Shown here one piece after another: positions 1 to 64,000 of a stretch of 64,000 nucleotides of DNA. The stretch comes from Gemmatimonadota bacterium. Lineage in GTDB: Bacteria > Gemmatimonadota > Gemmatimonadetes > Gemmatimonadales > GWC2-71-9. A model generated the notes under the pieces. It searched no databases. It saw only the letters and a list, made by a program, of their open reading frames with translations, and was not told the DNA's origin. Position numbers and translations under genes: made by a program. Positions within the stretch are counted from its first letter, which is position 1. Each line of letters opens with the position of its first letter. The stretch lies in the NCBI GenBank assembly GCA_003169895.1, contig PNAE01000004.1, positions 138,487 through 202,486 on the forward strand. The letters are read 5' to 3'.

Positions 1-483
1 CAAGGCGGCGGACAAGCGGGGCAGGGGCAGCGTGGCGGACAGCCCGCAGGCCAGGGGCAATCCGGGCAGGGGTCGGATCAGGGATCCCCGGCCGTTACCG
101 GTGGCAGCGGCGTAGCGAACGGCGCTCCATTCGCTGGCGGCATCGGCGATCGCCGGCAGTTCCGGCGGGAGGTTGGTGCACGTCGTGACGCGGCGACGGC
201 GCTCCGACGCGACCTTGCGGCGCAGGGCGTCGACGTCGCTCCACTGGACCGGGCAATCGATCAGCTGGGTCAACTGCAGGACGCCACCAACCCGGGCCGC
301 AGCGACGAGCTGCAGGCGGCGATCGTCGGTGGACTCAAGGACTTCGAATTCAATGTCTGGCGGAAGTTCAACGGCGACGCCGTCAGCAAGCCAGCGCTCG
401 GCGCCGCTGCCCAGGTTCCGCCGCAATACCGGGCAATGGTCGAGGAGTACTACCGCGCGCTAGCGCGAAAGGGGCCGAAATAG
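1..483 (+). CDS. C-terminal fragment of a Gly/Gln-rich protein
   Basis: The reading frame is open from the first base of the window to a TAG at 481-483, giving about 160 residues of a longer protein. The first 35 residues are low-complexity Gly/Gln/Ser repeats. A basic, probably helical segment follows, and the protein ends in VPPQYRAMVEEYYRALARKG. Such an ending after a Gln/Gly-rich tract recalls the C-terminus of large DUF4175-type membrane proteins, but this is only a resemblance from memory. The N-terminal domains lie outside the window, so no function is assigned. The 237 bases between this stop and the sigma factor gene hold no recognisable gene. Confidence 0.6.
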   Translation, partial: QGGGQAGQGQRGGQPAGQGQSGQGSDQGSPAVTGGSGVANGAPFAGGIGDRRQFRREVGARRDAATALRRDLAAQGVDVAPLDRAIDQLGQLQDATNPGRSDELQAAIVGGLKDFEFNVWRKFNGDAVSKPALGAAAQVPPQYRAMVEEYYRALARKGPK

Positions 484-720
484 ACTAAGCCGCAAGATGT
501 GGTGGGGGTGATTCAGGCGGGCCGCGACGGGGCGTGGTGCCGATCCAACAGGCGGCGGGCGTGCACGTCCGGGTGTCGAGAACATCCGGCGCCGTAGCGG
601 CTTACCTGATGCGCGCCGGCCGTGATGCACGAGCATCGGGTTGACCAGTTTCTTGACGGCAACAATCCGCCAAACTCTCCGGGCTGCTGGACCGATCTTT
701 GCAATTGATGATCATCACCA

Positions 721-1488
721 ATGCCTCCATTCCAACCGACGCAAACGACGACTGACGCCCTCTGGCGTAGCTGGCGCGATCAGGGCGACACCGACGCTCG
801 CCGCGAGTTGCTGGGCCGGTATCTGGGCCTCGTGCATCACGCCGCCCGTGAGGTCGCGCCGCGGGTACGCGACGCCGTATCGCTCGACGAACTCGTCTCG
901 GCCGGCTCGCTCGGTCTCCTGCAGGCGATGGCCGGCTTCGACATCGATCGCGGGCTCGCATTTTCGACGTTCGCGATGCGGCGAATCCGCGGAGCGATTC
1001 TCGACGAACTGCGGGCGCGCGATCCGCTGTCCCGCGCCGATCGAGCCCATGTGCGCCGACTCGACTCGGCGGTGGCCGAGCTCGAGCAGCGCACCGGGCG
1101 CGCGCCGACACAGGGCGAACTGGCCCGGCATCTTGGTGTCGACCACGAAACGCTGTACCGCTGGCGTGAGCGCACCGCGCACTGCGGACCAGTGTCATTG
1201 GAAAGCGAGCCCAACGGGCGCCAACTGGCCGATCAGATCGGCGACAACGGCGACGACGTGGTGCATGGTGCGCTCGAGCTCGCCGAACGCCGCGGAGTGA
1301 TCCTCGCGGCACTCGACGGCCTCCCGGCGCGCGAACGCCTGGTGGTGTCGCGTTCGTATTTCGAGGAAAAGCCGCTGCGCGAGATCGCTGAGGAGCTTGG
1401 TGTGACCGAGTCGCGGGTTTGCCAGTTGCGCGCGCAGGCACTGGCGCGTCTGCGGCGAGTGCCCACGCTGGAGTACGCCAACGAGTAA
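721..1488 (+). CDS. RNA polymerase sigma factor, FliA/WhiG (sigma-28) type
   Basis: A 255-residue group 3 sigma factor that would direct RNA polymerase to an alternative promoter class. Region 2 covers about residues 25-100, with the core-binding and -10 recognition helices around GSLGLLQAM and FSTFAMRRIRGAILDELR. Region 3 follows (about 110-170, with GRAPTQGELARHLGV). Region 4 ends the protein with a helix-turn-helix, LREIAEELGVTESRVCQL. Length and region order fit FliA, WhiG and SigF-like factors and not ECF factors. No flagellar gene and no anti-sigma gene is beside it, so its regulon is unknown. The start has no clear Shine-Dalgarno sequence; the ATG at 708 is out of frame. Confidence 0.88.
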   Translation: MPPFQPTQTTTDALWRSWRDQGDTDARRELLGRYLGLVHHAAREVAPRVRDAVSLDELVSAGSLGLLQAMAGFDIDRGLAFSTFAMRRIRGAILDELRARDPLSRADRAHVRRLDSAVAELEQRTGRAPTQGELARHLGVDHETLYRWRERTAHCGPVSLESEPNGRQLADQIGDNGDDVVHGALELAERRGVILAALDGLPARERLVVSRSYFEEKPLREIAEELGVTESRVCQLRAQALARLRRVPTLEYANE

Positions 1489-1490
1489 CC

Positions 1491-1536
1491 GTGAGACGTG
1501 AGACGGCCCTTTCACCTCTCACCTCTGACCTCTCTG
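1491..1536 (+). repeat. Inverted heptanucleotide tandem repeats after the sigma factor gene
   Basis: Two copies of GTGAGAC (1491-1504) are followed, after a short GGCC spacer, by reverse-orientation units CTTTCAC, CTCTCAC, CTCTGAC and CTCTCTG (1509-1536). The arms are partly complementary and could form a hairpin just 3' of the sigma factor stop codon. Related arrays occur at 34165, 53552, 60072 and 61197. Confidence 0.75.
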
Positions 1537-1591
1537 TTATCGGCTCTCAGTTCTCCCATCTGCCGCTCCTAACTGCAACCCCCGCCATGAT

Positions 1592-1622
1592 TTGACGCCC
1601 CGTTGATCGTTTTCCCTTAGAT
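1592..1622 (+). promoter_or_regulatory. Possible promoter for the FAH-PdxH gene run
   Basis: TTGACG (1592-1597) is followed 19 bases later by TTAGAT (1617-1622), a loose match to -35 and -10 boxes, about 40 bases upstream of the ATG at 1662. The spacing is long and the -10 box is weak. The position, between a likely terminator and the first gene of an overlapping run, is the main support. Confidence 0.3.
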
Positions 1623-1661
1623 TCCCGCATCGTTCCTGGATCGTCGTCCCGGAGTCCATCG

Positions 1662-2537
1662 ATGCGCGCCCCGTTCGCGGAAATTGTGGATTACGCCGGG
1701 CTGTTCCCTCCGGCATCGTGCACCATGGCCGATGCGGTGCGGCAGTACGACGTCTACCGCCGCTCCGAGGAGCGCTGGATGCTCGGTCGTTTCGTGGTGG
1801 CCGCGACCCGGCTGCAAGAGTTCGGCGAGGCGATCGAGACCGGCGGCATCGGGGTGGACCCTCGGGACCCGTGGCGCCTGTCGGTGGGAATGGGCGCGCA
1901 CGTTCCGGCGGAGCTGGCGCGGATCGCGGCGTTCCAGGCAGCATGGGAACCGCGCGGCGTCCTCGCCGACTCGATCGAGTACAAGGTGACGTCGGTCGGC
2001 CAGGTGCTGGCCTTGGGCGAGCAGATCCCCCGGGTCTTCCGCCGCTTCTTCGAAGTCCCGCAGGTCGGACCGTACCGTGATCTCGTCGGCGCGATCGGCG
2101 AGGTGGGCGCACTGGCGAAGCTGCGGACCGGCGGCATGTCGGCCGACCTGTTTCCGCCCGCGACCGAGGTCACGAGGTTCCTGCTCGCCGTCGTGAAGCA
2201 TGGGGTTCCGTTCAAGGCGACCGCGGGCCTGCACCATCCGTTTCGCGGTCAGTATCCGATCAGCTACGCTCACGACGCCGAGCGACAGATGATGTACGGC
2301 TTCGTGAACCTGCTGCTGGCGACCGCCGAGCTGCTTCGCGGTGGGGAAGGCGAAACCGCCCAGGCGATCCTGGAGGAAGCTGATCGCTCGACGATCGTGC
2401 ATGACGCTACCGGCCTCACCTGGCGCGGTAGTCACTACACCGAGGCGGAACTGACCATGGCACACCAGCGACTGTTCATCGGGTTCGGTTCGTGCTCATT
2501 CCGCGAGCCAATCGATGAACTTGGCGTCGCCGCATGA
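1662..2537 (+). CDS. Conserved protein of unknown function linked to fumarylacetoacetase
   Basis: A 291-residue soluble protein that I do not recognise as a named family. It has no signal peptide or membrane segment. Distinctive stretches are DYAGLFPPA near the N-terminus, KLRTGG near residue 150, and VPFKATAGLHHPFRGQYP near 185-205, where the paired histidines and nearby basic residues look like an active or binding site. The stop overlaps the start of the fumarylacetoacetase gene by four bases, so the two are translationally coupled. This suggests a role in aromatic amino acid (homogentisate) breakdown or in handling its products, but that is inference from context only. Confidence 0.75.
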   Translation: MRAPFAEIVDYAGLFPPASCTMADAVRQYDVYRRSEERWMLGRFVVAATRLQEFGEAIETGGIGVDPRDPWRLSVGMGAHVPAELARIAAFQAAWEPRGVLADSIEYKVTSVGQVLALGEQIPRVFRRFFEVPQVGPYRDLVGAIGEVGALAKLRTGGMSADLFPPATEVTRFLLAVVKHGVPFKATAGLHHPFRGQYPISYAHDAERQMMYGFVNLLLATAELLRGGEGETAQAILEEADRSTIVHDATGLTWRGSHYTEAELTMAHQRLFIGFGSCSFREPIDELGVAA

Positions 2538-3826
2538 GCGCACTCGACCGGTCGCACGATCCCGGGCGCACGAGTTGGGTGTCGAGCGCGAACGGCCACC
2601 CCGAGTTCCCGATCCAGAACCTTCCGTACGCGCGCGTCAAGCACGGTAACACACCTGGCGCGATCGCCGTTGCGATCGGCGATGAGGCCTTGCTGCTGCC
2701 GGCCGCTATCGAAGCGGGCTGGGGCAATGACTTGCCGCCGGGCGCGCTCTGCGTGGGCATGTCGGCGCTCAACGTGTTCGCGGGTCGTCCGCCGACGGAG
2801 TGGCGCGCCGTGCGCCTCGCCCTGAGCGATGCCCTGAGCGATCCGGATTGGGAGCCGCGGTTGCGTCCGGCCCTCCGCTCGCGGGCCGCGCTCGAACACC
2901 TGGTGCCGTTCCAGATCTACGACTACACCGACTTCTACGCGTCGATGTTTCACGCAACCAATGTCGGATTGATGCTGCGGCCCGACAATCCGCTGCTGCC
3001 GAACTACAAGTGGGTGCCAATCGGCTATCACGGCCGGGCATCGTCGATTGTGATCTCCGGCTCGCCGGTGCGCCGTCCCCGCGGCCAGACGTATCCGCCG
3101 GCCGCGTCGGTTCCCACGTTCGGCGTATCGCGCTCGCTGGACTATGAACTGGAGCTGGGGATCTTTCTCGGTGGCCGCAACCCGCTCGGGACACCAGTCC
3201 CGGCGAGCGAGGCCGCCGCCCGGATTTTCGGCGTCTGCCTGTTGAACGACTGGTCGGCGCGCGACATCCAGTCATGGGAGTACCAGCCGCTCGGCCCGTT
3301 TCTCGCCAAGAACTTCGCTACCACGATTTCTGCGTGGGTGCTGACCGCGGATGCCCTGTTGCCGTTCCGGGTGCCGATGCCGGCGCGTGCCGTCAGCGAT
3401 CCAGAGCCGTTGGAGTATCTCCGGGTACCGAACGACTGGACCATAGCCGCCGATCTGGAGGTCGAACTGGCTACGGCCAAGATGCGGGACCACGGCGACG
3501 CGGCCATGACAGTCAGCCGGGTTCAGTTCGATCAGGCGATGTACTGGAGTCCGGCGCAACTGATCACGCATCACGCCAGCAACGGCTGCAACCTCTATAT
3601 GGGCGATCTGCTCGGGACCGGAACCGTTTCGGGCCCGACCCCCGCTTCCCGGGGTTGCCTGCTGGAGCGGACCTGGCGCGGAACTGAACCGCTGATGCTG
3701 CCAAACGGAGAATCGCGGAAGTTTCTCGAAGATGGTGACGAAGTCGTCTTTCGCGGAACCTGCCGGGCCCCGGGCGCGGTAACGATCGGGTTCGGCGAGT
3801 GCCGCGGGGTGGTCGTTCCGGCGTGA
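2534..3826 (+). CDS. fah: Fumarylacetoacetase (FAH)
   Basis: This enzyme splits 4-fumarylacetoacetate into fumarate and acetoacetate, the last step of tyrosine and phenylalanine degradation through homogentisate. The 430 residues match the full-length FAH family and not the shorter FAH-like hydrolases. The N-terminal SH3-like domain is followed by the catalytic domain with the metal-ligand motif DYTDFYAS, FHATNVG, the IGYHGRASS loop and LLNDWSARDIQ. The ATG overlaps the TGA of the unknown upstream gene. No other homogentisate pathway gene (hmgA, hpd, maiA) is in the window. Confidence 0.95.
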   Translation: MSALDRSHDPGRTSWVSSANGHPEFPIQNLPYARVKHGNTPGAIAVAIGDEALLLPAAIEAGWGNDLPPGALCVGMSALNVFAGRPPTEWRAVRLALSDALSDPDWEPRLRPALRSRAALEHLVPFQIYDYTDFYASMFHATNVGLMLRPDNPLLPNYKWVPIGYHGRASSIVISGSPVRRPRGQTYPPAASVPTFGVSRSLDYELELGIFLGGRNPLGTPVPASEAAARIFGVCLLNDWSARDIQSWEYQPLGPFLAKNFATTISAWVLTADALLPFRVPMPARAVSDPEPLEYLRVPNDWTIAADLEVELATAKMRDHGDAAMTVSRVQFDQAMYWSPAQLITHHASNGCNLYMGDLLGTGTVSGPTPASRGCLLERTWRGTEPLMLPNGESRKFLEDGDEVVFRGTCRAPGAVTIGFGECRGVVVPA

Positions 3827-4338
3827 TGCGGCCCGTGGAGGTGGTGGTGACGCACCTCGAACTATCTGCGGAAACCTGGCGCGGTGCCCGCGCCCTTCCG
3901 AAGGACCTCGAGCTGCGCCATGAGTACCCGCCCAACGCCGCCGAGATTGCATCGGCCATGTATCGCATCGTGGGCGGCAACTGGCATTGGACCGACCGAC
4001 TCCCCTGGACTGGCGATCAATGGCGCGACGCGACCGATAGCGAAGGCGTTGAGTTGTGGACGGCGCGGATCGGTGCGGCAATCGTCGGCTATTTTCAACT
4101 GCATGTAGCGGGCGACGCCGTCGAACTCAAGTACTTCGGCCTCACGCCCGAGTTCACTGGTCGCGGGATCGGCGGGCCATTGCTGTCGGCCGCGGTGCAG
4201 CGGGCATGGTCGGTGGGCGCGCGGCAGGTGACCCTGAACACCTGTACGCTCGACCATCCGGCCGCGCTCCACAACTACCTCGCCGCCGGGTTCCGCGTGG
4301 TGCGAACCGAAACCGAACGCCGGGTGCTGCCGGCATGA
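3826..4338 (+). CDS. GNAT family N-acetyltransferase
   Basis: About 170 residues with a GNAT fold. The acetyl-CoA-binding segment is LTPEFTGRGIGGPLLSAAVQRAW, and a later strand is QVTLNTCTLDHPAALHNY, typical of acetyltransferases that modify amines. I chose the ATG at 3826 because it overlaps the FAH stop (TGATG); an in-frame ATG at 3799 would overlap FAH by 28 bases. The substrate cannot be told from sequence. It sits between FAH and PdxH with four-base or closer overlaps on both sides, so it is part of the same transcript. Confidence 0.85.
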   Translation: MRPVEVVVTHLELSAETWRGARALPKDLELRHEYPPNAAEIASAMYRIVGGNWHWTDRLPWTGDQWRDATDSEGVELWTARIGAAIVGYFQLHVAGDAVELKYFGLTPEFTGRGIGGPLLSAAVQRAWSVGARQVTLNTCTLDHPAALHNYLAAGFRVVRTETERRVLPA

Positions 4339-4973
4339 AGCTCGCCGATCTGCGGCGCGAGTACACGCGCGCGGAATTGGACGAGGCGCATACCGCCGCC
4401 GAGCCGATGCAGCAGTTTCGCGCCTGGTTCAGCGAGGCCGAACGCGCCAACGTCCCGGACGTCAACGCGATGACCCTCGCCACCGCGGACGCCCGAGGCC
4501 GGCCGAGCGCGCGCATCGTGCTGCTCAAGGGGCTGGACGCGCGCGGATTCGTTTTCTACACCGACTACCGCTCTCGCAAGGGACGCGAGCTCGACACCAA
4601 CCCATACGCGGCGCTGGTGTTCCACTGGCTTGAACTGGAACGGCAGATCCGCATCACCGGCAAGGTCGAGCGGGTCGATGCGGCAACATCGCTGGCCTAC
4701 TACCGAACCCGGCCAGTCGCTGCACAGCTGGGCGCCTGGGCCTCGCAGCAGAGTTCGGTCCTCACGGATCGCGGTGCGCTGGAGCGGACACTCACCGAAG
4801 TGACCGCCAGATTTGCCGGTGGCGAGGTACCATTGCCGCCGCATTGGGGTGGGTACCGCGTGGTGCCGGCCGAGATCGAGTTCTGGCAAGGGCGGCCGGG
4901 CCGGCTGCATGATCGGATTCAGTATGTGCGAGCGGCGGATGATGCTTGGCGCCGAATGCGGCTGTCGCCGTGA
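4335..4973 (+). CDS. pdxH: Pyridoxamine 5'-phosphate oxidase
   Basis: An FMN-dependent oxidase that converts pyridoxine or pyridoxamine 5'-phosphate to pyridoxal 5'-phosphate, the last step of vitamin B6 synthesis and salvage. The 212 residues match the usual length. FMN- and substrate-contact motifs are visible: RPSARIVLLKG, FVFYTDYRSRKGREL, AALVFHW, QIRITGKVERV, and the C-terminal FWQGRPGRLHDR. The ATG overlaps the TGA of the GNAT gene. An in-frame extension upstream to 4056 exists but lies inside the GNAT gene and is not family-like. Confidence 0.95.
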   Translation: MKLADLRREYTRAELDEAHTAAEPMQQFRAWFSEAERANVPDVNAMTLATADARGRPSARIVLLKGLDARGFVFYTDYRSRKGRELDTNPYAALVFHWLELERQIRITGKVERVDAATSLAYYRTRPVAAQLGAWASQQSSVLTDRGALERTLTEVTARFAGGEVPLPPHWGGYRVVPAEIEFWQGRPGRLHDRIQYVRAADDAWRRMRLSP

Positions 4974-5902
4974 GCCAGCCCCAAGCCGGCAGCGCGAGTC
5001 GCGGAGCCGTGAACCGTGAGCCGCTCAGTCGCGGTATGCGCCTGGCCCGTCTCGGCCTGGTCGCCAACGCCGCGCTCGCCCTCGCCAAAGGCCTCGCCGG
5101 CGTCATCGGTCACTCGTATGCCCTCGTCGCCGATGCAGCTGAATCCGCGGCGGACATCGGCGGATCGATTGTCGTGTGGAGCGGACTGCGCGTGTCGGCG
5201 CGGTCGCCCGATTACGACCATCCATACGGCCACGGCAAGGCGGAGCCGCTGGCGGCTGCGGCCGTCGGCCTCATGCTCTGCGTGGCCGCCCTCGGCATTC
5301 TCGTCAAGTCGATCAACGCGACCGTGAGCCCGCACGGTGCGCCGGCTCCCTTTACGCTGGGCGTGCTGGTGCTGGTCATCGCGGTCAAGGTGGCGCTGGC
5401 TCGAACGGTGCTGCGTGCGGCCGACGACGCCGGCAGTCGCGCGCTCGCCGCCGACGCGTGGCATCATCGTGCGGATGTGATCACCTCCGCGGCCGCGTTC
5501 GTCGGCATTTCTGCGGCGCTGATCGGCGGCGACGGCTGGGAGTGGTGCGACGGCGCCGCCGGCTCGGTGGCGTCGATCATCGTGTTTCTCAACGGCCTCC
5601 ATATCCTGCGTCCGGCGCTGCATGAGTTGATGGACGGTGCGCCCGACATCGAATTGCTGGAGCGGGTATTCGTCGCGGCACGCTCGGTGAGCGGTGTGCG
5701 CCTGATCGAGCATCTCAAGGCCCGCAAGCTGGGCACGTCCTACCTCGTGGACCTGCACGCCCAGGCCGATCCAGTGATGTCGCTCGATGAGGCGCACATG
5801 CTGAGCGGCCGGATCAAGACCGCGATCCGTGCGGCGGTGCCGTCCGTCCAGGATGTGCTGGTGCACATGGAGCCGTTTCATGGCGGTCACGGCGGCCGTT
5901 GA
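4970..5902 (+). CDS. Cation diffusion facilitator (CDF) family metal transporter
   Basis: An inner-membrane exporter of divalent metal ions such as Zn, Fe, Co or Mn by proton antiport. About 310 residues with six predicted membrane segments, family motifs ADAAESAADIGGS in TM2, HPYGHGKAEPLAA after it, and ADAWHHRADVITS in TM5, then a cytosolic C-terminal domain ending in a His/Gly tail (FHGGHGGR). The GTG at 4970 overlaps the pdxH stop (GTGA); ATG at 4946 and ATG at 5036 are in-frame alternatives. The first 25 residues are encoded partly by a heptameric repeat (5003-5023) and are unlikely to be conserved. Confidence 0.9.
   Translation: MSQPQAGSASRGAVNREPLSRGMRLARLGLVANAALALAKGLAGVIGHSYALVADAAESAADIGGSIVVWSGLRVSARSPDYDHPYGHGKAEPLAAAAVGLMLCVAALGILVKSINATVSPHGAPAPFTLGVLVLVIAVKVALARTVLRAADDAGSRALAADAWHHRADVITSAAAFVGISAALIGGDGWEWCDGAAGSVASIIVFLNGLHILRPALHELMDGAPDIELLERVFVAARSVSGVRLIEHLKARKLGTSYLVDLHAQADPVMSLDEAHMLSGRIKTAIRAAVPSVQDVLVHMEPFHGGHGGR
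5003..5023 (+). repeat. Three heptamers inside the CDF gene start
   Basis: GGAGCCG, TGAACCG and TGAGCCG follow each other without gaps. They are of the same GTGARRC type as the intergenic arrays elsewhere, but here they encode part of the variable N-terminus of the transporter. Confidence 0.5.
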
Positions 5903-5958
5903 GAACTGGGGCTGAGGGCCGGTGGCTAACGGCTACTTCGCGGATAACTTGAGACGCC

Positions 5959-7335
5959 ATGCGGAGCAGCCACCAGCCACCAGCTACCAGCCACCAGCCG
6001 CCAGCCAACAGCGCCGTTCCTCTGGAGCAACGGGTCGCCGCGGAGTTGCGACGGCTGGTGCCGCGCGGGGTGACCTGCGTGGTGGCGGTGTCTGGCGGAC
6101 CGGATTCACTCGCGCTGCTCGACCTGCTGTATCGCGGAATGGCGCAGCATCAGCACGAGTTGATCGTCGCCCACGTCGACCATGGGATTCATCCCGGGAG
6201 CAGTGCGGTCGCCCAACTGGTCGCGACGGCGGCCGCCGAGCGCCAGCTTCCGTTCGAGGTCGTGCGGCTGCAACTGGGCGCTGGCGCGAGTGAAACCCGC
6301 GCTCGCCGCGCCCGGCGTGCGGCGCTCCGCGGCGTCGCCGCGCGCAGCGGTGCGGCCGCAATCGTGCTCGCGCACCACGCCGACGATCAGGCCGAGACAG
6401 TGCTCCTGCGGTTGCTGCGGGGCTCCGGACCGGCAGGTCTCGCCGGCATGGCCGGGCGACACGGGCCCTGGATGCGTCCGCTGCTGGGCGTGCGCCGGAC
6501 AGAACTCGCAGCCTACCTGGCGTCACGCGGGTTGTCCGCCTGGGAAGATCCGGCGAATATCGACCCGCAGCACCTGCGTTCCTGGCTGCGGATCGCCGTA
6601 CTCCCCACGCTCGCTGAACGCCTTCCCGACGTCGTCCTGCGACTGACGCGTTCAGCATCACAGGCGGCCGAAGCGCGTACCGCATGGCAAGAGCTGTTGC
6701 CGTCGCTCTCCGGCCTCGATCCTATTCGGGTGGATCATGGCATTTCCGTTGCTGCACCCGTACTGCAAGGGTATCGTTCAGCATTGCGGCACGCCGTTTT
6801 GGCGGCACTTGGTCGCCAAATCGGGGTATTGGTAGGCGTCAGGCGTCTGGCGGCGCTTGATCGGCTGCTGGCAGGCCATTCTGACGGAGGCGCCGTGACG
6901 TTGGCGGCTCGCTTCCGCGCGGAACTGGCGTTCGGGCGGCTGACGTTGTACCAGATCGAACGCGCCGCGTCGGAAGTAGTGGCGCTGGTGCCGGGCGAAT
7001 CGGCGACGCTGGGCAACTGGCGCTTCGAGACGCGGATCGAGCCGGCGCTCCCCGCGACTCGCGCCGGTTGGATCGTGGGGTTGTGGCCCGGGACGTACGC
7101 GGTGCGGCAGTGGCGCCAAGGCGACCGGATTCGTCCATTAGGTGGTACGGGCTCGCGCAGCGTTGCGGTACTGCTGCGCGAGGCCCGGGTTCCGCCGGCA
7201 CGACGGGCGGCATGGCCGGTAATGGTGAACGCGGATGATGCAACCATCGTGTGGGTTCCGGGCATCTGTCGGGCGGATGCCGGGGCACCCCCGGAAGGGA
7301 CCGAGGCCTGGCGTGTCGAGTGTGTTGTCACCTGA
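5959..7335 (+). CDS. tilS: tRNA(Ile)-lysidine synthetase
   Basis: TilS ligates lysine to the wobble cytidine of tRNA-Ile(CAU), so that it reads AUA and is charged with isoleucine. The 458-residue protein has the PP-loop ATP pyrophosphatase signature VVAVSGGPDSLALLDLL near residues 40-55, followed by AHVDHGIHPGS and LAHHADDQAETVLLRLLRG, all typical. The C-terminal part (about 370-450) holds the tRNA-binding domain with GDRIRPLGGTGSRSV. The first 17 residues (HQPPATSHQPPANS) come from a 7-bp tandem repeat and do not look conserved; the true domain starts near VPLEQRVAAEL. It heads a tilS-hpt-ftsH-folP run known from many bacteria. Confidence 0.93.
   Translation: MRSSHQPPATSHQPPANSAVPLEQRVAAELRRLVPRGVTCVVAVSGGPDSLALLDLLYRGMAQHQHELIVAHVDHGIHPGSSAVAQLVATAAAERQLPFEVVRLQLGAGASETRARRARRAALRGVAARSGAAAIVLAHHADDQAETVLLRLLRGSGPAGLAGMAGRHGPWMRPLLGVRRTELAAYLASRGLSAWEDPANIDPQHLRSWLRIAVLPTLAERLPDVVLRLTRSASQAAEARTAWQELLPSLSGLDPIRVDHGISVAAPVLQGYRSALRHAVLAALGRQIGVLVGVRRLAALDRLLAGHSDGGAVTLAARFRAELAFGRLTLYQIERAASEVVALVPGESATLGNWRFETRIEPALPATRAGWIVGLWPGTYAVRQWRQGDRIRPLGGTGSRSVAVLLREARVPPARRAAWPVMVNADDATIVWVPGICRADAGAPPEGTEAWRVECVVT
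5968..6009 (+). repeat. Six CCACCAG-type heptamers at the start of tilS
   Basis: Six consecutive 7-bp units AGCCACC, AGCCACC, AGCTACC, AGCCACC, AGCCGCC and AGCCAAC. Seven is not a multiple of three, so two units encode alternating residues and the product is a degenerate His-Gln-Pro-Pro repeat. Confidence 0.85.
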
Positions 7336-7336
7336 A

Positions 7337-7870
7337 ATGCGACGTCGCGCCGGCGGGCGTGACATTCGGATCGTATTCGACGAGGCGACCATCGCCGCGC
7401 GCGTGCATGCGCTCGGACAGGAGATCACCGCGGCATTTCCGGACGGCGAGTTGTTGGTGCTCGGCCTGCTCAAGGGAAGCTTCATCTTCCTGAGCGACCT
7501 GGTGCGCCAGATCGACCGCCCGTTGCACCTCGACTTCCTGGTCGCGAGTTCGTACGGATCGGAACAGGTATCCAGCGGCAACGTTCGCCTGGTGTACGAT
7601 CCGGAAACGCCACTGGAGGAGAAACATCTCTTGATCGTCGAGGACATCATCGACAGCGGTCGCACCATGAAGAAGATGCTGGCACTGCTGGCAACGCGCC
7701 GGCCGGCATCGCTCGCGGTCTGTGCGTTGCTGAACAAGAACCTGCTGCCGGTTCCCATCCCCGAAGTACGCTGGGTGGGCTTTCCCGCGCCTCCCGCGTT
7801 CCTGGTCGGATACGGACTGGACCACGCGGAAGACTATCGACATCTCCCGTTCATCGGTGACCTGAACTGA
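7337..7870 (+). CDS. hpt: Hypoxanthine phosphoribosyltransferase
   Basis: Purine salvage: transfers phosphoribosyl from PRPP to hypoxanthine or guanine. About 177 residues from the ATG at 7337, close to the usual 175-185. The PRPP-binding motif is [34 protein letters not shown] supplies the pyrophosphate loop, and the C-terminal part has [23 protein letters not shown] codons at 7313 and 7322 overlap the tilS stop and are possible alternative starts. The gene lies between tilS and ftsH, its common place in many phyla. Confidence 0.93.
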
Positions 7871-9864
7871 TGCCTGACCGAAATATTCCTCGCGCGCCCT
7901 CCGGCGGCTGGAGCGGCATGAGCAAGCACTTGGCGCTCTGGGCGCTGTTCATCGTGATCTTCATCGCCGGTTTCCAGTATCTCTCCAAGCAGCGTTCGCC
8001 GAGCCAGATTGCGTACACCGAATACACGCGGCAGCTCGAGGCCGGCAACATCAAGTCGGTGGAGATGGTGGAAGGCAAGCTGGTTACCGGTGACTTCCGC
8101 ACGCCGGTGTCGGTCTCGCCCGACAACCACGTCGCCAGCCAGTTTACCGTGCTGCTGCCGGTCGCGAATTCCGAGGCCGAGGTCCAGCGGCTGAAGCAGG
8201 CTGGCGTGGCGATCACGGCGAAGGAACCCAAGGAGAACCTGGTCGCGTTGCTGATCGCGATTCTGCCATGGGCGGCGCTGGTCCTGTTGTACTGGTTCAT
8301 CTTCCGGCAGATGCAGGCCGGCGGGAATCGCGCGTTTTCATTCGGCAAGTCGAAGGCCAAGCTGCTCACCGGCGACACGCCGAAGATCACGTTCGCCGAC
8401 GTGGCGGGCGCCGACGAGGCCAAGGTCGAACTCCAGGAAATAATCGAGTTCCTGAAGGACCCGCAGAAGTTCACCCGCCTGGGCGGACGGCTCCCGAAGG
8501 GCGCGTTGCTGGTCGGGCCTCCGGGCACCGGCAAGACCCTGCTCGCCAAGGCCGTGGCGGGCGAAGCGGGACGTCCGTTCTTCTCGATGTCGGGCTCGGA
8601 CTTCGTCGAGATGTTCGTGGGTGTCGGCGCATCGCGGGTCCGCGACCTGTTCGAGCAGGGCAAGGCGCATGCGCCGTGCATCATCTTCATCGACGAAATT
8701 GACGCGGTCGGGCGTCATCGCGGCGCGGGATTGGGCGGCGGACACGACGAGCGCGAACAAACGCTCAATCAGCTGCTTGTGGAAATGGACGGGTTCGAGT
8801 CGAACGAGGGTGTCATCCTCATCGCCGCGACCAACCGCCCGGACGTGCTCGACCCCGCGTTGCTGCGGCCGGGTCGCTTCGACCGGCAAATTGTGGTCGA
8901 TTCTCCCGACGTGCGTGGTCGCGAGGGAATCCTGCGGGTCCACACCCGCAAGATCCCGCTGGCGGGTGACGTCAATCTCGCCTACATCGCCCGGGGCACG
9001 CCGGGAATGGCCGGCGCGGATCTCGCGAACCTGGTCAACGAGGCGGCACTGCTTGCCGCGCGACGCAACAAGAACGCCGTCGACATGGGTGACTTCGAAG
9101 AGGCCAAGGACAAGGTCATGCTTGGCGTCGAACGCAAGTCACTCGTGCTCACCGAAGAGGAAAAGCGGCTCACTGCGTATCACGAAGCCGGTCACGCCGT
9201 TGTATCGATGAAAACCGACGGCAGCGATCCGATCCACAAGGTCACCATCATCCCGCGCGGCCGCGCCCTTGGCCTGACGGCGTCGCTGCCGGAAACCGAC
9301 CGCCACAATTACACCCGCAACTGGCTGATCGGCCGACTGGCGATGTGTTACGGTGGCCGTGCCGCCGAAGAGATCACGTTCGGCAAGGGCGCGGTCACCA
9401 CCGGCGCCGGGGGTGACATTCAGCAGGCAACGGCGCTGGCGCGCCGCATGGTGATGGAATACGGCATGAGCGAGCTCGTTGGCTTGATGGCGGTGGGCGA
9501 ACGCGAGCAGGAAATCTTCCTGGGCCGCGAGTTCGGCACCCGCCGCGAAACGTCGGAGCGCACGGCGGAAATGGTTGACGAAGAGGTGAAGCGGTTCCTC
9601 GACGAAGCGTTCGGAACCGCGTTGCGCCTGCTGAACGCGAACAGCGATCTGCTGGAGCGGATTGCCCAGGCACTCCTTGAGCGCGAGACGATCGACCGCG
9701 ACGACCTCGACCTGCTGGCGAGGAACCTGCCGTTGCCGCCGAGACCAGCACCGCCGCCGCCATCATCCGCTCCTCCGGGTGTTCCGGTCGGACGCGAGTC
9801 GCCCGCGCTGCGGGGTTCACCGCCGATCCTGGGAGCGCCGCCGGCGGAACCAGCGGGCGCGTGA
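7870..9864 (+). CDS. ftsH: ATP-dependent zinc metalloprotease FtsH
   Basis: Membrane-anchored AAA+ protease that degrades misfolded or regulatory membrane and cytosolic proteins. 664 residues: TM1 near residues 18-36, a short periplasmic domain, TM2 near 120-142, then the AAA module with Walker A GPPGTGKT (216-223), Walker [12 protein letters not shown] and the second region of homology ([21 protein letters not shown]). The zinc site is HEAGH (438-442) with a downstream acidic ligand in the M41 domain. The C-terminal 45 residues are rich in Pro, Ala and Gly and are probably disordered. The ATG overlaps the hpt stop; an in-frame ATG at 7918 would remove 16 residues. Confidence 0.97.
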
Positions 9865-11033
9865 TCGTTACATCGCTGTCGGGCCGCCTCACCGCGGTCC
9901 GCGATGCCCTCCTGTCCCACGGATGGGAGGGCGATGTCGCGCGCCTGGCCGCCGGCGGCCTGGATGTCGCGGCATTTCACGCCACGCGCGTCGACGCTGG
10001 CGTGGCCGAGGCGATGCTGCCGGTGGCCGCGCGCCTGGGCCTGGAGCTCATCACCGGCGATGACTGGTTGATTCTCGTCGGTGCACGCTCGCGGATCGGG
10101 GCCTTCGCGCGGCCGTGGCTGCAGCCCGAGGCGGTGCGCGACCTCGCGACCGCAGTCGGATTGGCGCTGCCCGCGGACTCCGAACGTGGATGGCGGCACG
10201 CTCGCGGCGTACTCGGCGTCGAGCATGCCGTGATCGTCGGCGTGCTCAACGTCACGCCGGACTCATTTTCCGACGGAGGGCAATCGCTTTCGATCGACGA
10301 AGCGCTGCGCTATTGCGACGAATTGCTGGCGGGCGGCGCGGCGGTGATCGACATTGGCGGCGAATCGACGCGTCCAGGCGCCGACGCGGTCTCCAGCGAA
10401 ACCGAACGGTCTCGCGTCGTTCCCGTGATCGACGCCCTCGCGCGACGCCATCCGTCGCTGCCGCTTTCGGTCGACACCGTGCACGGCACCACCGCCGAAG
10501 CCGCCATCGCTGCTGGAGCATGCATCATCAACGACGTGACGGCCGGTCGACACGACCCCTCACTGCTCGAGATCGCGGCACGTCACGGCGCCGGCCTGGT
10601 GCTCTCGCACTCGCGCGGGCCGCTCGGCCGGCTGGCGTCGTATGACGCGGCCGAGTATCACGGAGACGTCTCCGGTGCGGTAGCGCGGGAGCTTCGCGTG
10701 GCAATGCACGCGGCGATCGCGGCCGGCGTAACCGCGGACGCGATCGTCGTCGATCCCGGCTTCGGGTTTGGCAAGACGGCCGCCCAGAGCCTGTCCCTGC
10801 TCAACCAGCTCGATGCAGTGGTCGCGCTCGGGCGCCCGGTCCTGGTCGGCGTATCACGCAAGCGTTTCCTCGGCGAGGCGACCGGGCAGCCGGTGGAAGA
10901 CCGCGACCGGGCGACTGCAGCCGCATGTGCCCTGGCCTTCGAGCGCGGCGCGCGACTGTTTCGCGTGCACGCGCCCGCGGCGGTCCGTGACGCGCTGGCC
11001 GTCGCGCAGGCGGTGAGCGGAGCGATGTCCTGA
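9861..11033 (+). CDS. folP: Dihydropteroate synthase with N-terminal extension
   Basis: Joins p-aminobenzoate to dihydropterin pyrophosphate in folate synthesis. The TIM-barrel core begins near residue 120 with VIVGVLNVTPDSFSDGG, then IDIGGESTRPGAD, PLSVDT, INDVTAG, VDPGFGFGKTAAQSLSLL and VGVSRKRFLGEATG, all normal for the family. The 390-residue length exceeds the usual 270-290 because of about 115 extra N-terminal residues (for example LITGDDWLILVGARSRIGAFARPW). The extension forms part of the same frame, with GTG overlapping the ftsH stop, so it is not a fused neighbour. The target of sulfonamides; the PABA loop looks ordinary. Confidence 0.93.
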   Translation: MIVTSLSGRLTAVRDALLSHGWEGDVARLAAGGLDVAAFHATRVDAGVAEAMLPVAARLGLELITGDDWLILVGARSRIGAFARPWLQPEAVRDLATAVGLALPADSERGWRHARGVLGVEHAVIVGVLNVTPDSFSDGGQSLSIDEALRYCDELLAGGAAVIDIGGESTRPGADAVSSETERSRVVPVIDALARRHPSLPLSVDTVHGTTAEAAIAAGACIINDVTAGRHDPSLLEIAARHGAGLVLSHSRGPLGRLASYDAAEYHGDVSGAVARELRVAMHAAIAAGVTADAIVVDPGFGFGKTAAQSLSLLNQLDAVVALGRPVLVGVSRKRFLGEATGQPVEDRDRATAAACALAFERGARLFRVHAPAAVRDALAVAQAVSGAMS

Positions 11034-13405
11034 TGAACGCCAGCCGCGCAGGACCGCCGAAGGTGTCGCCGGTTGCGCCGCCCTACGGCGTCGCCGGTTG
11101 CGTCGCGGTGGCTGTCCTGATCGGCTACATCGTCACACTGGCCCCGACCGTCACCTTCTGGGACGCCGGCGAATTCATTACCGCCGCCAGGACGCTCGGC
11201 ATCCCGCACCCTCCCGGCACCCCATTGTTCGTGCTCATCGCGAATGTATGGGGCCGCGTGATTCCGTTTGGTGAGTACGCCTGGCGCATCAACCTGCTGA
11301 GCGCCACATGTGGCGCGGCGGCGGCCGGGTGCTGGTTCCTGGTTGCACACGACATCATCGGCAGGCTCCATGTCGACGTCGACGCCCGCTCGCGCGCCGC
11401 GCTTGCCAATCTGGGTGGGCTGGCCGCCGCTGCGCTCACCGGCTTCACGTTCACGGCCTGGCAGAATTCGAATGAGACCGAGATCTACGCCGTCGCGACC
11501 CTGGCGATCGCACTGGTGGCGTGGCTTGCGACTCGCTGGCGAGGCCGCCGCGCAAGCCGCGGCGGCTCTCGCCTGCTGCTGGTTGCGCTCTATCTTGGCG
11601 GGATCTCGGTCGGCATTCACTTGATGGGCCTGCTGGTCGGTCCCGCGCTGATCGTGTCATTGGTGATCGAGGCGCGGCGCGAACCGCTGCTCGACGCCGA
11701 CGAGCAGCGGCGCGAATGGGCGCGCATTGGCGTGGTCGCCGCGGCGTGGCTGCTGCTCGTCGGCCTCGGGCTCGGTAACACGACGGTCGTCGTGGCTGGC
11801 GTGGTGCTCCTGATGGTCGCGGCGGTCCGGGCGCAGCGGGTGCGCGAGCTGCCATTCGCGGCGATCGCCACCGCGATCGTCATCATCGGTGCGTCGACGT
11901 TGGTGTTTCTGCTCCTGCGGGCGCAGCAGCATCCCTGGCTCGACCAGGGCAATCCGTCGACCTGGCATGACCTGCTCGACGTCATTCGCCGCGCGCAGTA
12001 CCCGCCGCGCACGCCGCTCGACGATCCCACCGTCCCGCACGGTTCCGGGAATCCGGGGCGCTCGATTGCGATGCTGGCCTATCAGCTCGGCAACTACGTC
12101 CAATATTTCGATTGGCAATGGGCGAGCGGAATCGGCGAGCTGGCGCGGGCGTCGATCGTCCGACTCGGATTCACGCTGGTGATGGCTACGCTGGGGATCC
12201 GTGGCGCCTTCGCGCAACGCCGTGCCGATCCGACGTCGTTCGCCCTCGTGGGCACGTTGTTCCTGGTGGCGGGCCCGGTGCTGGTGCTGTACCTCAACTT
12301 CAAGCCGGGGCCGTCGATCGGGTGGGATCGATGGACAACGCTGGCTCAGCACGAGGTGCGGGACCGCGACTACTTCTTCGTTGCGAGCTTCATCGCCTGG
12401 GGCCTGTGGGTCGGGATCGGGTTGGCTGATCTCGCTCGTGCGTGGATGCCGGGGCTCGCCGGCCGGATGCGCACCGCCATGGCGGGCATGTTCGCCGTGG
12501 CGCTGCTGCCGATGGCGCTCAACTTCCCGGCGGCGACGCGCCGCCAGACGCCCGAGGCGACGCTCGCGCGGGACTTCGCGCACGCATTGCTGCAATCCGT
12601 GCCACCCAATGCCGTGCTGTTCACGTGGGGCGACAACGACACCTTTCCGCTCTGGTACGCGCAGCAGGTGGAAGGCTTTCGCCCGGATGTCACGGTGGTC
12701 TGCCTCGCCCTTGCGCAGACTGCCTGGTACATCAAGCTCATCCGGGATCGACCGCACGTCGACGCGGTGCGCGACATGCTGGCGCCAGTGTGGCGCGGCG
12801 CGCCGCTCGTCGCGGTCACGCGGCCGCTACACGGCATCAGCGACCAGGCCATCGAAACGTTCCGGCCGTTCCGTGCGGGGGAGGAGCTGACGCTCGATCT
12901 GGGTAGCCACGGCGTCGCGCATGTCGCCGCGGGCGCGATCGTCAACCCGCTCGATATCACGGTGAGCGAAATCCTGCGCGAGAATGCCGGCCGCCGCACC
13001 GTGGCGTGGTCGATCACGGCGGCCGATGCGCTCTACGGGCTGGGACCGCGGCTCGTGCAGCAGGGGATGGCACTCGTCATGCCGATCGGTGCGGTCGATT
13101 CGTCGGGCCTGATTGGCGGCGCCGCGGCCGGTCCGGGCGGTACACCGCTCGATCTGGCGACGACGCGCCTCCTGATCGACGACAACTGGTGGTTCGGCAA
13201 GCTCGAGACGGAGGGGTCGTCGCGGCTGGACGGCAATATCCAGGCGATCGCCGGCACCATCACCGCGCCGATCACGCAGGCGGGCATCGCGCTGGCGTTG
13301 CGCGGCGATACCGCCGGAGCGGTGAAGCTGCTGCAACGAGCGGTGCGGCTGGCCGATGACTCGACGGCGACGGCGATGCTGCGGCGGCTCGGGCGTGCAC
13401 CGTGA
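11033..13405 (+). CDS. DUF2723 multi-pass membrane protein
   Basis: A 790-residue membrane protein of the DUF2723 family, which is common in Bacteroidetes and Gemmatimonadota and resembles GT-C type glycosyltransferases. The first periplasmic loop has TVTFWDAGEFITAARTLGIPHPPGTPLF, with the acidic WDAGEF site and the HPPG motif typical of this family. About ten to twelve membrane segments follow (up to near residue 500), then a soluble C-terminal domain with VLFTWGDNDTFPLWYAQQV. The substrate is unknown; lipid-linked sugar transfer to proteins or glycans is an inference. The ATG overlaps the folP stop (TGATG). A 132-base gap without a gene follows. Confidence 0.88.
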   Translation: MNASRAGPPKVSPVAPPYGVAGCVAVAVLIGYIVTLAPTVTFWDAGEFITAARTLGIPHPPGTPLFVLIANVWGRVIPFGEYAWRINLLSATCGAAAAGCWFLVAHDIIGRLHVDVDARSRAALANLGGLAAAALTGFTFTAWQNSNETEIYAVATLAIALVAWLATRWRGRRASRGGSRLLLVALYLGGISVGIHLMGLLVGPALIVSLVIEARREPLLDADEQRREWARIGVVAAAWLLLVGLGLGNTTVVVAGVVLLMVAAVRAQRVRELPFAAIATAIVIIGASTLVFLLLRAQQHPWLDQGNPSTWHDLLDVIRRAQYPPRTPLDDPTVPHGSGNPGRSIAMLAYQLGNYVQYFDWQWASGIGELARASIVRLGFTLVMATLGIRGAFAQRRADPTSFALVGTLFLVAGPVLVLYLNFKPGPSIGWDRWTTLAQHEVRDRDYFFVASFIAWGLWVGIGLADLARAWMPGLAGRMRTAMAGMFAVALLPMALNFPAATRRQTPEATLARDFAHALLQSVPPNAVLFTWGDNDTFPLWYAQQVEGFRPDVTVVCLALAQTAWYIKLIRDRPHVDAVRDMLAPVWRGAPLVAVTRPLHGISDQAIETFRPFRAGEELTLDLGSHGVAHVAAGAIVNPLDITVSEILRENAGRRTVAWSITAADALYGLGPRLVQQGMALVMPIGAVDSSGLIGGAAAGPGGTPLDLATTRLLIDDNWWFGKLETEGSSRLDGNIQAIAGTITAPITQAGIALALRGDTAGAVKLLQRAVRLADDSTATAMLRRLGRAP

Positions 13406-13537
13406 GGGCAACGTTCCGCCCTGCCGGCGCGCGCATCATCACGCGGCGACGTACGCGCCTGCAAGGGCCAGGCTGACCGGTCCGATCCGACGGTCGGCGC
13501 CCCGCCAGCTCGGCCCGGCGCAGGCGTCTCGACACCA

Positions 13538-14245
13538 ATGAACCGGTTAGATTTGCAGGTTATGTCGGATTTTTCCCTTCCGGCCCGGCTGGCTGCAATA
13601 CGGTCGGAAATCGCCGTGCGCCAGGCGGCTCGCGGCTGGACTCATCCGGTGCGGATCGTAGCGGTCACCAAGGGGCACGGCGCCGACGCGGTCAGAGCGG
13701 CGGCCGCGGCCGGACTCGACGCCGTCGGTGAGAACCGGGTCCAGGAGGCGTTATCCAAGCAGGACGAGTGCGGTGACGCGGCGGTACAGTGGCACCTGAT
13801 CGGAACCCTGCAGCGGAACAAGGTCCGGCACGTAATCGGTCGCTTCGTGCTGATTCATTCGATCGATCGGCTGGACCTCGCCAAAGAGCTCGATCGTCGC
13901 ATTGGCGCCGGTGCGGTGCAGGCGATTCTCGTGCAGGTGAACTGTTCGCGCGAGCCGGAGAAAGGCGGAGTGGAACCTGAACACGTTGCCGATCTGCTTG
14001 CCGGCCTGCGCCCGCTGCAGCGACTTGATGTGCGTGGTCTCATGACCATGGCAGCGTTTACCGACGACCAGCGCGAGCAGCGGCGCGCGTTCGCCCAGTT
14101 GCGCGTGCTGCGCGACGAACTGCAGGCGCAGGGGCATGCCCTGCCGGAGTTGTCCATGGGCATGTCCGGCGACTATGGCGTCGCGGTCGAGGAGGGCGCC
14201 ACCATGGTTCGCCTCGGCACGGCCCTGTTCGGCGCCCGGGACTGA
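13538..14245 (+). CDS. yggS: YggS/PROSC family pyridoxal-phosphate homeostasis protein
   Basis: A PLP-binding TIM-barrel protein that keeps free PLP in balance; it has no known catalytic reaction. 235 residues from the ATG at 13538 or 227 from the in-frame ATG at 13562. The PLP lysine is in IVAVTKGHGADAV, followed by VGENRVQEAL, WHLIGTLQRNKVR, ILVQVNCSREPEKGGV, RGLMTMA and LSMGMSGDYGVAVEEGATMVRLGTALFG, which together are diagnostic. The phosphate-binding Ser/Gly loop is intact. It precedes ileS by 17 bases. Confidence 0.93.
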   Translation: MNRLDLQVMSDFSLPARLAAIRSEIAVRQAARGWTHPVRIVAVTKGHGADAVRAAAAAGLDAVGENRVQEALSKQDECGDAAVQWHLIGTLQRNKVRHVIGRFVLIHSIDRLDLAKELDRRIGAGAVQAILVQVNCSREPEKGGVEPEHVADLLAGLRPLQRLDVRGLMTMAAFTDDQREQRRAFAQLRVLRDELQAQGHALPELSMGMSGDYGVAVEEGATMVRLGTALFGARD

Positions 14246-14262
14246 GTGCTCGCCTGCGCGGC

Positions 14263-17200
14263 ATGACCGACTCAGCAACGCCCGGATCGACTGCATCATC
14301 GCGGCGCCCGGCGTGGCCCGACGGTCGAGCTGACGCGCTGGAGCGCGAGTTGCTGGCGATCTGGGAGCGCGAAGGCCTGTTCGCTCGCGTCCAGCAAGCG
14401 ACCGCAACGGGTACGCCGTGGGTCTTCTTCGAAGGTCCGCCCACGGCGAACGGGCGGCCCGGCATTCATCACGTCTTCTCGCGAACCATCAAGGACATGG
14501 TCTGTCGCTACCACGTCATGCTCGGTGAACGGGTGACCCGCATCGCGGGCTGGGACACGCACGGTCTTCCGGTGGAACTCGAAGTCGAAAAGCAGCTCGG
14601 ATTCAAGGGCAAGAAGGACATCGAGGCGTTCGGCGTCGCCGCGTTCAACCGGCGCTGCCTGGAGAGCGTGTTCACCTATCGTGATGAATGGGTCGACCTC
14701 TCCAATCGGATCGGCTACTGGCTCGACTACGGCAACGCCTACGTCACCTGCACGCGCGAGTACATCGAGTCGGTGTGGTGGCTGCTGAAGCAGTTGCACG
14801 AGAAGCACCTGCTCTACCGTGGGCACCGGGTGCTGCCATACTGCCCGCGCTGCGGCACGACGCTGTCGAGCCACGAACTGGCGCTGGGCTACGAAGAGGT
14901 TCGGGACAAGTCGATCTACGTCACCGTGCCGGTCGATGATGATTCGAAGCGCGAGCTGGTGATCTGGACTACGACGCCGTGGACGTTGCCGAGCAACGTG
15001 GCGGTCGCCGTGCACCCGGATCTCGATTACGGCACCTACCGCATGCCCGACGGCCGGCTACTGATCGTCGCGACATCACGCAGCGCGATCGTGGAGCAGG
15101 CGGGTGCCGCGCCCGACCCGGTCGAGACGTTCCCGGGACAGGCGCTCGTCGGCCTGCGCTACCGGCGCCCGCTCGACGTGGTCCCTCTCGCGGCCGCCGG
15201 CGAGCATTCCATCGTCGTCGCTGGTGACTTTGTTACCGCGACCGACGGGTCCGGGCTCGTCCACATGGCGCCGGCGTTCGGCTCGGACGACTACGCCGCC
15301 GGCCAGGCGCACGGCCTCGCGTTGCTCCGTCCGGTCGCGGCCGACGGCACCTTCGAGGGCACCACCTGGCCAGAACTCGAGGGGTTGCTGGTCACGGCCG
15401 ACGCGACCAACGACCTCATCATTCGCAAGCTGAAGGACCTCGGCCGTCACCTGCGCACCGAGCAGCACACCCACAGTTACCCGCATTGCTGGCGCTGCCA
15501 GAGCAAGCTGATCTATTACGCCCGCGATTCCTGGTTCGTGCGCACGTCGGCGATCAAGGACCGGATGGCGCGCCTCAATGCCGATATTGCGTGGCATCCG
15601 CCCGAGACCGGCACCCGGCGGTTCGGTGAGTGGCTCGGTAACAATGTCGACTGGGCGCTGTCACGCGAACGCTACTGGGGGACGCCCCTGCCGATCTGGG
15701 TCAACGATCGCGATCCGGCGCAGATCGAAGTCATCGGATCCTATGAGGAGCTGATGCAGAAGTCGGGGTTCGCGCCGACGCAGGATCTCGACGTCCATAG
15801 ACCCTGGGTCGACGAGGTGACATGGCCCGCGCCCGGCGGCGGAACCATGCGCCGCGTCCCCGAAGTGATCGACACCTGGTTCGATTCGGGATCGATGCCC
15901 TACGCGCAGTGGCACTACCCCTTCGAGCACCGGGCCGAGTTCGAGTCGCACTTCCCGGCCGACTACATCTGCGAAGGTATCGACCAGACGCGCGGCTGGT
16001 TCTATTCGCTGCTCGCGATCGGCACCGCGGTGTTCGACCGGGCGCCGTACCGCAACGTCATCGTCAACGAGCTCGTGCTCGATGCGCATGGCCAGAAGAT
16101 GTCGAAGAGTCGCGGCAACGTCGTCAATCCCTGGGACGTCATCGAGGCCCACGGTGCCGACGCCGCGCGCCTGTACCTACTGGTATCGAGCCAGGTGTGG
16201 CAGCCCAAGCGCTTCGATCGTGTGCAACTCGTTGAAACGGCCGGCAAGTTCCTGAAGAAGCTGCGGGACACGTACCAGTTCTTCTCACTGTATGCCGGCA
16301 GCGGTGCAGGCGCGCCGCCGTTCGCTGAGCGTACGCTGGCCGATCGCTGGATTCTCGGGCGGCTCGACGCCACCGTGAGCGCGGTGCGCACAGGATTCGA
16401 CGAGTACGACGTCACGACGGCGGTGAGGGCCATCACCGAGTTCGTCGACGTCGACCTGTCGAACTGGTACGTCCGGCTCAGCCGTGACCGCTTCTGGGTT
16501 CCCGACGGCGAAGCCGACCGCGCCGCGGTCTCCACCCTTGAAGAGGTATTGACCGTCACCGCACGCCTGCTGGCGCCGGCGGCGCCGTTCGCCAGCGACT
16601 GGATGCACCGGGCGCTGACCGGCGCGTCGGTGCACCTGGCGCCGTTCCCGACCGACGCGGAACGTCTCGATCCCGAACTCGATCGCGCCATGCGCGCCAT
16701 TCGCACGCTGTCATCGCTCGGTCGCGCGGCCCGCGAAACCGCCGGCCTCCGGGTCAGGCAGCCGCTGGCGCGAATGAAGGTCGCGGTGCCGCCCGGCGTC
16801 CGGGGCGCCGTGTTCGATTCGCTGATCGCGCTACTCCGGAGCGAGACCAACGTCAAGCAGGTCGAAGTCGTTGCATCGGATGCCGACCTGGTCCGGTTGC
16901 GTGGCAAGCCGAACTTCCGGACGCTGGGCAAGAAGTTCGGCGCGGACGTGAAGGCCGTCGCGGCCTATGCCAGCGGACTCGATGCCGCCGCGCTGCAACA
17001 ACTCGAACGGGGCGGAACCTTCACCGGCGTGGTCGGCGGTCGGTCGATCGCGCTCGACCCGCAGGACGTGATCGTCGAGCGCGAAGTGGTGACCGACTGG
17101 CCGGTCGCAGCCGAAGGCCCATACGTGGTGGCGCTCGATCCGGTGGTGACGCCGGAGCTGGCGAGTGAGGGACTGGCCCGCGAAGTCGTCAACCGCGTCC

Positions 17201-17469
17201 AGCGATTGCGCAAGGACGCCGGCTACGATGTGTCGACGCGCATCGTCCTGGCGATCAACGGCGATGCCGCAGTGGTCGATGCCGCGCGGGCGCACCGGAA
17301 CCACATCATGTTCGAGACACTGGCGCGCGAGTTCCACGTCGGCGAGCACCTCGAGTCCTGCGACCGCCTCGAGCCCGTGGTGATCGATGGCTTTTCCGCC
17401 GCCCTCGCGGTGCGGCGGCTCGGGAACGGCCGGACCCTTTCCGGCCCAGCACAACCGGACGACCTGTGA
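14263..17469 (+). CDS. ileS: Isoleucyl-tRNA synthetase
   Basis: Charges tRNA-Ile with isoleucine. 1068 residues, class I. The HIGH-type signature is present as PGIHHVFSRTIKD near residue 68, the form seen in Bacteroidetes-like IleRS, and KMSKS is intact at 612-616. The editing (CP1) domain has WTTTPWTLPSNVAVAV. Cysteine pairs YCPRCG and HCWRCQ lie in the connective domain; the C-terminal domain follows near residue 850. The length and signature fit the longer type II (eukaryote-like) group rather than the E. coli type. The stop overlaps the next gene by four bases. Confidence 0.96.
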   Translation: MTDSATPGSTASSRRPAWPDGRADALERELLAIWEREGLFARVQQATATGTPWVFFEGPPTANGRPGIHHVFSRTIKDMVCRYHVMLGERVTRIAGWDTHGLPVELEVEKQLGFKGKKDIEAFGVAAFNRRCLESVFTYRDEWVDLSNRIGYWLDYGNAYVTCTREYIESVWWLLKQLHEKHLLYRGHRVLPYCPRCGTTLSSHELALGYEEVRDKSIYVTVPVDDDSKRELVIWTTTPWTLPSNVAVAVHPDLDYGTYRMPDGRLLIVATSRSAIVEQAGAAPDPVETFPGQALVGLRYRRPLDVVPLAAAGEHSIVVAGDFVTATDGSGLVHMAPAFGSDDYAAGQAHGLALLRPVAADGTFEGTTWPELEGLLVTADATNDLIIRKLKDLGRHLRTEQHTHSYPHCWRCQSKLIYYARDSWFVRTSAIKDRMARLNADIAWHPPETGTRRFGEWLGNNVDWALSRERYWGTPLPIWVNDRDPAQIEVIGSYEELMQKSGFAPTQDLDVHRPWVDEVTWPAPGGGTMRRVPEVIDTWFDSGSMPYAQWHYPFEHRAEFESHFPADYICEGIDQTRGWFYSLLAIGTAVFDRAPYRNVIVNELVLDAHGQKMSKSRGNVVNPWDVIEAHGADAARLYLLVSSQVWQPKRFDRVQLVETAGKFLKKLRDTYQFFSLYAGSGAGAPPFAERTLADRWILGRLDATVSAVRTGFDEYDVTTAVRAITEFVDVDLSNWYVRLSRDRFWVPDGEADRAAVSTLEEVLTVTARLLAPAAPFASDWMHRALTGASVHLAPFPTDAERLDPELDRAMRAIRTLSSLGRAARETAGLRVRQPLARMKVAVPPGVRGAVFDSLIALLRSETNVKQVEVVASDADLVRLRGKPNFRTLGKKFGADVKAVAAYASGLDAAALQQLERGGTFTGVVGGRSIALDPQDVIVEREVVTDWPVAAEGPYVVALDPVVTPELASEGLAREVVNRVQRLRKDAGYDVSTRIVLAINGDAAVVDAARAHRNHIMFETLAREFHVGEHLESCDRLEPVVIDGFSAALAVRRLGNGRTLSGPAQPDDL

Positions 17470-17849
17470 CCAAGACCCAGCTGAAGCACCTCGAAAAGCG
17501 CCTGCTGGAAGAACGCACCCGCGTGATGAAGGAGCTCGGCACGTACGACGAGTCCTTCAACTCCACCCTCCAGGGTGCTGACGGCGACCTCTCGTCGTAT
17601 TCCTTCCACATGGCGGATCAGGGTACCGATGCCATGGAGCGGGAGAAGCAGTTCCTGTTCGCGTCACAGGAAGGCCGGTACCTGTGGCACATCAACGAGG
17701 CGCTGCGCCGGATGTACAACCAGCCCGACAAGTTCGGCCGCTGCCACCAGTGCGGCGCCGAGATCGACCTGGAACGTCTCGACGCACTGCCGCACGCCCG
17801 GTTGTGCATCGCGTGCAAGGAAAAGGAAGAGGATGCCAAGCGGCGCTGA
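17466..17849 (+). CDS. DksA/TraR family C4 zinc-finger protein
   Basis: 127 residues. An N-terminal coiled-coil region (about 1-80) precedes a C-terminal four-cysteine zinc finger, CHQCGAEIDLERL followed after 17 residues by CIACKEKEE. DksA-type proteins bind in the secondary channel of RNA polymerase and tune transcription with ppGpp. The coiled-coil tip here (around DGDLSSYSFHMADQGTDAMERE) carries acidic residues but is not a clear DxxDxA, so whether it acts like DksA or like the YocK/TraR relatives is open. GTG overlaps the ileS stop (GTGA), and its own 3' end overlaps lspA by 17 bases. Confidence 0.88.
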   Translation: MTKTQLKHLEKRLLEERTRVMKELGTYDESFNSTLQGADGDLSSYSFHMADQGTDAMEREKQFLFASQEGRYLWHINEALRRMYNQPDKFGRCHQCGAEIDLERLDALPHARLCIACKEKEEDAKRR

Positions 17850-18339
17850 CGGGGCGCGCCCGTTCTGGGCGGTCATGGCGTTCACGGTGCTGGTCGACCG
17901 GATCACCAAGCTGGTCGCCGAGCGGTCGCTCGGCGACCGCGCGGTATCGGTGATCGGGGACCCAGTGCGGTTCCGCCTGGTGCACAATCAGGGCGCTGCC
18001 TTCGGGCTGGAGCTCGGCATCTGGCAGCGGTGGATCTTTGTCGTGATCGCGTTCGTCGCGATCGCATGGCTGTACCGGGCGTCGCAGCAGGCGGCACGCG
18101 GTGACAAGCTGCGCCAGTTCGCGGTGGCGTTCGTCGCCGGCGGCGCGGCAGGCAACGCCGTCGATCGCCTGCTGTCCGCGCGCGGCGTCGTGGATTACAT
18201 CGATATTGGCGCGGGCACCTTGCGCTGGCCGACGTTCAACGTGGCGGACATTGCGGTCACCTGCGGTGCCGTCGCGCTGGCCATATCACTCTGGCGCGAA
18301 GACGCGCGCAGCGCACCCGCGCCGAGCTCACCTGTCTGA
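17833..18339 (+). CDS. lspA: Lipoprotein signal peptidase (signal peptidase II)
   Basis: Membrane aspartyl peptidase that removes the signal peptide of prolipoproteins after lipidation. 168 residues with four membrane segments. The catalytic motifs are in order: VDRITK near the N-terminus, LVHNQGAAFGL, GGAAGNAVDRLL (first catalytic Asp) and FNVADIAVTCG (second catalytic Asp). The ATG at 17833 lies inside the end of the DksA-like gene; longer in-frame extensions upstream belong to that gene's shadow. The neighbours ileS and rluD are the usual ones for lspA. Confidence 0.95.
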   Translation: MPSGADGARPFWAVMAFTVLVDRITKLVAERSLGDRAVSVIGDPVRFRLVHNQGAAFGLELGIWQRWIFVVIAFVAIAWLYRASQQAARGDKLRQFAVAFVAGGAAGNAVDRLLSARGVVDYIDIGAGTLRWPTFNVADIAVTCGAVALAISLWREDARSAPAPSSPV

Positions 18340-18349
18340 GCCAGCCGAT

Positions 18350-19354
18350 GTGGCGGTGACGTTTTGCGTCACCGTCCCACTGACGGAACGGCTTGACCGG
18401 TTTCTCGCCGATCAGGTCGGGGTATCGCGCACGCAGTCGGCGCGGCTCATCGCCGCCGGGCGCGTGGTCGTGGAGGGCCAGGTGGCGCGCGCATCGCGCT
18501 TGCTCGCGCGGGGCGAAGTGGTGGCCGTCACGCTGCCGGAACGAGAGCCGCCGCGGCAACTCGTGCCGAGTGACATCGCACTCACGGTCGTGTTCGAGGA
18601 CGAATACCTGGCGGTCATCGACAAGCCGGCGGGGCTGGTGGTGCATCCGGCACCGGGCCACTGGGACGGCACCCTGGTCAACGCGCTGGTTGCCCGCGGA
18701 ACCACACTCGCCGGCGGTGCCGAAGGGCGCCCCGGGATCGTGCACCGACTCGACCGGGAAACCTCCGGGTTAATCATCGTAGCCAAGACCGACCTCGCCC
18801 ACCGCAGGCTCGGCGCGATGATCGCTGCGCGACGAGTGGCGCGGGTGTACGCCGCGCTCGTGTGGGGCCACCTCGACCGCAGTCCGCTGCAGATCGAGGC
18901 GCCCATCGGGCGGGACCTTCGCGATCGCAAGCGGATGGCGATACTTCCCCAAGGCCGGCGCGCCCGGACCGACGCGATCGTGGTCGCCAGGCTGGGTTCC
19001 ATGGACCTCCTCCGGCTGGAGCTGCACACCGGCCGAACCCACCAGATCCGGGTTCATCTGGAGTCAATCGGCCACCCGGTCGTCGGCGACCCGGTCTACG
19101 CGGCTGGTGGCTGGAAACGCATCGGCGGGCAGGGGCGACTGCAGGCCAGGCAGCTCGAGGCGCTCGCGCCGCGCCAGGCACTGCATGCTGCACTTCTGGC
19201 GTTCCGCCATCCGATCAGCGGAACGCCGCTCCGGCTGGCGTCCCCGTGGCCGGCCGACCTCTGGCCGCTGCTCGACGCAGCCGCGGGCCAAGGCGGATTG
19301 GCCGACCGGGAGGGGGCGCTGGCCGCAATGGGATTCTTCGGTGACGAAGGCTGA
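18350..19354 (+). CDS. rluD: RluD-type 23S rRNA pseudouridine synthase
   Basis: Converts uridines to pseudouridine in 23S rRNA. About 334 residues. An N-terminal S4-like RNA-binding domain (ERLDRFLADQVGVSRTQSARLIAAGRVVVEG) precedes the catalytic domain with GIVHRLDRETSGLIIVAK, where the Asp is the nucleophile, and GRTHQIRVHLESIGHPVVGDPVY. The start is probably the GTG at 18350, eleven bases after the lspA stop; another GTG at 18356 is close. Which uridines it modifies (RluC, RluD or another type) cannot be settled from sequence alone. The stop lies 14 bases inside the cheW gene. Confidence 0.92.
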   Translation: MAVTFCVTVPLTERLDRFLADQVGVSRTQSARLIAAGRVVVEGQVARASRLLARGEVVAVTLPEREPPRQLVPSDIALTVVFEDEYLAVIDKPAGLVVHPAPGHWDGTLVNALVARGTTLAGGAEGRPGIVHRLDRETSGLIIVAKTDLAHRRLGAMIAARRVARVYAALVWGHLDRSPLQIEAPIGRDLRDRKRMAILPQGRRARTDAIVVARLGSMDLLRLELHTGRTHQIRVHLESIGHPVVGDPVYAAGGWKRIGGQGRLQARQLEALAPRQALHAALLAFRHPISGTPLRLASPWPADLWPLLDAAAGQGGLADREGALAAMGFFGDEG

Positions 19355-19709
19355 CGCGACCCAGGGCGCCGACCGCCTCGTTGTCGCAGTGGCTGGTGTC
19401 CGGCGGTCGATCGCCGTCGGCAGCGTAATCGAAGTGTTGCGAGAAGCCCGTATCATCAGGGTCCCCGGGGGGGTACCGGCGGTACTGGGAATGGTCAACC
19501 ACCGAGGCCGGGTCCTGACGGTGGCCGACGCGCGGCGGGCTCTCGACCTCGTTGGCGAACCGACCGCCGGACGGGAGATCGTGGTGGTCCATTGGCAGCA
19601 GCGGCGCTTTGGGCTGGCGGTGGACGCCGTCGTGGAGCTGGCGGGTGACGCGCGCACGGGCCTTGCAGACATTGACCTCGAGCGAATCGCTGCGGCGATT
19701 TTCGCCTGA
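19341..19709 (+). CDS. cheW: Short CheW-domain protein
   Basis: A chemosensory coupling protein joining receptors to CheA. About 122 residues, shorter than the usual 150-160 of CheW, with the typical start VVAVAGVRRSIAVGSVIEVLRE and the conserved VPAVLGMVNHRGRVLTVADARRAL. The GTG at 19341 overlaps the rluD gene by 14 bases. It opens the run cheW-cheY-cheA-cheC that leads into the MglA/roadblock genes, so it probably serves that module. Confidence 0.85.
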   Translation: MTKADATQGADRLVVAVAGVRRSIAVGSVIEVLREARIIRVPGGVPAVLGMVNHRGRVLTVADARRALDLVGEPTAGREIVVVHWQQRRFGLAVDAVVELAGDARTGLADIDLERIAAAIFA

Positions 19710-19719
19710 CGTCTCAACC

Positions 19720-19724
19720 GGAGG
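19720..19724 (+). promoter_or_regulatory. Ribosome binding site for cheY
   Basis: GGAGG five bases upstream of the cheY ATG at 19730. Strong Shine-Dalgarno sequences are rare in this window, where most genes are translationally coupled. Confidence 0.75.
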
Positions 19725-19729
19725 ACGGA

Positions 19730-20095
19730 ATGGCTCATCGGATTCTCATCTGTGATGACGCGATCTTCATGCGGACGATGATCGCCGACATTCTTGTCAG
19801 CGCGGGCTACGAGATTGCGGGCGAGGCGGAGAGTGGCCTGCAGGCCGTGGAACGCTACAAGACGCTGAAGCCCGATCTCGTGACCATGGACATCGTGATG
19901 CCCGACATGGGCGGCATCGACGCGGTGAAGGCCATCGTTGCCATCGATGCGAACGCGAAGATCCTGATGTGCAGCGCCATGGGCCAGCAGTCGCTCGTGG
20001 TCGAGGCGATTCAGGCCGGCGCGAAGGACTTTGTCGTCAAGCCGTTCCAGCCGGCGCGGGTTCTCGAAGCCGTCCAGCGCGTCCTGGGTGGATGA
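19730..20095 (+). CDS. cheY: CheY-like single-domain response regulator
   Basis: 121 residues, a receiver domain only. The acidic pocket is ICDDAIFMR (residues 7-15), the phosphorylated Asp is D54 in VTMDIVMPDMGG, the Thr/Ser position is S82 (CSAMGQQ) and the conserved Lys is K104 (VVKPFQ). This set of motifs is closest to the Bacillus or Thermotoga type CheY. CheA from the next gene would phosphorylate it; its output could be the motor or, given the context, the MglA polarity switch. Its stop overlaps the cheA start (ATGA). Confidence 0.95.
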   Translation: MAHRILICDDAIFMRTMIADILVSAGYEIAGEAESGLQAVERYKTLKPDLVTMDIVMPDMGGIDAVKAIVAIDANAKILMCSAMGQQSLVVEAIQAGAKDFVVKPFQPARVLEAVQRVLGG

Positions 20096-21600
20096 CTGAC
20101 GCCCGGCGTGCACGCTACGTCGCCCTCTTCGCCTCTGAGGCGCGATCGCTGCTGACGGGCGCCCGGCGCGCGCTCGGGCAGTGGCAGGACGACCCGGCAG
20201 AGCAGGGCGCCGCCGAGGAGATCTTCCGCGCACTGCACACCATCAAGGGCATGGCGGCATCGCTCGAGTTTGCCGCTACCGCGGACCTGGTGCATGCGAC
20301 CGAAACCACGCTGGGTGCGGTGCGGCGCGGTGACCACGCGGCAACGGCGGCATGGTTGGGCGATTTCGAGCTGGCATTGGACTCGATTTCGATCGCCTGC
20401 GAGGCAGCGATCGTCGCAGCCGGCGGCGAGGGTGCTGCCGCGACGCCCGGCACGGCTTGGACGGGTCCTCGCATCGTGCGGGTGGACCTCGACCGCCTCG
20501 ACGCGCTCCTCAGCGACCTGGGTGGTCTGGTAATGGCCCGACAGGAGTTGGAGCGCCGCGCCGAGGCGGACACGTTTTCGCCGATCGCACGGGCAGCGCT
20601 GCAGATGGCACGACGGCTTGACACGTTGCAGGCGCGTATCCTCGACGTGCGCCTGGCCCCGCTGGCCGAGGTTTTCGAACGGATTCCGCCGATCGTGCGC
20701 GACCTCGCCCGCCAGCTCGGCCGGGACGTGGCGATCGACATCAACGGGGACAATCTCGAGGTCGACCGCGCCATCCTCGACCAGTTGGCGGACCCGTTGC
20801 TGCACCTGCTGCGCAACGCGGTTGACCACGGCATCGAGTCGCCCGATGCGCGACGGGCGGTTGGCAAGCGGCCCACCGGCAGGATTGGCGTGACCGCGCG
20901 CGCGGACGGCGACGCGGTGATCCTCGAGATCACCGATGATGGCCGGGGGATCGACCGTGACGCGATCGCCGCGCGCGCGCGCGCCATGGGCATTCTCGAG
21001 GATCGGGCCGCGCTGAGCGATGATGGGCTGCTCGCGGTGCTGGAGCGGCCGGGATTCAGCACGGTGGAGCAAGTGACGACGGTGTCGGGACGTGGTGTCG
21101 GACTGGACGTCGTCGTCGCGCGGATGCGCGAAGTCGGCGCATCGTTGTCCCTCACAACGGTGCTTGGTCGCGGCACGGTCTTCAAAATCCGCCTGCCGAC
21201 GCGGCTCGGCATCGTGCGCGCCCTGGTCACCGGCATCGGCGAGGAACGCTACGTCATGCCGCTCACGCATGTCATCGAGCTGGTCGCGTGCGAGCCCGAA
21301 CTCGTGGGCCAGCGCGACGGTCGTTCCGTGCTCTTCGTTCGCGGTGAGGCGTTGCCGATCGTCGACCTGCGGCGATTGCTGCTGTACCGCGGGGACGACC
21401 TGCCGTCGCGCCGGCCTGCCGTCGTGTTCGAGGCCAACGGGCAACGCGTCGCCCTGTTGACGGACGCGGTGCTGGGGCAGGTGGACGCGGTCGTTCAACC
21501 GATCGACCGCCCGGCCGGCATGGCACGATGGCTCACCGGCGCCACGGTGCTGGACGATGGGCGACCGGCCCTGTTGATGGATCTGGCGAGTGTGGTGTGA
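20092..21600 (+). CDS. cheA: Chemosensory histidine kinase CheA (short form)
   Basis: 502 residues. An N-terminal Hpt domain has the phosphorylated His at residue 49 (ALHTIKGMAASLEF). A dimerisation domain and the HATPase domain follow, with N box LLRNAVDHGIESPDAR, G1 box DDGRGIDRDA, and GRGVGLDVV. A CheW-like regulatory domain ends the protein. The region between Hpt and dimerisation domain is short, so the P2 domain that docks CheY seems to be missing. No receptor, CheR or CheB gene is in the window. A 15-base CG tract lies at 20970-20984. The ATG overlaps the cheY stop; longer in-frame starts upstream are inside cheY. Confidence 0.94.
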   Translation: MTDARRARYVALFASEARSLLTGARRALGQWQDDPAEQGAAEEIFRALHTIKGMAASLEFAATADLVHATETTLGAVRRGDHAATAAWLGDFELALDSISIACEAAIVAAGGEGAAATPGTAWTGPRIVRVDLDRLDALLSDLGGLVMARQELERRAEADTFSPIARAALQMARRLDTLQARILDVRLAPLAEVFERIPPIVRDLARQLGRDVAIDINGDNLEVDRAILDQLADPLLHLLRNAVDHGIESPDARRAVGKRPTGRIGVTARADGDAVILEITDDGRGIDRDAIAARARAMGILEDRAALSDDGLLAVLERPGFSTVEQVTTVSGRGVGLDVVVARMREVGASLSLTTVLGRGTVFKIRLPTRLGIVRALVTGIGEERYVMPLTHVIELVACEPELVGQRDGRSVLFVRGEALPIVDLRRLLLYRGDDLPSRRPAVVFEANGQRVALLTDAVLGQVDAVVQPIDRPAGMARWLTGATVLDDGRPALLMDLASVV

Positions 21601-21619
21601 ACCGTGCGGCTGACCAACC

Positions 21620-21624
21620 GGAGG
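21620..21624 (+). promoter_or_regulatory. Ribosome binding site that sets the cheC-like start
   Basis: GGAGG ends five bases before the GTG at 21630. This favours that start over the GTG at 21597, which only overlaps the cheA stop. Confidence 0.65.
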
Positions 21625-21629
21625 CATCA

Positions 21630-22250
21630 GTGACCTCACCCAACGACATTGACACCCTTCGCCGCGACGGCCTGCGCGAGGTGGCCACGATCGGCGCGGG
21701 CCACGCGGCGACGGCGCTGTCGCAGCTCACCAACCGGCGCATCATGATCTCGGTGCCACATGTCCACCGGGTGCGCTACGGCGAAGTTCCACAGATGGTG
21801 AGCGCATTCGGCGACCACGTTGCGGTGGTGGCGATGCGGATCCTGGGCGACCTCACGGGGCGCGCGCTGCTCACCTTCGGCGAATACGACGCGACGCGGC
21901 TCTGCGATCTGATCCTGCGGCGGCCGGCCGGCCCGCCGCGCGCGCTGGGTGAACTCGAGCAGTCCGGGCTCAAGGAAGTCGGCAACATCGTCTGTTCGGC
22001 TTATCTCACCGCGCTCAGCAACTTCATGGGAATGATGCTGCTGCCCTCGGTGCCGGCGCTGACCATCGGGCCGACGGCGCAGGCGATCGCGTCGATGGCA
22101 GACCCGCTCGAGGAAGCCAGCGACCTCGTGTTCTGCGTCGACACGGCGTTCCGCGCCGAGGGAACGGAGAATCCGCTCACCGGGGCATTCCTGTTGATGC
22201 CCGATCAGGCGTCGGTGCGCGCAATTCTTGAGGCGATCCGGATCGACTGA
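21630..22250 (+). CDS. cheC: CheC/CheX-like phosphatase of phosphorylated CheY
   Basis: About 206 residues with the duplicated CheC helix motif. The second copy, GLKEVGNIVCSAYLTALSNF, has the E-x2-N pattern and a downstream Pro expected for an active site. The first copy, GLREVATIGAGHAATALSQL, has Thr where Asn is expected, so one of the two sites looks inactive. CheC proteins remove phosphate from CheY-P; some bind CheD, which is not encoded here. The start was chosen by the GGAGG at 21620. It follows cheA directly. Confidence 0.85.
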   Translation: MTSPNDIDTLRRDGLREVATIGAGHAATALSQLTNRRIMISVPHVHRVRYGEVPQMVSAFGDHVAVVAMRILGDLTGRALLTFGEYDATRLCDLILRRPAGPPRALGELEQSGLKEVGNIVCSAYLTALSNFMGMMLLPSVPALTIGPTAQAIASMADPLEEASDLVFCVDTAFRAEGTENPLTGAFLLMPDQASVRAILEAIRID

Positions 22251-22251
22251 C

Positions 22252-23391
22252 ATGGTGGGCGCCGGCTCTCGCGACATGCTGACGGTTGCCGCGCTGGGGC
22301 GACGGCTCGGTCAGGCCGACGCCACCACGCTCAGCAACTTCGCCTGGTTCGCCGCCCGACGCGGGCACCATCGCATCGCGCTCGAGGCCGCGCGTGCTGC
22401 CGTGGCAATGCCCGATCCTCCCCGCGCGGCGTGGCGGGCGCTCGAGCGCCTTGCCGCCGGACGCACCGACGGCATGCTGCTCGCGGCCGCCGGCCACGAC
22501 AAGGGCGACCTGATTCCGCCCGGCAATCCGCTCACCACGGCAATCGTGGCACATCGGCACATGGAACTCGCCGTGGCCGAAGCCTGCTACCGCGCGGCGC
22601 TGGACCGCACGTCGCTGGCACCGGCGGCGTGGAACGGGCTTGCGGTGTTGCACGAGCAGCGGCGGGAGCGCACCGCTGCGGACAACGCATGGGCGCATGC
22701 CATCGCCGCGGGCAGTGTCGCCGGAATCCACAACCACGCGCTCGCGATGCTGCAGCGCGGCTTTGCCCATCGCGCCCGCTCCGCGCTGACTCGCTGGCTC
22801 GGACGGCCCGACACGCCGGCGTCGCTGCAATTCCTTGCCGGCTACGCCGCGCTGATCGACCAGGACCCCGCCGCGGCGATGTCGCTGCTCTCGGTGGCGG
22901 TGGGCATCGATCCTGATTCCGCCCGGGCGCAGTTCACTCTCGGCCTGGCGTGCGAGCGCCTCGGCTTGCACGCGGACGCACTGGTCGCAATTCGAAGGGC
23001 CTTGCTGCTGTCGCCGTGGTACCAGCCGCAGGTCTGGCTGCTCGAGCGAGGCGGCGACACCGCGCCCGTCGAGTTGCCCGTCGACGACGGCGAATCGAGC
23101 AACGCAGCGCACACGGACGATGTGCTGCTATCGGTCGGCCGCTCGCTGCTGCAGATGGCGCAGTTCGGCGAGGCGCTGGCGGTATTCGACCAGGTCCTGG
23201 TCCACCAGCCTTCGCAGACGGCGGCGCTTTTTCATCGCGGGGTGGCGCTGGCCAAGCTGCGTCGGTACGGCGAGGCGCTTGAGGACTGGGAGGTCGTCGG
23301 CCGCACCGATCCCGAAAGTGAACTCGGCGAGGCCAGCCGCCGCCACGCGCGTTCGGCGCGCCAGCTCGCCGCACTCTTTTCCACGCAATAG
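22252..23391 (+). CDS. TPR-repeat protein of the che/mgl operon
   Basis: About 379 residues, soluble, made mostly of helical pairs with tetratricopeptide character, for example HMELAVAEACYRAALDRTSLAPAAWNGLAVLHEQ and QMAQFGEALAVFDQVLVHQP. No signal peptide or catalytic motif is visible. TPR proteins act as protein-binding scaffolds; here the partners may be the che, LC7 or MglA-like proteins encoded around it. The ATG at 22252 follows the cheC stop by one base. The next gene starts directly after its TAG. Confidence 0.8.
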   Translation: MVGAGSRDMLTVAALGRRLGQADATTLSNFAWFAARRGHHRIALEAARAAVAMPDPPRAAWRALERLAAGRTDGMLLAAAGHDKGDLIPPGNPLTTAIVAHRHMELAVAEACYRAALDRTSLAPAAWNGLAVLHEQRRERTAADNAWAHAIAAGSVAGIHNHALAMLQRGFAHRARSALTRWLGRPDTPASLQFLAGYAALIDQDPAAAMSLLSVAVGIDPDSARAQFTLGLACERLGLHADALVAIRRALLLSPWYQPQVWLLERGGDTAPVELPVDDGESSNAAHTDDVLLSVGRSLLQMAQFGEALAVFDQVLVHQPSQTAALFHRGVALAKLRRYGEALEDWEVVGRTDPESELGEASRRHARSARQLAALFSTQ

Positions 23392-24318
23392 ATGCACGGA
23401 CCGCTGAGCGAGATCGGCCTGATCGAGGTGCTGCAACTGCTCGAGCGTGGCCGCCGGAGCGGCGTGCTGCGGATCACCGGCGCCGATGCGGAGCGGGCGT
23501 GCCGGTTGTGTCTCGCCGACGGGGTGATCGTCGCGCTGGAACCTGACGCAGGTGACGCGGCAACGCGAGCGGCGCTGTTGGCGCGGCACCTCATCAGCGA
23601 CGCGGAAGCTGCCGGCGAGCCTGGCATGCTGGACCGCCCGCTCGCCGTCGAGATGCGGGCACAGCTCGCCTTGCAATCACTCGCGGCCATGCTGCACTGG
23701 CGCCGCGGCAGATTCGACTTCGAGGCGAGCTCCGTCGCCGGCGGGCCGCTCTCGCTGTCACCGGATGCACTCGCATTTCATCTCGTGGCGTCGGAGACGC
23801 GCCGCGTCGACCTGGCCGCGCCGACGGCCGGTTTTCGCGCGGTGCCGGATTTCGCCGCCAGCGACGTGCTCGCGTCGGGCGATCCACCGCTCCTGACACC
23901 CCGCGACTGGCGCGTGCTGGATCTGATCGACGGAATCCGCGACATCGCCACACTCGCGTCGGAGCTCGACGAACCGCTGGAAGACGTGGCGGCGTGCATC
24001 CAGTCGCTCCACGCCGCCGCTATACTTGAACTCAGCCAGCCGACGCCCGAACCGGCAGTTGGCCCACGTGCGGCAATCGATGGCGGGCGATATGTCGAAG
24101 CTGCCCGGCTGCTGCACGCTCGCCTGGCCGAACATCCCGACGACGGCGAAGCGTGGCGCGCCCTTGGGCTGGCCGAGGTCGGGGCTGGCCGTTTCGAGCG
24201 CGCGATTGACGCATGGCAGAATTGGCGCGCCAGCGATCCCGAGCGGTCCGGCGACGCGGCCGCGCTGATGCAGGCGGCCCGTACCATGGTGGAGGCTCTC
24301 CGCGAACCCCGTGACTGA
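23392..24318 (+). CDS. DUF4388 and TPR protein
   Basis: 308 residues. The N-terminal about 110 residues (GPLSEIGLIEVLQLLERGRRSGVLRI) are a DUF4388 (PatA-like) domain, a family found with response regulators and gliding or twitching proteins. A central part (LTPRDWRVLDLIDGIRDIATLASEL) looks like a winged-helix type repeat, and the C-terminal 80 residues hold a TPR unit (DPERSGDAAALMQAARTM at the end). The start codon directly abuts the previous stop, and the stop overlaps the next gene. It resembles the larger DUF4388 protein at 28517, so the operon carries two versions. Confidence 0.8.
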   Translation: MHGPLSEIGLIEVLQLLERGRRSGVLRITGADAERACRLCLADGVIVALEPDAGDAATRAALLARHLISDAEAAGEPGMLDRPLAVEMRAQLALQSLAAMLHWRRGRFDFEASSVAGGPLSLSPDALAFHLVASETRRVDLAAPTAGFRAVPDFAASDVLASGDPPLLTPRDWRVLDLIDGIRDIATLASELDEPLEDVAACIQSLHAAAILELSQPTPEPAVGPRAAIDGGRYVEAARLLHARLAEHPDDGEAWRALGLAEVGAGRFERAIDAWQNWRASDPERSGDAAALMQAARTMVEALREPRD

Positions 24319-25069
24319 CGTCTCACTCCCGCCTGCATCCGCTGCCTTGCAGGGCCTGGCCTTCCTCGAACTCGGCGAACGCCTGCGACAGCGCGGCCAG
24401 TTCGCCGCCGCGGCGAGCGTCGCGCTCGCCGGACTCGGTCATTATCCCGACGTGGCCGATGCGCACGACTTGCTCGCCCGCATCCGGACGGACCAGGGCC
24501 ACGACGCGGGCGCGATCGCGGCCTGGCACGCCGCGCTTGAGTGCGACCCAGGCCACGTCGGTGCGCGCAAGGGACTCGCCTTCATCGCGTTCCGCGCCCG
24601 TGACTTCACGACTGCGGAGCGACAGCTCGAGCTCGCGGCGATGCAAGCACCCCATGACGCAAGCGTGCTGGCGGCGCTCGACCGCGTGCGATCGGTGCAG
24701 CCAGTGTCGGCCGCGGAGGATGAACCACGCTTCACCGATCCGTCCGGCGGCCTGCTATTGTATGATCTGCAAGGCATGCGGCTCGCGGGCGGCATCGGCG
24801 AGAGCGATGACGCCGCGCTCGCCGACGCGGTGGCGGCCGAGGCCGCGGGACTGTCGCGCGAAGCCGCTCGTGCCGCGCGGCTGCTCGGCCTGGGGCGGAT
24901 CCGCCACCTCGTGCTGGAAACCGCCGACGCGCGGGTGGCGGTGATGCCGGTGGCCCACGACGCGGCGCTGCTGTTGCGTCGCGGCGCCGCGATCCCGATC
25001 GGCCGGCTCCTGGCTCTTGCGGGACGCGCCGCCCAGGCCGCGGACGACTGGCTGGGGCGCATGCGATGA
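24311..25069 (+). CDS. TPR protein with C-terminal roadblock/LC7-like domain
   Basis: 252 residues. The first 130 carry TPR-like helical pairs (GLAFLELGERLRQRGQFAAAA and later units). The last 110 residues (GGLLLYDLQGMRLAGGIG onwards to LLRRGAAIPIGRLLALAGRAA) fit a roadblock/LC7 fold, the family of MglB, the GTPase-activating partner of MglA. This is the first of three LC7-type domains in a row. GTG at 24311 overlaps the upstream stop; the stop overlaps the next gene by four bases. Confidence 0.7.
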   Translation: MTDVSLPPASAALQGLAFLELGERLRQRGQFAAAASVALAGLGHYPDVADAHDLLARIRTDQGHDAGAIAAWHAALECDPGHVGARKGLAFIAFRARDFTTAERQLELAAMQAPHDASVLAALDRVRSVQPVSAAEDEPRFTDPSGGLLLYDLQGMRLAGGIGESDDAALADAVAAEAAGLSREAARAARLLGLGRIRHLVLETADARVAVMPVAHDAALLLRRGAAIPIGRLLALAGRAAQAADDWLGRMR

Positions 25070-25419
25070 ACACCAGCCAGTGGCATGACGCCCTCCGCGA
25101 ACTGACCGGTGTCACCGGAGTACTCGGCGCGCTGATCGTCTCTGCCGACGATGGTCTCGTGGTGGCCGAAACCGCAATGGATGAACTTGCCACCGCGGAT
25201 GTCGCGGCCCTCGCCGCCGCGGTGGTATCGCGTGCGGGGCGATGCACGGACGCCATGCGCGCGGGGGTTCCGTCGAGCCTGCATCTCGCGGCCGAACAGG
25301 GAGCGCTGCTCGCCATGGCCGGGCCGCCGCCGCTGTGGCTCGTGGCGGTCGCCCGGCACGACGCGGAGCTCGGCCGGCTTCGCCTGCTGCTGCGTGACTT
25401 TGCCGGCGCGTTGCGCTGA
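25066..25419 (+). CDS. Roadblock/LC7 domain protein (MglB-like)
   Basis: 117 residues and a compact single LC7 domain: a first helix (QWHDALRELTGVTGVLGALIVSADDGLVVAE), a conserved strand ending in ADDG, and an alternating strand-helix end. The family includes MglB, which binds MglA as a dimer and stimulates GTP hydrolysis at the lagging pole of gliding cells. It sits two genes before the MglA-like gene, with overlapping starts and stops, which supports such a partnership. I cannot tell from sequence whether it has GAP activity. Confidence 0.8.
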   Translation: MNTSQWHDALRELTGVTGVLGALIVSADDGLVVAETAMDELATADVAALAAAVVSRAGRCTDAMRAGVPSSLHLAAEQGALLAMAGPPPLWLVAVARHDAELGRLRLLLRDFAGALR

Positions 25420-25886
25420 TGCGCGTGCTCGAGCCATGGGTGGCGGCACCATTGACCGAGTTTCTCGGGGAATCCGGTGCGCGGGTGGCCCTGGTGATGA
25501 CCAGTGCCGGTCAGGTCATCGCGCAGCACGGATTCACCCGCTCGCTCGACGTGATGTCGGCAGCGGCGCTGGGCGCCGGCATTCTCGCGACGACCGACGA
25601 GCTGGCGCACATTCTGGACGCCCGGACGGGGTTTGGCGCCGTCGTGCACCAGGGCGTGCGCCAGGGCGTCTGGCTCGCCGGGTTTGACACGCCGCGCGGG
25701 CGATGGATCGCCCTGGTGGTGTTCGGCCCCGAGTCGTCGATCGGACTGGTCCGGCTGTTCTTTGCCCGCTTCGCCGAACAGATCGCGCGGGCGGCGCCGC
25801 CGCTCGTGCCAGCGCGCGAAGTGCTCGCCGAAGGATTCGAGCGCGAGCTTGACCAGTCGTTGCGCGCCTTGTTCGGGGCGAGTTGA
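25419..25886 (+). CDS. Second roadblock-like protein
   Basis: 155 residues. The central part (GESGARVALVMTSAGQVIAQHGFT, then MSAAALGAGILATTDELAHIL) has the strand and helix order of roadblock/LC7 domains, though it is more diverged than its neighbour. The C-terminal about 35 residues form an amphipathic helix (PAREVLAEGFERELDQSLRALFG) that could bind a partner. It starts with ATG at 25419 overlapping the upstream TGA. Its position next to the MglA-like GTPase suggests it is one subunit of a heteromeric regulator. Function is inferred. Confidence 0.72.
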   Translation: MRVLEPWVAAPLTEFLGESGARVALVMTSAGQVIAQHGFTRSLDVMSAAALGAGILATTDELAHILDARTGFGAVVHQGVRQGVWLAGFDTPRGRWIALVVFGPESSIGLVRLFFARFAEQIARAAPPLVPAREVLAEGFERELDQSLRALFGAS

Positions 25887-25888
25887 CG

Positions 25889-26494
25889 GTGGCGCGCATC
25901 AACCCCGAGCGTCGCGAGGTGACCACGTCGGTGGTGGTGTACGGCGCGCCGAAGGTCGGCAAGACGACGATCCTGCATTGCATCCAGGACCGCGTCACGC
26001 CGGAGCGTCGCGGCGGGTATGCGCCGTTCGGCAGCGATTCCGGTGTCGCCGCACTGCTCGACTGGCTCCCGCTCGACCTGGGCGTCATTGCCGGATGGCG
26101 CGCGCGAGTGGACCTGTACGCCATCCCGGATCAACGCCACGCCGACGCCACGCGACGGTTGATTCTCGCGGACACCGACGGCGTGTTGTTTGCCGCTGAT
26201 GCGCAGGCCGGCCGCCTGGCGGAGAACGTCGCCGCACTCGGCAGCTTGCGCGCCAACCTCGACGATCATGACGGCCGGCCGCGCGAACTGCCGCTGGTGT
26301 TCCTGTACACCAAGCATGATCTCCCGGCGGAACTGCTGCTGACGCGTGCCGCCTTGAATCAGGAACTCAATCCTCGCGGCCATCCCGACTTCGCCTGCAG
26401 TGCGTTGCGGGGCGAGGGCGTGCTGGAAGCGTTGCACGCCGTCATCACCGCGGTGATGCGACAGCTGGGGCCGGCGCGCGAGCAGGCCCGATGA
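25889..26494 (+). CDS. mglA: MglA-like small GTPase with altered switch motifs
   Basis: 201 residues, related to MglA, the Ras-like GTPase that sets cell polarity in gliding and type IV pilus motility. From the GTG at 25889 the start VARINPERREV aligns with the usual MglA N-terminus. The P-loop is GAPKVGKT (19-26). The segment after it, WLPLDLGVIAGWRARVDLYAIP, matches MglA well, but the expected PGQ at switch 2 is P80-D81-Q82, and the base-specificity motif is TKHD (140-143) instead of NKxD. The later ILADTDGVLFAADAQ is normal. A TTG at 25883 overlaps the upstream stop. Whether it can cycle between GDP and GTP states is uncertain. Confidence 0.85.
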   Translation: MARINPERREVTTSVVVYGAPKVGKTTILHCIQDRVTPERRGGYAPFGSDSGVAALLDWLPLDLGVIAGWRARVDLYAIPDQRHADATRRLILADTDGVLFAADAQAGRLAENVAALGSLRANLDDHDGRPRELPLVFLYTKHDLPAELLLTRAALNQELNPRGHPDFACSALRGEGVLEALHAVITAVMRQLGPAREQAR

Positions 26495-26501
26495 GCCCGC
26501 G

Positions 26502-28517
26502 ATGCTGAATCCCCATGCGCGCTTCGCCTCGTTCGTGGTCGGTTCATCGAACCGTCTCGCCGTCACGGCGGCGAAAGCGGTTGCCGAGGCGCCTGGCGCT
26601 GCCTACAACCCGTTGTTCTTCTACGCCCGCCCCGGACTCGGCAAGACCCATCTGCTCACGGCGATCGGTCACGAGGCTCACGCCATCGATCCATCGCGCG
26701 TCGTCGAGTACGTCACCGTCGACGACTTCGTCGAAGCGTATCACGCCGCGCTCGCAGCGGGGCAGGCGGAGGCCTATCGTCGCCGGTTCACCGAGGCCCA
26801 CGTCGTGCTGGTCGACGACGCGCAGCTGTTGGCCGACCAGCGCGAACTGCAGTCGGAGCTGTTGCGGTTGATCGACGTGCTGATGGCCGCCGACCGACAG
26901 ATCGTCCTCGCCAGCGACCGGCCGCCGGAGGAGATCCAGTCCCTCGATGAACGATTGATCCGCCGGTTCGCCGGCGGCCTGGTCATCGACATCGGCGCCC
27001 CCGACTATGAGACGCGCCTCGCGATTCTGTCGCGTCGCGTCGCGGAGCGGCAGGTCAGCTTCGCGCCGGACGTCCTCGCGGCCGTGGCGGAGCTGCAGAT
27101 TTCCACGGTGCGTGAACTGCTCGGCGCCTTGAACCGGTTGATCGCACAACAAGCGGTGGTGGCCGGTCCGGTGGGCGTCGAGGAGGCCCGGAAGGTGCTG
27201 GCGACGCTGGGGCACGGCCGAGCGGCTGCGGGCCTGGGGGGGACGGCTGATGATACCAACGCACGCTCCGGTTCGCGCGAATTGAACTCAGGTGCGCTGC
27301 CATCAGCCCACCGCTTCCAGCTCCCAGCGGGCGCTTCAGCGAGCGGCCCCGACGAATTCTCCTCGTTCCTCTCCGACGTGTCCACCGCCGTCTCGCACCA
27401 GGTGGACCGCTGGCGCCAGCGAGTCACCGAAGCGGCACTTCGATACCGCGCCGAAGGATTCCACACCGGGCGCCTTGACGCCCTGCTGGCCCGCGAGATC
27501 GCGGTCGATCCGGCGGAGGCGTTGACCGGATTCGAAGCGGACACCGCCCGGTTGCGGATACTGCAGCGCGAGATCGCGGCCGTCGCCCCGTCATTGCTGG
27601 TGGAGACGGCGTTGCACGACCCCGATCGCGTCGCGGAAGCCGAAGCGCTCGTGGTGGACGCGCGCGTGGCCGGTGAGCCGCTGCCGGGTCCGTCGCCGCG
27701 ATATACGCTGGCGCAGTTCGCCGAAGGGCCGTCGACGCGGCCTGCGGTGGAAGCGATCCGGGTGGCGGCGTCGGCGCCGGGTCAGCGATACAACCCGCTG
27801 ATGATCGTCGGAAAGGCCGGCGTGGGGAAGACGCACTTGCTGCACGCGCTGGGTCATGCGCTCAAGAGCGCCGGCGTCGCGCGAGTTGCGGTGTTCGACG
27901 GCAAGGACTTCGTGGACGGACTGGTTGCCGCCCTGGCCGAAGGCTCCATCGCGACGTGGCGGCAACGGCTGCGCCACGCCGACGCCTTCCTGCTTGACGA
28001 CGTCGCGGCGCTGGCGGGCAAGGAGCGCAGCCAGGAAGAGCTGTACCTGCTCTACAACCTGATGCTCGAGTCCGGTCGCCAGATGGCATTCACGGCCATC
28101 GCCGCGCCGACGCAGCTTCCGGGCCTCGAGCCGCGTCTGGCGACCCGGCTCGGCGGCGGCCTGGTGCTCGAACTCGGCGCCCCGGATCGCGAGGCGCGGG
28201 TGAGCGAGGTCGCGCGTCTGCTTGGTGGCCCTGGCGATTCCGATCTGGTCGACTACCTCGGCGCGCGCGCCGTCGGCTCATTGCGAGAAGTGCAGCAGCT
28301 GGTGCAGCGGTTGTTGAGCGCCGCCGAGGAACGGGAAACGGTGCTGTCGATGGATGTCGCGCGGGCAATACTGGAAGGAACTCCCGGCCCGCCGCGCCGG
28401 GCGCCGCGCCGGGGCAGCGGTCTCCTCGCGCCCGGCAGCGGCGCGATTCGCTCGCGCGAGAAGATGATCGAGACGTGGCCGGACATCACCGACCGCTTGC
28501 TCGAGGAGTGGAGCTGA
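26502..28517 (+). CDS. Protein with two DnaA-like AAA+ ATPase domains
   Basis: 671 residues. Domain 1 (about 10-215) closely follows DnaA domain III: Walker A ARPGLGKT (42-49), Walker B VVLVDDAQ (101-108), sensor 1 IVLASDRPPEEI, the arginine-finger region LDERLIRRFAGGLVIDI, and sensor 2 VRELLGALNRL. A helical linker (about 290-400) with RLDALLAREIAVDPAEALTGF leads to domain 2 (about 405-620), with Walker A GKAGVGKTHLL near 436, LLDDVAAL near 492 and REVQQLVQRLL. The DnaA domain IV helix-turn-helix is absent, and the C-terminus is a short basic tail. It is therefore not the replication initiator. Its place after the MglA-like gene suggests an ATP-driven partner of the polarity module. Confidence 0.85.
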   Translation: MLNPHARFASFVVGSSNRLAVTAAKAVAEAPGAAYNPLFFYARPGLGKTHLLTAIGHEAHAIDPSRVVEYVTVDDFVEAYHAALAAGQAEAYRRRFTEAHVVLVDDAQLLADQRELQSELLRLIDVLMAADRQIVLASDRPPEEIQSLDERLIRRFAGGLVIDIGAPDYETRLAILSRRVAERQVSFAPDVLAAVAELQISTVRELLGALNRLIAQQAVVAGPVGVEEARKVLATLGHGRAAAGLGGTADDTNARSGSRELNSGALPSAHRFQLPAGASASGPDEFSSFLSDVSTAVSHQVDRWRQRVTEAALRYRAEGFHTGRLDALLAREIAVDPAEALTGFEADTARLRILQREIAAVAPSLLVETALHDPDRVAEAEALVVDARVAGEPLPGPSPRYTLAQFAEGPSTRPAVEAIRVAASAPGQRYNPLMIVGKAGVGKTHLLHALGHALKSAGVARVAVFDGKDFVDGLVAALAEGSIATWRQRLRHADAFLLDDVAALAGKERSQEELYLLYNLMLESGRQMAFTAIAAPTQLPGLEPRLATRLGGGLVLELGAPDREARVSEVARLLGGPGDSDLVDYLGARAVGSLREVQQLVQRLLSAAEERETVLSMDVARAILEGTPGPPRRAPRRGSGLLAPGSGAIRSREKMIETWPDITDRLLEEWS

Positions 28518-30139
28518 TGGCGATCAAGGGATCGCTCAGGGAAGCGTCGCTTCCCGATGTGGTGCAGCTGCTCTTCCTCGGTCGCCGCACCGGCTGCCTG
28601 TCGGTCGCGAGCGAGCACAACTTCGGCTCGATCTGGTTCGACGAGGGCTGGATCACGTTCGCCGGCATGCTGGCGCGCCCCGATCGCATCGGCGAGCGCC
28701 TGGTCGCCGCCGGCAGGATCTCGGTCGAGCAACTCGAGGAAGCAATCGCAGCTCAGGCGGCGATTCCGGGTCGTCGCCTTGGTGAGATGCTGGTCCATCT
28801 CGGCTTGGTGACGGCGGCCGAACTTGGCGGCGAGCTGCGACGTCAGGTCGAAGAGACGATCTACACGTTGTTCAGCTGGACCAGTGGGACGTTTTCGTTC
28901 GAGGTCGGGGTTCGGCCCGACGGCCCCGATGCATTGCTGCGCCTCAACCCCGAAGGGCTGCTGCTCGAGGGCGCGCGCCGGGTGGATGAATGGAGCGTGA
29001 TCGCCAAGAAAATCACGACGGTCGATGCGGTCTACGCCTTCGAAGGCGAGCCGCGCAGCACCGCCGACAACAATGTGCAGCTGGTGGAGTCCGAACGCCG
29101 GGTGTTACCGCTGATCAACGGCGTCAACACGGTGCGGGAGATCGTCGATGGCACCGGCCTGAGCGAGTTCGAGGTCTGTCGCGTGCTGTTCGGCCTGCTG
29201 TCCGCCGGCCGCCTGCGCCGCGTGGCGACGGCGCCGCCGCCGTCGGCACGCCAGGATTTGTCGCGCGTTGACGAGCATCGCAATCTCGGCATCGCCTTTT
29301 ATCGCACCGGCATGCTGATCGAAGCCGAGCGCGAATTCCGCCGGGTGCGCGAACTCCGGCCCGATGACAGCATCGCACCGTTTCACCTGGGCCTGATCGC
29401 CCTGCGGCAGGCACGGTGGGATGATGCAGTGGACCAGTTGCAGCGCGCCGCCGAACGTGAGGGCTCGCGGGTCGCCGTGTTGCACAACCTGGCGCTCGCG
29501 CTCGAAGCGGCCGGACGACTCGACGACGCCGATGCCGCGCTCACGGACGCCTTGCAGCGGCACGGCCACGATGCGCGCCTGTGGACCGGCTGGGGCCTGC
29601 TGGCGCTGCGCCGCAACGACGCCCCCCACGCCCTCGAGCGGTTTGCGCGGGCGCGCGACCTGCTCGGCGACACCCTGCCGCCCGCGCGCTGGTTCTGGGG
29701 CTGCGGCTGGGCCCAGGCGCTGTCCGAAGCGTGGCCCGATGCCCTGAGCACCGTGCGCGAGGGCGTTGCCGCGTATCCCGACCACCCGGTACTCCGGACG
29801 GCCCTCGGCGTGTTGCTCGAAGGCACTGGCGAGGTCGGCGAGGCCGAGGCGCACCTGCGCCACGCGTTGGGCGAAGATCCCAGCATACCGCAGATCTCCA
29901 AGAATCTCGGCGACCTGCTTTACCGTGCCGGGCGCTGGGACGAGGCCGAAGAGGCATACGAACGTGCGACCAGGCTCGCGCCCACCCTCGGCGACGACAT
30001 CTACTTCAAGCTCGGCAACCTGGCGTGCCGGCGCGGTGACCTGAACGTCGCTCGCCAGCATTGGGAACGCGCGATCGGGCTCAACCCCGACCACGCGCTG
30101 GCACGCGCCAACCTTGCCGGATCGGGTATGCCGGCATGA
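28517..30139 (+). CDS. Large DUF4388 and TPR protein
   Basis: About 540 residues. The N-terminal DUF4388 domain (AIKGSLREASLPDVVQLLFLGRRTGCLSV) is followed by a helical region with RIGERLVAAGRISVEQLEEA and by a second domain with PLINGVNTVREIVDGTGLSEFEVC, resembling the central part of the DUF4388 protein at 23392. From about residue 260 five or more TPR units run to the end (NLGIAFYRTGMLIEAEREFRRVRELRPDD and others). The ATG overlaps the stop of the AAA+ gene (TGATG). It is probably a scaffold joining regulators to the MglA or CheA complex. Confidence 0.8.
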   Translation: MAIKGSLREASLPDVVQLLFLGRRTGCLSVASEHNFGSIWFDEGWITFAGMLARPDRIGERLVAAGRISVEQLEEAIAAQAAIPGRRLGEMLVHLGLVTAAELGGELRRQVEETIYTLFSWTSGTFSFEVGVRPDGPDALLRLNPEGLLLEGARRVDEWSVIAKKITTVDAVYAFEGEPRSTADNNVQLVESERRVLPLINGVNTVREIVDGTGLSEFEVCRVLFGLLSAGRLRRVATAPPPSARQDLSRVDEHRNLGIAFYRTGMLIEAEREFRRVRELRPDDSIAPFHLGLIALRQARWDDAVDQLQRAAEREGSRVAVLHNLALALEAAGRLDDADAALTDALQRHGHDARLWTGWGLLALRRNDAPHALERFARARDLLGDTLPPARWFWGCGWAQALSEAWPDALSTVREGVAAYPDHPVLRTALGVLLEGTGEVGEAEAHLRHALGEDPSIPQISKNLGDLLYRAGRWDEAEEAYERATRLAPTLGDDIYFKLGNLACRRGDLNVARQHWERAIGLNPDHALARANLAGSGMPA

Positions 30140-30972
30140 GCGACGACGCTGGCGCACTGCGGACCGAGTTCAACCGCCTCGAGGCGGCGCTCAACGCACC
30201 CGTGCCGGCGAGCGAGCGCACCGCGCTCAGTGCGGCCATCGTCGCGCTGTTCAAGCGAACTGACACGCAGATCAACGAGCTCACCGAGTTCAAGGCGCGG
30301 ATCCGGGAACTCGTCGATGCCTTCAAGGCATTGCCACCTGATCGTGTCGCACCCAGCGTGCGCCACGATCACCTCGGCGCGTCGTCGCATATCGAACGCG
30401 GTTGGAGCGCTCTGGCCTCCGGTGATTGGAGTGCGGCGCAGGACCAGTTGCACCAGGCGCTCGCCCTCGACTCGACCAGCACCACGGCGCAAGCGTTGCT
30501 CGGTTGGGCGCTGATGTACGAGAATCGCCACGATGAGGCGCTGCAGATCTGCCTGCAGGTGCTCGTCCGTGAGCCGGAGCATGGTCTCGCCCGCGTCGCC
30601 GTCGGAGCGATCTGTCTTCGCAAGGGCATCGTGGGCGAAGCGATCGAGCACTTGTCGCGTGCCGCGGCGCGGGCCGGCGATGCGCGCGCGACACTGTACG
30701 CCAACTTCTGGCTCGGCGTCGCGTACCTCGAGCGGGACATGCAGACCGATGCGGTGGAGTTCCTTCGCCGAGCGGTCACCCAGGGGCCGAATCTCGGTGA
30801 AGGATGGTCCGAACTGGGGCGAGCACTGTGGCTGCGCGGGCAGCAGAATGAAGCGCGCGAGGCGTGGACGATCGGGGCCGCCATCCGGCACTCGCCCCAC
30901 GCGCAGCGGTGCGCCGCGTTGCTCGAAACCGTGAATGCAGGAGGAGCACCACCACGTTCACCGTTCGGCTGA
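30136..30972 (+). CDS. TPR protein at the end of the polarity operon
   Basis: 278 residues. The N-terminal 90 residues are helical and charged (TEFNRLEAALNAPVPASERTALSA, then KRTDTQINELTEFKARIREL), possibly a coiled coil. TPR units follow (IERGWSALASGDWSAAQDQLHQALALD, ALLGWALMYENRHDEALQICL, YLERDMQTDAVEFLRRAV). The ATG at 30136 overlaps the upstream stop. The 3' end overlaps the peptidase gene if that gene uses the GTG at 30909. No enzyme motif is present, so it is likely another scaffold. Confidence 0.8.
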   Translation: MSDDAGALRTEFNRLEAALNAPVPASERTALSAAIVALFKRTDTQINELTEFKARIRELVDAFKALPPDRVAPSVRHDHLGASSHIERGWSALASGDWSAAQDQLHQALALDSTSTTAQALLGWALMYENRHDEALQICLQVLVREPEHGLARVAVGAICLRKGIVGEAIEHLSRAAARAGDARATLYANFWLGVAYLERDMQTDAVEFLRRAVTQGPNLGEGWSELGRALWLRGQQNEAREAWTIGAAIRHSPHAQRCAALLETVNAGGAPPRSPFG

Positions 30973-31862
30973 TCGCCCTGTTGTTGCAGGTCACTCCGGC
31001 GCCGGCGCCGGAGCGGCGAATTGACGTTGGTGACATCACCGTCCTTGCCGACCGGCGTAACCTGTCGCTGGGCACGGCGCTGGCCGAAGCCGCGAGTGCG
31101 CCGCATGACTGGCTCGGCCTGGGGCGAATGGATGCTGGTCCGCTGGTGCTGATCCTGGCCCGGGACCGCGCGGAGTTCACCCGTTGGTCGCGCGGTCGGC
31201 TGCCAAGTTGGGGAGCCGGGGTCACCTTCCCCGGCAGCCGGGTGGTGATCATCCGCCTCGACGCGGGGGACCCGTATCAAACACTCCGGCACGAGCTGGC
31301 TCACGTGGTCCTGCACCAGGCGGTGCAGGGTCGTGTGCCGCTCTGGTTCGACGAAGGCTACGCGGTGCTCGCGGCGCAAGAGTACGGGCGGTTCGCGGCG
31401 CTGCGCCTCAACCTTGCGGTCGCGGCGGGGCGGGTGCCGGACCTGCGTGCCCTCGACGGAGCGTTGAGGGGCAGCGACGACGACGCGGAAACGGCGTACG
31501 CGCTGGCGGGATCGGCCGTCGCGGAACTCGAGCGGCGTGGTCGCAATGGTCAGCTGGCGCCGCTCCTCAAGGAACTCGAACGTGGCGTTCCCTTTGATGA
31601 CGCGGTGGCATCCAGCACCGGTTTCACGCTCGATCGGTTCGAGGACGCCTGGCAGCAGTCGCTCCGCCGGCACTACAACTGGGCGATCTGGCTCGCGACC
31701 GGTGGAATGTGGCTGCTGGTGACCCTGATCCTGAGCTGGGCGGCGGCCACTCGCCGCCGCCGCGAGGCACCCCGGCGAGCAGCGCTCGACGTCGGGTGGC
31801 CCGAGCCGCCGCCAGATAACGAAACGATTACGATTCAAGAGGTTGGGCCCCGATCAACTTGA
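30909..31862 (+). CDS. Membrane-anchored gluzincin-type zinc peptidase
   Basis: About 317 residues from the GTG at 30909. The metal motif HELAHVVLHQ with PLWFDEGYAV downstream is typical of DUF1570/peptidase MA gluzincins. A hydrophobic signal (FTVRLIALLLQVTPAPA) precedes the domain and a membrane helix (LATGGMWLLVTLILSWAAA) sits near the C-terminus, followed by a charged tail, so the enzyme domain would face the periplasm. The start is unclear: a good AGGAGG at 30939-30944 faces ACG at 30954, TTG at 30981 lies further on, and GTG at 30909 overlaps the TPR gene. Substrate unknown; it may process a surface protein of the same module. Confidence 0.75.
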   Translation: MRRVARNRECRRSTTTFTVRLIALLLQVTPAPAPERRIDVGDITVLADRRNLSLGTALAEAASAPHDWLGLGRMDAGPLVLILARDRAEFTRWSRGRLPSWGAGVTFPGSRVVIIRLDAGDPYQTLRHELAHVVLHQAVQGRVPLWFDEGYAVLAAQEYGRFAALRLNLAVAAGRVPDLRALDGALRGSDDDAETAYALAGSAVAELERRGRNGQLAPLLKELERGVPFDDAVASSTGFTLDRFEDAWQQSLRRHYNWAIWLATGGMWLLVTLILSWAAATRRRREAPRRAALDVGWPEPPPDNETITIQEVGPRST

Positions 31863-31894
31863 CCGGCTGGACCGGAGGCACTAGCGTCCCCGCC

Positions 31895-32086
31895 ATGCCG
31901 CCGACCAATCCGAACCGGAGCCCTCCCGCGACGCAGTTCTCACGTCGCAACATGTTGATACTTGCGGTGGCGGTCATCACCATCGGCGCAGGGTACGCGG
32001 TGCTGAGCGGTGGTTCCGCAGAAGTCGCCTCCGTTTTGTTGGTGGTGGGATATTGTGTGCTCTTTCCCTTGGCTCTGATAGTCTGA
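31895..32086 (+). CDS. Small two-helix membrane protein
   Basis: 63 residues from the ATG at 31895; a TTG at 31859 overlapping the peptidase stop would add 12. A Pro/Asn-rich N-terminus and the basic FSRRNM are followed by two hydrophobic helices (MLILAVAVITIGAGYAVL and ASVLLVVGYCVLFPLALIV), so the protein is probably a hairpin in the inner membrane. It resembles DUF3098-type small proteins of Bacteroidetes, only in outline. The stop is four bases before tRNA-Val. Confidence 0.65.
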   Translation: MPPTNPNRSPPATQFSRRNMLILAVAVITIGAGYAVLSGGSAEVASVLLVVGYCVLFPLALIV

Positions 32087-32090
32087 GGTC

Positions 32091-32164
32091 GGGCGAATAG
32101 CTCAGCTGGTTAGAGCGCCTGCCTTACACGCAGGAAGTCGGGGGTTCGAGTCCCTCTTCGCCCA
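32091..32164 (+). tRNA. tRNA-Val (anticodon UAC)
   Basis: The 74 bases fold into a complete cloverleaf. The acceptor GGGCGAA pairs with TTCGCCC, the D arm is GCTC/GAGC, the anticodon stem CCTGC/GCAGG encloses CTTACAC (anticodon TAC), and the T loop is TTCGAGT. The discriminator is A and no CCA is encoded. Confidence 0.96.
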
Positions 32165-32239
32165 TCGCCGGCCGCCGAGGTTGGGCTCGGCCGTTGCGGG
32201 GCAATCGGTCAGTACGCCGTCACTCTGGGGGTTTTGCGG

Positions 32240-33994
32240 ATGTTGCAACAGGTACTGTCGATCTCGCTACTGACCGCGATGGCGGCGATTCCTCCGGCCG
32301 TCTCGCAGGGCATCCCGCGGAACTCGTGCGTCACGTGCAACACGATTGCGGTGCCGGCAATCAAGGTGATGGTGGCAACGCCGTACCCGTCGAGCAGCGC
32401 GGACTCGGCGAACGCGGTTGTGCTGGGGAACGGCATGCGCGACAAGCTGTCGCGCAGTCTTGGCACCGAATGGCAAGTGATCACTCGCCTCGACATGAAC
32501 AAGAACCTGGCCAATTCGGGGTATCCGGCGGATCCGTTGCTGCCTCCGGATCAGGCCCGGTCGCTGGCGACCTTCCTCCTGGCGCGCGTGCTGGTGACGA
32601 CCGCGATCGCGAAGAGCGCCGACGCCCGGTATCTCGCGAGCGCCCGCGTCGTGGGCATCAGCGATGAAGCGGGACAACTGGTGAAGGCGACCCAGGCACC
32701 AGGCCAGCAGCTGAGCGACTTCGGCGGCAAGGTGGCCGATCAGCTCTCGGTCATCCTCAAGGCATATACCGACGCGAAGGTATGTAACGACCAGCAAACG
32801 ACCAACCAGGTGAAGGCGATCGACGGCGCGAACCGGGCGCTCAAGCAGGTGCCCAATTTCGGGTACGCCGAGTACTGCCTCGGTCAGATCGCCCAGCAGA
32901 AGGACTCGGCGTCGGACGAGGCCCTGCTGCATTTCAAGAACGCCGCGGTCGGCGATCCGCTGTCGCTGAAGGCGGTCAATCAGCTGGCCGTCATCCATAT
33001 CAGGCGGCACGACTCCACCGCGGTCGTGGCCGACTTTCAACAGATGATCACGATCGCGCCGACGAACCGGCCGCTGGCCGAGGCCGCGATCAACGTATTC
33101 CGTCAGTACCACCGGCCGGACGCGGCGGAACAGGTGGTCGACGCTCAGATCAAGATCGATCCCACGAGCCCTGACTGGCCCGACCTCAAGGGGAACTCCT
33201 GCGCGGCGCAAGCCGCTGGCGAAAGCGATTCCGTCAAGGCGAAACCGAAGTTCGAATGCGCGTACTCGGCGTTCAGCCAGGAGTACACCCTTGAGCCGGC
33301 GCGCGTGGACTCCCTGTTCTTTCAGAAGATCATCTTCGTCGCGCGGACCGCCGCGGACTCCATGACGTGGGCGCGGCGATTCGCGCAGAAGTACCCGACC
33401 AGCGTATCCGCGCTCGAGGTGGAAGCGCAGCTGTTCACCGGCGCCGGCCAGACGGATTCCGCGATTGCGATCGTGAACACGCTGACCCGGCTTGATTCGA
33501 CCGAGAGCAAGCCGGTACTGGTCATTAGCAAGGCGTTGATCGACGCCAACCATCCCGACGCGGCACTGCAATTCGTACCGTACTTCAAGAAGAACGGCGA
33601 CGAGACCGCGAAGAATCAGTATGCGGGGTTGCTGATCACCGCGCTGCAGCCACTGGCGCAATTGACTCCGCGGCCTGATTCGCTCTTGATCATCCTGGGC
33701 CAGGGTGTCATCGACGTGGCGCCCACTACGCCGAACTACCTGATCTACGGCAACTACTACATCGCTGTCGGCCTTGCCGATCAGCTCACTCCCCTGTCGA
33801 CCGCGTTGCGCCAGGAAAAGACGTGCAGCGCTGCCAAGTCAGAGGACGCGCTGCTCACCCGGCTCGAACCGGCGCTGACAGTCGCCGCGACAAGCTCCAT
33901 GGCGGGAATCACGACTTTCGCGCGGGGCCTGCTGGATAAATTGCCGCCTGAGAAGACGTTTGTCGCCGGGATGATCAAGGAGACGTGCAAGTAG
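32240..33994 (+). CDS. Secreted TPR-like protein of unknown function
   Basis: 584 residues from the ATG at 32240 (a TTG at 32234 is in frame). It has a signal peptide MLQQVLSISLLTAMAAIPPAVSQG with likely cleavage after Ala-Val-Ser, then a Cys pair (NSCVTCNT) in the mature N-terminus. The rest is helical with degenerate TPR units, for example GYAEYCLGQIAQQKDSASDEALLHFKNAA and RAVNQLAV-type pairs. No catalytic motif was found. It is isolated between the tRNA genes and followed by a strong hairpin, so it is probably its own transcript. The resemblance to other secreted TPR proteins is general. Confidence 0.7.
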   Translation: MLQQVLSISLLTAMAAIPPAVSQGIPRNSCVTCNTIAVPAIKVMVATPYPSSSADSANAVVLGNGMRDKLSRSLGTEWQVITRLDMNKNLANSGYPADPLLPPDQARSLATFLLARVLVTTAIAKSADARYLASARVVGISDEAGQLVKATQAPGQQLSDFGGKVADQLSVILKAYTDAKVCNDQQTTNQVKAIDGANRALKQVPNFGYAEYCLGQIAQQKDSASDEALLHFKNAAVGDPLSLKAVNQLAVIHIRRHDSTAVVADFQQMITIAPTNRPLAEAAINVFRQYHRPDAAEQVVDAQIKIDPTSPDWPDLKGNSCAAQAAGESDSVKAKPKFECAYSAFSQEYTLEPARVDSLFFQKIIFVARTAADSMTWARRFAQKYPTSVSALEVEAQLFTGAGQTDSAIAIVNTLTRLDSTESKPVLVISKALIDANHPDAALQFVPYFKKNGDETAKNQYAGLLITALQPLAQLTPRPDSLLIILGQGVIDVAPTTPNYLIYGNYYIAVGLADQLTPLSTALRQEKTCSAAKSEDALLTRLEPALTVAATSSMAGITTFARGLLDKLPPEKTFVAGMIKETCK

Positions 33995-34007
33995 GCAGCC
34001 CTCCCAT

Positions 34008-34045
34008 GAACGCCCGGACGCGACTAACTTCGCGTCCGGGCGTTC
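34008..34045 (+). terminator. Perfect 15-bp hairpin before tRNA-Asp
   Basis: GAACGCCCGGACGCG (34008-34022) and its exact complement CGCGTCCGGGCGTTC (34031-34045) enclose an 8-base loop. No U-tract follows; the tRNA begins one base later. It may end transcription of the TPR gene or act as a processing site for the tRNA precursor. Confidence 0.6.
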
Positions 34046-34046
34046 T

Positions 34047-34121
34047 GGGGCTGTAGCTCAGCTTGGTTAGAGTGCCGCACTGTCACTGCGGAGGTCGCGG
34101 GTTCGAGCCCCGTCAGCCCCG
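34047..34121 (+). tRNA. tRNA-Asp (anticodon GUC)
   Basis: 75 bases with a full cloverleaf. GGGGCTG pairs with CAGCCCC, the anticodon stem CCGCA/TGCGG encloses CTGTCAC (anticodon GTC), and the T loop is TTCGAGC. The discriminator is G, as expected for Asp; CCA is not encoded. Confidence 0.96.
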
Positions 34122-34125
34122 TTTC

Positions 34126-34151
34126 CACCCCGTTCCGACCCGGACGGGGTG
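34126..34151 (+). terminator. Terminator after tRNA-Asp
   Basis: CACCCCG (34126-34132) pairs with CGGGGTG (34145-34151), extended inward by TCCG/CGGA with one bulge, and is followed by a partly T-rich CTTTGCTT. It probably ends the tRNA transcript before the dcw cluster. Confidence 0.6.
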
Positions 34152-34164
34152 CTTTGCTTAAGGC

Positions 34165-34192
34165 GTGGATGGTGAGCGGTGAGCCGTGAAAC
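34165..34192 (+). repeat. Four GTGA-type heptamers before rsmH
   Basis: GTGGATG, GTGAGCG, GTGAGCC and GTGAAAC follow in tandem. Each contains a GTG and could mislead start calls: an in-frame GTG for rsmH falls in the third unit (34179). Confidence 0.75.
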
Positions 34193-34214
34193 CGGGCCGA
34201 CGGGACACGAGCCG

Positions 34215-35129
34215 GTGAGCGACACTGGCTGGCACGTCCCGGTCCTGCTTGCGCCGATTCTCGAGCGGGCGCGGAACGTCGAGCGCGTCGTGGATGCCAC
34301 GCTCGGACACGGCGGGCATGCGGCGGGATTCGTGGCTCAGGGCGCGCGCGTGCTCGGGATCGACCGAGATCCCGATGCCATCGTCACCGCGCGGACCCGG
34401 CTCGGCGACGACCGGGTCACCTACCTGCAGGCCTCGTACGCCAGCGATGTGGCGTTCCGGGCGGTGAACGCGTTCCGGCCCGAATTCATTCTCCTCGATC
34501 TTGGCGTGTCCTCACGGCAACTCGACCAGGCCGACCGGGGGTTCACGTTCCGCCCGGGCGCGCCGCTGGACATGCGCATGGGCCCGGATGTGCCGACGGC
34601 CGCCGACTGGCTGGCCCGCGTCGACGAACCGGAACTCACCGCGGCACTGCGCGACTTTGCCGACGAGCGGCACGCGGCCCGGATGGCGCGCGAGATCCTG
34701 CGGCGGCGCACCAACGCACCGTTCCTGATCAGCGACGATCTGGTGAACGCCATTCGTGCCGTGCTGGGCTCGCAGAGTGGCCCGGCGGATTTCGCCCGGG
34801 TTTTCCAGGGCCTGCGGATTGCCGTGAACGACGAGTTGGGCGGACTCGGGCGGGCGCTGCCCGTGTTTCGCGAGGCGCTGCCGGCCGGCGGAACGCTGGC
34901 GGTGATCAGTTATCATTCGGGCGAGGACCGGCTGGTGAAGGGCGCGTTTCGGGCGTGGCAGCAAGGATGCACCTGCCCGCCCAGATTGCCGCAATGCATA
35001 TGCGGCAGGACCTCGCTCGGATCGGCTGAGCCTCGCAAGGCGATCATCCCGCTCGCGGCGGAGGTCGCCCGCAACCCGCGCGCACGTAGTGCCAAGCTTC
35101 GCTTCTTCCGAGTTCATCATGCGGGCTAG
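34215..35129 (+). CDS. rsmH: 16S rRNA (cytosine1402-N4)-methyltransferase RsmH
   Basis: Methylates C1402 of 16S rRNA (formerly MraW). About 304 residues. Signature motifs: HVPVLL near the start, VVDATLGHGGHAAGF for SAM binding, ILLDLGVSSRQLDQADRGFTFRPGAPLDMRM, and the late ISYHSGEDRLVK. A short Cys-rich segment (GCTCPPRLPQCICG) near the end is also known in the family. I prefer the GTG at 34215 because the N-terminus then fits; GTG at 34179 lies in a tandem repeat. It opens the dcw cluster; no mraZ precedes it. Confidence 0.95.
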   Translation: MSDTGWHVPVLLAPILERARNVERVVDATLGHGGHAAGFVAQGARVLGIDRDPDAIVTARTRLGDDRVTYLQASYASDVAFRAVNAFRPEFILLDLGVSSRQLDQADRGFTFRPGAPLDMRMGPDVPTAADWLARVDEPELTAALRDFADERHAARMAREILRRRTNAPFLISDDLVNAIRAVLGSQSGPADFARVFQGLRIAVNDELGGLGRALPVFREALPAGGTLAVISYHSGEDRLVKGAFRAWQQGCTCPPRLPQCICGRTSLGSAEPRKAIIPLAAEVARNPRARSAKLRFFRVHHAG

Positions 35130-35400
35130 GGGACGCTACCTCGTATTTGCCTGGACGGCGGTGTTTCTCGCTGCCGTCGGCGCCATCGTCTTGCGCGACG
35201 GCGCGGCATATCCTGCGCGTCGCCACCTCGAGCAACTCAACGACAGCATCAAGGCGCTCGAAGGGACTCGCACCGATCTCCAGGCGAGAATCGAGGCCCT
35301 GCGCAGCTGGGACTCGCTGACGCCCAAGGTCCAGGCGCTCGGTTTGCGCTTCGCCACGGATTCCGAGGTCGTACAACTGCCGGCCCCGGTCAGGCACTGA
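35119..35400 (+). CDS. ftsL: Cell division protein FtsL
   Basis: 93 residues: a short cytosolic N-terminus (MRARGR), one membrane helix (YLVFAWTAVFLAAVGAIVL) and a periplasmic coiled coil (ARRHLEQLNDSIKALEGTRTDLQARIEALRS). In the division complex FtsL works with FtsB and FtsQ. The sequence is poorly conserved by nature; the call rests on size, topology and its place between rsmH and ftsI. It overlaps the rsmH 3' end by 11 bases. Confidence 0.8.
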   Translation: MRARGRYLVFAWTAVFLAAVGAIVLRDGAAYPARRHLEQLNDSIKALEGTRTDLQARIEALRSWDSLTPKVQALGLRFATDSEVVQLPAPVRH

Positions 35401-37343
35401 TGGCCAAGCCCGCGACACGCATTGTCTTCCTGCAAGCGCTACTCGCGCTGGCCGGCGCCGGGATTCTGGTGCGCAGCTTCGTGGTGCAGGTCGTCCAGCA
35501 CAACCTCTGGGCCGCGAAGCTGCGGCAGAAGCGCGAGACGGACAAGTCGATCCCGGCCCGCCGCGGCAGCATCTATGACCGCAATGGCCATCTGCTCGCG
35601 GCGAACCAGGAGCAGTACCGCATCACCATCGCGCTCAACGAGGTTCGCGACACCGCCGCCCTCGCGGCGAACCTCGAGCGTTCGCTGGGCCTGCCGAAGA
35701 CCCGGGTCGCGAACGAATTCCGCGATGACTATCCGTATTTCAATGGTCCGTACACGGCGGCGCAGGTGACGACATTGCGCGCGGTGCGCGGCGTACATCT
35801 CGACGTACTGTATCAGCGCGTGTATCCCATGCAGTCCCTCGCCGACCGCATCCTGGGTCGCGTCGATGACAACGGCGCCAAGGGCATCGAGGGCATGGAG
35901 AAGGCGCTCGATACCCTGCTCCAGGGGCGGCCCGGCATGGAGCATGACCTGCTGGATGCCAAGGGCAACCTGCTCCGGTCGCCCGGTGCCCCGCTGCTCC
36001 GGCCGGTGGCCGGCCGCGACGTGTACCTCACCATCGACGATGACCTGCAGGGGGTGGCGGAAGGGGCGCTGCGCAACGCGGTTGCGAACAACAATGCGCG
36101 CGGCGGCGACATCGTGATCGTGGACGTCCGGTCGGGTGAGATTCTTGCCATCGCTTCGGTCCGCACCGACAGCACCACGCACCGGCTGGCATCGACATCG
36201 TCTGCGCTGGTGGAGCCGAACGAGCCGGGGTCGACATCGAAGTTGTTCACCGTGGCCGCACTGCTGCGCACCGGTGCGGATACGACGCCGGTGGACGGCG
36301 AAGGCGGGCGGTGGATCATGCCGATCGGCCGCGGCACCCGGATGATTGCCGACGTGGACAAGCGGAGTGGACCGGTCACGCTGGGTGAAACGGTCAAGTA
36401 CTCCAGCAATATCGCGATCTCGAAGTTTTCGCTGAACCTCCAGCCGGCGGAACAGTACGAAGCGATTCGCGACTTCGGGTTCGGGACGCCGCTCGGCATC
36501 GGCTTTCCCGGGGAAGCGAGCGGCAAGTTGCGGCGTCCCGCGCTGTGGGAGAACCGACTCCTGACCCAGCCCTCACTCGGACAAGGGTATGAGTGGGAGG
36601 CCACCGCCGCGCAGCTTGCCGTCGGCTACGCGGCCATCGCCAACCATGGCGTGCTGATGGCGCCGACGCTGTTGCGCGAGGTGCATGACGAGCATGGCGT
36701 CGTGACGTGGCGCCACCAGCCCGACACCGTGCGCCGTGCCGTCCCCGATTCCGTCGCGGCAAAACTGGTCGAATATCTCGGGCTCGCGACCGACAGCGGA
36801 GGCACCGGCGTCCGCGCCCAGCTCGATCGGTACCACGTGGTCGGCAAGACTGGAACGGCGAAGGTCATGGCCGGCGGATATCGCGCGTCGTTCGTCGGCA
36901 TCTTCTCCGGTGACAATCCGCAGGTCGTGGCCTACGTGCTGATCGACCGGCCATCCACGGGAAAGATCTATGGCGGCGACGTCGCAGCGCCGATCTTCGC
37001 CTCGGTGCTGAAGCAGGCGCTCGCGTTGCCGAACAGTCCGCTCGATCGCAGTCGCCTCACCGCGACGGTCGCAATGTCGCCAATCACCCGCGCAGCACTC
37101 GTGACGACCCCACGGATGCGCAGCGTGCCGGTGCCGGTGGCGCGGTCGCAGGTGAGCCACGCGCGCTCGGAGATTCCCAACCTGGCTGGCCAGCCGGTTC
37201 GCGATGCCATCGTTGCCCTCGAGCGGGCGGGGTTCGCGGTTCGCCTGATGGGTCGCGCGCGCGCGCGCAGTACCGTGCCCGCCGCCGGTGATTCGCTGCC
37301 GCGCGGGGCCACTGTTACGCTCTACGCCGACTCTACGCCATGA
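35400..37343 (+). CDS. ftsI: Peptidoglycan D,D-transpeptidase FtsI (PBP3)
   Basis: The septal transpeptidase that crosslinks peptidoglycan with FtsW. 647 residues: TM helix near 10-28, dimerisation domain (KSIPARRGSIYDRNGHLLA), then the transpeptidase domain with the catalytic serine near residue 278 (PGSTSKLF), SSN in KYSSNIAIS and KTGTAK. A single PASTA domain ends the protein (from EIPNLAGQPVRDAIVALERAGFAVRL). PASTA domains on FtsI are known from several phyla. The ATG overlaps the ftsL stop, and murE starts inside its last codons. Confidence 0.95.
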   Translation: MAKPATRIVFLQALLALAGAGILVRSFVVQVVQHNLWAAKLRQKRETDKSIPARRGSIYDRNGHLLAANQEQYRITIALNEVRDTAALAANLERSLGLPKTRVANEFRDDYPYFNGPYTAAQVTTLRAVRGVHLDVLYQRVYPMQSLADRILGRVDDNGAKGIEGMEKALDTLLQGRPGMEHDLLDAKGNLLRSPGAPLLRPVAGRDVYLTIDDDLQGVAEGALRNAVANNNARGGDIVIVDVRSGEILAIASVRTDSTTHRLASTSSALVEPNEPGSTSKLFTVAALLRTGADTTPVDGEGGRWIMPIGRGTRMIADVDKRSGPVTLGETVKYSSNIAISKFSLNLQPAEQYEAIRDFGFGTPLGIGFPGEASGKLRRPALWENRLLTQPSLGQGYEWEATAAQLAVGYAAIANHGVLMAPTLLREVHDEHGVVTWRHQPDTVRRAVPDSVAAKLVEYLGLATDSGGTGVRAQLDRYHVVGKTGTAKVMAGGYRASFVGIFSGDNPQVVAYVLIDRPSTGKIYGGDVAAPIFASVLKQALALPNSPLDRSRLTATVAMSPITRAALVTTPRMRSVPVPVARSQVSHARSEIPNLAGQPVRDAIVALERAGFAVRLMGRARARSTVPAAGDSLPRGATVTLYADSTP

Positions 37344-38785
37344 CCCTGCAGGACCTGGTTCGCGCGCTCCGCCACCACGACCTCGTTGCCGACGCATCTC
37401 ACGCGGACGTCGCCCTCAGCAGCATCGAGGTCGACTCCAGGCTGGTGAAGCCCGGCGCCCTGTTCGTCGCGATCCGCGGATCGATCGCCGACGGAAACAG
37501 GTTCATCCCGCAGGCGCTGCAGCATGGCGCGGCGGCGCTGGTCGCCGAGCAGCCGGGTGAAACTTCCGTGCCGGTCGTGGTGGTTCGCGACGGGCGCCGC
37601 GCGGCGCAGGTCATCGCCGAGACGTGGTACGGGCAACCCACGGCGCAGCTGCGCCTTGTCGGCATCACGGGCACCAACGGCAAGACGACCACAACCGCCA
37701 TCATGCGCCACCTGCTCAACCAGAACAGCGATGTCGGCAGCGTCGGCACCCTTGGTGCCTTCGACGGAGCCGGTGATCGCGTCGACTCGTCTGCCGGGTC
37801 GCTCACCACGCCGGGCCCGCTCGATCTGCAGGCCACCTTCCGTGGCCTGGTCGACCGAGGGGTTCGTCACGTGGCAATGGAAACGTCGTCCCATGCGCTC
37901 GACCAGGGACGGCTCGACGGCATCACCTTCGCCGCCGGAATCTTCACCAACCTCACCCGCGAGCATCTCGACTATCACGGCACGATGGAGCAATACCGCG
38001 GGGCCAAGTTGCGCCTCGCCGATCGGGTCGCCAGCGATGGCGTGTTGTCGCTGAATGCCGATGATCCGGCGTGGACGCCGCTGCGCGCCGATCGTCGTGC
38101 GCTGGCATGGGGAACCGCAGCGGACGCTGACGTCACGGTCGCCGACACGATCTACCGCGCATCCGGGACCCGCTTCACCCTGGGCGGGCGGTTCGGCACC
38201 CGCGACACGTCAATCCCGTTCCTCGGCGAGTTCAACGTCGCCAACGCAGCCAGTGCGGCGACTGTCGCCCTCGGTCTCGGCATGCCTCTCGACGACGTGG
38301 TGGAACGGCTGGCGACTGCGCCACAGGTGCCCGGTCGAATGGAGCGGCTCGCCGACGCTCCATTCACGGTGCTGCGCGACTATGCCCACACGCCGGACGC
38401 GTTCGAGCGCGTGCTCGCGATGCTCCGGCCGCTGGTGCCCGGCCGCCTGTTCATCCTGTTCGGCTGCGGCGGGGAACGTGACACCGGCAAGCGGCCCATC
38501 ATGGGGCGGATCGCGGCGGAGCGCGCCGATCGGGTGATTCTCACCTCGGACAACCCCCGCCACGAGGATCCGGAGAAGATCATCGACGACATTGTTGTCG
38601 AGATGCCCGCCGACTCGTACGACCGGATCCTCGACCGCGAGGATGCCATCGCGCACGTGCTGCGGATGGCCCGCCCGGGCGACACCGTGCTGCTGGCCGG
38701 CAAGGGCCATGAGACGTATCAGGTCGAGGGCAGCACGCATCGGTACTTTGACGAGCGAGCAATCGTGCGGTCGTTGCTGCAATGA
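37340..38785 (+). CDS. murE: UDP-MurNAc-tripeptide synthetase MurE, meso-DAP type
   Basis: Adds the third amino acid to UDP-MurNAc-L-Ala-D-Glu. 481 residues: N-terminal UDP-binding domain, ATP motif GTNGKTTTTAIM, and the C-terminal domain with the specificity motif D404-N-P-R (SDNPRHEDPEKI), which marks use of meso-diaminopimelate and a Gram-negative-type wall. LRDYAHTPDAFERVL is also typical. The start overlaps the ftsI stop (ATGA), and its stop overlaps murF in the same way. Confidence 0.96.
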   Translation: MTLQDLVRALRHHDLVADASHADVALSSIEVDSRLVKPGALFVAIRGSIADGNRFIPQALQHGAAALVAEQPGETSVPVVVVRDGRRAAQVIAETWYGQPTAQLRLVGITGTNGKTTTTAIMRHLLNQNSDVGSVGTLGAFDGAGDRVDSSAGSLTTPGPLDLQATFRGLVDRGVRHVAMETSSHALDQGRLDGITFAAGIFTNLTREHLDYHGTMEQYRGAKLRLADRVASDGVLSLNADDPAWTPLRADRRALAWGTAADADVTVADTIYRASGTRFTLGGRFGTRDTSIPFLGEFNVANAASAATVALGLGMPLDDVVERLATAPQVPGRMERLADAPFTVLRDYAHTPDAFERVLAMLRPLVPGRLFILFGCGGERDTGKRPIMGRIAAERADRVILTSDNPRHEDPEKIIDDIVVEMPADSYDRILDREDAIAHVLRMARPGDTVLLAGKGHETYQVEGSTHRYFDERAIVRSLLQ

Positions 38786-40137
38786 CCGCACTGCGGTTTT
38801 CCGACGCATGGGTCCGGGCGGCGCTCGGTCTGACTGGCAGCGGGACCGGGGGCTTCGACGCGATCGTCACCGACACTCGCACACTGGCGCCGGGCGCATT
38901 GTTCGTCGCGCTCACGGGCGAACGCTTCGACGCGCACGAATTCCTCACCGTGGCGCGCGATGCCGGGGCGCAAGGCGCCGTGGTCCGCGCCGGCACCGAG
39001 GCGATTCCCGGTCTCACGCTCTACCCGGTGGTCGACACCTTACGGGCGCTCGGCGCGCTCGCCGCGGCGCATCGGCGGAGTTTTTCCGGCCCGGTGATCG
39101 GCATCACCGGGCAGAACGGAAAGACATCGACCAAGGAGATGGTCGCGGCGGTTCTTGCGACAAAATGGCGGACGCACAAGACGCGCGCGAACCTGAACAA
39201 CCTGGTTGGCGTCCCGATGACGATCCTCGAAGCGCCCGCCGCGACGGAAGCACTGGTCGTCGAGGCTGGCGCCAATCTGCCCGGCGAGATCGCGCGCTAC
39301 CAGGAGATCATCCGTCCGGACGTGGCGGTGGTGCTGAACGCGGGAGAGGGGCATCTCGAGGGCTTCGGTTCGATCGAAGGCGTGATCCGGGAGAAGCTAT
39401 CGCTCGCGAAGGACGCGCCTCTCGCCCTCGTGGGGACGGAGCCGGCGTCGCTCGCATCGCGCGCCAGCGCGCTTGCACGGCGGGTGATCACGGCCGGGCT
39501 TGCCGGCGCCGACGTCGTACCCGATTCGGTCGAGCTAACGCCCGACGGCCGGCCGATCATCTCGATCGACGACCGGCGGTTCACGCTAGCCGCTCGCGGC
39601 CGACATCAGGCCGGCAACGCGATGTTTGCATGGGCACTGGTGCGCGAGCTCAATCTCGATCGTGACGCAGCCGCGCGTGCGCTGGAGCAGCTTGCCATCC
39701 CCGGTGGGCGGGGTGAACTGACGCAGCATGGCGGACTGACCATCGTGAACGACGGCTACAATGCAAACCCGCAGTCATTCGCGACGGCAATCGGCTTGGC
39801 GGAGGACCTGCGGCCCGGGCGTCGCCTCGTCTTCGTGGCGGGGAGCATGCGTGAGCTTGGCGCCCACGCCGACGCGCTGCATCGCCAGGTGGCTGGCTGG
39901 CTGGCGGCACTCGAACCGGACGTCCTCGCCCTGGTCGGTGACTTCGTCCCCGCGTTTGCCGAGCACCGGGAGCGGTACCGCGGGCGACTCGTCGAGGCGC
40001 CTGACGCGGACACGCTCGCGCCCCTGCTGGCCGAGCGCTTGCGAGGCGATGAACTGGTGGTACTCAAGGGTTCACGCGGAGTGACATTGGAACGTATTCT
40101 TCCGGCGGTGCTCGCCCGCGCCGCCACCACGACCTGA
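38782..40137 (+). CDS. murF: UDP-MurNAc-tripeptide:D-Ala-D-Ala ligase MurF
   Basis: Adds D-Ala-D-Ala to give UDP-MurNAc-pentapeptide. 451 residues with the three Mur domains: N-terminal (DTRTLAPGALFVALTGERFDAHEF), central ATP-binding GQNGKTSTKEMVAAVL and the family box EAGANLPGEI, and C-terminal NDGYNANPQSF. The frame runs without interruption, and the ATG overlaps the murE stop. Confidence 0.96.
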   Translation: MTALRFSDAWVRAALGLTGSGTGGFDAIVTDTRTLAPGALFVALTGERFDAHEFLTVARDAGAQGAVVRAGTEAIPGLTLYPVVDTLRALGALAAAHRRSFSGPVIGITGQNGKTSTKEMVAAVLATKWRTHKTRANLNNLVGVPMTILEAPAATEALVVEAGANLPGEIARYQEIIRPDVAVVLNAGEGHLEGFGSIEGVIREKLSLAKDAPLALVGTEPASLASRASALARRVITAGLAGADVVPDSVELTPDGRPIISIDDRRFTLAARGRHQAGNAMFAWALVRELNLDRDAAARALEQLAIPGGRGELTQHGGLTIVNDGYNANPQSFATAIGLAEDLRPGRRLVFVAGSMRELGAHADALHRQVAGWLAALEPDVLALVGDFVPAFAEHRERYRGRLVEAPDADTLAPLLAERLRGDELVVLKGSRGVTLERILPAVLARAATTT

Positions 40138-40143
40138 GGCTGG

Positions 40144-41271
40144 ATGCTCTACACCCTGCTGGCACCGCTCGGGAAGACCCACCTCTTCTTCAACCTGTTC
40201 ACCTACATCTCGTTCCGCGCGGCGGGCGCAATGGTGACGGCGTTGCTGATCGCGTTTGCGGTGGGACCGTGGATCATCGGCCGGCTGCGAGCCCTCAAGG
40301 TTGGGCAGGTCATCCGTTCCAATGGGCCCGCGAGCCATCAGGCGAAGCGTGGCACGCCCACAATGGGTGGTCTGATCATCATCACCGCGACGGTCGTTCC
40401 CACTTTGCTCTGGGCGCCGCTCGACAATCGGTTCATCGTCGTCACCGTGATCGCGATGTTGTGGACCGGCGCGATCGGGTTCGTCGACGACTATCTCAAG
40501 GTCGTGGAGGGTCGCTCGCGTGGGCTGGTGGCCAAATGGAAGCTGATCGCCCAGATCCTGTTCGGCGCCACGCTCGGCATCATGCTCCTCGTCTGGCCAG
40601 TGGTATCACCCGCGACGGTGCCTGCGGCGGGCACGACGGTGCCGTTCTTCAAGTACCTGGTGATCGTGTTCGTCCCGATACTGTATGTCATCTTTGTTAC
40701 CGGGGTAGTGACCGGGTTTTCCAACGCCGTCAACCTGACCGATGGACTTGACGGTCTTGCCACCGGACTCTCGATCATCGCGGCCGCCGCATTCGCGCTG
40801 TTCGCCTACATCCTCGGCCGCGTCGACGCCACCAGCTACCTGAACCTGTTCTACCTGCCGGGCTCCGGCGAACTGGCGGTGTTCTGTGCCGCGCTGATGG
40901 GCGGGTGTCTCGGCTTTCTGTGGTTCAACGCGCCCCCCGCCCGCGTGTTCATGGGAGATACCGGCAGCCTCGCCATCGGCGGGTCGTTCGGCACCGTCGC
41001 AATCCTGCTCAAGTCGGAGTTCCTGCTGGTGATCATCGGCGGCGTGTTCGTGGCCGAAGCGGTCTCGGTGATGATCCAGACCGGTACCTACAAGTACTAC
41101 AAGCGGTCGAGGGGTAGGGAGTTCGCCGATTCGCACCGCGTCTTCCGCATGGCGCCGCTGCATCACCATTTCGAGAAGCTGGGATGGAACGAAGCCACCA
41201 TCGTGGTGCGGTTCTGGATCCTCGGCATCTTCTGCGCGCTGGTCGCACTGGCGACGCTGAAGCTGCGATGA
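40144..41271 (+). CDS. mraY: Phospho-MurNAc-pentapeptide translocase MraY
   Basis: Integral membrane enzyme that makes lipid I from UDP-MurNAc-pentapeptide and undecaprenyl phosphate. 375 residues, ten membrane helices. Typical motifs: [21 protein letters not shown], the catalytic [22 protein letters not shown], and [15 protein letters not shown] near the end. It begins six bases after murF and overlaps murD by four bases. Confidence 0.96.
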
Positions 41272-42638
41272 GCCGGCTCGACGATTGGCGCGTTTCGGGA
41301 CGGGAGGTGAGCGTCGCCGGCCTGGCCCGGAGCGGCACCGCGGCGGCCCGACTGCTGTTGGCGCACGGCCTTCCCGTGTACGTGTCCGACAGCGGCGACA
41401 CTGATGTGGTACGCGCCGCGGCAGATGCACTGCGCGCCGAATCGGGTGTCCTGGTGGGAGTCGACACCGGCGGGCACGATCTTGGCCGCGTGCGCAACAG
41501 CAGCGGGTTGATCCTCTCCCCGGGGATCCCGCCGGAGTCGCCAGTCGTCCGCGCCGCGATCGGCGCCGGCGTGCCGGTGCTCGCTGAAGCGCAGCTCGGT
41601 CTCGATGCGATGCCCGAGGTGCGGTCGATGGTGGTGACCGGAACGAACGGCAAGACGACCACGACTGCGCTGGTCGACCATCTGCTGCGAGCGGACGGAC
41701 GTCGCAGCGTCGCCGCCGGCAACATCGGCAACCCGCTCTCTGCCGTCGCGATGACCGAGCCCCTTCCGGAATGGCTGGCGGTGGAGCTGTCGTCATTCCA
41801 GTTGCACGATTGTCCGGACCTGGCGCCAACGGTGGGCATCCTCACCAACCTGGCGCCTGACCATCTCGATCGCTATCCGTCGCTGGCGGCCTATTATGCC
41901 GACAAGGCGCGGATGTTCGCCAATGCCGCGACTACTTCGATCTGGGTCAGCAATCTCGACGACGCGGATTCACGCACGATGGTGGCCGAGGTTGCTGGCC
42001 GGCACCTGGCGTTCTCGACCGCGGCCGGGACGCGCGCCGACGCATGGTACGATCGCGCGGCCGACCAGCTGGTGCTGGCGGGACGGCCGCTCCTCGCGCG
42101 TGGCGACCTGCCGTTGCTCGGCGATCACAACGTGGCCAACGCGCTGGCGGCGTCGCTGGCACTCCATGCCGCCGGCGTCGACCACGTGGTACTGGCGGCA
42201 GGCCTGGCCACGTTCCGGCCGCTACGGCATCGGATGGAACCGGTGCGTGAGGTCGATGGCGTGCTGTGGATCAACGACTCCAAGGCCACGAATGTCGCGT
42301 CCACGCGCGTCGCGATTCAGGCCATGACGCGACCCTTCGTCCTGCTGCTTGGCGGCCGGCACAAGGGCGAACCCTACATCGACCTGGTGGGGCCGCTGTG
42401 CGAGCGAGGCGTTGCGGTCATCGCCTATGGCGAAGCCGGCGACCTCATCGAGCACGACCTGGGGCCGGCCATCCGCGTGGTCCGTGGCCGGACGTTCGAG
42501 GACGTGGTCATCAAGGCGCGGATCCTGACGCCCACCGGCGGCGTGGTGCTGCTGTCACCCGCGTGCTCGAGCTACGACATGTTCGATAATTACGAACAGC
42601 GCGGCGCGACGTTCCGCTCGCTCGTCGAGGCAATGTGA
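41268..42638 (+). CDS. murD: UDP-MurNAc-L-Ala:D-Glu ligase MurD
   Basis: Adds D-glutamate to UDP-MurNAc-L-Ala. 456 residues. N-terminal Rossmann domain (EVSVAGLARSGTAAARLL), ATP motif TGTNGKTTTTALV, central ELSSFQLHDC and TNLAPDHLDRY, and C-terminal NDSKATNVASTRVAI with LLLGGRHKGEPY and LLSPACSSYDMFDNYEQRG. The ATG overlaps the mraY stop; ftsW starts at its last codon (GTGA). Confidence 0.96.
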   Translation: MSRLDDWRVSGREVSVAGLARSGTAAARLLLAHGLPVYVSDSGDTDVVRAAADALRAESGVLVGVDTGGHDLGRVRNSSGLILSPGIPPESPVVRAAIGAGVPVLAEAQLGLDAMPEVRSMVVTGTNGKTTTTALVDHLLRADGRRSVAAGNIGNPLSAVAMTEPLPEWLAVELSSFQLHDCPDLAPTVGILTNLAPDHLDRYPSLAAYYADKARMFANAATTSIWVSNLDDADSRTMVAEVAGRHLAFSTAAGTRADAWYDRAADQLVLAGRPLLARGDLPLLGDHNVANALAASLALHAAGVDHVVLAAGLATFRPLRHRMEPVREVDGVLWINDSKATNVASTRVAIQAMTRPFVLLLGGRHKGEPYIDLVGPLCERGVAVIAYGEAGDLIEHDLGPAIRVVRGRTFEDVVIKARILTPTGGVVLLSPACSSYDMFDNYEQRGATFRSLVEAM

Positions 42639-43789
42639 GCGCGCAGGCCGTCCGTCATCCCGGCGAATTCCGTTGGGAGACGCGGCTGCTCGCCGTCGCG
42701 ACGCTGATCCTCACCGCGCTCGGGATCGCCAGTTGCTACGCGTTGGGCACGTACCTTCCGGAATGGCACCATCAGGCGACGCAGCAAGCCGTGGCGGCGC
42801 TTGCCGGTGGAGTGGTGTTCCTGGTTGCCGCGCGCACCGACTATCAGATCTGGCGCAAGCTCGCGCTGCCGATGTTCCTGCTTACGCTGGCGGGACTGGT
42901 TGTCATCGCAATGGTGGCGGTGGCCTGGCCAGGCAAGAAGGCGCCCGGCGCCCTGAACAGCCTGTTCCCGGTGGTCAATGGCGCACATCGCTGGATCTAC
43001 CTCGGCGCCCAGGTGCAGGTGGCGGAAATCGCCCGGTTCACGCTGACGGCGTGGCTTGCCGCACACGCCGCCAAGCTGGGCAGCAAGGTGCGCAGCTTCA
43101 ACGAAGGCTTCTTGCCACTCGTTGGCAGCGTTGTCGCTGTCGCACTGCTGGTCAAGGTGGAACCGAGCGTGTCAATGGCCGTCGTGCTCGGAGTCGTCGG
43201 CGTCACGGTCATCTTCACGGCTGGCGCCAAGGTGCCGCATGTGGTGCTCGTGGCGGTGATCGCCGTGGTCGGGCTCGTGCTGATCCTCAGGTTCGATCGA
43301 GTTCGATCGAACCGCGAGAAGCAGTACCAGGGGTCGGCGGTCCAATGCACGACGGACGAGCAGGCCTGCCAGTCGCTGATCGGCTTCGGTTCGGGCGGCG
43401 TCTTCGGCGTCGGATTCGAACGCGGGACCCAGAAGCTCGGCTTCCTGCCCGAGGCGTACTCCGACTTCCTGCTCGCGGTGATCGGTGAGGAATGGGGCCT
43501 GGTCGGCGTCACGTTCGTGGCGCTCTGCTTCGCCGTGTTCTGCTGGATGGGCTTCCGGATCGCCCGCACGGCGCGCGATCCGTTCGGCACCTACCTGGCA
43601 TCGGGACTTACCATGGCCGTCGGTGTGACCGCGTTCATGCACGCGGCCGTCGTCACCTGGCTGATGCCGCCGACCGGGCTGACGCTGCCATTCATGTCAG
43701 TGGGGCGGGTATCGCTGCTGTTGTCGCTCCTTTCCGCCGGCGTGATCGTGTCGATCGGACGGCAGCGTGGGCGTCCGGCGCGCCAATGA
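42635..43789 (+). CDS. ftsW: Septal SEDS glycosyltransferase FtsW
   Basis: Polymerises lipid II at the septum together with FtsI. 384 residues, about ten membrane helices. The SEDS signatures are recognisable: GAHRWIYLGAQVQVAEIARF, LVKVEPSVSMAVVLG, FGSGGVFGVGFERGTQKLGFLPEAYSDFLLAVIGEEWG and LPPTGLTLPFMSVGR-type end. A direct 10-base duplication at 43291-43310 adds a basic segment (RFDRVRSNR) in the loop after the predicted fifth to sixth helix. GTG overlaps the murD stop. Confidence 0.95.
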   Translation: MSAQAVRHPGEFRWETRLLAVATLILTALGIASCYALGTYLPEWHHQATQQAVAALAGGVVFLVAARTDYQIWRKLALPMFLLTLAGLVVIAMVAVAWPGKKAPGALNSLFPVVNGAHRWIYLGAQVQVAEIARFTLTAWLAAHAAKLGSKVRSFNEGFLPLVGSVVAVALLVKVEPSVSMAVVLGVVGVTVIFTAGAKVPHVVLVAVIAVVGLVLILRFDRVRSNREKQYQGSAVQCTTDEQACQSLIGFGSGGVFGVGFERGTQKLGFLPEAYSDFLLAVIGEEWGLVGVTFVALCFAVFCWMGFRIARTARDPFGTYLASGLTMAVGVTAFMHAAVVTWLMPPTGLTLPFMSVGRVSLLLSLLSAGVIVSIGRQRGRPARQ

Positions 43790-44874
43790 CGACCGTCCTG
43801 CTCGCCGGCGGTGGCACCGGCGGGCACCTCATGCCTGCGCTTGCCTTGGCGGAGGCGACCAGGACGCTGCATCCAGACTGGCGGTTCGTGTTCGCCGGGT
43901 CAGAGCGCGGCATAGAAGCGACTGTCCTTGCAGAGCGCGGCGTGCCATATCACCTCCTGCCGCTGCACCCGCTGTATCGGCGACAATGGTGGAAGAACCT
44001 CGGTTGGCCTCTGCTGCTCCCGTCGCTCTTGCGGCGCATTGACGCGATGCTGCAGCAGGAACGGCCGGCCGCGGTGATCGGCACCGGCGGTTACGTCAGC
44101 GGGCCGGTGGTGTGGCGCGCGGCTCGGCGACGGATTCCGACCGGAATCCTCGAGCTGGATGTGCGTCCGGGTTTGGCGACCCGGCTGCTCGTGGGACGCG
44201 TGCGCGAACTCTGGCTTGCGGCGCCCGAAGCGGCCGCCCGGTTGCCGGCCGGCAGCGGCGCAATCGTCACTGGCGCGCCGATCTCGCCGCCCGACCCGGC
44301 ACGCCGCGCCGGGGCCGCCATCCGCTTCGGCATTTCCGGCGATCGCCCGGTGGTGGTGATCACCGGCGGCTCGCAGGGTTCCCTCGCGATCAACCGCGTG
44401 GTGGCGGCGTGGCTGCGCCACGGTGGTGGTGCTGCCGCTCAGCTGATCTGGGCAACCGGGCGGGCCACCCACGGCGAGTTCGTGTCATTGCACAACCCGC
44501 CGCAGCTGCACGTCATTCCGTTCATCGACCCGATGGCGGATGCGTGGTCGGTCGCGGACCTGTGTGTGGCGCGCGCGGGCATGATGACCCTGGCCGAGCT
44601 GTGTGCCTGGGGGATTCCGTCGGTGCTGATTCCGTTGCCATCGGCCGCGGCGGATCACCAGACTTACAACGCGCGCGCGATGGCATTGGCGGGTGCGGCG
44701 ATAGTGCTGCCGCAGGCCGGACTCGATGCCGCGGCGCTAGGCGAAGCGCTGAGCGCCCTGCTTGGCGACCCGTTGCGCCGGAGGGCGATGGCCGAGGCGG
44801 CGCGGGCGCGGGGGAAGCCGGGTGCGGCCGCGATGATCGCCGAGCGAGTGAGTAGGCTCGCCTCGGCGAGTTGA
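43786..44874 (+). CDS. murG: UDP-GlcNAc:lipid I N-acetylglucosaminyltransferase MurG
   Basis: Adds GlcNAc to lipid I, giving lipid II. 362 residues, GT-B fold. The N-terminal loop is LLAGGGTGGHLMPALALAEA, a second is VIGTGGYVSGPVVWRA, and the C-terminal nucleotide site has ITGGSQGSLAINRVV, LCVARAGMMTLAELCAWGIPSVLIPLP and DHQTYNARA. The ATG overlaps the ftsW stop. After it the operon is broken by the PEP-CTERM gene before murC. Confidence 0.95.
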   Translation: MTTVLLAGGGTGGHLMPALALAEATRTLHPDWRFVFAGSERGIEATVLAERGVPYHLLPLHPLYRRQWWKNLGWPLLLPSLLRRIDAMLQQERPAAVIGTGGYVSGPVVWRAARRRIPTGILELDVRPGLATRLLVGRVRELWLAAPEAAARLPAGSGAIVTGAPISPPDPARRAGAAIRFGISGDRPVVVITGGSQGSLAINRVVAAWLRHGGGAAAQLIWATGRATHGEFVSLHNPPQLHVIPFIDPMADAWSVADLCVARAGMMTLAELCAWGIPSVLIPLPSAAADHQTYNARAMALAGAAIVLPQAGLDAAALGEALSALLGDPLRRRAMAEAARARGKPGAAAMIAERVSRLASAS

Positions 44875-45198
44875 ACGCCGCGCCGGATTTCGGGCCGACC
44901 TCGGTGTTGATCTATCCTGATCCACAGTTTGCTGCTATTGAAAGCGATTGATGTCGAGGGCGTGCTGCTTCAGTCCATGCGTGCACCCTGTACGGTTGGG
45001 CAGGCGGTTATGTCGCGGCGACACCACAGATGGCCGGATTTTGCTGGCGCGCCCACACAACAAGTGCTCGACGACGCCAGCATAGATGCTCATGTCATAA
45101 TAACCTACGGATCAGGACTTGCGGCACATTCCTTGCATCTCGAGTCGAATCCTCCCCTCAGTTGCGTCTCACTGCAAATGTTTCCAAGGAGCAGGCTC
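44875..45198 (+). other. Noncoding stretch inside the dcw cluster
   Basis: 324 bases between murG and the PEP-CTERM gene, visibly richer in A and T than the surroundings. An open frame runs upstream from the PEP-CTERM start to 44929 but has no family-like sequence. CATAAT at 45096-45101 could be a -10 box, without a clear -35. No RNA gene was recognised. Confidence 0.5.
45186..45191 (+). promoter_or_regulatory. Ribosome binding site of the PEP-CTERM gene
   Basis: AAGGAG seven bases before the ATG at 45199. It decides this start over upstream in-frame codons. Confidence 0.75.
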
Positions 45199-45870
45199 AT
45201 GCGTCGCATTTCGGGGTCGGTTTTCGCCGCGTTGCTCTTCACAGTCCCCGTTGTCGGGCGCGCTCAGGTCGTGGGAACATTTACCGGTGGCAACTACTAC
45301 CCATTCAGCGCCCGCAACGGCGCGTTTCCTGGCACGGTCTTTCAACAGGTATACGCCGGCGCGGATTTCTCTGGAGCCGGCCTGCTCAACTCGGTCAGCT
45401 TCTTTCTGGACCAAGACTTTCCTGGCGCGCTCCGCTCGGGCACTTATGCGTTGTGGGTATCCACGACCTCCGCAGCGGTCGACGGGCTGAATACGACCAA
45501 TTTCGACGCCAACGATGGCGCTGACAACACGTTGTTCGGGACCTTTGTATTGTCGGGCGCGGCTCCAACGACGCTGACATTTGCCGGAGGGCCGTTTCTC
45601 TACGATCCGCTGCTTGGAAACCTGTTGCTCGACTTCCGGATCAGTGGTGGTGGCAGTAATGGGACTGCGGCTTGGGAGGCCAACAACGGTGACGCGGGCG
45701 GTGTGTACAGTCGGGCGCACGACTTTGGCACAGAGTTCAGCGGTTGGGGCTTGGTCACATCGTTCGACTTTTCCCCCGCCTCGTCCGTAGTTCCGGAACC
45801 GGCGACGATATCGCTGCTGGCGCTAGGGTTGGCCGGGCTCACCGCGACGCGCCGCCGCCGCAGGTCTTGA
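45199..45870 (+). CDS. PEP-CTERM sorting domain protein
   Basis: 223 residues. Signal peptide MRRISGSVFAALLFTVPVVGRAQ, then a beta-rich domain with many Gly, Thr and Asn (TGGNYYPFSARNG, LLNSVSFFLDQDFPG). The C-terminus is the standard PEP-CTERM tripartite signal: VVPEPATISLLALGLAGL followed by TATRRRRRS. Such proteins are cut and sorted to the surface by exosortase (EpsH), often with exopolysaccharide. No exosortase gene is in the window. The gene sits between murG and murC, an unusual place, with its own ribosome binding site and a hairpin behind it, so it is probably a separate, later-acquired transcription unit. Confidence 0.92.
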   Translation: MRRISGSVFAALLFTVPVVGRAQVVGTFTGGNYYPFSARNGAFPGTVFQQVYAGADFSGAGLLNSVSFFLDQDFPGALRSGTYALWVSTTSAAVDGLNTTNFDANDGADNTLFGTFVLSGAAPTTLTFAGGPFLYDPLLGNLLLDFRISGGGSNGTAAWEANNGDAGGVYSRAHDFGTEFSGWGLVTSFDFSPASSVVPEPATISLLALGLAGLTATRRRRRS

Positions 45871-45901
45871 TCGCGGGCTGATTGTGATCCTGGGATGAAC
45901 A

Positions 45902-45926
45902 AGCGAGGTCCTGACGGGACCTCGCT
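45902..45926 (+). terminator. Hairpin after the PEP-CTERM gene
   Basis: AGCGAGGTCC (45902-45911) and GGACCTCGCT (45917-45926) form a perfect 10-bp stem with a 5-base loop. No U-tract follows, so termination efficiency is uncertain. Confidence 0.6.
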
Positions 45927-45994
45927 CGCATTCCAGGCCTCATCCGTGCCCACAGTCCCTCGCCATCCCCGCGCCAACTTCGTATCTTGCGCCG

Positions 45995-47368
45995 GTGTCC
46001 TCGCTGTTCGATCCCAACGATCCTCGTCCCATTCATTTCCTCGGCATCGGCGGTGCCGGAATGAGCGCGCTGGCGCTGGCCGCGCGACGCCGCGGCGTCG
46101 CGGTCACCGGGTGCGACCTGGATGGCACTGCGTTCCCCGATCTGGTCGCTGCCGGTGCGGCGGTGTCGATCGGCCCGGATGTCGGCCACGTGCACGGTGC
46201 GCGAGCAGTCGTTGCGACCGCCGCCGCGCGGCACGATCATCCCGAGTTGCAGGCGGCGCGGGCGGCCGGCGTTCCCGTCGTGTTTCGCAAGCACGCGCTG
46301 GCAGAGCTGGTCAACGGCACCGCGCTCGTCGCGATCGCCGGGACGCACGGCAAGACCACGACAACGGTGATGACGACGGAGGTGTTACGGGCCGCCGGCC
46401 GCCGTCCGTCTGGCCTCGCTGGCGGACGGGTCGCGGCATGGGGCGGCAACGCGCTCCTGGACGGCGACCAGTGCTTTGTCGTCGAGGCGGATGAGTACGA
46501 CCAGGCCTTCCTCACACTCCAGCCCACCGTCGCCGTGGTCAACAACGTCGAGGCGGACCATCTCGAGTGCTATGGGTCGGTGGCGGCGCTCGAGGACGCG
46601 TTCGTTGAATTCGCCAGCCGCGCGTCGCGGGCACTCATCGGTGCGGCCGACGCGGGCAGCGACCGTGTGGCGCAACGCCTCGGTGCGGCAGCATGGCGCT
46701 TCGGCATTGGCAGCGGCGACCTGTCCATCATCCCGCGTCAACTCGGGCCCGAGGGTTCGACGGCAGACGTGACGCTGCCCGGCGGCCGGACGGTGAGGCT
46801 GGCGCTGCAGGTTCCCGGCGTCCACAATCTGCGCAACGCGACTGCCGCGCTCGGCGTCGCGCTCGCGCTGGACGCCGACATCGACGCCGCGCTCGCCGCC
46901 CTTGCGTCGTTCAGCGGCGTCGGCCGGCGGTTTGATCGACTGGGCGAGGTGCGCGGTATCGCCATCGTCGACGACTACGCTCACCATCCAACCGAACTCG
47001 CCGCCACGCTCGCCGCGGCGCGGCAGGCTTTTCCCGACCGGCGACTGGTCGCCGTGTTCCAGCCGCACCTCTATTCGCGCACGCGCGAGCACGGCGTAAC
47101 CATGGGGCGCGTGCTCGCGGCTGCCGATGTGGTCGTCGTGGCCGATGTCTATGGCGCCCGCGAGCAGCCGGAACCGGGTGTCACCGGGAGGATCGTCGCT
47201 GATGCGGCGGTCGATGCCGGTGCGTTCGTGTTGTACGAACCGGGTCGCGCCGAGCTTGCCGGCGAGGTCGCCGGCCTGTTGCGCGAAGGCGATGTCCTGC
47301 TGACCCTCGGCGCGGGCGACATCACCCAGGTCGGCCCCGAAGTCCGGGCGCTACTCGAATCCCGATGA
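45995..47368 (+). CDS. murC: UDP-MurNAc:L-alanine ligase MurC
   Basis: Attaches L-alanine to UDP-MurNAc, the first peptide-ligase step of the wall pathway. 457 residues: IHFLGIGGAGMSALA near the start, ATP motif GTHGKTTTTVM, EADEYDQAFL and NNVEADHLECYG, then IVDDYAHHPTELAATLAAAR and VFQPHLYSRT. The start is GTG at 45995. It begins the second half of the dcw cluster and overlaps ftsQ by four bases. The murB gene that often follows is absent. Confidence 0.96.
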   Translation: MSSLFDPNDPRPIHFLGIGGAGMSALALAARRRGVAVTGCDLDGTAFPDLVAAGAAVSIGPDVGHVHGARAVVATAAARHDHPELQAARAAGVPVVFRKHALAELVNGTALVAIAGTHGKTTTTVMTTEVLRAAGRRPSGLAGGRVAAWGGNALLDGDQCFVVEADEYDQAFLTLQPTVAVVNNVEADHLECYGSVAALEDAFVEFASRASRALIGAADAGSDRVAQRLGAAAWRFGIGSGDLSIIPRQLGPEGSTADVTLPGGRTVRLALQVPGVHNLRNATAALGVALALDADIDAALAALASFSGVGRRFDRLGEVRGIAIVDDYAHHPTELAATLAAARQAFPDRRLVAVFQPHLYSRTREHGVTMGRVLAAADVVVVADVYGAREQPEPGVTGRIVADAAVDAGAFVLYEPGRAELAGEVAGLLREGDVLLTLGAGDITQVGPEVRALLESR

Positions 47369-48045
47369 ATCTGCGCCGGAGTGCGGTCGCGTCGGCCGTC
47401 GCAGCGGTTGGCGTCGTTGTCCTCGCGATTGCACTACCGATGCTGGCGCGACGGCTGGCCTTCTTCCGGGTCCGCCAGGTCGAGGTCGTCGGCATTCGCT
47501 ATCTCGACGAGTCCGACGTCGTGCGCCAACTCCGGCTCCGCCCGGATGCCAGCACCCTGGATCGCCTTGGCCGCGTGCGCAACGCTGCAGCGGCCATTCC
47601 GGGCGTCCTGGCGGCGACGGCGGAACGGCGCCTGCCCGGCACGTTGCGCGTGACGCTTCGCGAGGCGATACCAGTGGCGCTCGTCCCGATGACCAACCGC
47701 CTGGCATTGGTAGATTCCCGGGGTCGCGAACTCCCGTTCGACCCCGCCCGGCTACCGGTCTCGCTGCCGATCGCTGGACGCGACTCCGCCACCGCCGGCC
47801 TGCTGGGACGATTGATGCTGACCGATCCTGAATGGTACGATAGCGTCGAATCCGCGCGACTCGATCATGGTGACATCATCCTCGACGCCGGCATCCATCG
47901 CGTGCGCCTGCGCCCCGAGGCGGACGAGGACGTGCTTCGCGCGGTGACCGAAGTGCGCCGCTACCTGACCGAGTACGGCATTCCGTGGCGGGAGATCGAT
48001 GCCCGGTATCGGGCGCGCGTGTTCGTACGAAAGGGCGCGACGTGA
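47365..48045 (+). CDS. ftsQ: Cell division protein FtsQ
   Basis: 226 residues. A short cytosolic start, one membrane helix (AVAAVGVVVLAIALPMLA), then a POTRA domain beginning FFRVRQVEVVGIRYLDESDVVRQL and the FtsQ beta domain. FtsQ links FtsL/FtsB to the divisome. The call rests on the POTRA motif and the position between murC and ftsA, with ATGA overlap at both ends. Confidence 0.9.
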   Translation: MNLRRSAVASAVAAVGVVVLAIALPMLARRLAFFRVRQVEVVGIRYLDESDVVRQLRLRPDASTLDRLGRVRNAAAAIPGVLAATAERRLPGTLRVTLREAIPVALVPMTNRLALVDSRGRELPFDPARLPVSLPIAGRDSATAGLLGRLMLTDPEWYDSVESARLDHGDIILDAGIHRVRLRPEADEDVLRAVTEVRRYLTEYGIPWREIDARYRARVFVRKGAT

Positions 48046-49298
48046 CCGTTCCGGTCCAGCGGCTCGTGGCGGCCATCGATCTCGGCAGCAGCAAGGTGAC
48101 CGGACTGATCGGCGAAGTGACCGGTGACGCACGGTCCTGGGGATTGCGGGTCCTCGGCGTGGGGACCGAGGATTCGACCGGGATTCGTCGCGGCGCGATC
48201 CGCGATTTTGAAGAAACCGTGCGCGCCATCTCGCGCGCGATGAAGGTTGCGGAGCGGGTGGCCGGCCTCGAGGTCGGCACGGTGTACTGTGGGGTGTCGG
48301 GCGTGCACATTGCCGAGCGGATTTCTCACGGCGTGGCAAGCATCCCCGGCAGCGAGATTCGCACGATCGACCTGGCCCGGGTGAACGATGTCGCCTGCGC
48401 GATTTCGTTCGGGCAGGACCAGGAGTTGCTGCACGCAATTCCCCACGATTATCGCGTCGACGGCCAGTCGGGTTACGGCGACCCGATCGGCATGACGGGT
48501 GAGCGGGTCGAGGCCGAGGTGTACCTCGTGACCGTGCGCTCGAGCGCGTTGGCGCACGAGCGGAAGGCGGTCGAGAAGGCCGGCTGGCATGTGGGCGAGT
48601 TCGTTCTCGAACCGCTGGCGGCGTCGCTCGCCGTTCTGAGCGCTGAAGAGCGCGACGCCGGGGTGGTCCTGGTCGAGCTTGGCGCCGGGAGCACCTCTGT
48701 CGCCATCTTTCAGGGTGGCAAGCTCCGGCACACGGCGGCACTCCGGTTCGCCGGCGGGCATGTGACGAGCGATCTGGTCCACGGCCTGCAGATTACCCAG
48801 GCCGAGGCGGAGCGGATCAAGACGACCTACGGCAGCGCCTATGAGGCGATGGTGCCTGAGCCTGAGGTCATCGAGTTGCCCACGATCGGGGGTCACCCCG
48901 CCCGGCATGCGCCGCGGCGCCTTGTGGCTCACATCATGGGAATGCGTTTCCAGGAAGTGCTCGAGCTGGCTTGCGATGAGGTGACCCGCGCCGGGTGGGC
49001 GATGGCGGGGCTGCCGGCCGGCGTGGTGCTCTCGGGCGGTGGTGCCGGAACGCCGGGAATCGTGGAACTTGCCCGGGACACGTTCGCGGCACCGGTACGA
49101 GTCGGGGTGCCGGCGGCAGGGTTGCGAGGGCTGATCGATCGGGTGGCTTTGCCGAGCCTGGCGGTGCCGGTGGGACTGGCACTCTGGGGCGCCCGGCAGG
49201 TCGCTACGGGTTCGGGGTTCGGCGCGGCGGGCAAGTCGTCGCCAGCAGTGGAGCGGGTGCTGGGGCCGGTGAAACGTTGGCTGCAGGACTTTTTCTGA
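48042..49298 (+). CDS. ftsA: Cell division protein FtsA
   Basis: Actin-like ATPase that anchors FtsZ to the membrane. 418 residues. The phosphate motif LVAAIDLGSSKVTGLIGEV starts the protein, VVLVELGAGSTSVAIFQGGKL is the second phosphate site, and VVLSGGGAGTPGIVELA is the adenosine motif. The protein ends with a short amphipathic helix (GPVKRWLQDFF), the usual membrane-targeting sequence. GTG overlaps the ftsQ stop. A 22-base gap with a good Shine-Dalgarno sequence leads to ftsZ. Confidence 0.95.
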   Translation: MTVPVQRLVAAIDLGSSKVTGLIGEVTGDARSWGLRVLGVGTEDSTGIRRGAIRDFEETVRAISRAMKVAERVAGLEVGTVYCGVSGVHIAERISHGVASIPGSEIRTIDLARVNDVACAISFGQDQELLHAIPHDYRVDGQSGYGDPIGMTGERVEAEVYLVTVRSSALAHERKAVEKAGWHVGEFVLEPLAASLAVLSAEERDAGVVLVELGAGSTSVAIFQGGKLRHTAALRFAGGHVTSDLVHGLQITQAEAERIKTTYGSAYEAMVPEPEVIELPTIGGHPARHAPRRLVAHIMGMRFQEVLELACDEVTRAGWAMAGLPAGVVLSGGGAGTPGIVELARDTFAAPVRVGVPAAGLRGLIDRVALPSLAVPVGLALWGARQVATGSGFGAAGKSSPAVERVLGPVKRWLQDFF

Positions 49299-49307
49299 CC
49301 GCCTCTC

Positions 49308-49314
49308 GGGGAGG
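49308..49314 (+). promoter_or_regulatory. Ribosome binding site of ftsZ
   Basis: GGGGAGG six bases upstream of the ATG at 49321, one of the best Shine-Dalgarno matches in the window, as expected for a highly expressed gene. Confidence 0.8.
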
Positions 49315-49320
49315 CTCACT

Positions 49321-50502
49321 ATGACGGACATGATCTTCGAGCTGGAAGAGCAGCCCGGGCAGAACGCCCGGATGAAAGTCGTCGGCGTCGGTGGCGGCGG
49401 CGGGAATGCCGTCAACCGCATGATCGAGGAATACCTGGCCGGGGTGCAGTTCATCTCGGTCAACACCGACGCCCAGGCGCTCGCCGGGTCGCGCTCGGAC
49501 ATCAAGGTGCAGATCGGCAAGAAACTGACGCGCGGCCTCGGCGCCGGGGCGCGGCCTGAAATCGGCCGCCAGGCCATCGAGGAGAATCGCGACGAGGTGT
49601 TGGAGCATCTTCAAGGAGCGGACCTGGTCTTCGTCACCTGCGGCATGGGTGGCGGCACCGGTACTGGTGCGGCGCCGATCATCGCGCAGATCGCCAAGGA
49701 CATCGGCGCCCTCACGGTCGGTATCGTCACCAAGCCGTTTCTGTTCGAGGGACGCAAGCGGATGAAACAGGCGGAAATGGGGATCGCCGAGCTGCGGCGC
49801 AATGTGGACACCATGATCGTCGTACCGAACGAACGGCTGCTCGCAGTGGTGGGGAAGGGGATCCCGTTCCAGGACGCGCTCAAGAAGGCCGACGAAGTGC
49901 TTCTCAATGCCACGCGTGGCATCGCGTCGTTGATCACCAGCACCGGGATCATCAACGTCGACTTCGCCGACGTGCGTACGGTGATGCAGAATGGTGGCGC
50001 GGCCCTCATGGGCACCGGTATCGGTCGGGGCGAGAATCGCGCGATGGAGGCGGCGCAGCAGGCGATTTCGTCGCCACTGCTCGACAACGTTTCGATTCAG
50101 GGCGCCAGCGGCGTGCTGATCAACATCATCGGCGGGAACGACTTGACCCTGGGTGAGGCGACGCAGATCAGCGAGATCATTCACGACGCCGTGGGAGACG
50201 AGGCGCAGATCATCTTCGGTGCCGGGAACGATCCGCGCCTGGAGGGAGAAGTTCGGGTAACTGTCATCGCCACCGGATTCGATCGCGCGGTCACCGGCGA
50301 GCCGGTGGTCGAGCGCGGCGCGAACGCCCAGGTCCTGCCGTTCACCCCGCGACGCGGCAGTAGCGTCACCGCAGCGGCCCCGGCGCGGCCAGCGCCGCCG
50401 CCGCCGTTCGTCCGGCCGGCGCCGACGTCGGCGAACCGCCAGCCATCGCCGGACGTTGCTGATATGGAAATCCCGACCTTCATCCGGCGGCAAATGGATT
50501 GA
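49321..50502 (+). CDS. ftsZ: Cell division GTPase FtsZ
   Basis: Tubulin-like GTPase that forms the division ring. 393 residues: VVGVGGGGGNAVNRMIEE, the GTP signature CGMGGGTGTGAAPIIAQ, and the T7 synergy loop with NVDFADVRTVM. A Pro/Ala-rich linker follows from about residue 340 and the conserved tail is ADMEIPTFIRRQMD, which binds FtsA. Strong Shine-Dalgarno sequence upstream. It ends the dcw cluster proper; the next gene overlaps its stop. Confidence 0.98.
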   Translation: MTDMIFELEEQPGQNARMKVVGVGGGGGNAVNRMIEEYLAGVQFISVNTDAQALAGSRSDIKVQIGKKLTRGLGAGARPEIGRQAIEENRDEVLEHLQGADLVFVTCGMGGGTGTGAAPIIAQIAKDIGALTVGIVTKPFLFEGRKRMKQAEMGIAELRRNVDTMIVVPNERLLAVVGKGIPFQDALKKADEVLLNATRGIASLITSTGIINVDFADVRTVMQNGGAALMGTGIGRGENRAMEAAQQAISSPLLDNVSIQGASGVLINIIGGNDLTLGEATQISEIIHDAVGDEAQIIFGAGNDPRLEGEVRVTVIATGFDRAVTGEPVVERGANAQVLPFTPRRGSSVTAAAPARPAPPPPFVRPAPTSANRQPSPDVADMEIPTFIRRQMD

Positions 50503-51764
50503 TGACTCGACGCACCCTGGTCTTCCTGCTGTCGGTGGCGGTGCTACTCGGCGCCGGCGGGCTCGGACTCCGCGGCACGTGGCCGTGGACCCGACTGTCC
50601 GACACCGTCCCGACGGCGCGTGCGATCGTGGTCACCCAACCGTTCCGCGTGGTGCACGACACGCTGCAGCGCGGCGAGACGGTGTCAGCCCTGTTGCTGC
50701 GACAAGGCGTGACCGGACTCGACCTGCGCGCGCTCGCGAGCGCGCTGCGCTTCGACCCGCACCGGATCAAGGCCGGGCTGGTGTTCTCCGTGCGGCGCGA
50801 GGGGGCCGCCGACCTGCCGACCCACGTCGAGTTCCGCCCGAACGCCGACCAGTGGCTTCGTTTCGTGCGCACCGCCGCAGGGAACTGGACTGGCGAAGCT
50901 GTCCCGATTCACTGGACCATGGACACCATCCGGGTTTCGGGCGAAATCCAGTCCAACCTATACGAAGCCCTGGATCGCAGCGTCAGCGACGCGACGCTCG
51001 ACGAAAACGAACGGCACAAACTCGTGTATCAACTCGCAAGCGTGAACGGCTACACCCTCGACTTTTCGCGCGACCTGCAGCCCGGCGATCCATTTGCGTC
51101 GGTGGTGGAGCGCCAGGTTTCGGAGACCGGCGAGGTTCGATTCGGTCGGGTGCTCGCCAGCCAGTTCACCGTGGGCAACAAGACGTACCAGGCGTTCAGC
51201 TATCCCGGGGCCAACGGGCAGGACGCGTACTATGACGCAAATGGTACGGCGCTGAAGCGGGCGTTCCTGGTTTCGCCAGTCGACTTTCGCTACATCACCA
51301 GCGGCTTCTCGTTTTCGCGCTTTCATCCCATTCTCGGGTTGTTCCGCAAGCACGAGGGCGTCGACTACGCCGCCGCAGCGGGGTCTCCGGTCGAGGCTGC
51401 CGGCGACGGCACGGTAACGGTCGCGGGGCGGGCCGGCGACTATGGCAACCTCGTCGAGATCCGGCACCGCGACGGTATCGTGACACGGTACGGCCACCTC
51501 AGCAGCATCGGGCTGGGAATCCGTCCCGGTTTGCACGTCGCGCAAGGCGAGCAGATCGGCAGGGTGGGGATGACCGGCCTGGCGACCGGCCCGCATCTCC
51601 ATTACGAGTTCCGTGTCAACGGTGTCGCCCGCGATCCGCGATCGATCAGGTCGGAGCCCGGCGCGCCGTTGCCGAACCACGAGCTCGCCGACTTTCGGCG
51701 GCAACGCGCCCTGCTGTCCGAGTTGCTGGGCGGTAGCCCGGGCACGACACCCATCACCGAATAA
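50502..51764 (+). CDS. M23 family metallopeptidase with OapA/LysM-like domain
   Basis: 420 residues. A single N-terminal membrane helix (LVFLLSVAVLLGAGGLGL), then a domain with VVHDTLQRGETVSALLLRQGV, similar to the LysM/OapA regions of MepM-type enzymes. The C-terminal M23 domain has HEGVDYAA (zinc His and Asp), YGHLSSI and HLHYEFRVNG, so the metal site is complete. These enzymes cut peptide crosslinks in peptidoglycan, or activate amidases. The ATG overlaps the ftsZ stop, so it is probably made with the division proteins and may help daughter-cell separation. Confidence 0.9.
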   Translation: MTRRTLVFLLSVAVLLGAGGLGLRGTWPWTRLSDTVPTARAIVVTQPFRVVHDTLQRGETVSALLLRQGVTGLDLRALASALRFDPHRIKAGLVFSVRREGAADLPTHVEFRPNADQWLRFVRTAAGNWTGEAVPIHWTMDTIRVSGEIQSNLYEALDRSVSDATLDENERHKLVYQLASVNGYTLDFSRDLQPGDPFASVVERQVSETGEVRFGRVLASQFTVGNKTYQAFSYPGANGQDAYYDANGTALKRAFLVSPVDFRYITSGFSFSRFHPILGLFRKHEGVDYAAAAGSPVEAAGDGTVTVAGRAGDYGNLVEIRHRDGIVTRYGHLSSIGLGIRPGLHVAQGEQIGRVGMTGLATGPHLHYEFRVNGVARDPRSIRSEPGAPLPNHELADFRRQRALLSELLGGSPGTTPITE

Positions 51765-51779
51765 TCCTGCATTCGTTCC

Positions 51780-53546
51780 ATGCTTCCGCCCGTACTCGCC
51801 GTGGGACTGGCGATAGCGGTGGCGTGGTGGAGCTGGCGGGATCGCCTGGACGCCGGGCTGGCGCGTTGGGCGGCATTGGCTCGCGCCGTCGGCCTCGGCG
51901 CGCTGCTGCTGTTGCTGGTCGACCCCGGCGTCGCCAACCACCGGGCTGACACCCGGCCGCTGGTTCTGCTCGACAATTCGATTTCCATGCACGCGGCGGG
52001 CGGCAGAGCCGTAGAAGCGGCGCGGCTCGCTGCGTCCCTCGGAGACACCACGTCATTCGGGGAGCTGTCGGGCGGCGAACCTGGCGGCCGATCCGACCTG
52101 CTCGACGCCCTCGGCGGCGCCGTCGCAGGAGGCAGGCAGGTCATCGTCGTCAGCGACGGTGAGATTGCCGACGCCGCCACCATTCCGCAGGACCTGATCG
52201 CCGAGACCACAGTGCGATTGCTGCCGAGACGGCGTGGCTCCGATGTCGCGCTGACCGACGTGCGGGCGCCCGTACGGCTGACCGCCGGCGATACGCTGAC
52301 GATCGACGTCGAGGCGCTACGCAGCACCGACGCACCTGATACTGCGACTATCGCCGTACGCGACAGCAGCACACTACTGCTGCAAGGCGTCGTCCGGTTC
52401 GGCGCCGCGAGCGCTGCCCACCTCACGCTCAGTGCTCCGCTGCCGCATGGCCTGCAGGGTGAGCGGTGGCTGCGGATCGAACGGGTGGGCGCGCCCGATG
52501 CTGAACCCGCGGACGACGTGCGCTGGTGGCGCCTGATCGTGACCGCCACGCCGGGTGTGGTGGTGCTTGGCGAGACGCCAGACTGGGACTCGCGCGCGTT
52601 GTATCGCACGCTCAAGGATGTTGCCGAGGTGCCGATCCGTGGTTACACGCAGTTGCAGCGCGGGCAATGGCGCCGCATGGACGATCTGCGGGCCGTCGCG
52701 CCGTCGGAAGTCACCGCGGCGGCCCGGAGCGCCGATCTGCTCGCGGTGCGCGGTGATCTCACCGCATGGCGTGCGACCGGCAAGGCCCGGCTGTTCTGGC
52801 CTCCCGCCACGCAGCCCGGCGACTGGTATGTCGGCGCGGGCGGAATGTCGCCGGTCGCCGACGCATTCGCCGGCGTGGAGCCGGATTCGTTGCCACCGGC
52901 CGCCGCCGTTCGCGCGGGCGCTGCCGATTCGTCGCGCGGCTGGGTGGGGGCGGTGGCGCGGTTGGCTCGCCGCGGAACACCGCTGCCGGTGGTGAGCGGC
53001 CGCGAGGATCGCGCCGGCCGCACGGTGACCATCAGCGCCGACGGCCTGTTCCGCTGGCCGTTCCACGGCGGCGTCGCCGACCAGGTCTGGCGGACGATGA
53101 TCGCCGATGCCGCGACCTGGCTGCTGGCCAGCCCGAGCGGCGACAGCCTGCGAGCGCGACCAATCACTCCTGTCACCCAGCGTGGCCGCCGGGTGGAGTT
53201 CCGCTGGAGCGGCTCCGGACCGCCGGTGCCGCTGCCAATTCTGCTTGACGGTCCAGGCGGCAGGCGGACTGACACGCTGCGCTTTGACGGCGCGGGCGAC
53301 GCGTCGCTCGCACTCGGTGTCGGCCGTTATCGCTACACGCTGGCTGGCGGCGGCTCCGGCACCTTCGCGGTCGAGCCATTCGCGGATGAACTCGTGCCCG
53401 CCCCGATTACGCTCGTCGAGCACACCGGGAGCGCGACGCGTGCCCTCCCGCGGCGGTCGTTACGGGAGCTGCTCTGGCTGTTTGGCATCGCGATTGTCGG
53501 CGTCGGGACTGAGTGGATGTTGCGGCGGCGGATGGGGCTGAGATAA
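51780..53546 (+). CDS. Membrane protein with VWA-like domain
   Basis: 588 residues. Two N-terminal membrane helices (LPPVLAVGLAIAVAWWSW and ALARAVGLGALLLLLVDPG), then a von Willebrand A-like region with the metal site DNSISM and a downstream VIVVSDGEIADA. A large middle part, probably of beta-rich domains, follows, and one helix (LLWLFGIAIVGVGTEWML) near the C-terminus, so the central part would be periplasmic. It recalls the aerotolerance (Bat) type VWA proteins that occur in Bacteroidetes and Gemmatimonadota, but this is a resemblance only. It begins 16 bases after the M23 gene. Confidence 0.72.
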   Translation: MLPPVLAVGLAIAVAWWSWRDRLDAGLARWAALARAVGLGALLLLLVDPGVANHRADTRPLVLLDNSISMHAAGGRAVEAARLAASLGDTTSFGELSGGEPGGRSDLLDALGGAVAGGRQVIVVSDGEIADAATIPQDLIAETTVRLLPRRRGSDVALTDVRAPVRLTAGDTLTIDVEALRSTDAPDTATIAVRDSSTLLLQGVVRFGAASAAHLTLSAPLPHGLQGERWLRIERVGAPDAEPADDVRWWRLIVTATPGVVVLGETPDWDSRALYRTLKDVAEVPIRGYTQLQRGQWRRMDDLRAVAPSEVTAAARSADLLAVRGDLTAWRATGKARLFWPPATQPGDWYVGAGGMSPVADAFAGVEPDSLPPAAAVRAGAADSSRGWVGAVARLARRGTPLPVVSGREDRAGRTVTISADGLFRWPFHGGVADQVWRTMIADAATWLLASPSGDSLRARPITPVTQRGRRVEFRWSGSGPPVPLPILLDGPGGRRTDTLRFDGAGDASLALGVGRYRYTLAGGGSGTFAVEPFADELVPAPITLVEHTGSATRALPRRSLRELLWLFGIAIVGVGTEWMLRRRMGLR

Positions 53547-53551
53547 GGGGC

Positions 53552-53616
53552 GTGAGCAGTGAAAGGTGAAAGGTGCAAGGGAACAGCCCTTTTGCCTCTC
53601 ACCTTTTACCTTGTCT
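53552..53616 (+). repeat. Inverted heptamer array before ftsY
   Basis: GTGAGCA, GTGAAAG, GTGAAAG and GTGCAAG (53552-53579), then reverse-orientation CTTTTGC, CTCTCAC, CTTTTAC and CTTGTCT (53589-53616). The arms are complementary in part, giving a long imperfect hairpin that ends five bases before the ftsY ATG. Confidence 0.8.
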
Positions 53617-53620
53617 TGCA

Positions 53621-54535
53621 ATGGACCGTCTCGCCGGCAAGAAGCTGTCACTGTGGTCTCGCATCAAGCGCCTCGCGTTGACCGACGTGCGTGCTCTTGC
53701 CCGCGGGCTGAATGCCCAGGATCTCGAGCAGATTGAACGGTTGCTGATCGAAGCAGACTTCGGCGTGCCGGCAACGCTCGACCTGACGGAGTTCCTCGAG
53801 GCCAGCGTGCGCCAGGGCAAGCTCAAGACGGATGAAGACTTGCGCCTGGCGCTGACTGCGCGGTTGACCGATATGCTGACGGGTCCCGGTGATGCCGGTG
53901 CCATCGCCCGGCCAGCCGCCGGTCCATCGATCGTGCTCGTGATCGGCGTCAACGGTGTCGGCAAGACGACCTCCGTGGCGAAGCTCGGCCGCCGGTTGCA
54001 GCGCGACGGCAAGCGGGTGCTGCTCGCTGCCGCCGATACCTATCGCGCCGGCGCCATTGCGCAGCTGCAGGTCTGGGCCGAACGCCTTGGCGTTCCCTGT
54101 GTTTCCGGCGCATCGGGCGGCGACCCGGCCGCGGTCGCATTCGATGCGGTCGAGGCCGGCGTGTCGCGTGACATGGATGTGGTGCTCATCGACACCGCGG
54201 GACGCCTGCATACCCAGGACGGCCTCATGGCCGAACTCGGCAAGGTGGCGCGCGTCATCGGGCGCAAGGTGCCCGGGGCGCCGCACGAGGTCTTGCTCGT
54301 GCTCGATGGATCGGTCGGGCAGAACGCGGTGCAACAGGGCAAGCTGTTCGCCCAGGTCGTCAAGCCCACCGGACTGATTGTGACCAAGCTCGACGGCACC
54401 GCCCGCGGCGGCGCGGTGGTGGCGCTGCGGCGTGAACTCGACGTGCCGATCCGGTTCATCGGCACCGGTGAGACGCTGGATGATCTGGAGGTGTTCGACG
54501 CGGGACGGATGGCCGAGATGCTGGTGAGCGAGTGA
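53621..54535 (+). CDS. ftsY: Signal recognition particle receptor FtsY
   Basis: SRP receptor GTPase that brings nascent membrane proteins to the translocon. 304 residues: N domain (about 1-90), then the G domain with GVNGVGKTT, DTYRAGAIAQLQ, DTAGRLHTQ and TKLDGTARGGAVV. The long acidic A domain of E. coli FtsY is missing, as in many bacteria. The ATG at 53621 follows the repeat array directly; an in-frame ATG at 53573 lies inside the repeat. Confidence 0.95.
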   Translation: MDRLAGKKLSLWSRIKRLALTDVRALARGLNAQDLEQIERLLIEADFGVPATLDLTEFLEASVRQGKLKTDEDLRLALTARLTDMLTGPGDAGAIARPAAGPSIVLVIGVNGVGKTTSVAKLGRRLQRDGKRVLLAAADTYRAGAIAQLQVWAERLGVPCVSGASGGDPAAVAFDAVEAGVSRDMDVVLIDTAGRLHTQDGLMAELGKVARVIGRKVPGAPHEVLLVLDGSVGQNAVQQGKLFAQVVKPTGLIVTKLDGTARGGAVVALRRELDVPIRFIGTGETLDDLEVFDAGRMAEMLVSE

Positions 54536-54957
54536 AGAACGACGAGAGGCAAGCGACGAGAAACGCGAGAAGGGACTACGCCCTGATCGGCGTCTTTGCC
54601 GGCACCATCCTCATCACCGCCGCGTATGCCTCCGCGTGGCTTCCGGCGGGTACGCCCGTCTGGGGAGTCTGCTGCATGGTCGTCGGGTGCGCCACACTGA
54701 TCGGGTCTGCCACCCTGCTCGGCGCGCTTCGATCGGGGGTGAGGCGTCGCGTCGCCCTGTTCGCCGCGGCGTTCCTGTTCGTGGTGATCACGGCCGGGTT
54801 TGGCGTGCCACTCTGGCTGCCGGCGGAAACTCCGGACACGCCGCTGATTCTCGGCCTGCCGCTCCGCACCGCGATCGAGATCTACGGCGTGGGCCTGCTG
54901 CCGCTCGCGGTGCTGCCGGTGCTTTTCGCAATCGAGTTCAAGCGCGGCGACCGCTGA
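54532..54957 (+). CDS. Small four-helix membrane protein next to the symporter
   Basis: 141 residues with a charged N-terminus (KNDERQATRNARRD, encoded by a degenerate repeat-like stretch) and about four membrane segments (ALIGVFAGTILITAAYASAW, VCCMVVGCATLIGSA, VALFAAAFLFVVITAGFGVPL, IYGVGLLPLAVLPVLFAIEF). GTG overlaps the ftsY stop, and its own stop overlaps the symporter start. Small membrane proteins often pair with SSS-type symporters; no family was recognised with confidence. Confidence 0.65.
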   Translation: MKNDERQATRNARRDYALIGVFAGTILITAAYASAWLPAGTPVWGVCCMVVGCATLIGSATLLGALRSGVRRRVALFAAAFLFVVITAGFGVPLWLPAETPDTPLILGLPLRTAIEIYGVGLLPLAVLPVLFAIEFKRGDR

Positions 54958-56468
54958 TGATGCCGGAGCTGCTGCTCCAGTCCCAGCCGCTGCCACATCG
55001 GTCAAGCCTTCCGGCCGTCGGCGTGGCCGCGGCCTATTTCGCCGTCTGCGCCGTCATCGCCATCTGGGCCGCCCGGCGGACTCGCACGCGCGATGACTTC
55101 TTCGTCGCGGGCCGCGGCATCGGATTGTGGACGATGACGCTCGCGGCGATGGCGGCCACACTGTCGGGCTTCATATTCATCGGCGGCCCCGGACTGCTGT
55201 ATGCGACCGGCATCGGCGCGCTATTCATCGCGCTTTCGGCGTCGCTTACCACGCCGCTGAGCGCCTGGCTCCTGGCCGGGCGAATGCGGGCGCTGCGCGA
55301 CGTGCGGGGCGCCATGACCGTTCCGGACGCCGTGGGTGCGCGCTATCGCTCACCGGTGGCGCAGGGTGTGTGTGCCGCGGCGATCCTGGTCGCCACCGTT
55401 GGATACATCGCCACCAACCTGCTGGCGCTCGGGCTGGTGCTCGCGGCGATCTTCCCGCTCAGCCTACCGGCCGGCATCTGGATCGGCGCCACCGTCGTGC
55501 TGGCGTATTCCGCCACCGGCGGCATCCTGGCGGGCGTGTATACCGACGTGTTCCAGGGGACGATCAAGGCGGTGGCTTCGGTGCTGGTCTTCATCGCGAT
55601 CCTGCGATCGGGGCACGGCCTGGGCGGGATCTCGCACATCATCCTGGCGCACGAAGCCGGGTTCATCGGGCCCTGGGGCCACCTGACGCCGCTCGCCGCG
55701 CTGTCGCTGTTCTTCCTGTTCGGAGTCGGCACGCTGGGGCAGCCGCATGTCATCAGCAAGTACTACATGCTCAAGGACCCATCGCAGTTGCGCTGGTATC
55801 CGCTGTTGATGACGCTCGTTCTGATCGTGACGCTGCTGCTGTTCTTCGGCATCGGACTTGGCGTCAAGGCGGCGGTGCTCTCCGGCGACATGGCCCCGCT
55901 GGCCAATCCGGACGATGCCACCCCGGCGTTCCTGCTGCAACGCACGTCACCGTGGCTGGCTGCTATAGTATTCAGTGGTATAGCAGCTGCGATCATGGGC
56001 ACGGTGAACGCGTTTCTCAACGTCGGTGCCGCGGCCGTGACGCACGACCTGCCGGTGGCGTTCGGGCGGCGGGTATCGAACGAACTCGGTGTCGGCCGCA
56101 TCGCCACGGTGGGGCTCGCGCTGCTCGCGGTGCTGCTGGCCCTCCAGAGCGGCGCAGCAGTGGCGTTCCTCGGCATCTTCGGCTGGGGACTGTTCGCGTC
56201 GACGCTGGTGCCGTCACTCGCGATCGGGCTCAACTGGTCGGGGGCGACGCGCGCGGGGGCGATCGCGTCGATGGTGGTGGGCCTGGTGGTAACGCTGGTG
56301 TTCGAGTCGCTCGGCCGGCTCAAGGTCTACAGCTTTCCGGCGGGCGTGAGTGCGTCGGGGCTGGCGCTGGTGCTGTCGCTGTTGACGTTCTTCGTGGTAT
56401 CGTGGCTGACGCGCGATCACGCAGCGCAGCAGCTCGATGACGATATCCGGTCGGTGATGGAGGCGTGA
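54957..56468 (+). CDS. Sodium:solute symporter (SSS family)
   Basis: 503 residues with about 13 membrane helices, of the SSS family (PutP/PanF type) that couples Na+ entry to uptake of a small solute. Family features include DDFFVAGRGIGLWTMTLAAMAATLSG near the N-terminus, GVYTDVFQGTIKAV, and FGVGTLGQPHVISKYYMLKD, near the usual substrate and sodium helices. The solute cannot be told. The first codon is ATG at 54957, overlapping the upstream stop; another ATG follows at 54960. Confidence 0.88.
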   Translation: MMPELLLQSQPLPHRSSLPAVGVAAAYFAVCAVIAIWAARRTRTRDDFFVAGRGIGLWTMTLAAMAATLSGFIFIGGPGLLYATGIGALFIALSASLTTPLSAWLLAGRMRALRDVRGAMTVPDAVGARYRSPVAQGVCAAAILVATVGYIATNLLALGLVLAAIFPLSLPAGIWIGATVVLAYSATGGILAGVYTDVFQGTIKAVASVLVFIAILRSGHGLGGISHIILAHEAGFIGPWGHLTPLAALSLFFLFGVGTLGQPHVISKYYMLKDPSQLRWYPLLMTLVLIVTLLLFFGIGLGVKAAVLSGDMAPLANPDDATPAFLLQRTSPWLAAIVFSGIAAAIMGTVNAFLNVGAAAVTHDLPVAFGRRVSNELGVGRIATVGLALLAVLLALQSGAAVAFLGIFGWGLFASTLVPSLAIGLNWSGATRAGAIASMVVGLVVTLVFESLGRLKVYSFPAGVSASGLALVLSLLTFFVVSWLTRDHAAQQLDDDIRSVMEA

Positions 56469-56879
56469 TCAGCGCACAGTGATCGGATGCGAAATCAGCG
56501 CCACGAATCCGAGCGTAAACGCGACCCGATATATCCCGGTGTCGCTAGGAGCCTTCCAGGTGTAGTCGCGACTCGCGCCCGGCCGCAACGATTCGTACAT
56601 GGTCAGTGGCGCGCACGGTAATGTGTCCGATACAACCGGCCTCACCCAATCGCCATCAACGAGTCGTTCGAACGGACCTTGGGCAAGCACGCAGCCGGTC
56701 TCCACATCGTCATCGAAATCCCGGTCAGAACGGTTGGTGACGACGGCCGAGATCGTGTCTCCGCGTCGAACTGAGGTCGCGGGCACAGTCATGCTCAACG
56801 GGCCATTGATGTCGGTGAGGTCGTCGCCATTGCAGGCGCACAACACCGACAACAAGATCGCCAGCGAGCTTGCGCGCAT
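56469..56879 (-). CDS. Small lipoprotein
   Basis: 136 residues on the minus strand. A short hydrophobic signal (MRASSLAILLSVLCACNG) ends in a lipobox with Cys at position 16, so the mature protein would be lipid-anchored, probably with LspA processing. The rest is a beta-rich domain (PLSMTVPATSVRRGDTISAVVTNRSDRDF) with BsuPI/intracellular-proteinase-inhibitor-like features, a weak match. The start at 56879 has a GGAG six bases upstream on the minus strand; an in-frame start at 56915 would add 12 residues before the signal. Confidence 0.72.
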   Translation of the reverse strand: MRASSLAILLSVLCACNGDDLTDINGPLSMTVPATSVRRGDTISAVVTNRSDRDFDDDVETGCVLAQGPFERLVDGDWVRPVVSDTLPCAPLTMYESLRPGASRDYTWKAPSDTGIYRVAFTLGFVALISHPITVR

Positions 56880-56968
56880 TCGGTTCTCCACAGGTCTCCG
56901 GTGATGGTCGGTCAAACGATAACCTCCGGGACCTGCAGCCGCTCATTTGATCGCCGGTCATCGCTCGC

Positions 56969-57424
56969 TCACTTGACCAGCCGCTGGTCAAAATGGAACC
57001 GCCGCTGCGCCGACTGCTTGATCCGGTGAAATTCCGGGTGCTGCGGGTTCAACAGGATGTTCCACTCTTCGGGCACCGGGGCGGCAGGCACCCTGAGGAT
57101 CGCGGTCTTCCGCGCCGCGAGCCACACATCGCCAGCCACCCGGCACGCGTCGGGCGCAGGGTACCGATGCCAGCGCGCTGGTAACGTGTGCAGCCGCACC
57201 TCAGTGACGGGAAGGTCGTCAGGAATCGCGATCCGGATCGCCAGCAGGTCCTGCGGCGCCTCGGAACTGTCCAGGTGGGTTAGGAACTCCAGCGCAGCGA
57301 GAGCGAGTGTCGACGAGGCGTACACGACGGGATGACCCGCGCTGTTCCAGCGCCCGCCGTACTGTCGCGCGCCCTCACCGTCCAGCGCGCGATGCGCCCG
57401 GCGGCATATCCGGTGGCATTCCAT
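56969..57424 (-). CDS. RES-domain toxin
   Basis: 151 residues. RES-domain proteins are toxins that degrade NAD+. The signature stretch is DGEGARQYGGRWNSAGHPVVYASSTLALAALEFL, with the conserved Arg and Tyr/Glu near the front, and TEVRLHTLPARW in the middle. It lies directly downstream of the Xre/MbcA-type antitoxin on the same strand, six bases apart, in the usual res-xre order. Intact as far as can be seen. Confidence 0.88.
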   Translation of the reverse strand: MECHRICRRAHRALDGEGARQYGGRWNSAGHPVVYASSTLALAALEFLTHLDSSEAPQDLLAIRIAIPDDLPVTEVRLHTLPARWHRYPAPDACRVAGDVWLAARKTAILRVPAAPVPEEWNILLNPQHPEFHRIKQSAQRRFHFDQRLVK

Positions 57425-57430
57425 TCCCGG

Positions 57431-57868
57431 TCAGCTGTACACGCCGTGCTCGATCCGGCCAAGGACCTGGGCCACGGCGAGCGTGCCGGCATCGCTGTCG
57501 AGCAGGTGGAGCGGCGCCGCGCCACCGAGTGCCCGGTTGGGCTTGGCCAGCCATCGGTGCGCCGCGTCGACACTGCCGAGCGCTTCCTCGGCGCGCACGA
57601 CGAGCCGGGCAAGACGCGCCAGCCGATCGGACTCATCGGCCGACAACGGCTTGCGAGCGGTTCGCTTGCGCTGCAGCGTGCGCGCACTGCCGACCACCCG
57701 ATAGATCTCGGCCTGCGCCGCGACAGCGGGAGAGAGTTCGTCCATGACGTGGTCAAGCGCCTGGGCTGGCAGCCCCGCGCGAACCAGCTGGGCGAGCTGC
57801 AGGTCAGACGTCACGGTTTCGCGGAGCACGCGGTGCCCGCCGAGCTTTCTCGCCACCGACGACTCCAC
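57431..57868 (-). CDS. Xre/MbcA/ParS-type antitoxin (DUF2384)
   Basis: 145 residues. The N-terminal part is helical (QLAQLVRAGLPAQALDHVMDEL), and the C-terminal DUF2384 toxin-binding domain has ARLARLVVRAEEALGSVDAAHRWLAKPNRALGGAAPLHLLDSDAGTLAVAQVLGRIEHGVYS, a very typical ending. Such antitoxins bind the RES toxin and usually repress their own promoter. A near-palindrome lies about 26 bases upstream of its start (57894-57905). Confidence 0.88.
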   Translation of the reverse strand: MESSVARKLGGHRVLRETVTSDLQLAQLVRAGLPAQALDHVMDELSPAVAAQAEIYRVVGSARTLQRKRTARKPLSADESDRLARLARLVVRAEEALGSVDAAHRWLAKPNRALGGAAPLHLLDSDAGTLAVAQVLGRIEHGVYS

Positions 57869-57893
57869 AGGCGCCTCACGCCAAATGACGCTC

Positions 57894-57905
57894 TGAGAAT
57901 ACTCA
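57894..57905 (-). promoter_or_regulatory. Possible operator of the res-xre pair
   Basis: TGAGAATACTCA on the + strand is a near-palindrome: its complement differs only in two central bases. It lies 26 bases upstream of the antitoxin start; TATTCT on the minus strand within it could be a -10 box. Confidence 0.45.
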
Positions 57906-57926
57906 TGTGGCGTTGAGGGCGCAAGT

Positions 57927-57948
57927 GGCCCGGGATCCCGCCCGGGCC
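57927..57948. other. Hairpins between the antitoxin and recG
   Basis: GGCCCGGG (57927-57934) and CCCGGGCC (57941-57948) form a perfect 8-bp stem. A second short hairpin GGCCTC/GAGGCC follows at 57962-57974. They may separate the two divergent units or act in the recG leader. No U-tract is present on either strand. Confidence 0.45.
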
Positions 57949-57996
57949 GCTGCTGGCCACTGGCCTCGGAGGCCGTCAGGCTCCTTACCTTTCGCC

Positions 57997-60060
57997 GTGC
58001 CCCAGCTGCGCCTCGATACCCCCGTCCAGTTCCTCAAAGGCATCGGCGAGAAACGCGCCGAGGCGTTCGCGCGCCTGGGCGTGGCATCGGTACAGGACCT
58101 GTTGTTCCATGTCCCCCACCGCTACATCGACGCATCTTCGCTGACGCCGATGGCCAAGGCCCGGATCGGTGACGACGTCGCTTGCGTGGGCACGGTCATC
58201 AGCAAGGGTGTGCTGCCGACGCGCAAGGGCCTGCGCATCTTCCATGCGGTCCTGCGGGACCAGAGCGGCGTGCTCGAATGCGCGTGGCCAGGGCAAGCGT
58301 TTCTCGATCGCGTGGTGACGCCAGGCCAGCTCGTGCTAGTCGCCGGGCCAATCCGGTTCTACCATGGCCGCCAGATGGCACCGCGCGAGCTGCTGGTGCT
58401 GGGTGACGCCGATGACGCTGCTGTTGCGGGGCGGATCATTCCGGTTTATCCGGCAACCGAAGGTCTCAGCCACAAGCAGATCCGCGCGATCATCAATCAG
58501 CATCTCGAAGCGATGGTCGCGATCCTCCCGGACATCCTTCCCGAGCCGTTGCGCACCAGGTTTAACCTGCCGTCGCTGGCCGACGCGTTGCACGCCGTGC
58601 ACCGCCCGACCAGCGCCAGCGAGGCCGAGCGCGGTCGGCGCCGCCTCGCCGTGGACGAACTGCTCGACCTGCAGCTGATGCTCGCCCGAGCGCGCCAGGT
58701 TGCTCGCGCCGGCCAGCGTGGTACCCGGTTCGTCGTGCATCGTACGCTGACTACGCAACTGCGTGAGCACCTGCCCTGGGCGCTGACTTCGGATCAGAAG
58801 CAGGCGATCCGCGAAATTTTCGAGGACATGACCAAGGCCGAGCGCATGCATCGGCTGGTGATGGGCGACGTGGGGACGGGCAAAACCGTGGTGGCGCTGT
58901 TCGCGATGCTGCTGGCGCTGGAGAATGGTTACCAGGCCGCGCTGATGGCCCCGACAGAGCTACTGGCGGAGCAGCATCATCAGACACTATCGAAGCTGGT
59001 CGCGCCCCTCGGCCTCGTGCCGGAGCTGCTGCTCGGCCGGCTGGGTGCGGCGGACAAGCGTGCCGCGCGTGCGCGTCTCCAGGACGGTGACACGTCGCTG
59101 GTCATCGGCACCCATGCGCTGGTGCAGGAAGAGGTCGGCTTCCAGCGGCTTGGCCTCGTGGTGATCGACGAACAGCACCGCTTTGGCGTCGAGCAACGCG
59201 CGGCGCTGATGCACAAGGGCGATGCCCCCGACGTCCTCCTGCTCACCGCGACGCCAATACCGCGGTCGCTCGCACTGACGCGGTTCGGCGATCTCGACAT
59301 GTCGATCCTGAAAACCCGGCCGCCCGGCCGCGGCGCGGTTCGCACCGCGTTGCGCACGCCCTCGCATCGCAACCGCGTGTTCGAGTTTGTGCGCGCCGCC
59401 GCGCGGGAGGGGCGGCAGGCGTATGTCGTGCTGCCGGTCATCGAGGAATCGGAGCGGGCCGACCTGCGTGCGGCGGAGACGATGGCGACGGAACTCACGG
59501 CGAAGTGGCCCGAGGTACGCGTCGGGCTGGTGCATGGCCGGCTCAAGGCGCCGGAGCGCGACCGGGTGATGCGTGCGTTCCGCGACGGCGAGGTGCAGGT
59601 GCTGGTGGCGACCACGGTCATCGAAGTCGGCATCGACGTGCCGAACGCCACCGTCATGGTGATCGAGCACCCCGAGCGGTTCGGACTGGCGCAGCTGCAT
59701 CAGTTGCGGGGCAGGGTCGGTCGCGGCGAGCGGGAATCGCACTGCATCCTGCTCACCGCCTCGGGCGACGTGCTTGAACGGTTGCGTGCGTTCACCCAGA
59801 CCAACGATGGCTTCAAGATCGCCGAGCTCGATCTGGAGGAGCGTGGGCGCGGCGACTTGCTCGGTGCGAGGCAGTCCGGCGGCGTCGATTTCAAGATCGC
59901 TCGCTTCCCTGAGGACACCGATCTGCTGGGTGAAGCTCGTGCGCTCGCACGTGCGGTGCTCGACGCCGACCCGACGCTCACGAAGCGTGAGAACAAGGCG
60001 CTGCGTGCGCGGGCGCTGGCGAGATACCCGAGGGGAGAGGTGCTGTTTCGGGTGGGGTGA
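57997..60060 (+). CDS. recG: ATP-dependent DNA helicase RecG
   Basis: Remodels stalled replication forks and branched DNA. 687 residues from the GTG at 57997, close to E. coli RecG (693). The N-terminal wedge domain has LDTPVQFLKGIGEKRAEAFARLG and DLLFHVPHRYID. The helicase core carries Walker A MGDVGTGKTVVALFA, the DEQH box VVIDEQHRFGVEQRAALM, LTATPIPRSLALTRFGDLDMSIL, and VLVATTVIEVGIDVPNA in the second domain. The in-frame frame upstream to 57907 has no conserved sequence. Confidence 0.96.
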   Translation: MPQLRLDTPVQFLKGIGEKRAEAFARLGVASVQDLLFHVPHRYIDASSLTPMAKARIGDDVACVGTVISKGVLPTRKGLRIFHAVLRDQSGVLECAWPGQAFLDRVVTPGQLVLVAGPIRFYHGRQMAPRELLVLGDADDAAVAGRIIPVYPATEGLSHKQIRAIINQHLEAMVAILPDILPEPLRTRFNLPSLADALHAVHRPTSASEAERGRRRLAVDELLDLQLMLARARQVARAGQRGTRFVVHRTLTTQLREHLPWALTSDQKQAIREIFEDMTKAERMHRLVMGDVGTGKTVVALFAMLLALENGYQAALMAPTELLAEQHHQTLSKLVAPLGLVPELLLGRLGAADKRAARARLQDGDTSLVIGTHALVQEEVGFQRLGLVVIDEQHRFGVEQRAALMHKGDAPDVLLLTATPIPRSLALTRFGDLDMSILKTRPPGRGAVRTALRTPSHRNRVFEFVRAAAREGRQAYVVLPVIEESERADLRAAETMATELTAKWPEVRVGLVHGRLKAPERDRVMRAFRDGEVQVLVATTVIEVGIDVPNATVMVIEHPERFGLAQLHQLRGRVGRGERESHCILLTASGDVLERLRAFTQTNDGFKIAELDLEERGRGDLLGARQSGGVDFKIARFPEDTDLLGEARALARAVLDADPTLTKRENKALRARALARYPRGEVLFRVG

Positions 60061-60071
60061 GCGGCGCAAAC

Positions 60072-60140
60072 GTGAAAGGTGAAAGGTGAAACGGGAGCTC
60101 CGCGTCATCCGGAGCCTCCGTCTTACGTTTCACGTTTCAC
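60072..60140 (+). repeat. Inverted heptamer array between recG and the zinc-ribbon gene
   Basis: GTGAAAG, GTGAAAG and GTGAAAC (60072-60092), then GTCTTAC, GTTTCAC and GTTTCAC (60120-60140), the last two being complementary to GTGAAAC. GGAGCTCC and GGAGCCTCC in the loop could extend the hairpin. Confidence 0.8.
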
Positions 60141-60170
60141 GCCTTTGTACTGTTGCCTTACGTTTCTTCC

Positions 60171-61214
60171 GTGTACCACACCTGTCTCTACTGCACCAAG
60201 GATCTCGGAACCAACGGGATCCTGGAGACCCTGCCGGTTGGGCGGCGCCTCGCGTTCGACGCGGCGCAGGGGCGATTGTGGGTGGTCTGCCCGTCGTGTG
60301 CCAGATGGAACCTGGTCCCGTTCGACACGCGACTCGAGACGATCGATGCCTGCGAGCGCGTGTTCCGCGACACCCGAACGCGATTCTCCACCGACAACAT
60401 CGGGCTGGCGCGCATTCGCGAGGGCCTCGAACTGGTGCGCATCGGTCCGGCCCTGCGACCGGAGTTCGCCGCGTGGCGGTACGGCGACCGCTTCGCCAGC
60501 CGGCGCCGGCGCAATATCGTGATCGGCGCGACGGCGGGTGCCGCACTGGTGGGCGCGATGATCGGGCTCCAGGTGCTCGCCGGCTCGGTCGGCGGCATGC
60601 AGTTCGCCATCCAGGGAATCCTCCGCGCACACGCTCGCCACCGTATCACCACGCGCTTTGTTCGCGAGAGCGGTGGCGAGCCGCTCACGCTATCGCGCGA
60701 GGACGTGAAGCAGTCACGCCTGCAGCGGGTGGAGGGCCCGCCCGCCACATGGGGACTCTCGGTACCGGCTCGCACGGGCGTCCGCGGACGCTGGTTCCGT
60801 GGCAAGAAAGTCACCGACCACATCCTGCTCACCGGTGGCGACGCGATCGCGGGTCTTGGTCACGTGCTGCCCGTCATCGCCGGGACCGCTGGATCACGCA
60901 AGCAAGTGCGCGGTGCGGTCGAGCTGGTTGAGCAGCACCTGACACTCGAATCGCTCGTCACGCGCGCCCGAATGGAATGGAGCGATCACGGGCGCAACCT
61001 TGGCAGGCTCGCCAAGCTCGGCGCCGAGCCGCGGCTGGCGCTCGAAATGCTCGCCAACGAAGACGCGGAGCGCCACTGGCTCGAAGGGGAACTGCGGCTG
61101 CTGGAGCGGCAATGGCGCGAGGCGGACAACCTCGCGGCGATCGCCGATGGGCTGGCAATGCCCGGTGACGTTGATTCGCAGCTGGAGGCGCTCGACGTGA
61201 AACGTGAACGGTGA
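60171..61214 (+). CDS. Zinc-ribbon and membrane-anchored protein of unknown function
   Basis: 347 residues from the GTG at 60171 (TTG at 60153 is an alternative). The N-terminus has a four-cysteine zinc ribbon (CLYCTKDLG, later CPSCARWN). One membrane region follows near 120-150 (IVIGATAGAALVGAMIGLQVLAGSVGG), then a soluble domain that I do not recognise, with long helices (LESLVTRARMEWSDHGRNLG and AERHWLEGELRLLERQWREADN). The last residues (DVKRER) are encoded by the heptamer array at 61197-61224. It lies between recG and asnS; no function is proposed. Confidence 0.75.
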   Translation: MYHTCLYCTKDLGTNGILETLPVGRRLAFDAAQGRLWVVCPSCARWNLVPFDTRLETIDACERVFRDTRTRFSTDNIGLARIREGLELVRIGPALRPEFAAWRYGDRFASRRRRNIVIGATAGAALVGAMIGLQVLAGSVGGMQFAIQGILRAHARHRITTRFVRESGGEPLTLSREDVKQSRLQRVEGPPATWGLSVPARTGVRGRWFRGKKVTDHILLTGGDAIAGLGHVLPVIAGTAGSRKQVRGAVELVEQHLTLESLVTRARMEWSDHGRNLGRLAKLGAEPRLALEMLANEDAERHWLEGELRLLERQWREADNLAAIADGLAMPGDVDSQLEALDVKRER

Positions 61215-61224
61215 GACGTGCAGC
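61197..61224 (+). repeat. Four heptamers across the end of the zinc-ribbon gene
   Basis: GTGAAAC, GTGAACG, GTGAGAC and GTGCAGC in tandem. The first two and part of the third encode the last codons and the stop (TGA at 61212-61214) of the upstream gene. Confidence 0.8.
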
Positions 61225-61261
61225 CCGTTGCCCACGCGCCCGTACCGCCGTAAGATGCGCC

Positions 61262-62557
61262 ATGCCTTACGCTTCCATTGCCGACCTGCGTCACAATGTG
61301 GGCCAGACCGTCGCCGTGCGCGGTTGGGCGATGACCACCCGGTCGTCCGGCAAGATCGCCTTTCTGGTCCTGCGCGACGGCACCGGATACCTGCAGGCCG
61401 TCTTCCCCAAGAATGAGGTTGTCGACGGGGCATGGGACCGGTTCGCGACGGTGACCCACGAGGCGAACGTGCTGGTCACCGGTCGCGTGCGCGAGGACGC
61501 GCGCGCGCCGGGAGGCTACGAGTTGACGGCGAGTGACGTGACGGTGGTCGCGCCGAGCGTCGATTACCCGATTACGCCCAAGGAGCACGGGACCGCGTTC
61601 CTGTTCGAGCATCGTCATCTCTGGCTGCGGTCGCGCAGGCAGGTCGCCATCGCCAAGGTGCGCAACGAGGTCGAGCACGCGATCGCGGACTTCTTCTACG
61701 ACCGTGGCTTCGTGCGCGTCGACACACCGATCCTCACTGGCTCGATCGGCGAAGAGGCTGGTGAGCTGTTTGCGACGGAATACTTCGACCTCGGATCGGC
61801 ATACCTCGCGCAGACGGGACAGCTCTATGTCGAAGCCGCCGCCGCCGCGCTCGGCAAGGTGTACTGCTTCGGTCCGACATTCCGCGCCGAGAAATCGAAG
61901 ACCCGTCGCCACCTGACCGAGTTCTGGATGTGCGAGCCGGAAGTCGCGTTCGCCGACAGCGAAGACAACATGCGGCTGCAGGAAGATTTCGTGTCGAACC
62001 TCGTTGCGCGGGTACTCGACCGGCGGAAGGAGGAGCTGACGGAGTTGGAGCGGGACACGGCGCCACTCGAGCGGGTCACCGCGCCGTTTGCTCGCATTTC
62101 CTACACTGATGCGATCGCCGCATTGCAGGCACAGGGCAGTGACATTCAGTGGGGCACCGACCTCGGGGCCGACGACGAGACCGCGCTGGCCAAGGCCTAT
62201 GACAAGCCGTTGTTCGTGATGAACTACCCAAAGCAGGTGAAGGCGTTCTACATGAAGGAGAATCCCGACGACCCGCGCACGGTGCTCAACAACGACTGCC
62301 TGGCACCGGAAGGGTACGGCGAGATCATCGGCGGTTCACAGCGTGAGGACGATTACGACCGGCTCCTGGCGCGGATCAACGCCCAGGGTCTCGATCCCGC
62401 CACCTATAAGTGGTATCTGGATCTGCGAAAGTACGGCGGGTTCGTACACTCGGGGTTCGGACTTGGCCTGGAACGCACGGTCGCGTGGATCTGCGGCATC
62501 CCGCACATTCGCGAGGCAATTGCGTTTCCGCGGCAGATACACCGCCTGTACCCCTAG
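61262..62557 (+). CDS. asnS: Asparaginyl-tRNA synthetase
   Basis: Charges tRNA-Asn. 431 residues, class IIb. N-terminal OB-fold anticodon-binding domain (TVAVRGWAMTTRSSGKIAFLVLRDG), then the class II catalytic core with motif 2 FRAEKSKTRRHLTEFWM and motif 3 GFGLGLERTVAWICG. The YMKENPDDPRTVLNNDCLAPEGYGEIIGGSQRE segment marks AsnRS rather than AspRS. The ATG at 61262 follows a heptamer array; an in-frame frame back to 61211 has no conserved sequence. Confidence 0.96.
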   Translation: MPYASIADLRHNVGQTVAVRGWAMTTRSSGKIAFLVLRDGTGYLQAVFPKNEVVDGAWDRFATVTHEANVLVTGRVREDARAPGGYELTASDVTVVAPSVDYPITPKEHGTAFLFEHRHLWLRSRRQVAIAKVRNEVEHAIADFFYDRGFVRVDTPILTGSIGEEAGELFATEYFDLGSAYLAQTGQLYVEAAAAALGKVYCFGPTFRAEKSKTRRHLTEFWMCEPEVAFADSEDNMRLQEDFVSNLVARVLDRRKEELTELERDTAPLERVTAPFARISYTDAIAALQAQGSDIQWGTDLGADDETALAKAYDKPLFVMNYPKQVKAFYMKENPDDPRTVLNNDCLAPEGYGEIIGGSQREDDYDRLLARINAQGLDPATYKWYLDLRKYGGFVHSGFGLGLERTVAWICGIPHIREAIAFPRQIHRLYP

Positions 62558-62577
62558 CCCTGTCAGCGCGCTCCGCG

Positions 62578-62683
62578 CGAGACACTTCCTGCGGGCGTCT
62601 GCGGTTCGCTGGCATTCTACATCGCGCCTCGTCCGGGGCGCATGGACCGAGACACTTCCTGCGGGCGTCTGCGGTTCGCTGGC
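62578..62683. repeat. Two exact 36-bp direct repeats
   Basis: The copies at 62578-62613 and 62648-62683 begin CGAGACACTTCC and end GGTTCGCTGGC, with a 70-bp period. The first lies 21 bases after the asnS stop. Confidence 0.85.
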
Positions 62684-62904
62684 GCGGCCGCTGCAGGCCG
62701 TGCGTGCCCGCGACGTCCGCCACATCGCGGCCGCTGGCTCACCGAGGCCGCCCTGCGGAAGCGTCTCGCTCCGAGCGCACCGGCGGAGGGAAATGGGGCG
62801 ATGGACTGCGAGGTCTCCGTAGGGTCGCGTCGTAGAGCCAGCGGCCTCGCCTCACTGATCCGACCTGCCGGCGCATGACTATCGGAGGCCGCCCCAGCGA
62901 TGCG

Positions 62905-62969
62905 CAGCGGCCCGAAGCGAGACCTCGCAGTCCACAGCCCCCAACCAGCGGCCCGAAGCGAGACCTCGC
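62905..62969. repeat. Two exact 24-bp direct repeats
   Basis: CAGCGGCCCGAAGCGAGACC, continuing TCGC, occurs at 62905-62928 and 62946-62969. The first copy also takes part in the inverted repeat with 62802-62817. Confidence 0.85.
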
Positions 62970-62997
62970 GATTCGACGACCACGAAGCGCGCGCGAT

Positions 62998-63759
62998 CTA
63001 GCGCGGGGTCCGTTTCACTTCATCCCGCAGCACGTCGAGAGTGTCGAGTCCGGCGGTTTCCATGTCGATGCCGCGTTGCTCGGCCAACCGCTCTACCTGT
63101 TCGAAGCGTTCGCGAAACTTGCGATTGGCTCGATCAAGCGCGGGTCCTGGGTGCACATCGGCCTTCCGTGCGAGATTGACCACCGCAAACAGCAAGTCAC
63201 CGATCTCGTCGGCGAGCTTGTCCGTTGCTGACGCGTCGCTGCTTGCCAATTCATGTTCGACCTCGGCCAACTCCTCGCGCACCTTTCCGATCGGACCGCT
63301 CGCGTCTGGCCAGTCGAATCCCACGCCTGCCGCGCGCTCTTGCAGCCGATACGCCATCAACAGGTCGGGCAATGTGGCAGGGAGGCCGTCGAGCGTCCCA
63401 TGCTGACGCTTCCGTTCACGCGTCTTGAGGGCCTGCCACTCTTCCTGGGGCCCGAGCTCGAAGAGCTGAGGATGTCGCCGACGCATCTTGGCGACGAGGT
63501 CATCGGCGATGTCGTCGGGCGTGAATTCGCCGGCTTCCTGACCGAGCACCAGTTGCCATGCCAGGTGCAACAGGAAGTCGGCGACCTCATCGCGAATAGC
63601 CGCGGACTCGCCGCTGGCGAGTGCCGCATCGAGCTCGTGGGCCTCCTCGATCAGGTATGGGCGCAGCGTGTCGCGGGTCTGAACCCGGTCCCAGGCGCAC
63701 CGGATGCGCAGGTCCTTCACCATCGCGACGGCCCGGTCCAAGGCCGAATCGTCTTGCAT
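62998..63759 (-). CDS. mazG: Nucleoside triphosphate pyrophosphohydrolase MazG
   Basis: Hydrolyses NTPs to NMP and pyrophosphate, limiting misuse of nucleotides. 253 residues on the minus strand with two MazG units: EEAHELDAAL and DEVADFLLHLAW in the first, EELAEVEHEL and DEIGDLLFAVVN in the second; the acidic metal ligands are intact. The ATG at 63759 has a GGAGG five bases upstream on the minus strand. A longer frame back to 63903 runs into alr and is not conserved. Divergent from alr by only 29 bases. Confidence 0.93.
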   Translation of the reverse strand: MQDDSALDRAVAMVKDLRIRCAWDRVQTRDTLRPYLIEEAHELDAALASGESAAIRDEVADFLLHLAWQLVLGQEAGEFTPDDIADDLVAKMRRRHPQLFELGPQEEWQALKTRERKRQHGTLDGLPATLPDLLMAYRLQERAAGVGFDWPDASGPIGKVREELAEVEHELASSDASATDKLADEIGDLLFAVVNLARKADVHPGPALDRANRKFRERFEQVERLAEQRGIDMETAGLDTLDVLRDEVKRTPR

Positions 63760-63764
63760 CGATT

Positions 63765-63769
63765 CCTCC
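63765..63769 (-). promoter_or_regulatory. Ribosome binding site of mazG
   Basis: GGAGG on the minus strand, five bases before the ATG at 63759. It supports this start over longer in-frame starts. Confidence 0.7.
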
Positions 63770-63788
63770 GGGGTCCTAGTCTCCGACC

Positions 63789-64000
63789 GTGCGCAAAACG
63801 CTGACACCTGAGACCGCGCGGGCCTGGGTCGATGTCGACCTCGACGCGCTGGTCCGCAACGCCCGGTCCTATCGCGCGATGACCGGTGTGCCGCTGCTGC
63901 CAATGCTCAAGGCCGACGGCTACGGCGTTGGCGCCCTGATGGTCGCACGGGCGCTGGCCGAGGTCGAGCCATGGGGCTACGGCGTCGCCACCGTCGACGA
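63789..64000 (+). CDS. alr: Alanine racemase (N-terminal part, cut by the window end)
   Basis: Only the first 70 codons are visible, starting with GTG at 63789. WVDVDLDALVRNARSYRAM and LLPMLKADGYGVGALMVARAL are the usual beginning of the PLP-binding TIM barrel; the PLP lysine is K41 in MLKADGYG. The enzyme makes D-alanine for the cell wall (feeding MurF). The rest lies outside the window. Confidence 0.88.
   Translation, partial: MRKTLTPETARAWVDVDLDALVRNARSYRAMTGVPLLPMLKADGYGVGALMVARALAEVEPWGYGVATVD

Follow-up and report, generated by a model that had tools for sequence, protein, structure and literature searches.

DnaA2, a tandem DnaA-domain-III AAA+ protein encoded beside an MglA-like GTPase in Gemmatimonadota

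The replication initiator DnaA and its relatives Hda and HdaA, the MglA/MglB/Frz polarity module of Myxococcus, and the tandem AAA+ proteins of the p97/Cdc48 type are the described systems closest to the locus considered here. To our knowledge, the AAA+ core of DnaA has no role beyond replication, its control, or the regulation of genes at DnaA boxes, and we know of no DnaA-like partner in the Myxococcus module, which combines the Ras-like GTPase MglA with roadblock proteins and a chemosensory system. Group 1 MglA has been recorded in the Gemmatimonadetes by Wuichet and Sogaard-Andersen (PMC4316618), who describe PATAN-domain neighbours for some MglA proteins; the word DnaA is absent from that paper.

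The window analysed here, a stretch of 64,000 nucleotides from contig PNAE01000004.1 of a Gemmatimonadota bacterium, likewise combines a gene for a Ras-like MglA with roadblock and chemosensory genes, and has at positions 26502-28517 a gene for which, with its family, the name DnaA2 is used. DnaA2 shares with DnaA domain III the fold, Walker A and B, sensor 1, box VII, the arginine finger and sensor 2, but differs from DnaA in the lack of domains I, II and IV, in its two domain-III copies per chain, in an added linker and tail, in the altered single-stranded DNA (ssDNA) residues of the initiator-specific motif (ISM) of domain 1, and in being encoded beside mglA and che genes. Like Hda and HdaA, it is a DnaA-type AAA+ protein without domain IV, and its domain 2 fits the Hda profile and keeps the arginine finger, whereas the fusion of this Hda-like half to a DnaA-like domain gives two domains rather than the single domain of Hda. 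The p97/Cdc48 proteins, which also have two AAA+ domains per chain, are distant Foldseek matches (about 12-17% identity) from another AAA+ clade; both copies in DnaA2 belong to the initiator clade, and the copy number varies by lineage. DnaA2 is a new family from a known AAA+ clade within a known type of signalling locus, and literature searches found no description of it.

Two AAA+ halves, a linker and a tail

The gene and the parts of its product are placed as follows.

26502..28517, forward strand: DnaA2, tandem DnaA-domain-III AAA+ protein of 671 amino acids (open reading frame, Pfam, AlphaFold2)
26502..27209, forward strand: domain 1, residues 1-236, DnaA domain III (Pfam, alignment, superposition, conservation)
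27351..27674, forward strand: helical linker domain, residues 284-391 (Pfam, AlphaFold2, structure and genome searches)
27696..28379, forward strand: domain 2, residues 399-626, second DnaA/Hda-like AAA+ domain (Pfam, conservation, landmark residues)
28449..28514, forward strand: conserved C-terminal tail RSREKMIETWPDITDRLLEEWS (family motif EKxVWxWPxxxxRLIEE)

The protein has two matches to the Pfam family Bac_DnaA (165 and 131 bits), the first over residues 2-163 (E 4e-48) and the other in the second half of the chain (E 1.4e-37). It starts at domain III, with no Pfam match to DnaA_N (domain I), and the helix-turn-helix of domain IV (Bac_DnaA_C, PF08299) was found in no piece of DnaA2 at E values of up to 1, the linker and C-terminus included, and the families matched most often in 38 DnaA2 members do not include it. 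By way of contrast, the genome's own DnaA matches PF08299 at 4e-26, as well as DnaA_N. The host genome (3.42 Mb, 98% complete) carries this canonical dnaA, complete with domains I, III and IV in 463 amino acids, on a separate contig, which rules out DnaA2 as its only DnaA; a chance reading frame or an artefact is likewise ruled out, by orthologues at 39-82% identity. The isoelectric point is acidic (4.6-5.7), and a scan for promoters and terminators returned chance-level matches only. On one short metagenome contig (L052, 2217-4231), DnaA2 is split across two frames, probably through a sequencing error or as a pseudogene.

The AlphaFold2 model, built with 37 orthologues, has a pLDDT of 87.5 and contains two folded AAA+ domains, a helical linker (residues 285-390) and a short C-terminal helix, with low-confidence stretches at residues 244-285 and 638-660. 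Domain 1 aligns with domain III of Bacillus subtilis DnaA over 232 residues with zero gaps, and superposes on that domain (8bv3) at 41% identity, with an rmsd of 1.6 A and a TM score of 0.94 by target. These data, together with the Pfam match and the sensor 1, box VII and sensor 2 residues, uphold the original prediction that domain 1 is a copy of DnaA domain III, as the Pfam results do for the absence of the domain IV helix-turn-helix. None of the three outcomes named beforehand as contrary to that prediction (domain 1 without a DnaA-like fold, a DNA-binding domain at the C-terminus, or DnaA2 as sole DnaA) was found.

In domain 1 of the window protein, the landmark residues are Walker A G45..H50, Walker B D105-D106, sensor 1 D139, box VII R151, the arginine finger R155 and sensor 2 R204, and in domain 2 they are Walker A K443, Walker B D499-D500, AID-1 R491, box VII R545, the arginine finger R549 and sensor 2 R595, the sensor 1 Asp being missing from the latter domain. 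In both domains, Walker A, the Asp-Asp of Walker B and the box VII and finger arginines hardly vary across 38 orthologues; the sensor 2 Arg is present in 38/38 first and 35/38 second domains. The domain 1 motifs SDRPPEEI (sensor 1), ERLIRRF (box VII and arginine finger) and VRELLGALNR (sensor 2) are conserved at approximately 90-100% in the same set.

The two halves were compared residue by residue in 23 Gemmatimonadales proteins, using the landmarks of Escherichia coli DnaA (PMC5742627). The sensor 1 Asp (D269) is present in 22 of the 23 first domains and nine of the second, while the AID-1 Arg (R227) is found in no first domain and 22 of the second, and box VII (R281) and the arginine finger (R285) of domain 2 are each kept in 23/23. 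At the H-motif site (V211), domain 1 has His in 20/23 and domain 2 has Ile or Val in 20/23; at the B-motif site (R245), there is Glu in 22/23 first domains and Arg in 20/23 second domains. Changes at N187 and I190 of B. subtilis DnaA harm its work on the DnaA-trio (PMC10721633), and the corresponding sites of domain 1 are Glu78 (33/38) and His81 (34/38). The ssDNA-binding ISM residues are thus replaced by Glu, His and Glu in domain 1, and retained as Ile/Val and Arg in domain 2. Domain 2 is more than the diverged second copy first described, since several interface residues of DnaA that are missing from domain 1 are present in it. From these residue patterns we infer that the Gemmatimonadales halves have taken on complementary tasks, with domain 1 reading ATP and domain 2 donating the interface and finger, and their acidic and basic faces could pair. 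In the one-domain members of family f9 (L117-L119), the initiator-specific segment of domain 1, between Walker A and Walker B, is six residues shorter.

The linker has no relative in Pfam or among PDB structures, and occurs once per genome, only in DnaA2; a lone stray match of 24 residues in one genome (G045) has an E value of 0.06, which is the chance level. The EKxVWxWPxxxxRLIEE tail is common to one-domain and two-domain members. A search for this pattern in 28 genomes matched 12 of them, once each and in all 12 cases in DnaA2, with zero control hits and no match in any other protein.

The MglA and chemosensory locus

Around DnaA2, the window contains the following genes.

19107..19709, forward strand: CheW
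19730..20095, forward strand: CheY-like receiver
20092..21600, forward strand: CheA kinase (Hpt, HATPase, CheW)
21630..22250, forward strand: CheC phosphatase
22228..23391, forward strand: TPR protein
23392..24318, forward strand: DUF4388 and TPR protein
24311..25069, forward strand: TPR and roadblock/LC7 protein
25066..25419, forward strand: roadblock/LC7 protein
25419..25886, forward strand: roadblock/LC7 (MglB-like) protein
25883..26494, forward strand: MglA-like small GTPase
28514..30139, forward strand: DUF4388 and TPR protein, overlapping the stop of DnaA2, of which it is the most constant neighbour
30136..30972, forward strand: TPR protein

The MglA-like gene stops seven bases ahead of the ATG of DnaA2, in keeping with the original prediction, which placed the gene directly behind this GTPase, and the order then continues with DUF4388/TPR, TPR and a protease-like gene. 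The adjacency is general: in 36/36 loci with upstream sequence, mglA is the gene that immediately precedes DnaA2 (gap of -16 to 114 bp, from tblastn matches), and the gene that follows is DUF4388/TPR in 36/37, the exception being a contig end. The order CheA-CheC-TPR-DUF4388-roadblocks-MglA-DnaA2-DUF4388/TPR, followed in some cases by CheR-CheD-CheB-CheW-CheW, recurs across the Gemmatimonadota, with CheR, CheD, CheB and CheW downstream in most lineages beyond the genus of the window. In that genus (window positions 28514-31000), CheR, CheD, CheB and the tandem CheW are missing downstream, leaving a chemosensory cluster without the methylation branch.

The cluster MglA of the same genus, and that of L037, has IPDQ in place of VPGQ at G3 and TKHD in place of NKxD at G4; on sequence grounds, the cluster GTPase of the window's genus may no longer switch normally. 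A second MglA is encoded on another contig of the window genome (G000:C6:31416-31895); it adjoins a roadblock-like gene (L154, 8728-9845), and the two may constitute an MglA/MglB pair of their own.

The locus of family f5 has lost both its che genes and mglA, and retains DnaA2, the DUF4388/TPR gene and the protease-like gene. Reading of the sequence places an isoleucyl-tRNA synthetase-like frame upstream in two f5 loci (L124, L126), as in the window, and the two sites may therefore be the same. Despite this separation, MglA is encoded elsewhere in 26/26 f5 genomes that carry DnaA2 and is present in 7/34 that lack it (one of the seven being a fragment), an association with a Fisher p of 8e-11 when kinship is ignored. 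Each of two genera (g79 and g111) includes species with both DnaA2 and MglA and species with neither, which suggests that the two have been lost together repeatedly. In one genome (G039; L149, 9908-10145), the che-MglA cluster is kept, with a gap of 237 bp at the position of DnaA2, and DnaA2 is thus not required for the module. Copies of PilT number two to five in most DnaA2 carriers (one in G203) and zero to two in the tested f5, f7 and f8 genomes without DnaA2, although two or three are also present in f2 genomes in which no DnaA2 was detected.

Architectures and history of the family

DnaA2 is widespread across the class Gemmatimonadetes in three architectures: a single domain, two domains of which the second is degenerate or has no lid, and two full domains. 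Its intact members have the linker and tail in common, as well as domain 1. The one-domain members (about 392-400 amino acids) come from families f6 and f9 (L117-L122), and the lid of domain 2 is absent from the two-domain proteins of f4 and of some f2 members (L128-L131). In f5, Walker A, Walker B and the lid of the second domain are lost in 6/6 proteins, both box VII arginines are kept in 6/6, and the alpha/beta core still folds in the prediction; this degeneration may represent one evolutionary event. In another member (G031, L100), domain 2 retains Walker A, whereas its arginine box is lost. Full tandems are typical of the relatives of the window, with about 56 of the 61 genomes of its own family matching well beyond canonical DnaA in a hand count. 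Two proteins were left out of the interpretation: L123, an apparent run-on frame, and L099, which is without much of the domain 1 lid and domain 2.

Phylogeny of the halves, put forward as a check on the original prediction, separates domain 1, domain 2 and the DnaA of the Gemmatimonadota into three groups, but the AU tests reject neither a grouping of the two domains with one another nor of either with the DnaA of the phylum, results that are compatible with internal duplication as well as with two captures. Outside the phylum, no member was found in 149 genomes of one phylum at a threshold of 1e-60, which returned DnaA-like matches only, nor in 299 genomes of a second, at a threshold of 1e-95 that misses divergent members and had no positive control. 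Many Gemmatimonadota genomes carry DnaA without DnaA2, and some of these absences may be false, given that the diverged copy of one genome (G108) fell below the profile threshold. That DnaA2-like stretch (L150, 9998-10825), at 30% identity, lies between mglA and a DUF4388/TPR gene.

Proposed function and its alternatives

The conserved che-roadblock-MglA-DUF4388 cluster, and the joint occurrence of DnaA2 and MglA in genomes where the two are unlinked, favour a role in the MglA/chemosensory module over one in replication. We regard it as reasonably probable that DnaA2 is an ATP switch or scaffold derived from DnaA domain III, which works with MglA-type GTPases and, in most lineages, with a chemosensory and DUF4388/TPR module, and is not an initiator of chromosome replication. 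The recruitment of an initiator-derived ATPase beside MglA, as originally predicted, is supported by both neighbourhood and co-occurrence; the role in polarity or in building a surface machine, and the filament or internal dimer, that were proposed with it are hypothetical.

The mechanism may be envisaged as follows. Domain 1 would be the nucleotide-sensing half, and domain 2 a built-in Hda-like partner, presenting its finger, and the face with the interface residues of DnaA, to a domain 1; the finger would contact the ATP on domain 1, in cis or on the next chain, by analogy with the action of Hda or a neighbouring DnaA on DnaA. ATP-dependent assembly and ATP hydrolysis would provide the two states of the switch. 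The linker and WxWP tail would dock onto a protein of the module, most likely the adjacent DUF4388/TPR protein, and assembly or hydrolysis would signal through them to this protein and to MglA, so that a surface machine might be placed or activated upon a chemosensory/MglA signal. Type IV pili would be the likeliest such machine, as the copy numbers of PilT suggest. A switch between the two domains would not be general to the family, since the single-domain members have no domain 2; these would pair homotypically. A more specific form, which we advance only tentatively, is that the initiator ATPase core forms an ATP-controlled, DNA-free assembly, with domains 1 and 2 head to tail, that reads or gates MglA and links chemosensory input to the site of a motility machine.

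It is unlikely that DnaA2 acts as an assistant to the DUF4388/TPR protein and the protease-like gene, its adjacency to mglA being incidental; these are the only partners that stay linked in f5, but MglA is kept elsewhere in every f5 genome with DnaA2, and is mostly absent otherwise.

A regulator of the Hda type, binding canonical DnaA and triggering its ATP hydrolysis through the finger, would couple replication to the chemosensory/MglA state, and is distinctly unlikely. Domain 2 fits the Hda model and keeps the finger. A search of the genome with the DnaA ATPase model returned, beyond DnaA and DnaA2, only a weak match to an IS21 IstB ATPase, with no separate Hda-like gene found. However, E. 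coli Hda aligns without the AID-1 and box VII Arg that domain 2 retains, the window protein scores 154 bits against an Hda cut-off of 194.8, with the best stretch in its second half (144-175 bits in the members listed, all below the cut-off), a pattern scan found no conserved clamp-binding motif in 38 members, the presence of DnaA2 follows MglA, and many genomes have DnaA without it.

A second initiator or helicase loader, which has lost domain IV and acts on ssDNA or the origin through its AAA+ domains, is very improbable. With the H- and B-motif-type residues that it retains, domain 2 may still bind ssDNA, but the His and Glu at the equivalent sites of domain 1, the shorter f9 segment, the absence of a helix-turn-helix, the acidic isoelectric point and the signalling neighbourhood all argue against such a role.

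That DnaA2 is a true DnaA, as automatic annotation would have it, has next to no chance of being correct: the window protein reaches 402.5 bits in the DnaA equivalog model TIGR00362 (cut-off 343.9), but two-domain members pass because the scores of two domain-III copies add up, domain IV is absent, and a canonical DnaA is encoded elsewhere. The two-domain members tested (the window protein, L125, L047, L136, L133, L037 and L046) score 371-529 bits, and some outscore the genome's real DnaA (507 bits); two-domain DnaA2 would thus be named DnaA, and is probably annotated as such in public genomes.

Reading DnaA2 as an ATP switch of the MglA module, the evidence suggests that a part of the replication machine has been reused for a signalling job in the Gemmatimonadota. 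Because nature provides versions with one domain, with a pseudo-second domain and with two domains, the part played by each half is open to testing. If this reading is true, an initiator would have been reused as a signalling ATPase, with the ATP switch of DnaA kept, the reader of DNA boxes dropped, and a Ras-like GTPase as its companion.
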